This document shows positions 1 to 21,466 of a DNA stretch of 21,466 bases, piece after piece. A program made the position numbers and the translations under genes. This DNA comes from Diplocarpon mali. Lineage: Eukaryota > Ascomycota > Leotiomycetes > Helotiales > Drepanopezizaceae. Within the stretch, counting starts at the first letter, position 1. Each line of letters begins with the position of its first letter. A model generated the notes under the pieces. That model did not search any database. It was not told where the DNA came from and saw nothing but the letters and a program-made list of their open reading frames with translations. The stretch spans positions 1 to 21,466 of the forward strand of contig JAENRP010000522.1 in assembly GCA_024741835.1 (NCBI GenBank). Direction: 5' to 3'.

Positions 1-108
1 GATTAGAAATCATAGCTATACTAAATTAGCTATGAACTCTATATCCTAGCTATAAGTCATAGTTCTATATTTAGCTATGACTCATAGTACTAAGTTTAGC
101 TAAAACTA
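1..108. repeat. AT-rich short tandem repeat block
   Basis: Four imperfect units, each starting with tagcta, follow one another at roughly 20-27 bp spacing (tagctatgaactc, tagctataagtcat, tagctatgactcat, tagctaaaactat). I find no coding potential on either strand. It lies outside the proposed outer edge of the chromovirus LTR, so it may be flanking DNA, part of a longer LTR, or an older element. I looked here for the missing part of the LINE interrupted at 19695 and did not recognise it. Confidence 0.5.
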
Positions 109-420
109 TATTACAAATCAAAGGATTACGTATTCTATTACGTATACCTATATTGATTTATAATCTAGTATAACTCCAATATACTAGAAGGTTCTAGAAG
201 CTTAAGATATTTTGTATATATAGATTGCTTTGCTCCTATAGTTAGGAATCAAGCCTCCTAAGTCTCCAAGTTCTTCAACTACTACTATTACTTACTACTC
301 AATACTACCTTATACTCTCTTTACCATATCGGCCAGCCCTCATATTTCACAGCTACCTTAGCGTATACCTAACTTCGATACGATATATGATATAACTATG
401 CATATGATGCGGCTATAATA
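109..420 (-). repeat. 3' LTR of the chromovirus (outer edge uncertain)
   Basis: In element sense this begins at 420, directly after a purine-rich tract and the end of the pol frame, with TATTATAGCC, the C-to-T form of a TGTTACGGCC start. The 69 bp at 352-420 match 19626-19694 without gaps: 12 differences, all transitions, with A or T always on this side. A TATA-like stretch lies at about 214-223 on the minus strand. The outer edge is placed at 109 because tattac there mirrors the inner terminus, but no 311-bp partner LTR is present to confirm it, so this boundary is weak. Confidence 0.55.
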
Positions 421-436
421 CTACCCCTCCCCTTTG
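421..436 (-). other. polypurine tract of the chromovirus
   Basis: On the minus strand this reads ttcaaaggggaggggta, immediately upstream of the LTR start at 420. Such tracts prime plus-strand DNA synthesis in LTR retrotransposons. It overlaps the last codons of the pol frame, whose TAG at 421-423 abuts the LTR. Confidence 0.7.
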
Positions 437-564
437 AAAAACTGCGCCTGCGCAGTTGTATCTATAGGTGTATTATCCTCTAGGTCCCTATAATCGTCAA
501 CTCTATTATTATATGACCTAAGCTAGCTTAATAGCGCCTTTAGTAGCCTCTTAGCTTAAGGGTT

Positions 565-722
565 CTTTAAATGGAAATCTTAAATAATATATAGCACTAT
601 TATAGCATTAGAGCATAGGTCCTATTCGAGGTCTTTATTAGCTCCTTTCTACTTAATCTAATATTCGAGCTTCTTAGCTTAAATATAAGATCTAATTATT
701 TCTTCTATTTCCTATTCCTCTT
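565..722 (-). other. chromodomain at the Pol C-terminus
   Basis: After the integrase, in frame, the minus strand encodes a segment matching the chromodomain of fungal chromoviruses: a W/E-rich start (EIEEII), KLEYxIKxKGA, KDLEx, SNA, and a terminal IxDFHLKNP. Aromatic-cage Trp codons have become stops (TGG to TAG or TAA). In active relatives this domain binds methylated histone H3 and directs integration into heterochromatin. Confidence 0.85.
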
Positions 723-1049
723 ATTCTAGTAGTACTTTAATTAAGGCAGGAGGTTCCTGAGCTTGGCCTAGCAGAAGGTTAGGAATATATTTATACAATA
801 AGTAGGAGTGGAATATAAGGTAGATCGAATAGAGCAAATCAGGCAATTATAGCTTTTAGCTTTCTCTTAGCTTTTCTAGTACTTTTATTAGGCTGTACCA
901 CTTATTAGAGAGCTTCTAGCTCGGCCGATTAAGCTTTTAGTTTTTAGTACTAATTAGTATATTATCTCTTATAGTCTAATCAACTGGCCGATAGTAGAGG
1001 TTTATAAGCCGTTTTATTTTAGCCTATTATACTTAAAGAGATAATTAAG

Positions 1050-1870
1050 CGAATTAGACTACTTTTTAAGCTCTAATAGCTATATAGAGCGCCATTTTAC
1101 GATTTACTCTCTCAGTTACTATCTATAAAGGCTCTAGGTTAATTAAATTCTAAGAGGAGCGAGCTTTATAGCTGTTTAGCACTTGGAAAGGGGAAATTTA
1201 TCCTAGGGATTTATAAGGCAAGGTCAATTGGGCAATATCTATTAAAGGCAAGAGACGACTCCAATTATCCTAATAGTATAAGTAGAATAGTCTAAGGCAT
1301 TGTTTTAAGTACTGGTTTATAATCTTAGTTTAGCTATCGATATTAGGGTTATAGGCTATAGTTAACTTAACCTTTATACCTAGTATCTAATAGAGCTCTT
1401 TTTAAAAGGAAGAGACGAATTAGGCGCCTTTATCTAATAGAATCGAGTTAGGTATATTAAAATAGTATATCTAATGAATTAAAAATAACTCTATAAGGCC
1501 TTTTGCATCGACCGAATTATAGTATAGAATCGAAACTGCCTTCTTTAATAACCTATTAATAATTATAAGGGTAAAATTATAATTGAGTTCATTAAGCAAA
1601 AGCTTTATAAAATCTATTATTAAGTGTTAGTAAGCTCATTCGGGAATTGGCAAGGGTTATAAGAAACCTAGGGTTTTATTATAATAAGCTTTCATTCTTA
1701 AATAATAATAGTTTTAGATATAAGTGCTAACGTTGCTACTAAGGCTTTTCTAATAGTATTTTCTTCCTATTAGAAGCCTTGTTTTCCTGATTCTAGTATA
1801 TGCGACGCAAGGTTGCTTATATATATAACGAATTAGGGCTATTTGCAGTTCGGGAGGTCGGGATAGTATA
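1050..1870 (-). other. gypsy integrase domain
   Basis: The N-terminal zinc-binding region (about 1850-1690) has lost its ligands: HHCC positions read as Tyr in IRYIYKQP and YIQNYYYLRMK. The core contains LIIDFIKL (first catalytic Asp at 1612-1614), ILLDKGA (second Asp, about 1425-1440), and INQYLKQ near 1290-1320, where the expected Glu is Lys. GISPFQVLN-like sequence follows. The catalytic D,D(35)E set is thus broken at the Glu by a G-to-A change. Confidence 0.85.
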
Positions 1871-2084
1871 ACAAGTCTACTTTAGAAGAAGAGTTTGCCT
1901 TAGCTGAGTTTATAGTTAAGGCTATAGCTTTGCGCCTTATCTTAGAACTTCTATAGCTTAAGGGAGGTCTTATTAGCTTAAATAACCTTATTAATAATAT
2001 AGTAGTTTACTATATTGTACTCGACCTTAGACATTAGGTCGGCAGGTGCCTCTATTAGCGCAATTGGCGCAATCGTTACTTGTA

Positions 2085-2200
2085 GGCTAGGCCTAGGAGT
2101 AGAATCGATCTACGCTAAAGTTGCTCATAAGCTGGGCCTAGGAGTGGAATCGATCTGCGCTAAAGTTGCTTATAGGCCGGGCCTAGGAGTGGAATCGCCT
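2085..2200 (-). repeat. TPRP linker module, three copies (gypsy RNase H to integrase)
   Basis: Three units at exactly 45-bp spacing (reference agt at 2098, 2143 and 2188 on the plus strand), so each is 15 codons. In pol frame each encodes DSTPRP followed by GL or SL, then a stop or Gln and ATLAQI. On DNA each core is an imperfect inverted repeat: arm gcttataggcc at 2168-2178, centre g, arm ggcctaggagt at 2180-2190. The same module occurs in the copia elements. Confidence 0.85.
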
Positions 2201-2429
2201 TTAGTGGCAAGTACTTCTATAGAGAGCTTATTATTAGGTAAGAGCTGCTAATAGCATAAAGCTCGTTTCCTAGCCTTAAGAGAGGTCAGCTCCTAGTCTT
2301 AATATAAGAGTGTATTAGCTAGCGTATTCATTATGCCTATTTAGTATATGATAAGGAAGTTGAAGTTAGCGAAGAACTCCGCTTAGCAAGCCTACTAGGC
2401 TATTAAGTCCTTAGTTATTATAAAGTACT

Positions 2430-2760
2430 TAAAGGCTCTATAATTTATATATATATATACTATTTTCTAGGCCTTAAGTAGCTCTGCCTTATACTAGTAG
2501 AACGATTTAAAAATCGCTAAGAGCTCCTTATTATAAATAGGGTAATTTAGCTTAGCGTTATTTATAGTCTTTAAGAAGTACCCGATTAGGTAGTAGTTAT
2601 CGTCTTTCTAGAGTTAGGAGAGTACGCCAGCGACTATACTATTAGAAGCATCGGTCTTAAGCCTTATCTACTTCTAAGGGTAATAGTAGTATAAAATCGG
2701 AGTTATTTAAAGGCTTAAGCATAGAGTTTCTTAAGCTTCTTTATAAGCATTATTAAAATC
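2430..2760 (-). other. gypsy RNase H domain
   Basis: Downstream of RT in the same frame: VAGVLSQ-like strand (about 2620-2640, Gln now a stop), then YLIGYFL and LNYPIYNKELLAI, the usual LNYxxxxKELLAI motif of Ty3/gypsy RNase H, and a helix-rich tail. It is followed by the triple TPRP linker module at 2085-2200. Confidence 0.8.
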
Positions 2761-2929
2761 AAAAGGAATGTTTCCTATAAAAGCTATTAAAAGTCGGCAG
2801 ATACAACTATAGCCTTAAATGAACCTTTAATAGAAGTTACAAAACCTTAAGAAGCTTTATATATTATATATATTCTTAGCGTATTTCTACTCTTAAATGA
2901 TTAAGACCTTATTAGGGTTTACCTTAATT

Positions 2930-3480
2930 TTATAAACTCTAATAATAAACCTTAAGAACTTAATCTTAATAACCCTAAACTCGCTTTTCTTAATATCTAC
3001 TTAAAGGCTATAATATTAGAGAATTCTTAAGATCTTCTTAATATAAATCTTATAATCAAGGGAGTTTTCTAAGTAGATTAGAATATTATTTAAGTAAGTA
3101 GAATAAAAATCGTTGAGGTAGTTAAGGAGAATATTATTAATAAACCGCTAAAAGGTGGCAGGCCTATTAGTTAGCCTGAATAGCAAAACCTTATATTTAT
3201 AGGTCTTATAATATATGCGAAAGGTAGTTAGGTCCTTAGCATTAGCTAATATACGGATATAGTAAAAGGCTTATTATATATTGATTTTTATAAAAATATA
3301 AGCTTTTAATATATATGCTATTATCTTATCAATAAGGGGAATCGGGTAGGGGTCTCTCTTTATTAAAGCGTTTAATTTCCAATAATCAATATATAAATAT
3401 AAGGAGTTATTAGCTTTTTTAATAAAGAAGATTAAGGCTACTTAAGGAGAACTCAAAGCTTTAATAAATCCTTTATATAG
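2930..3480 (-). other. gypsy reverse transcriptase domain
   Basis: Clear RT motifs in one minus-strand frame: GFIKALSSP and LIFFIKKANN (fingers), YLYIDYWKLNALIKRDPYP (the D-Y-R-x-L-N motif), then LLFRLTNRPATF followed by RFINNILLNYLN, and YLNNILIYLENSLDYK. The polymerase signature YxDD is YLNN at 3085-3096; both Asp codons are now AAT, a G-to-A change that removes catalysis. A stop replaces Gln after PATF. Confidence 0.92.
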
Positions 3481-4061
3481 GTTCTTAAGAATATAGCTCT
3501 TAACTTCTAAGAGCTATTTATTAGTAAAGCGGCAAAGGGGTTTGATTATTAAGTTGTTTTCGCCTATTAGCTCGATTTTATAATCTACCCTTAGCCTAGG
3601 TTTTAATAGCTAATTAAAGGCCTAGCAACTGAAGACGTTCTTAAACTTAGTATACTAAGGCAGGAGCTTTTAATTTATTAGCTTATTATTACTCTTATAC
3701 TTAGCTTATAACGCCGAACTAAGGCTAAGGGAGCTAATTTCAGCTTGCCTAGCCAATTCTCAGCGATTAATCTCTTAATTTAGATTGTAAATAGAGCTTA
3801 TAAATGTGAACTCTTTAAGTGCCGGTTCTTAAGTTTATATAGCTTATCTTACCTTAGTTATAAAGCGGTAGTAGAAGGCGCTGATTGCTAAGGCTAAGAT
3901 TAAGCTAATTTAGTAAGCTATCTTTAAAGGAGCGTTTCTTTTTATTAAAAGAAAGAGCAAGGGGTCTAATACTCTTAGCAAGGCCTTCTTTATATAGTTC
4001 AGATCTCTTTTCAAGTCTTTAAAGAAACTACTATCCTTAAGTTTGCAAAAGGCCACTTATA

Positions 4062-4125
4062 GGCTAGGCTTAGGAGTAGAATTCGAGTTTGCAGTTTTCA
4101 CTTATAGGCCGGGCCTAGGAGTGAA
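4062..4125 (-). repeat. TPRP linker module, two copies (gypsy protease to RT)
   Basis: Two units 45 bp apart (agt at 4075-4077 and 4120-4122). In pol frame they encode STPKPSL and FTPRPGL. The second core (arms acttataggcc at 4100-4110 and ggcctaggagt at 4112-4122) matches the one at 2168-2190 at all but the first base, though it lies about 1.9 kb away in another linker. Confidence 0.85.
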
Positions 4126-4379
4126 ATTCAAGTTATTGCTTACTAATACTAAGAGCTAGGCTTAGGCCATTCTTAGGTCTTTGTCCTTAGCGTCTATTAT
4201 AGCTGCTTAACAATCGACGTCTTACTAGGCCATTAGGGGTTTTATTAACTATAAGAAATCGATTAATATATATCGATTAAAGTAAGAGATAATAGGCATA
4301 TCTTTAGGCTAAGATATACTATTTCTCCCTTTTTTATAAGACTATTTAAAGTTATAGTACTTTAAGAACTTCCTACTAA

Positions 4380-4730
4380 TTAAAATATCGATTGCTCTTA
4401 AGCTTATAATTAGGAAAGGGAAGTTTATTTATTGCCTATCGATTATAAGGGTAAGTAAGATAGCAAATCGAATAGTTTCTCCTTTAAGGCTATTATAGCT
4501 AATAGGGGTAATTAGTTTAAGTAGTTTAATAAACTTTACCTTAAGTCTTTAAAAGAGCTAGTATACTAAAGATATCTTAATAATATCGAAAATATTAGCT
4601 CTACTATTAATATAGGCAATTATTTTAATAAATGATCTATTTTAAGCTAGTTCTATAAGAACTAAAAACTGGCGGCCGCTTATTAATAAGTAGGAATCAA
4701 AATCTAAGTCTTTTTATAAATTATAACCTA
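4380..4730 (-). other. gypsy aspartic protease region
   Basis: The segment following Gag, in pol frame, includes FLVLIELA and ends near the LPFLIISLRAIDILI-like strand that precedes the second flap of pepsin-type retroviral proteases. The catalytic Asp-Ser/Thr-Gly triad is not readable, probably because of mutation. The call therefore rests on position and flanking hydrophobic pattern rather than on the active site. Confidence 0.5.
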
Positions 4731-4834
4731 TACTATAGTAAGAGTCTTTACTATAGCTTAGCAATTTCCTAATAGTAGGTCGTTTTCTATCTCAACTTTA
4801 GCTATTATAAACTTGCTTTGCTTCTTTAGCTTAA

Positions 4835-4880
4835 GGCAGTCTATCGCATAATAACTAAGGGCTTTGCAGTTATAGCAGAG
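4835..4880 (-). other. CCHC zinc knuckle of gypsy Gag
   Basis: Translated on the minus strand this reads CYNCKALSYYAIDC. It matches the C-x2-C-x4-H-x4-C nucleocapsid knuckle except that the His is Tyr, as expected from a C-to-T change in CAY. It fixes the Gag reading frame near the Gag/Pol junction. Confidence 0.75.
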
Positions 4881-5881
4881 ACTAAATGATAGCTTTAGGC
4901 TAGCGGACCTTTCTTAGTAAGCTACTAGCAAAGGGGAACGAATGCAAGGAGCTAAGGAGGTAGCTATAGCTATAAGTCTCTATAACTCCCTTTTCAATAT
5001 GCCTAAGACGCGGTCCTTTAAAGGGGAGAATGCGATTGCAAAGGCGACTTATCAAGCGTTATAAGCTTCTTCTTACTTAATATTATAAGCCTTATAGTCC
5101 GCAATAGCTAAGAACTTATCTAAAGTAATATAATTATTATTTATTTTATACTTCTTTACTTAAAGGTTATTCTTTAAAGCTAGAGAGATCTTTTTATAAA
5201 TATTATTAAACTAGTAAGATTAATCGATCTTACTAGCTATAGCAAAGGTAATAAACTTGAATCGGAACTTATTATATAATATTAAACCTATAATTAGCTT
5301 ACTATATTTAAGTTTAGCAGATTAAATATAGTTATAGTTAAAGAACCTTTAATCTAAGATCCTAAGGATATTAGTAGTATATATAAACTTATTAGTAAAG
5401 ATAAGATCTATATATTATAAGATTAGGTTTTAAGCTTTACTTATTATATATTTAAAGTAGGTAGTAATTTAGTCCTCTTTTAAAATGAAATTACTTAAGT
5501 ACTTTTAAATAAATACCTTTATAACTATCTTTTAAGTATTATAAGTAATTTCACCTTAGTAGTTGCTAAAATGGGTTTAAGGGTACTTAATCTAATAGAA
5601 GTCGATAGCTAAGATTAAAGGTCGGATGATTAAAAGGTAATAGTTTAAAAGAGGCAGTAAGTCAGCGGTAAGGGACTGAGTATTCTAAGGGCTAGCATTT
5701 AAGGAAGAAGGGATAGTAGTATTATTTTAAAGAGCGGCGGCTATAGCAGCGCTAATAAAGTTCGCGATTTCAGCTTACTAAATAGCTAAAAAGAGAGGGG
5801 CCGATATAGTAAAGATAGATATTATTAAAGAGAGTATATCTTCTTCCTTAACTTCAATTAATAGAAAGGGAGTATTTTAAG

Positions 5882-5960
5882 AATCTACTTATAGGCTAGG
5901 CCTAGAAGTAGAATCTGTACTAAGGGAGGTAACTTCTTAAGTAGGCTTAGGAGGGGGAAT
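5882..5960 (-). repeat. TPRP linker module in gypsy Gag N-terminus
   Basis: One clear unit (core 5888-5909) encoding DSTSRPSL in the Gag frame, and a more degraded neighbour at about 5931-5956 encoding PPPKPT. The Gag frame differs from pol, yet the codon phase relative to the repeat is the same as in the pol copies. Confidence 0.65.
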
Positions 5961-6059
5961 ATCTCTAGGACTAGGGGTGGCAGTAAGGCCTATAGAACTA
6001 GTAGTAGTAAGGCCTAGTAGTAGAGGTGCGGTTAACCTTTCACTTCTCTTAAGTAGCAT

Positions 6060-6943
6060 AAGATTGGAGGTTATAAGTACTAACTCTTCTTATATTATCT
6101 AGTTTAGTTTAAAGGGACCTAATGTTAAATAGTAACCTATTTAAAAGGGGGAAGATTAGTATAAGTAGAGCTGTATATATTCTTAAAGCCTTCTAATAGA
6201 GTATATATTAAGGTATTATAGGTTTATAGATCTTAAGAGAGAAGGTTTTACTTTAGGATTATATCTCTTTACTAATTAAGAGTTGCAATAAGGTTGTATA
6301 AGGAGGGGTATAGTGCAAATCCGGGGAAGTAGGGTCTAAAGCTTATCACTCTACTAAAGTTGACCTAGTCCTAAATAGTATAGTATAACCTACTAAGGCT
6401 GATTAAGTCTCTATATATATATATAAGTATAAGTCCCCCAGTTTATACCCTAGTATAAGAAGGAAGGAGTGAGGAGCTTTGAAGAGTATAAGGAAGAGTC
6501 GATAAGTATAGGTCAATGGCTTATTCGCAAGGAGGGGTCTTCGAGGAGTCGAGTTGTATTCGAGGGTTTCGAAGGAGGGAGTAAGGAGCTTCGAAGAGTA
6601 TAAGGAAGAGTCGTTAACAAGTATAATAAGAGTTATCGAAGAGTATAAGGAGAGTTGTCGATAAGTATAAGGTCGATAAAAAAGAGTGGTATAAAGTGTT
6701 TATAAGAGAAGGAGAGAGTTAGGAAGAGAAAAGTTATTATACTACTCTAAGCAGCAGCCTATGCTAGCAAAGCGAGGGCATAGTGAATATATTTTTTTTT
6801 AAATTGAAATTAAAGGTGAGTTTCTATTTATAGAATGGAGTAGATAAAGGGTCGAAAAAACAAGCTAATCTTATATTTAAGGTTTATTATTTAGCTTCCT
6901 TTGAAAACTAGATTAATAAGATCTAGGTACTATATATAAGTTG
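6060..6943 (-). other. untranslated leader of the chromovirus
   Basis: No coding frame recognised. The stretch holds imperfect repeats (6465-6675), an alternating ta run at 6411-6424, and a poly-T run at about 6790-6800. It lies upstream of Gag on the minus strand and is broken at 6943/6944 by copia B; its continuation is at 19328. I could not identify a primer binding site or an LTR end here with confidence. Confidence 0.45.
6465..6675. repeat. imperfect leader repeats, three units
   Basis: Units at about 6468-6513, 6580-6625 and 6634-6672 share gaagagtataaggaagagtc followed by gataagtata or a variant. A gaggagtcgag motif lies between the first two. Such arrays in a leader or LTR may carry promoter or packaging signals, but nothing here shows a function. 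Confidence 0.65.
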
Positions 6944-6948
6944 CTTAA
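6944..6948. repeat. target site duplication of copia B, left
   Basis: cttaa, matched by 19323-19327. The rejoined empty site reads agttgcttaaggcagtt, which also occurs intact at 19365-19381, so B entered one of two short direct repeats. Confidence 0.85.
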
Positions 6949-7143
6949 TATTAAGATGGGTGATACAGCTATCACTCCGATGTATTATCATATGACCCTA
7001 TTGCTTAATCAGTCGGATATTAATACATATATAGCTATAGGGAAGAAAGGGGTAACCTTCCTTCTTTAACTCTTATTAATATATCGACTATCGACCTCTA
7101 AAAGCCTCCTTTACTTATTGCGCCGACTTACTTAAGCTTAATA
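6949..7143 (+). repeat. 5' LTR of copia B
   Basis: 195 bp, starting tattaagat and ending gcttaata, the mutated forms of TGTTGAG and CTCAACA termini. It aligns without gaps to 19128-19322 and, inverted, to 8730-8924 and 14720-14914. It directly precedes the primer binding site. Confidence 0.93.
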
Positions 7144-7158
7144 GGTTATAAGCCTTAG
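7144..7158 (+). other. primer binding site of copia B (internal tRNA-iMet type)
   Basis: ggttataagccttag begins at the base after the LTR. Allowing one RIP-type change it is GGTTATGAGCC, complementary to the anticodon-loop side of initiator methionine tRNA (CTCATAACC). Drosophila copia and relatives prime with such a half-tRNA fragment instead of the tRNA 3' end. The same site is present in element A. Confidence 0.75.
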
Positions 7159-7541
7159 ATAGACCGATAATAGATTATTAACTTCCTTTAAAAAGCACTT
7201 ACGCTGCAACTATTAGTAGGAAGTTGAATGAGACTTATAGTAAGAGGCAAGTAATCGGCGAATAGGAGGTATGATTCCCTATTTAGCTAACCTATATTGC
7301 AAGAGGTATAATTCCTTACTCTATAACCCTTTGGTACTATAAGAGGTATAATTCCTTACTTTACTATATTTTATAAGAGGTATAATTCCCTGCGTTATAG
7401 TCTAAAAACCCTTTTCGATAAGAGGACTTCCTTCCTATTTAATACTTCTATAATACCCGCTATTTAATCATTTCGACTTTTCGATAAGAGGAGTGCCCTT
7501 AACTATTTAATTTATTTGATTTTAATGCAATTCTATTCGAA
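7144..7541 (+). repeat. copia B leader with aagaggtataattcc repeats
   Basis: Non-coding leader between LTR and gag. It carries copies of (a/c)aagaggtataattcc starting near 7302, 7347 and 7375, a related aggaggtatgattcc near 7266, and two further degenerate gataagagga copies near 7419 and 7483. The same array is present inverted in element A (about 14370-14600), so it belongs to the family. Function unknown; it might be a packaging or translation signal. Confidence 0.7.
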
Positions 7542-8729
7542 ACGGCAATAGCTTCCGATTCCAATCGAAATACTAAACCCAAAGACCTCTAACTCTTTTA
7601 AAAGAACTAGCAATAATAGTTTAACGATTTAAAGCTTTACTTTAAGAGCAAAGGCATTAAAATAGCGATTTAAAAGACACTTATTAAATACATAAGAATA
7701 GCCTCCTATACTCCTTCTACCGATTTGTCTACTTCTACTTTAATAGCTAATACAATTGCTAAGGATTTGCCAAATATATTAAATAAGCTTAGCTTAAGAG
7801 CTTTAATAGATAATAATTAAAAATCCTAAAGGTAGATTTTAAATATGAAAAAGGAGAAGGAGTATAGGCTAGCCTTAGCTAAATATAAGCTTAAAATTAA
7901 TAAAGGTTTAAGCAATAAAGATTAAGATTTTATTTAAGTTTATAATAATGCGAAGATAAGATAAGATACTTTAAAGGTAAAATACTCTTAAATAACTACC
8001 TTTAATACCTAGCATCTATTATAGTAGATTACTTTATTTTAGTATAAAAAAGATAAAGATAGCAAGGATATAAATATAAATATAAGCTCTGCTTAATCTA
8101 TACTATATAAAGTAAGGAGGAGAGTAAGAGCCGTAGATCTTAAGATAGCTATGACTTTTAAGGAAACTTAGCTTTTTAGTTTCTTACTTAATAGCCTCTC
8201 TCTTAAGTTCGCTATTATAAAATAATCTCTTCTTATTTAACCTAACCTTAAGATCTATAAGAAGATCGACCTCCTTTGAACTATTAAGCAAGACCTTAAA
8301 GGACGCTTTAAATCGGCAAATACCGCATTATAAAGTAATAATAAGCCTAAGAAGAGGAAGGAGCGTAAGATAAGCCCTTAAGCTTATTAAGGATACTACT
8401 TCTATAATAGTACTTATAATATTACTAATTATAAAGTTAAAAGGCAATTAATTAATATAGTCGCTAGCTTTAATATTAAGAAGCAATTAAAGCAAAAGTT
8501 AAGAAGCAAACTGCCCTTATCTTACCAAAGGCCGCAACTACTAAAAAAAGGCAAAGGAAAAGGCTATTTAGCTAAAACTTTAGCAAATACTTCTAATAAT
8601 AATAGTAGGTTATCTAAATCTAAATCTACTTTTAATAATTTAAATAATAATTATAATAAAGATGCTTATATTTTAAAAGCCGATCTTTATAAGATCCTTG
8701 AATCCGATTAGTATAGTAATACTAGTTAT
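7542..8729 (+). pseudogene. gag-pol: Gag-Pol of copia B, 5' part (Gag to protease active site)
   Basis: First 396 codons of the polyprotein. The codon aligned with the ATG of element A is ACG here; the change runs opposite to, or predates, the usual C-to-T drift, so the true start is unsure. LKLYFKSKGIKIAI and related Gag text is followed by a degraded zinc knuckle (GYYFYNSTYNITNYK-like, 8389-8437) and by SNTS at 8715-8726, the position of the protease D-T-G, where GAT is AAT. The frame is cut by element A after 8729 and resumes in phase at 14920. Confidence 0.87.
8725..8729. repeat. target site duplication of copia A, left
   Basis: gttat, repeated at 14915-14919. The intact allele in element A reads gttgt at the matching codons, so the duplication can be checked against the uninterrupted paralogue. 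Confidence 0.9.
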
Positions 8730-8924
8730 TATTGAGCTTAAGTAAGTCGGCGCAATAGGTATAGGAAACTTCTAGAGGTCGATAGTCGATATATTAGTAA
8801 GAGTTAGGGAAGGAAGGTTACCCCTTTCTTCCCTATAGTTATATACGTATCAATATCCTACTGATTAAGTAGTAAGGTCATATGATAATACATTAGAGTA
8901 ATGGCTATATTACCTATCTTAATA
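8730..8924 (-). repeat. 3' LTR of copia A
   Basis: 195 bp, reading tattgagctt to tcttaata on the plus strand. Ungapped match to 14720-14914 with 17 transitions and no transversion. It retains the TGAG of the terminal TGTTGAG motif that other copies have lost. Confidence 0.95.
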
Positions 8925-8941
8925 CCCTTACTTAGACCTTA
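8925..8941 (-). other. polypurine tract of copia A
   Basis: On the minus strand taaggtctaagtaaggg ends at the LTR boundary; the stop codon TAA of Gag-Pol (8939-8941) is its first triplet. The equivalent in B is 19111-19127. This would prime plus-strand synthesis. Confidence 0.6.
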
Positions 8942-9064
8942 CTCCGATTGACTTATAGTTGGGAAAATAATAATTATCCTTTTGCGCTAATCCAACTCTT
9001 AGGTATCTCTTTAAATTAAAAATAATTAATTAATAGCAACTTCTATTGAAATTACTATTCCTAC

Positions 9065-9215
9065 TCGCGGGGTAGGACTAGGAGTCAAATTTCCTAAAAG
9101 ATATTCCTTTATAAGACTATATGACTTGACTCGCGGTCTAGGCCTAGGAGTCGATTTAAAAACTTTTCTTTATAAGACTATATGACCTAACTTATAGGGT
9201 AGGCCTAGGAGTTGT
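9065..9215 (-). repeat. TPRP linker modules in the C-terminal tail of copia A
   Basis: Three cores with a shared flank tttataagactatatgac between them. Two are in the usual phase (TPSPTPRV near 9090, STPRPRPRV near 9150). The third, agt at 9210-9212, is in another phase and encodes LLGLPYKLG instead. It is the only clear copy out of phase. The B counterpart is 18837-18982. Confidence 0.8.
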
Positions 9216-9269
9216 CCTTAAGCCTGCTAAGCCCCTACTGTCTTTTATAACCTTAGTATATCTTTAAAC

Positions 9270-9700
9270 GCTTCGAACTTTGCAACTGTCTTTAGTAGCT
9301 TTGTAAATCCATCTACTACTATTCGATCGGTTAGGATATAGGTGATCGATAACTTATTCTTTGCAATAAGGTTGCGGATAAAGTAGTAGGTAATATTAAT
9401 ATATTTCGATCGCTTATATAAGTATGGATTCTTTGCAAGTGCAATCGCCCTTATATTATCTGCTTAGAGATTAATATAGTTCTTATCTTATCTAATATAC
9501 TTAGCGAAACCTATATCTTTTAGAACTTAGGCAATTTATAATCCTTGCTTGCAATTTAATGATATTAATATATATTTGGCCTTAGTGCTTGCAGTAGCTA
9601 TTGATTTCTGCTTCCTACTTTCTTATAATATAGGTCCGCTATATAGTACTACTACGCTTTTAGATATACTTTTCCGACCTTTTATATTTGCTTAATCGGA
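9270..9700 (-). other. copia A RNase H
   Basis: KVYTDSDxANIKGRKSISK (the Y-x-D-x-D-W-A-G motif, with Trp a stop and Gly Asn), SRKQKSIATASTKAKYI (the S-T-x-E-A-E-Y motif with Glu to Lys changes), ADNIRAIALAKNP and YLYKRSKYINITYYFIRN. The order is that of copia RNase H. Confidence 0.88.
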
Positions 9701-9889
9701 ATCAGTATATACCTTAAGCTTTGCGCTTATATATTTCATTAGTCTATATCTTACCTTTTATATAATTATTAATTGAAGGTACCTTCTAAGTCGCTTGATT
9801 GCATTCTTATATTAAATCGTCGGATCCTTTAGGTTCTGACTAAGTTGCTTAGTAATAAAGGCGATATCTAGTCTTATATATACTATAGT

Positions 9890-10640
9890 ATATATAATTG
9901 CTCTAATATCCTATTAGTACTTCTTCAAATCTCCTCTCTACTTATTTTTATTAATAGGCTTTAACTTATTATACTTTCCTTCAATTAGAGTACGCTTTAG
10001 CTTAAAGTTGGGAGCATAAGTAGAGAGTCCTATTTAGTCTAAGATCTTCTTAATATACTGCTCTTAATTTAACTAAAGTTCTCAAGTAGAGCAGTTCCTT
10101 ATAATATAGATGCCAAGGATCTTATGAATTCCCCTTAGATCCTTGGTATTAAAATGTTTCTAAATTATTATAAAGAACCAATCCAATTGAGTAGTTGTTT
10201 TCGCAGCTATAGTAATATCGTCGATATATAATAGCAACTTGATTCTACGCTTAGTATAGGTAAATAGACAAGGGTTAGCTAGGCTTTAAATGAATCCTAT
10301 TTCTATTAGAGTAGAACTATATAAGAGGTTCTAATTATAAGCTGATTGTTTAAGCCTATAGATACTGCAGAGTATATAAAGAGAGTGGCTAGCGTATATA
10401 AAAATACTATTAGGTCGGAAGAGAAAAATCCGTTCCTTTATAGTCGCTTTAGTAAATGCATTTTTAATATTATACTATCTGCATTCAAGGTCCTTAGTAG
10501 CTACTATTACTATAAATATGCAAAGGGTATCTATGCGAACTATCGGCGCGAATATATCGAAGTAGTCTTCTTTATACTATTAGGAGAAGCCCTTAGTTAT
10601 AAGCCTTGCCTTATAACGCTTTAGGGTTCTATTTGCATAT
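9890..10640 (-). other. copia A reverse transcriptase
   Basis: In frame on the minus strand: YKARLIAKGF-like start, DYFDIFAP, QYNIKNAF, LYGLKQ-type segment, then LLLYIDDITI with an intact YIDD at 10217-10228, and KDLRGIHKILGI-like sequence. The polymerase Asp pair survives here but is YINN in element B (17824-17835). Confidence 0.9.
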
Positions 10641-11479
10641 ATCTTAATTGTAAAGACCTACTTTATTAATACTAGGTTCATATCCTTTGGCATCGGTTCC
10701 TCTATCTATATGCCATTTGCAGTAAGAGAGCTTATCTCCTTGTAGATTGCCTCACTCTATACTGCTCCATTCTCTAGGTTATTAATAGCTTTATTATACG
10801 TCTTTAGAAAAGAGATTTTTATTATCCCTCTAGCGGCTAGGAACGCATTATCTTTATTAAAGCTCTATTAAAGTTCGAGCTTATAGATCCTATGCGCTAT
10901 TATAGCCCAGATACACTTAGACTTGCATTTATTTAAGGTATCTTCTAGTTCTAGGTCTCTATTCCTCTTTAAGGACGTAGGTTCAGCTATAAGTTCTATA
11001 GGCTTATCATTTAAGGAACCGCTTTCTAATAGTAGAGGCTTATTATTACTTATACCTGTTTTAGGAATATCCTTTACTATAGGCACTTTAACTAAAGGGA
11101 TAATAATATTAAAGCTATTCTATACTTTAGGCAGTTCGCAGACAATAGGAATGGTCTGTTTGGCCTTTGGACGACTAGCTGGTCGTCGATCAGCGGGTGC
11201 GCTTAATATGCCTAAGCTAAGAGAAAGGGGTTATTAGTTCAGCTTAATAGTATTACTATTAAGTGGTATACCTTGCGAATCTCTAAGTATGCAGAGCTTT
11301 AAGGATAGCTCTTTCCTATTTTAAGATTTATCGAACTTAACTATTAAGGATATGATTACTTGCCTTAGATCTAGCGCATATACTATCTATTGCTTTATTA
11401 TCTATTTAATATACCTAACAAATATATACTCTCTACCTTAGTCTATTAGCTTCTTACTCTTTATACCCGCGGGCTAGGA

Positions 11480-12000
11480 CTTTAGGCTAATATAGGAGTA
11501 GCAGACGCTTCTAAAGATATAGATATAGTCTAGGCTTAGTTTCTATTTGAAATATGCCTTATATAGCAATATTCGGGTGCTATTAACTATTAGTCTATTA
11601 CCTATTCTATTTCGCAAGTATACGTTTACCTTAATCGCAAGGTCTTAGAATTCTAATAGTAGGTTAGTATCTTATAATAGAGCGCGATAGTTAGTCTTTG
11701 CTTACTAGATACTTCGCTCAGTGATGCCATTCTAATAGAAACCTTTATATATTATAGTTGGTTTATAATAAACTCCTTATTTTGCTTATTTATTAAGCTT
11801 TGCCTTAATCTCTAATGTGTTATTAGACCTAATAGCTATTAGCTTCAACTAGGTCTAGCATTCCTCTATCACTTTCTAAGTTTCCAGCTTTTCTATAAGC
11901 TTAGATTTGGTCTTAGTGCAAATGGTCTATATCTATTAAGTGGAGTTATCTACTATTTAAGAAAACCAATTATTTCCTTTAATTAAAGTTGTAAATAGTC
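11480..12000 (-). other. copia A integrase catalytic core
   Basis: Contains IVDNST (first acidic residue kept), TICTKTK, then IRSNN where the family has RSDN, so the second catalytic Asp is Asn. Later text (ALYYK, YCYIRHI, and a basic tail before 11480) fits the end of the core. Stops replace several Trp and Gln codons. Confidence 0.78.
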
Positions 12001-12059
12001 TAGTAATATTAATAGATATTAGCGCTAGTATCGAATCTTTCTATAGACTAAGCTTAGTT

Positions 12060-12225
12060 TACGTCCGATTTCGAAGTTTTATTAGCTTGCAAATTCGGCA
12101 TACCAGGCGATCCTTTAGTACTTAGATCTTCCGTTTTAGGGTCGAGACCTTATATAGGCCCTTCAATTTCTCTAGCCTTAGATGCGCAAATCTTCTATAT
12201 ATTAGCTAATACTTTAACAAGCTTT
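12060..12225 (-). other. copia A GAG-pre-integrase (zinc-binding) domain
   Basis: RRFAHLRLEKLKGLYKVS followed by KDRLVCRICKLIKLRN. The H-x-x-L pattern and the CxxC pair are those of the copia integrase N-terminal zinc-binding region. The Trp-His that normally precedes RRF is lost to a stop and Tyr. Confidence 0.85.
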
Positions 12226-12329
12226 TAGCTTCTAATAGCTTTAGTAGTCTATCGTCAGTTGATACTTCGTTATTAGCAGCTAGAAAGGACTAGTAATAGC
12301 AGTTCGAGGTTTTGCCGTTTTCCAATTGT

Positions 12330-12800
12330 AAGCCTGGCTTAGGAGTCGTTTTTAATAAAACCGCAAGATCTACTTGCGGTCTCGGCTTAGGAGTCGATTT
12401 CCTAAAAATGGCAAGATCTACTCGCAGTCTTAGCTTAAGAGTCGTTTCTAATAAATTTGCGAATTTCACTTGCGGTCCTAGCCTAAGAGTTATTTCTGCG
12501 AATTTCACTTGCGATCTTAGCTAAAGAGTCATTATTAGCGAATTTATAGAATCCACTTGCGGTCTTAGCCTAAGAGTTATTTCTGCTAAATTCACTTATA
12601 ATCCTAGCTTAAGAGTTATCTTTAAAGACACTTTACAATCCACCTATAGTCCTAGCTTAAGAGTTATTTTCGCGAATTTTACTTACGATCCTAGCTTAGG
12701 AGTCTATCTATTCTCCTTATCCTTACTTAATTGTATTAGGGCAGAGAGTGCACTTTCCTTAAAGGAATTCACTTATAGGTCTAGCCTAGGAGTCAATTTC
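12330..12800 (-). repeat. TPRP linker array of copia A, about ten units
   Basis: Ten copies of a (c/t)ttaggagt or taagagt core on the plus strand, starting (gag) at 12343, 12391, 12439, 12487, 12526, 12574, 12613, 12661, 12700 and 12790. Spacings are 48, 48, 48, 39, 48, 39, 48, 39 and 90 bp: every one a multiple of three. In the Gag-Pol frame the units encode TPKPRPQVDLA or ITLRLGPQVKFA, with 16- or 13-residue periods. The array lies between protease and the GAG-pre-integrase domain, a linker where extra sequence would be tolerated. Confidence 0.9.
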
Positions 12801-12899
12801 TATAATATCACCTTTAAGATAATATAAAGTCTATCTTTAATTTTAACCTTAAAGATCACTTTATAGTTGTTATTTATAAATTATATAAATTGATTATTA

Positions 12900-13150
12900 A
12901 AAACTCTAATATAATTCAACTTTATATAGATCTTACAGCTAGATAAGAGATTAATACCTAGGCTAGGCATAAGGAGAACATTTTGCAAAAGGAAAGAAAT
13001 GCTAGCGATATTCATTTCTATTATACCTATTGAGTTTATATATAACCTTCTACTACCAACCTTAATAGAGCGCCTTTTTATTTTAATAAGTGGGCCTTTA
13101 AATAGGTAGGGTTTATTAGTCATATATGCTATACAACTAGTATTATTATA
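12900..13150 (-). other. copia A aspartic protease
   Basis: ESDWYNNTSCIAYMT matches the copia-type protease start (W-x-D-T/S-G-x-x-x-H-M-T). The catalytic Asp is Asn (AAT at 13142-13144), Gly is Ser and His is Tyr. The rest of the domain, NKPYLFKGPLIKI through NVLLMPSLGINLLS, is unusually well kept, with 80 codons free of stops. Element A itself is inserted at the homologous codons of element B. Confidence 0.85.
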
Positions 13151-13424
13151 CCAATCGGATTCAGGGATCTTATAGAAATCGGCTTTTAAGATATAGGCAT
13201 CTTTATTATAATTATCGTCTGAATTATCAAAGGTAGATTTAGGTTTAAATAACCTACTATTATTATTAGAGGTATCTGCTAAAGTTCTGGCTAAATAGCC
13301 TTTTCCTTTACCTTTCCTTAATAGTTATAGCCTTTAGTAGGATAAAGGCAGTTTACTTTTTAACTTCTGCTTCAATTGCTTCTTAATATTAAAGCTAGCA
13401 ACTATATCGATCAGTTGCCTTTTA

Positions 13425-13475
13425 ACTTTACAATTAGTAATATTATAAGCACTATTATAGAAGTAGCATCCCTAA
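13425..13475 (-). other. degraded CCHC knuckle of copia A Gag
   Basis: The frame reads GCYFYNSAYNITNC: first and last Cys remain, the second Cys and the His are Tyr, as C-to-T or G-to-A changes would give. In active elements this knuckle binds RNA. It is followed by the basic KVKRQL segment. Confidence 0.65.
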
Positions 13476-14320
13476 TAAGCTTAAGGGCTTATCCTACGCT
13501 TATTCCTCTTCTTAAGCTTATTATTGCCTTATAACGCAGCATTTGCCGATTTAGAGTGTCCTTTAAGGTCTTGCTCAATAGTTCGAAGGAGGTCGATCTT
13601 CTTATAGATCTTAAGGTTAGGTTAGACGAGAAGAGATTGTTTCGCAATAGCGAACTTAGGAAGGAGGCTATTAAGTAGGAAACTAAAAAGCTGAGTTTCC
13701 CCAAAAGTCATAGCTATCCTAGGATCTGCGGCTCTTACTCTCCTCCTTACTTTATATAATATAAATTAGGCAGAGTCTATATTTATATCTATATCCTTAC
13801 TATCTTTATCTTTTCTATACTAAAATGAAATGATCTACTATAGTAGATGCTAGGTGTTAAAGGCAGTTGTTTAAGAGTATTTTGCCTTTAAAGTATCTTA
13901 TCTTATCTTCGCGTTATTATAAACTTAAATAAAATCTCAGTCTTTATCGCTTAAACCTCTATTGATTTTAAGTTTGCATTTGGCTAAGGCCAGCCTATAC
14001 TCCTTCTCCTTTTCTATATTCAAAATCTACTTTTAGGATTCTCGGTTATTATTTACTAAAGCTCTTAAGCTAAGCTTATTTAATATATTTAGCAAATCCT
14101 TAGCAGTTGTATTAGCTATTAAAGTAGAAGTAGACGAATTAGTAGAAGGAGTATAAGGGGCTATTCTTACGTATTTAATAAGTGTCTTTTGAATCGCTAT
14201 TTCAATGCCTTTACTCTTAAAGTAAAGCTCTAAATTGTCGAACTATTATTGCTAGTTCTTTCGAAAGAGTTAGAGGTCTCTAAGCTTAGTGTTTCGATCG
14301 GAATCAGATGCTATTGCCAT

Positions 14321-14719
14321 TTTAAATAGAATTGCGTTTAAAATCAAATAAATTAAATAGTTAAAGGCACTCCTCCTATCGAAAAGTTGAAATGATTAAA
14401 TAGCAGGTGTTATAGAAGTATTAAATAGGGAGGAAGTCCTCTTATCGAAAAGGGTTTTTAGGCTATAACATAGGGAATTACACCTCTTATAAAACATAGT
14501 AAAGCAAGGAATCACACCTCTTATAGTACCAAAGGGTTATAGAGCAAGGAATCACACCTTTTGTAATACAGGTTAGCTAAATAGGGAATCACACTTCCTA
14601 TTTGCCGATTGCTCGCCTCTTACTATAAGTCTTATTCAACTTCCTACTAATAGTTGCAGCGCAAGTGCTTTCTAAGGGAAGTTAATAATCTATTATCAGT
14701 CTATCTAAGGCTTATAACC
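14321..14719 (-). other. copia A leader with primer binding site
   Basis: Minus-strand leader of about 400 bp. The primer site ggttataagccttag occupies 14705-14719 directly after the 5' LTR and matches that of element B. The aagaggt(a/g)t(a/g)attcc repeat array lies at about 14440-14600 on the minus strand. No coding potential. Confidence 0.75.
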
Positions 14720-14914
14720 TATTAAGCTTAAGTGAGTCAGCGCAGTAGGTATAGGAAACTTCTAAAGGTCGATAGTTGATATATTAGTAAGAGTTAAGGA
14801 AGGAAGGTTACCCCTTTCTTCCCTATAGCTATATACGTATCAATATCCTACTGACTAAGCAGTAGGGTCATATGATAATACATCGGAGTGATGGCTATAT
14901 CACCCATCTCAATA
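14720..14914 (-). repeat. 5' LTR of copia A
   Basis: 195 bp; the plus strand reads tattaagctt to catctcaata. Followed at 14915 by the second gttat. At its right edge a plus-strand frame of 99 codons (14872-15171) starts inside the LTR and runs into B pol; it is a junction product, not a gene. Confidence 0.95.
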
Positions 14915-14919
14915 GTTAT
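14915..14919. repeat. target site duplication of copia A, right
   Basis: gttat, identical to 8725-8729. Element B codons resume at 14920 in the phase left at 8729. Confidence 0.9.
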
Positions 14920-15261
14920 ATAGTATATATAATTAATAAACCCTACCTATTTAAAGGCCCGCTTATTAAAATAAAAAGGCGCTCTATTAAAGTTGGTAGT
15001 AGAAGGTTATATATAAATTCAATAGGTATAATAGAGATAAATATCGCTAGCGTTTCTTTCCTTTTGCAAAATGTTCTCCTTATACCTAGCTTAAGTATTA
15101 ATCTTTTATCTAATTATAAGATCTATATAAAGTTAAATTATATAAGAGTTTTTAATAATCAATTTATATAGTTTATAAATAATAACTATAAAGTAATCTT
15201 TAAAGTTAAAATCAAAAATAGACTTTATATTATTTTAAAGGTAATATTATAGAAATTGACT

Positions 15262-15722
15262 TTTAAGCTAGACTTATAAATAGATTCCTTTAAGGAAAAT
15301 GCACTTTTTACCTTAATATAATTAAGCAAGGATAAGGAGAATAGATAGACTCTTAAGCTAAGATCGCAAGTGAAATTCGCAAAAATAACTCTTAAGCTAA
15401 GACTATAGGTAGATTATAAAGTATCTTTAAAGATAACTCTTAAGCTAGGATTATAAGTAAATCTAATAGAAATAACTCTTAGGCTAAGACTATAAGTAGA
15501 CTCTATAGATTCGCTAATAATAACTCTTAGGCTAAGATCGCAAGTGAAATTTGCAAAAATGACTCTTAGGCTAAGACTATAAGTAAAATTTGCAAATTTA
15601 TTAGAAACGACTCTTAAGCTAAAACTATAAGTAGATCTTGCCATTTCTAGGAAATCGACTTTTAAGCTAAGACCGTAAGTAGATCTCGCGGTTTTATTAA
15701 AAACAACTCTTAAGCTAAGCTT
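15262..15722 (+). repeat. TPRP linker array of copia B
   Basis: Same array as 12330-12800 of element A in the opposite orientation, with the core now gactcttaagcta or aactcttaggcta. Unit number and spacing are kept, so the array predates the split of the two copies. Most units are shifted toward T and A. Confidence 0.88.
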
Positions 15723-18700
15723 ACAATTGGAAAATAGTAAAACCTCGAACTATTATTACTAGTCCTTTCTAGCTACTAATAATAAAGTATTAACTAATAA
15801 TAGGCTACTAAAGCTATTAGAAGCTAAAAGCCTATTAAGGTATTAGCCAATATATAAAAGATTCGCGCATTTAAGGCTAAAGAAATTAAAAGGCCTATAT
15901 AAGGTCTTAACCTTAAAACAGAAGATCTAAGTACTAAAGGATCACTTAATATATTAAATTTGCAAGCTAATAAAACTTTAAAATCAGATATAAATTAAGC
16001 TTAATCTATAAAAAGATTCAATACTAGTACTAATATCTATTAATACTACTAGACTATTTACAACCTTAATCAAAGGAAATAATTAGTTTTCTTAAATAGT
16101 AGATAATTCCACTTAATAGATATAGACTATTTACGCTAAGACCAAATCTAAGCTTATAGAAAAGTTGGAAACTTAGAAAGTAATAAAGGAATGCTAAACC
16201 TAATTAAAACTAATAGCTATTAAGTCTAATAACGCATTAAAGATTAAAGCAAAGCTTAATAAATAGGTAAAATAAGGAGTTTATTATAAAATAATTATAA
16301 TATATAAAGGTTCCTATTAAAATAGTATTATTAAGTAAAGCATTTAGCAAGTAAAGATTGACTATCGCACTCTACTATAAGATGCTGACCTACTACTGGA
16401 ATTCTAAGACCTTGCGGTTAAAGTAGATATATACTTATAAAATAGAATAGGTAGTAGACTAATAGTTAATAGTATCCAAATATTACTATATAAGGCATAT
16501 TTTAAATAGAAACTAAGCTTAGACTATATCTGCGTCTTTAAAAGCGTCTACTACTCTTATATTAGCTTAAAGTCTTAGCCTATAGGTATAAAGAGTAAGA
16601 AGCTAATAGATTAAGGTAAAGAGTATATATTTATTAAGTATATTAAATAGATAATAAAGCAATAGATAGTATATGCGCTAGATCTAAGGCGAGTAATTAT
16701 ATCTTTAATAGTTAAGTTCGATAAATCTTAAAATAAGAGGGAGCTATCCTTAAAGCTTTATATACTTAGAGATTCGTAAAGTATACCACTCGATAGTAAT
16801 ACTATTAAGCCGAACTAATAACCCCTTTCTCTTAGCTTAGGCATATTAAGCGTACCTATTGATTAATAACCTATTAGTCGCCTAAAGGCCGAATAGACTA
16901 TTCCTATTATCTGCGAACTACTTAAAGTATAGAATAACTTTGATATTATTATCCCTTTAATTAAAGCACTTATAGTAAAGGATATTCTTAAAATAGGTAT
17001 AAGTAATAATAAGCCTTTACTATTAGAAAGCGATTCTTTAGATAATAAGCCTATAGAACCTATAGCTAAACCTACGTCTTTAAAGAGGAATAAAGACCTA
17101 GAATTAAAAGATACTTTAGATAAACGCGAGTCTAAGCGTATTTAAGCTATAATAGCGCATAGGATTTATAAGCTCGAACTTTAATAGAGCTTTAATAAAA
17201 ATAATACGTTCCTAGCCGCTAGGAAGATAATGAAAATCTCTTTTCTAAAGACGTATAATAAAGCTATTAATAACCTAAAGAATAAAGTAGTATAGAATAA
17301 GGCAATCTAAGAGGAAATAAGCTCTCTTATTATAAATGGTATATAAATATAGGAACTAACGCCAAAAGACGTAAACTTAGTTTTAATAAAGTGGGTCTTT
17401 ATAATTAAGATATATATAGATAGGACCCTAGAATGTTATAAAGCAAGACTTATAGCTAAGGACTTCTCCTAATAGTATAAAGAAGACTACTTCGATATAT
17501 TCGCGCTAATAGTTTGTATAAATACCCTTTGTATATTTTTAATAATAGTAGCTGCTAAGAACCTTAAATGCAAATAGTATAATATTAAGAATACATTTAC
17601 TAAAGCGATTATAAAGGAACGGATTTTTCTCTCTTAACTTAATAGTATTCCTATACGCGCTAGCCACTCTTTCTATATACTTCGCAGTATCTATAGGCTT
17701 AAATAATCAGCTTATAATTAAAACCTCTTATATAGCTCTACTCTAATAGAAATAGGATTCGTTTAAAGCCTAGCTAGCCCTTATTTATTTACCTATATTA
17801 AGCGTAGAATTAAATTACTATTATATATTAATAATATTACTATAGTTATAAAAACAATTACTTAATTGGATTAGTTCTTTATAATGATTTAGAAACGTTT
17901 TAATATTAAGGATCTAAAGGGAATTTATAAGATCCTTAGCATTTGCATTATAAGGAACCGTTCTACTTAAGAACTCTAGTTAAACTAAGAGTAGTATATT
18001 AAAAAGATCTTAGATCGAATAGGACTCTCTACTTATGCTCCTAACTTTAAGCTAAAGCGTACTCCAATTGAAGGAAAGTATAATAAGTTAGAGCCTATTA
18101 ATGAAAATAAGCAAAGAGTAGATCTAAAGAAGTACTAATAGGATATTAAAGCAATTATATATACTATAGTATATATAAGACTAGATATCGCCTTTATTAT
18201 TAAGCAACTTAGTAAGAACTTAAAGGATCTAACGATTTAATATAAGAATATAGTTAAGCGATTTAGAAAGTACCTTTGATTGATAATTATATAAAAGGTA
18301 AGATATAGACTAATAAAACATATAAGTGCAAAGCTTAAGGTATATATTAATTCCAACTAGGCAAATATAAAAGGTCGAAAAAGTATATTTAAAAGCATAG
18401 TAATACTATATAGTAGACCTATATTATAAGGAAGTAAGAAGTAGAAATTAATAGCTACTGCAAGCACTAAGGCCGAATATATATTAATATTATCAAATTG
18501 CAAGTAAGGATTATAAATTGCCTAAGTTTTAAAAGATATAGGTTTTATTAAGTATATTAAATAAGATAGGAATTATATTAATCTTTAAATAGATAATATA
18601 AGGGCGATTGCACTTATAAAGAATCTATACTTATATAAGCGATCGAAATATATTAATATTACTTACTACTTTATCTACAACCTTATTATAAAGAATAAGT

Positions 18701-18836
18701 TATTAATTACTTATATTTTAACCGATCGAATAGTAGCAAATGGATTTATAAAGCTATTAAAGATAATTGTAAAGTTTAAAGCATTTAAAGATATACTAAG
18801 GTTGCAAAAGATAGTAAGGGCTTAGTAGGCTTAAGG

Positions 18837-18982
18837 ACGACTCTTAAGCCTACCTTGCGAGTTAGGTTATATAGTCTTATAAAGGAAAGTTTTTAAATCG
18901 ACTCTTAAGCCTAGACTGCAAGTTAAGTTATATAGTCTTATAAAGGAACGCTTTTAGGAAAATTAACTCTTAGTCCTACCTT
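18837..18982 (+). repeat. TPRP linker modules in the C-terminal tail of copia B
   Basis: Counterpart of 9065-9215, with cgactcttaagcc and actcttagtcct cores separated by tatatagtcttataaagga. The first unit is again out of phase with the polyprotein, as in element A. Confidence 0.8.
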
Positions 18983-19127
18983 ATAAGTAGAGTTTAGTAA
19001 TTTTAATAAAAGTTACTATTAATTGATTGTTTTTAATTTAAAGAGATACTTAAGAGTTAGATTAGCGCAAAAGGATAATTGTTGTTTTCTTAATTATAGG
19101 TCAATTAGAGTAAGGTCTAAGTAAGGG

Positions 19128-19322
19128 TATTAAGATAGGTGATATAGCTATTACTCTAATATATTATCATATAACCCTATTACTTAATTAGTAGGATATT
19201 AATACGTATATAGCTATAGGGGAGAAAGGGGTAACCTTCCTTCCTTAACTCTTACTAATATATCGACTATCGACCTTTAGAAGCCTCCTTTACCTACTGC
19301 GCCGACTCATTTAAGCTCAATA
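19128..19322 (+). repeat. 3' LTR of copia B
   Basis: 195 bp, tattaagata to gctcaata, preceded by the purine-rich taaggtctaagtaaggg (19111-19127) and followed by the second cttaa (19323-19327). Confidence 0.94.
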
Positions 19323-19327
19323 CTTAA
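19323..19327. repeat. target site duplication of copia B, right
   Basis: cttaa, identical to 6944-6948. Confidence 0.85.
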
Positions 19328-19694
19328 GGCAGTTTATAATAGAAGAGTCGAGATTAAGAGATCGAGTTGCTTAAGGCAGTTCAAAGTAACGATTTTAAAA
19401 GGGGTAGATATTAAGCTTCTTAGCAAAGGTTAAGTTGATCTTTTCTTATATTATAACTTGCTTTAAAGCGTATAAAGAGGCGATAATCGAGTAACGCTGA
19501 CTATATTACCTTAAGAGGTACGCTATATAATAGAGAAGAAAAGATAAAGAAGAGAGAGTCTTTAGTAGAGCTCCTCTAGAATAAGTACAGGTGCTTTACT
19601 AGCGTGCACGTGATCCAGCCATCTTGCTACCTTAGCGTGCACCTGACTTCGACACGACATATGATATAACCGTGCACGTGATGCGGCCGTAACA
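19328..19694 (-). repeat. LTR-like segment, 5' end of a gypsy-type LTR
   Basis: In minus-strand sense it starts at 19694 with TGTTACGGCC. The first 69 bp match the chromovirus LTR (352-420) without gaps; beyond that the two diverge. Two CACGTG boxes (19607-19612, 19675-19680) lie within repeated gtgcacgtgat text. From about 19600 to 19694 CpA and TpG are plentiful, unlike everything around, so this stretch has largely escaped mutation. Toward 19328 it becomes AT-rich and continues, across copia B, into the leader at 6943. It may be the 5' LTR of the same insertion or of a related subfamily. Confidence 0.6.
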
Positions 19695-21466
19695 TAACTA
19701 CTTAATTAACTTTTTTAAAGCTAATATAATATTATCTAAAAGTCTAATCGATAGGGGATTTCTATAGAAAAAATGAATTAATTCTGTTTTTTCAATATCA
19801 AAGCTAAATGAATATTATTCCCTTAAATTAATTAAATCTTTTACCTCTCTTTTAAGAATTTTAATATTACTCTTAAAACTTAAAGAAGAGGCTATAAGAC
19901 TTAAATCATCTATATAAGACTATAGTTTAATATTTTAGGATTTAAATAGGTCTTAAATATAGATTAAGAATAAAATCGGTGAAATAGGACTTCCTTAAGG
20001 AATACCTATATTAATAAACTTAAATTCCTCTATTTGGTTATTAAAGGTAAGTCTAAGAGTACGGTCTTCTAAGAACGATTTAACCTATATTATAAGACTA
20101 ATAGGGAGATTTAGTAAAACTAGAATCTATAATAGTCTGTTTTTCGCAATATAATCAAATGCGCCTTTAATATCAAGGAATAGTATACTTGTTTTCAGCT
20201 TATTCGTCTTATTTAGCTCTACTTCATTTTGTAGAAGTAGAGCCGCGTCAATAGCCGATTTATATAATCTACTACCAATTTGAGAATAGTATAGTAGAGT
20301 AGTAGTTTCGGCTAAATAACTAAGACGCTAGGCTAGTATTCTTTTAGAAATTTTACTAAGATAATTAAGTAGTAATATAACTCTATATGCTTTTGGTTTT
20401 AAATAGTCTGGTTTTTTAAGCTTCTTAAGAATAAGTCTAATAGCTTGTTTCTATACTTTAGGGTAGTAGCCCTGGTTTATTAAGGACGAATAGACCTTAA
20501 AAAACACTTCTGGAATAGCTAAATAAGCTTAAATAATTATTTCTTATATAATAAAATCTAGTCCTAGGGTTTTACCCTTTATCTTTAAAGTATACGCATT
20601 TTTAATCTCAATTTGCATTAATAATAGCTAACTCCATTTATTACTCTTATTTAAATAATTGATATCATTTTCTAACTCTTATAGATTTGGACTATTAGGA
20701 ACAGGTAGAGTTAAAAAGAGAGTACTTTAAAAGATATTATACTTTTTTTAAAAAGGCGATTCAAGCTCTTAAGTATTAGAGTCAAATAAACTAAGGATTA
20801 ATTAAAAGCTCAATCCCTTAGTATATAATATAGCTTTGAATATCGACTAGGAGTCCTCTTTTTCTAAGAATTAGTTCTAGTGCTTTGTTTTTGCTATTTT
20901 AATTAAATTAAAATACGTATTTCTAGCTTGTTTTAATTCTTATGAAAAAAGAGTATACCCTAAGGATTTACTTTTATAATAGAATCGTTATATAATTTTA
21001 TATAGATTTTTTAAATCCTCATTCTACTAGGGTTTACTATTTATAAATAACTTAAATTTAGGTATTCCCTTATCTGTAGCTTTTATGAATTTTATAGTAA
21101 AAGTATTTACTAGGTCTTCTAGTTCTTAATTTATACTAAAATCTTTAGAATATTCGAAATTTAAGAAGACGTTTTTAATTATCCTCTTAAATTTTTCCTA
21201 ATCTAAATTTTTTATATTATATTGTAAAACAGTAGGGTAAGACCTAGTATTACTAGTACTAGCAGTAATAGTAAATAGAACCCTAAAGTGATTAGAACCT
21301 AGATCTAGCATAGTTTGCCAGTCTACGATTTTATTTACTATTCCTTAAGTAGTAAATGTTAAATTAATAATAGAGGGAGTTATTATATTTAATCTAAAAT
21401 AAGTTCCTTCCCTTAGAGTATTTAATAGATATAAAGAGTATTTCTTTATAATATCTAATAAAATTT
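19695..21466 (-). pseudogene. LINE (non-LTR retrotransposon) ORF2, truncated at both sides
   Basis: Minus-strand frame in constant phase from 21464 to 19695 (checkpoints 21305, 20174, 19916). It begins in the last part of an AP-type endonuclease: MLDLGSNHFRVLFTI, with SDH now SNH. Then comes RT: SLDIKGAFD-type motif read here as LFLDIKGAFDYI (about 20174), INIGIPxGSPISPILFLIY (Gln a stop), and YIDDLSLIASS with intact YIDD at 19905-19916. About 73 codons later the frame stops being LINE at the LTR boundary, after codon TTA 19695-19697. Thumb and C-terminal domains are missing. The gene continues beyond the right edge. It resembles LINEs of filamentous fungi; the clade is not decided. Confidence 0.88.

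Follow-up and report, generated by a model that had tools for sequence, protein, structure and literature searches.

A short, near-palindromic DNA module has probably been copied repeatedly into the linkers of transposons in the apple-blotch fungus Diplocarpon coronariae, there to be tolerated as a Pro-Gly spacer, amplified in tandem and spread by its hosts. The module shows DNA identity at unrelated sites, in both orientations, at coding and apparently non-coding positions and in a variable number of units. It was recognised in a single stretch of 21,466 nucleotides, here called the window, and followed from there into the genome.

The 23-bp core and its abundance

The core is a 23-bp near-palindrome, which before RIP read approximately ACTC(C/G)CGGGCC-N-GGCCCG(C/G)GAGT. 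Less mutated copies carry this GC-rich core, and the TATAGGCC form found in the window is the result of RIP damage. It has dyad symmetry around a free centre, flanked by weakly symmetric sequence, and core positions 5 and 19 serve as an orientation marker. When different clusters of copies are compared, the information fades about 6 bp beyond the 23-bp borders; with the outer, weakly conserved bases included, the module measures about 35 bp. Position-wise entropy is partly fixed by the pattern used for collecting the copies, which specifies most positions, and a peptide-based search was used instead. The divergence of core and flank within clusters was discarded, because pattern-collected copies bias it and because the clusters mix tandem units.

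The original prediction had placed the core at several positions in one gypsy and two copia elements of the window. Looser scans and a search with its 23-mer recovered the core at these places, the latter giving 7 matches at up to three mismatches and none in 100 dinucleotide shuffles. In the genome the module is present at about 700 or more places, and control patterns read backward gave 0. TAGGCCNGGCCTA was found at 393 genome places (control 0), and ACTTGTAGGCCNGGCCTAGGAGT at up to two mismatches gave 345+360 strand matches, with few places counted twice (control 0). A RIP-tolerant pattern gave 431+415 strand matches, in which palindromic places are scored on both strands (control 0).

The loci fetched, taken from among the matches listed (the first ~100 places per search), contained 210 copies, which fall into 28 flank clusters and into 19 sites once the units of one array are merged. 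These sites are distributed over five transposon families: gypsy A, copia B, copia D, the LTR element E, in which no reverse transcriptase was detected, and family C. The latter gave no Pfam match in L035 (both strands), in parts of L036 and L041 or in L058:1-1530, and no PDB match to its 157-aa ORF, and was left unclassified. All loci were picked for holding the module, and element copies lacking it are invisible to this sample. Copies in host genes, for which the prediction had proposed a test, did not turn up among seven further genome places, a small sample in which all seven fell in families A, C or D. Further contexts, host genes included, may exist among the many unread places.

No exact match of the module was found in IMG/VR or in GTDB prokaryote contigs, and Rfam gave nothing at gathering threshold (four sources). 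Of 7990 candidates scored in a protein search with 478 residues of module peptides, none reached E <= 1e-3; the candidates were limited to ~263-836 residues, so that this is no evidence of absence elsewhere.

Sites, orientation and reading frame

The window holds one gypsy element and two copies of a copia element, with the following features.

2365..3423, minus strand: gypsy A reverse transcriptase (about 3423-2947) and RNase H (about 2754-2365); PF00078, PF17919 and PF17917 above cut-off, stops read as X
2078..2190, minus strand: site A1, on the downstream side of the RNase H of gypsy pol, three modules (2078-2100, 2123-2145, 2168-2190) repeating every 45 bp
4055..4122, minus strand: site A2, two modules (4055-4077, 4100-4122), ~0.6 kb upstream of the reverse transcriptase and in its frame
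5887..5954, minus strand: site A3, close to the 5' end of the gypsy element, with a clear module at 5887-5909 and a degenerate one at 5932-5954
8730..14914, minus strand: copia B element 1, which lies within element 2 and has its LTRs at 8730-8924 and 14720-14914
12324..12793, minus strand: site B1 in element 1, an array of 48/39-bp units with modules at 12324, 12372, 12420, 12468, 12507, 12555, 12594, 12642, 12681 and 12771
9063..9212, minus strand: site B2 in element 1, with modules at 9063, 9129 and 9190 that follow RNase H and lie behind stops
6949..19322, plus strand: copia B element 2, in two parts (6949-8729 and 14915-19322), same family as element 1, which interrupts it
15259..15727, plus strand: site B1 array in element 2
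18838..18988, plus strand: site B2 modules in element 2, at about 18840, 18901 and 18966

The reverse transcriptase and RNase H of gypsy A are RIP-degraded; they show which strand is sense and which frame applies at A1 and A2. The sense peptide of A1 is of the STPRPGLQV type in phase 0, and a less mutated copy is found in L059. The copia elements had been taken for two separate ones. They belong to one family, and element 1, nested in element 2, is bordered by a 5-bp duplication (GTTAT, 8725-8729 and 14915-14919). Site B1 has the protease/Pol_BBD side on one flank and gag_pre-integrase on the other. In the related copia B copy L058, SH3 scored above the Pfam cut-off, and Pol_BBD and gag_pre-integrase below it. 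The L058 counterpart of B1 (3649-4118) holds 10 modules in frame, and that of B2 has modules at 7230, 7291 and 7357. In B2 of element 1 a spacing of 61 bp sets the modules in two reading frames.

Coding modules stand between domains, as had been predicted, and read T-x-x-P-G-x-x-V, an 8-residue Pro/Gly spacer (TPxPGPxV) within units of ~13-22 residues. The number of units varies, being 1-4 at A1 and about 10 at B1. Orientation is uniform among the elements of the window, but not in general: of the 19 sites, 11 are forward, 3 reversed and 5 symmetric, a skew that counts against repeated copying. Judged against independently found ORFs, D1 (in gag) and E1 are reversed, and the element with D1 also carries D2, in forward orientation; E6 is also reversed.

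The predicted near-uniform codon phase is borne out at all five sites anchored by Pfam domains (A1, A2, B1, D1 and D2), which are in phase 0, as are four more sites judged by open frames (C4, C5, C6 and E1), a choice biased towards open phases. It breaks down at 9063-9212, behind stops and in two frames. Site D3 is likewise behind stops, in frame in L051 and L038 and out of frame in L039, and in E the phase of one module differs from that of a 119-aa frame. At C2 and C3 the palindrome is symmetric, and the peptide is altered to TRRPGLRV in L035.

Copying of DNA and alternative explanations

Between clusters, agreement is 73% in the core versus 31% in the flanks, and in purine/pyrimidine code 92.7% versus 56.9%, which supports the proposed DNA-level sharing between unrelated elements; the flanks are unrelated between sites. 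A search with the peptide [ST]xxPGxxV gave 173 matches, all (173/173) within three mismatches of the palindrome. With a looser peptide motif 253 of 291 were within four mismatches and 38 at six or more, compared with 42 matches in reversed sequence, all at six or more. Peptide matches with diverged DNA were thus not found above the level of the reversed-sequence control. Codon 1 is ACT in 68 of 69 peptide-found units; their codon 5 is restricted to GGC or GGA, and the central CCN uses all four letters. The lack of diverged-DNA versions among the peptide matches indicates that DNA was copied, and together with the agreement of cores over flanks it speaks against a Pro-rich linker devoid of DNA identity.

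P0122 of D. coronariae has 8 units. Three copia relatives (P0123-P0125, 42-52% identity) have no module between protease and integrase, in a comparison of one linker in three relatives from which two further matches at 25% identity were left out. From these sequences it appears that the module was most likely gained at this linker, added rather than inherited. Loss in the three relatives is an alternative to gain. An empty allele within a family, or a target duplication, was not found in the fetched loci, all picked for holding the module. An ancestral linker, descended from a common ancestor of the host elements, is highly improbable. Nothing but its presence in several families, in loci selected for the module, would suit such descent, and it occupies different linkers with unrelated flanks in a gypsy, two copia types and other elements, and its absence from the three relatives contradicts common descent at B1.

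Selection on the peptide is the most serious of the alternatives, albeit an unlikely one. TPxPGPxV would then be a spacer or a polyprotein-processing segment favoured at domain boundaries, and the similarity between families convergent or selected. The placement between domains agrees with this, as does phase 0 in either orientation, at 5/5 domain-anchored sites and at 4/4 of the open-frame sites with their bias; indeed, a single phase is explained by peptide selection no less well than by passive tolerance. Against it stand the lack of diverged-DNA peptides beyond the reversed-sequence level, the B2 and D3 copies, which follow RNase H in more than one frame, the out-of-phase copy in E, and the symmetric palindromes of C2/C3 with their changed peptide in L035.

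It is improbable that the palindrome acts in transposon RNA, as a hairpin or dimerisation signal letting elements such as E, without detected reverse transcriptase, be packaged. The module is indeed present in E, and folding gives z -2.1 to -4.7 for four out of five single modules and z -4.2 for a tandem pair, but one from copia B1 does not fold (z 0.3). When the right-arm letters were redealt among the 28 representatives, 204 of 308 cells were complementary compared with a shuffled mean of 212, and 1874 of 2000 shuffles reached the observed value, in a test that RIP changes weaken. The arms thus lack covariation and give no sign of hairpin selection, which was dropped for this reason. Equally improbable is a candidate binding site of a dimeric DNA-binding protein, selected in transposons. 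The dyad symmetry, free centre and weak symmetric flanks would suit such a site, and the ancestral core contains CGG-N7-CCG, which resembles the sites of fungal Zn2Cys6 factors. However, the spacer is conserved too, and tandem arrays within coding linkers are an odd location for regulatory sites.

Repeated copying of the palindrome is preferred. In 19 or more copying events, a dyad-symmetric element would have entered the interiors of at least five transposon families of D. coronariae, most likely by template switching among element RNAs expressed together or by patch repair at palindrome-induced breaks. Copies arriving between domains would be tolerated as a Pro/Gly-rich spacer, and selection may retain only those that are harmless and in frame. 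Slippage or unequal exchange could then multiply them locally into tandem arrays, which would spread passively through the genome with their host transposons and later be mutated by RIP.

Comparison with known palindromic elements

In-frame palindromic insertions are known from a few prokaryotes. The literature searched gave no account of a module like this from a fungal nucleus, and 'palindrom' occurs 0 times in the main texts of the genome papers on D. coronariae and D. rosae.

Rickettsia palindromic elements (RPE) are described as short dyad-symmetric DNA, inserted in frame into permissive segments of unrelated protein genes, and similar elements occur in Wolbachia and Methanocaldococcus (PMC10969869, PMC2996958). 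The likeness in principle that had been suggested is upheld: the module is dyad-symmetric DNA recurring at unrelated loci, in frame at the five domain-anchored and four open-frame sites, with an empty counterpart for B1 only and with B2 and D3 behind stops. In contrast to RPE, which are ~150 bp long, prokaryotic and found in host genes, the module has a core of 23 bp and resides in a fungal nucleus, every copy examined lying in transposons or their repeats. Tentatively, it may be a eukaryotic nuclear counterpart of RPE, a mini-element of ~23-35 bp parasitising retrotransposons and other transposons, moving in either orientation from one family to another, unrelated one, under a filter that leaves T-x-x-P-G-x-x-V as the constant reading of its coding copies. 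If so, a fungal nuclear case seen only in transposons would mean that DNA of such small size is able to ride along with unrelated mobile elements, crossing from one to another, and to contribute new protein segments. The 19 sites, the orientation marker and the less mutated copies make tests of dating and copying mode feasible in related fungi.

PARCEL (palindromic amphipathic repeat coding elements) are tandem coding repeats with dyad symmetry, partly tied to mobile elements (PMC2996958). Dyad symmetry in tandem coding repeats is shared by the module; going by the description, however, the PARCEL repeat is amphipathic, 25 residues long and located in ORFs with no assigned function, whereas the module is an 8-residue Pro/Gly spacer in units of ~13-22 residues. 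Like MITEs, the module is short inverted-repeat DNA in many copies, but no parent transposase was found, its flanks are unrelated, and it is far shorter and without a separate interior. Yeast mitochondrial GC clusters are selfish palindromic repeats of the organelle genome. The abundant short palindromes of Volvox organelle genomes are also regarded as selfish DNA (PMC2670323). Those palindromes are organellar, whereas the module is nuclear and has been seen only in transposons.

The core and its abundance

The 23-mer of the original prediction, a near-palindrome often read in frame as T-x-x-P-G-x-x-V, was found in the window where it had been reported, with seven matches at ≤3 mismatches against 0 in 100 shuffles. 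Less mutated copies (loci L058-L063 of the same genome) show a GC-rich ancestor, ~ACTC(C/G)CGGGCC-N-GGCCCG(C/G)GAGT; the window's TATAGGCC forms are products of RIP. The window, contig C522 of a 49.4-Mb assembly, has a dinucleotide skew of RIP type and a GC content of ~0.3, versus 0.50-0.54 at three polymerase-gene loci, and lacks any open frame of 150 aa. One ORF of the assembly, for an RNA polymerase I subunit, shows 100% identity with Diplocarpon coronariae and 96% with D. rosae. In the published D. coronariae genome, repeats make up ~1/3, and Copia and Ty3 elements predominate among them (PMC11527701).

Genome searches with three patterns returned 393 places, 705 strand matches and 846 strand matches (the last counting palindromic places twice), with backward controls at 0. 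A RIP-tolerant palindrome gave 212 unique places in the fetched loci (control 0). The 210 copies with enough flank formed 28 flank clusters, several of them units of one array, which were merged by hand into 19 sites. Some residual information extends six bases beyond the core (S-R-A-W-T-Y reading outward; positions 2-6 carry 0.33-0.83 bits), which makes the symmetric unit ~35 bp.

Carrier elements

Sites by family, and the duplication in the window
A1-A3: gypsy A
B1-B2: copia B (copia 1)
C1-C7: unclassified family C
D1-D3: copia D (copia 2), with Retrotran_gag_2, SH3 and RVT_2
E1, E2, E5, E6: element E, RT not detected, 250-bp LTRs in one related copy
8725-8729 and 14915-14919: perfect 5-bp duplication GTTAT flanking nested copia B element 1

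The window's gypsy A is a minus-strand element whose RT and RNase H share a frame. The two copia elements, 88-91% alike, are a single family, one nested inside the other; the GTTAT duplication shows that a copia B element inserted into a member of its own family, the two being oppositely oriented. Unit number varies within families, from 1 to 4 at A1 among loci selected for carrying the module. Seven further places, picked blind to context, all belonged to families A (1), C (2) or D (4), and no host-gene copy was seen among the minority of genome places read.

Family C is a very abundant transposon with a conserved 157-aa frame (L050:2435-2905 plus 150 scored genome places) that matched no Pfam or PDB entry; for one of its ORFs, 150/150 scored copies matched, out of 471 candidates. 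An LTR element without detected RT (L050 4250-7147; 250-bp LTRs, 93.6% alike) has inserted into an array of modules in one copy of copia B, where it lies at a core or beside one, and element C adjoins a copia B module at L050 3971. Window 1-352 is 96.9% identical to L047 4824-5176 and is perhaps part of a younger repeat, as most surrounding repeat copies reach only ~85-91%. A direct repeat (84%; 352-418 and 19626-19692), near both window ends, possibly represents LTR pieces of the gypsy element.

Orientation and reading phase

Orientation was read from positions 5/19 (C/C one way, G/G the other) and the sense strand was set by ORFs or by the remainder of the element, for families C and E by open frames only, without Pfam support. 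The predicted uniform orientation was not borne out beyond the window's own elements: 11 sites are forward (A1-A3, B1, B2, C5-C7, D2, D3, E2), three reversed (D1, E1, E6) and five symmetric (C1-C4, E5). D1 and D2, which belong to a single element and a single reading frame, are oriented oppositely. The open gag-side ORF L062:417-899 terminates in TREPGPGV and TRGPGPGV copies.

The predicted near-uniform codon phase held in part. ACT is a codon at 5/5 sites with Pfam-fixed frames (A1, A2, B1, D1, D2), five agreeing by chance at (1/3)^4, ~0.012. The open-frame sites C4, C5, C6 and E1 share the phase (4/4), a sample biased by the stops that RIP creates in other phases. Four sites stand against or outside the rule. 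B2 follows stops after RNase H and occupies two frames. D3, likewise behind stops, keeps the RNase H frame in L051 and L038 and departs from it in L039. E2 does not match the phase of a 119-aa frame, possibly a leader, and A3 is in phase 1 when measured against the RT frame. Given the phase rule, peptide selection may have acted on copies once the module had arrived.

Conservation of DNA and probable addition at B1

Purine/pyrimidine agreement between clusters was 92.7% in the core versus 56.9% in the flanks (378 pairs). By positional entropy the core centre is free (1.96 bits) and other codon-third positions are as fixed as the remainder (~0.67 and 0.72, computed by hand), most of those positions being prescribed by the collecting pattern. 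A peptide-based search was therefore run on 34 sources in six frames. All 173 matches to [ST]xxPGxxV lay ≤3 mismatches from the palindrome, and the 16 in reversed sequence all at ≥7. With a looser motif, 253/291 fell within 4 mismatches and 38 at ≥6, against 42 in reversed sequence, hence no excess of diverged DNA. Under a stricter motif (69 units, those of one array or of copies of one family being non-independent), codon 1 was ACT in 68/69 and codon 5 GGC or GGA in 69/69; the third base of the central CCN was C in 22, A in 18, G in 16 and T in 13. As no covariation was found between arm positions, the symmetry looks ancestral rather than kept up pair by pair.

At B1, the array between the protease side and gag_pre-integrase, the annotated D. 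coronariae protein P0122 has eight units. No TPxPG unit occurs at this linker in the relatives P0123 (52% identity), P0124 (47%; judged by reading its sequence) and P0125 (42%), each aligned to roughly half of the query; the comparison took in these three and left out P0126 and P0127 (25% identity). The comparison supports an addition of the module to this linker; its loss from the relatives is the less simple alternative. With the support covering the copying and not its vehicle, we consider it well supported that a short palindrome has been copied into many transposon linkers.
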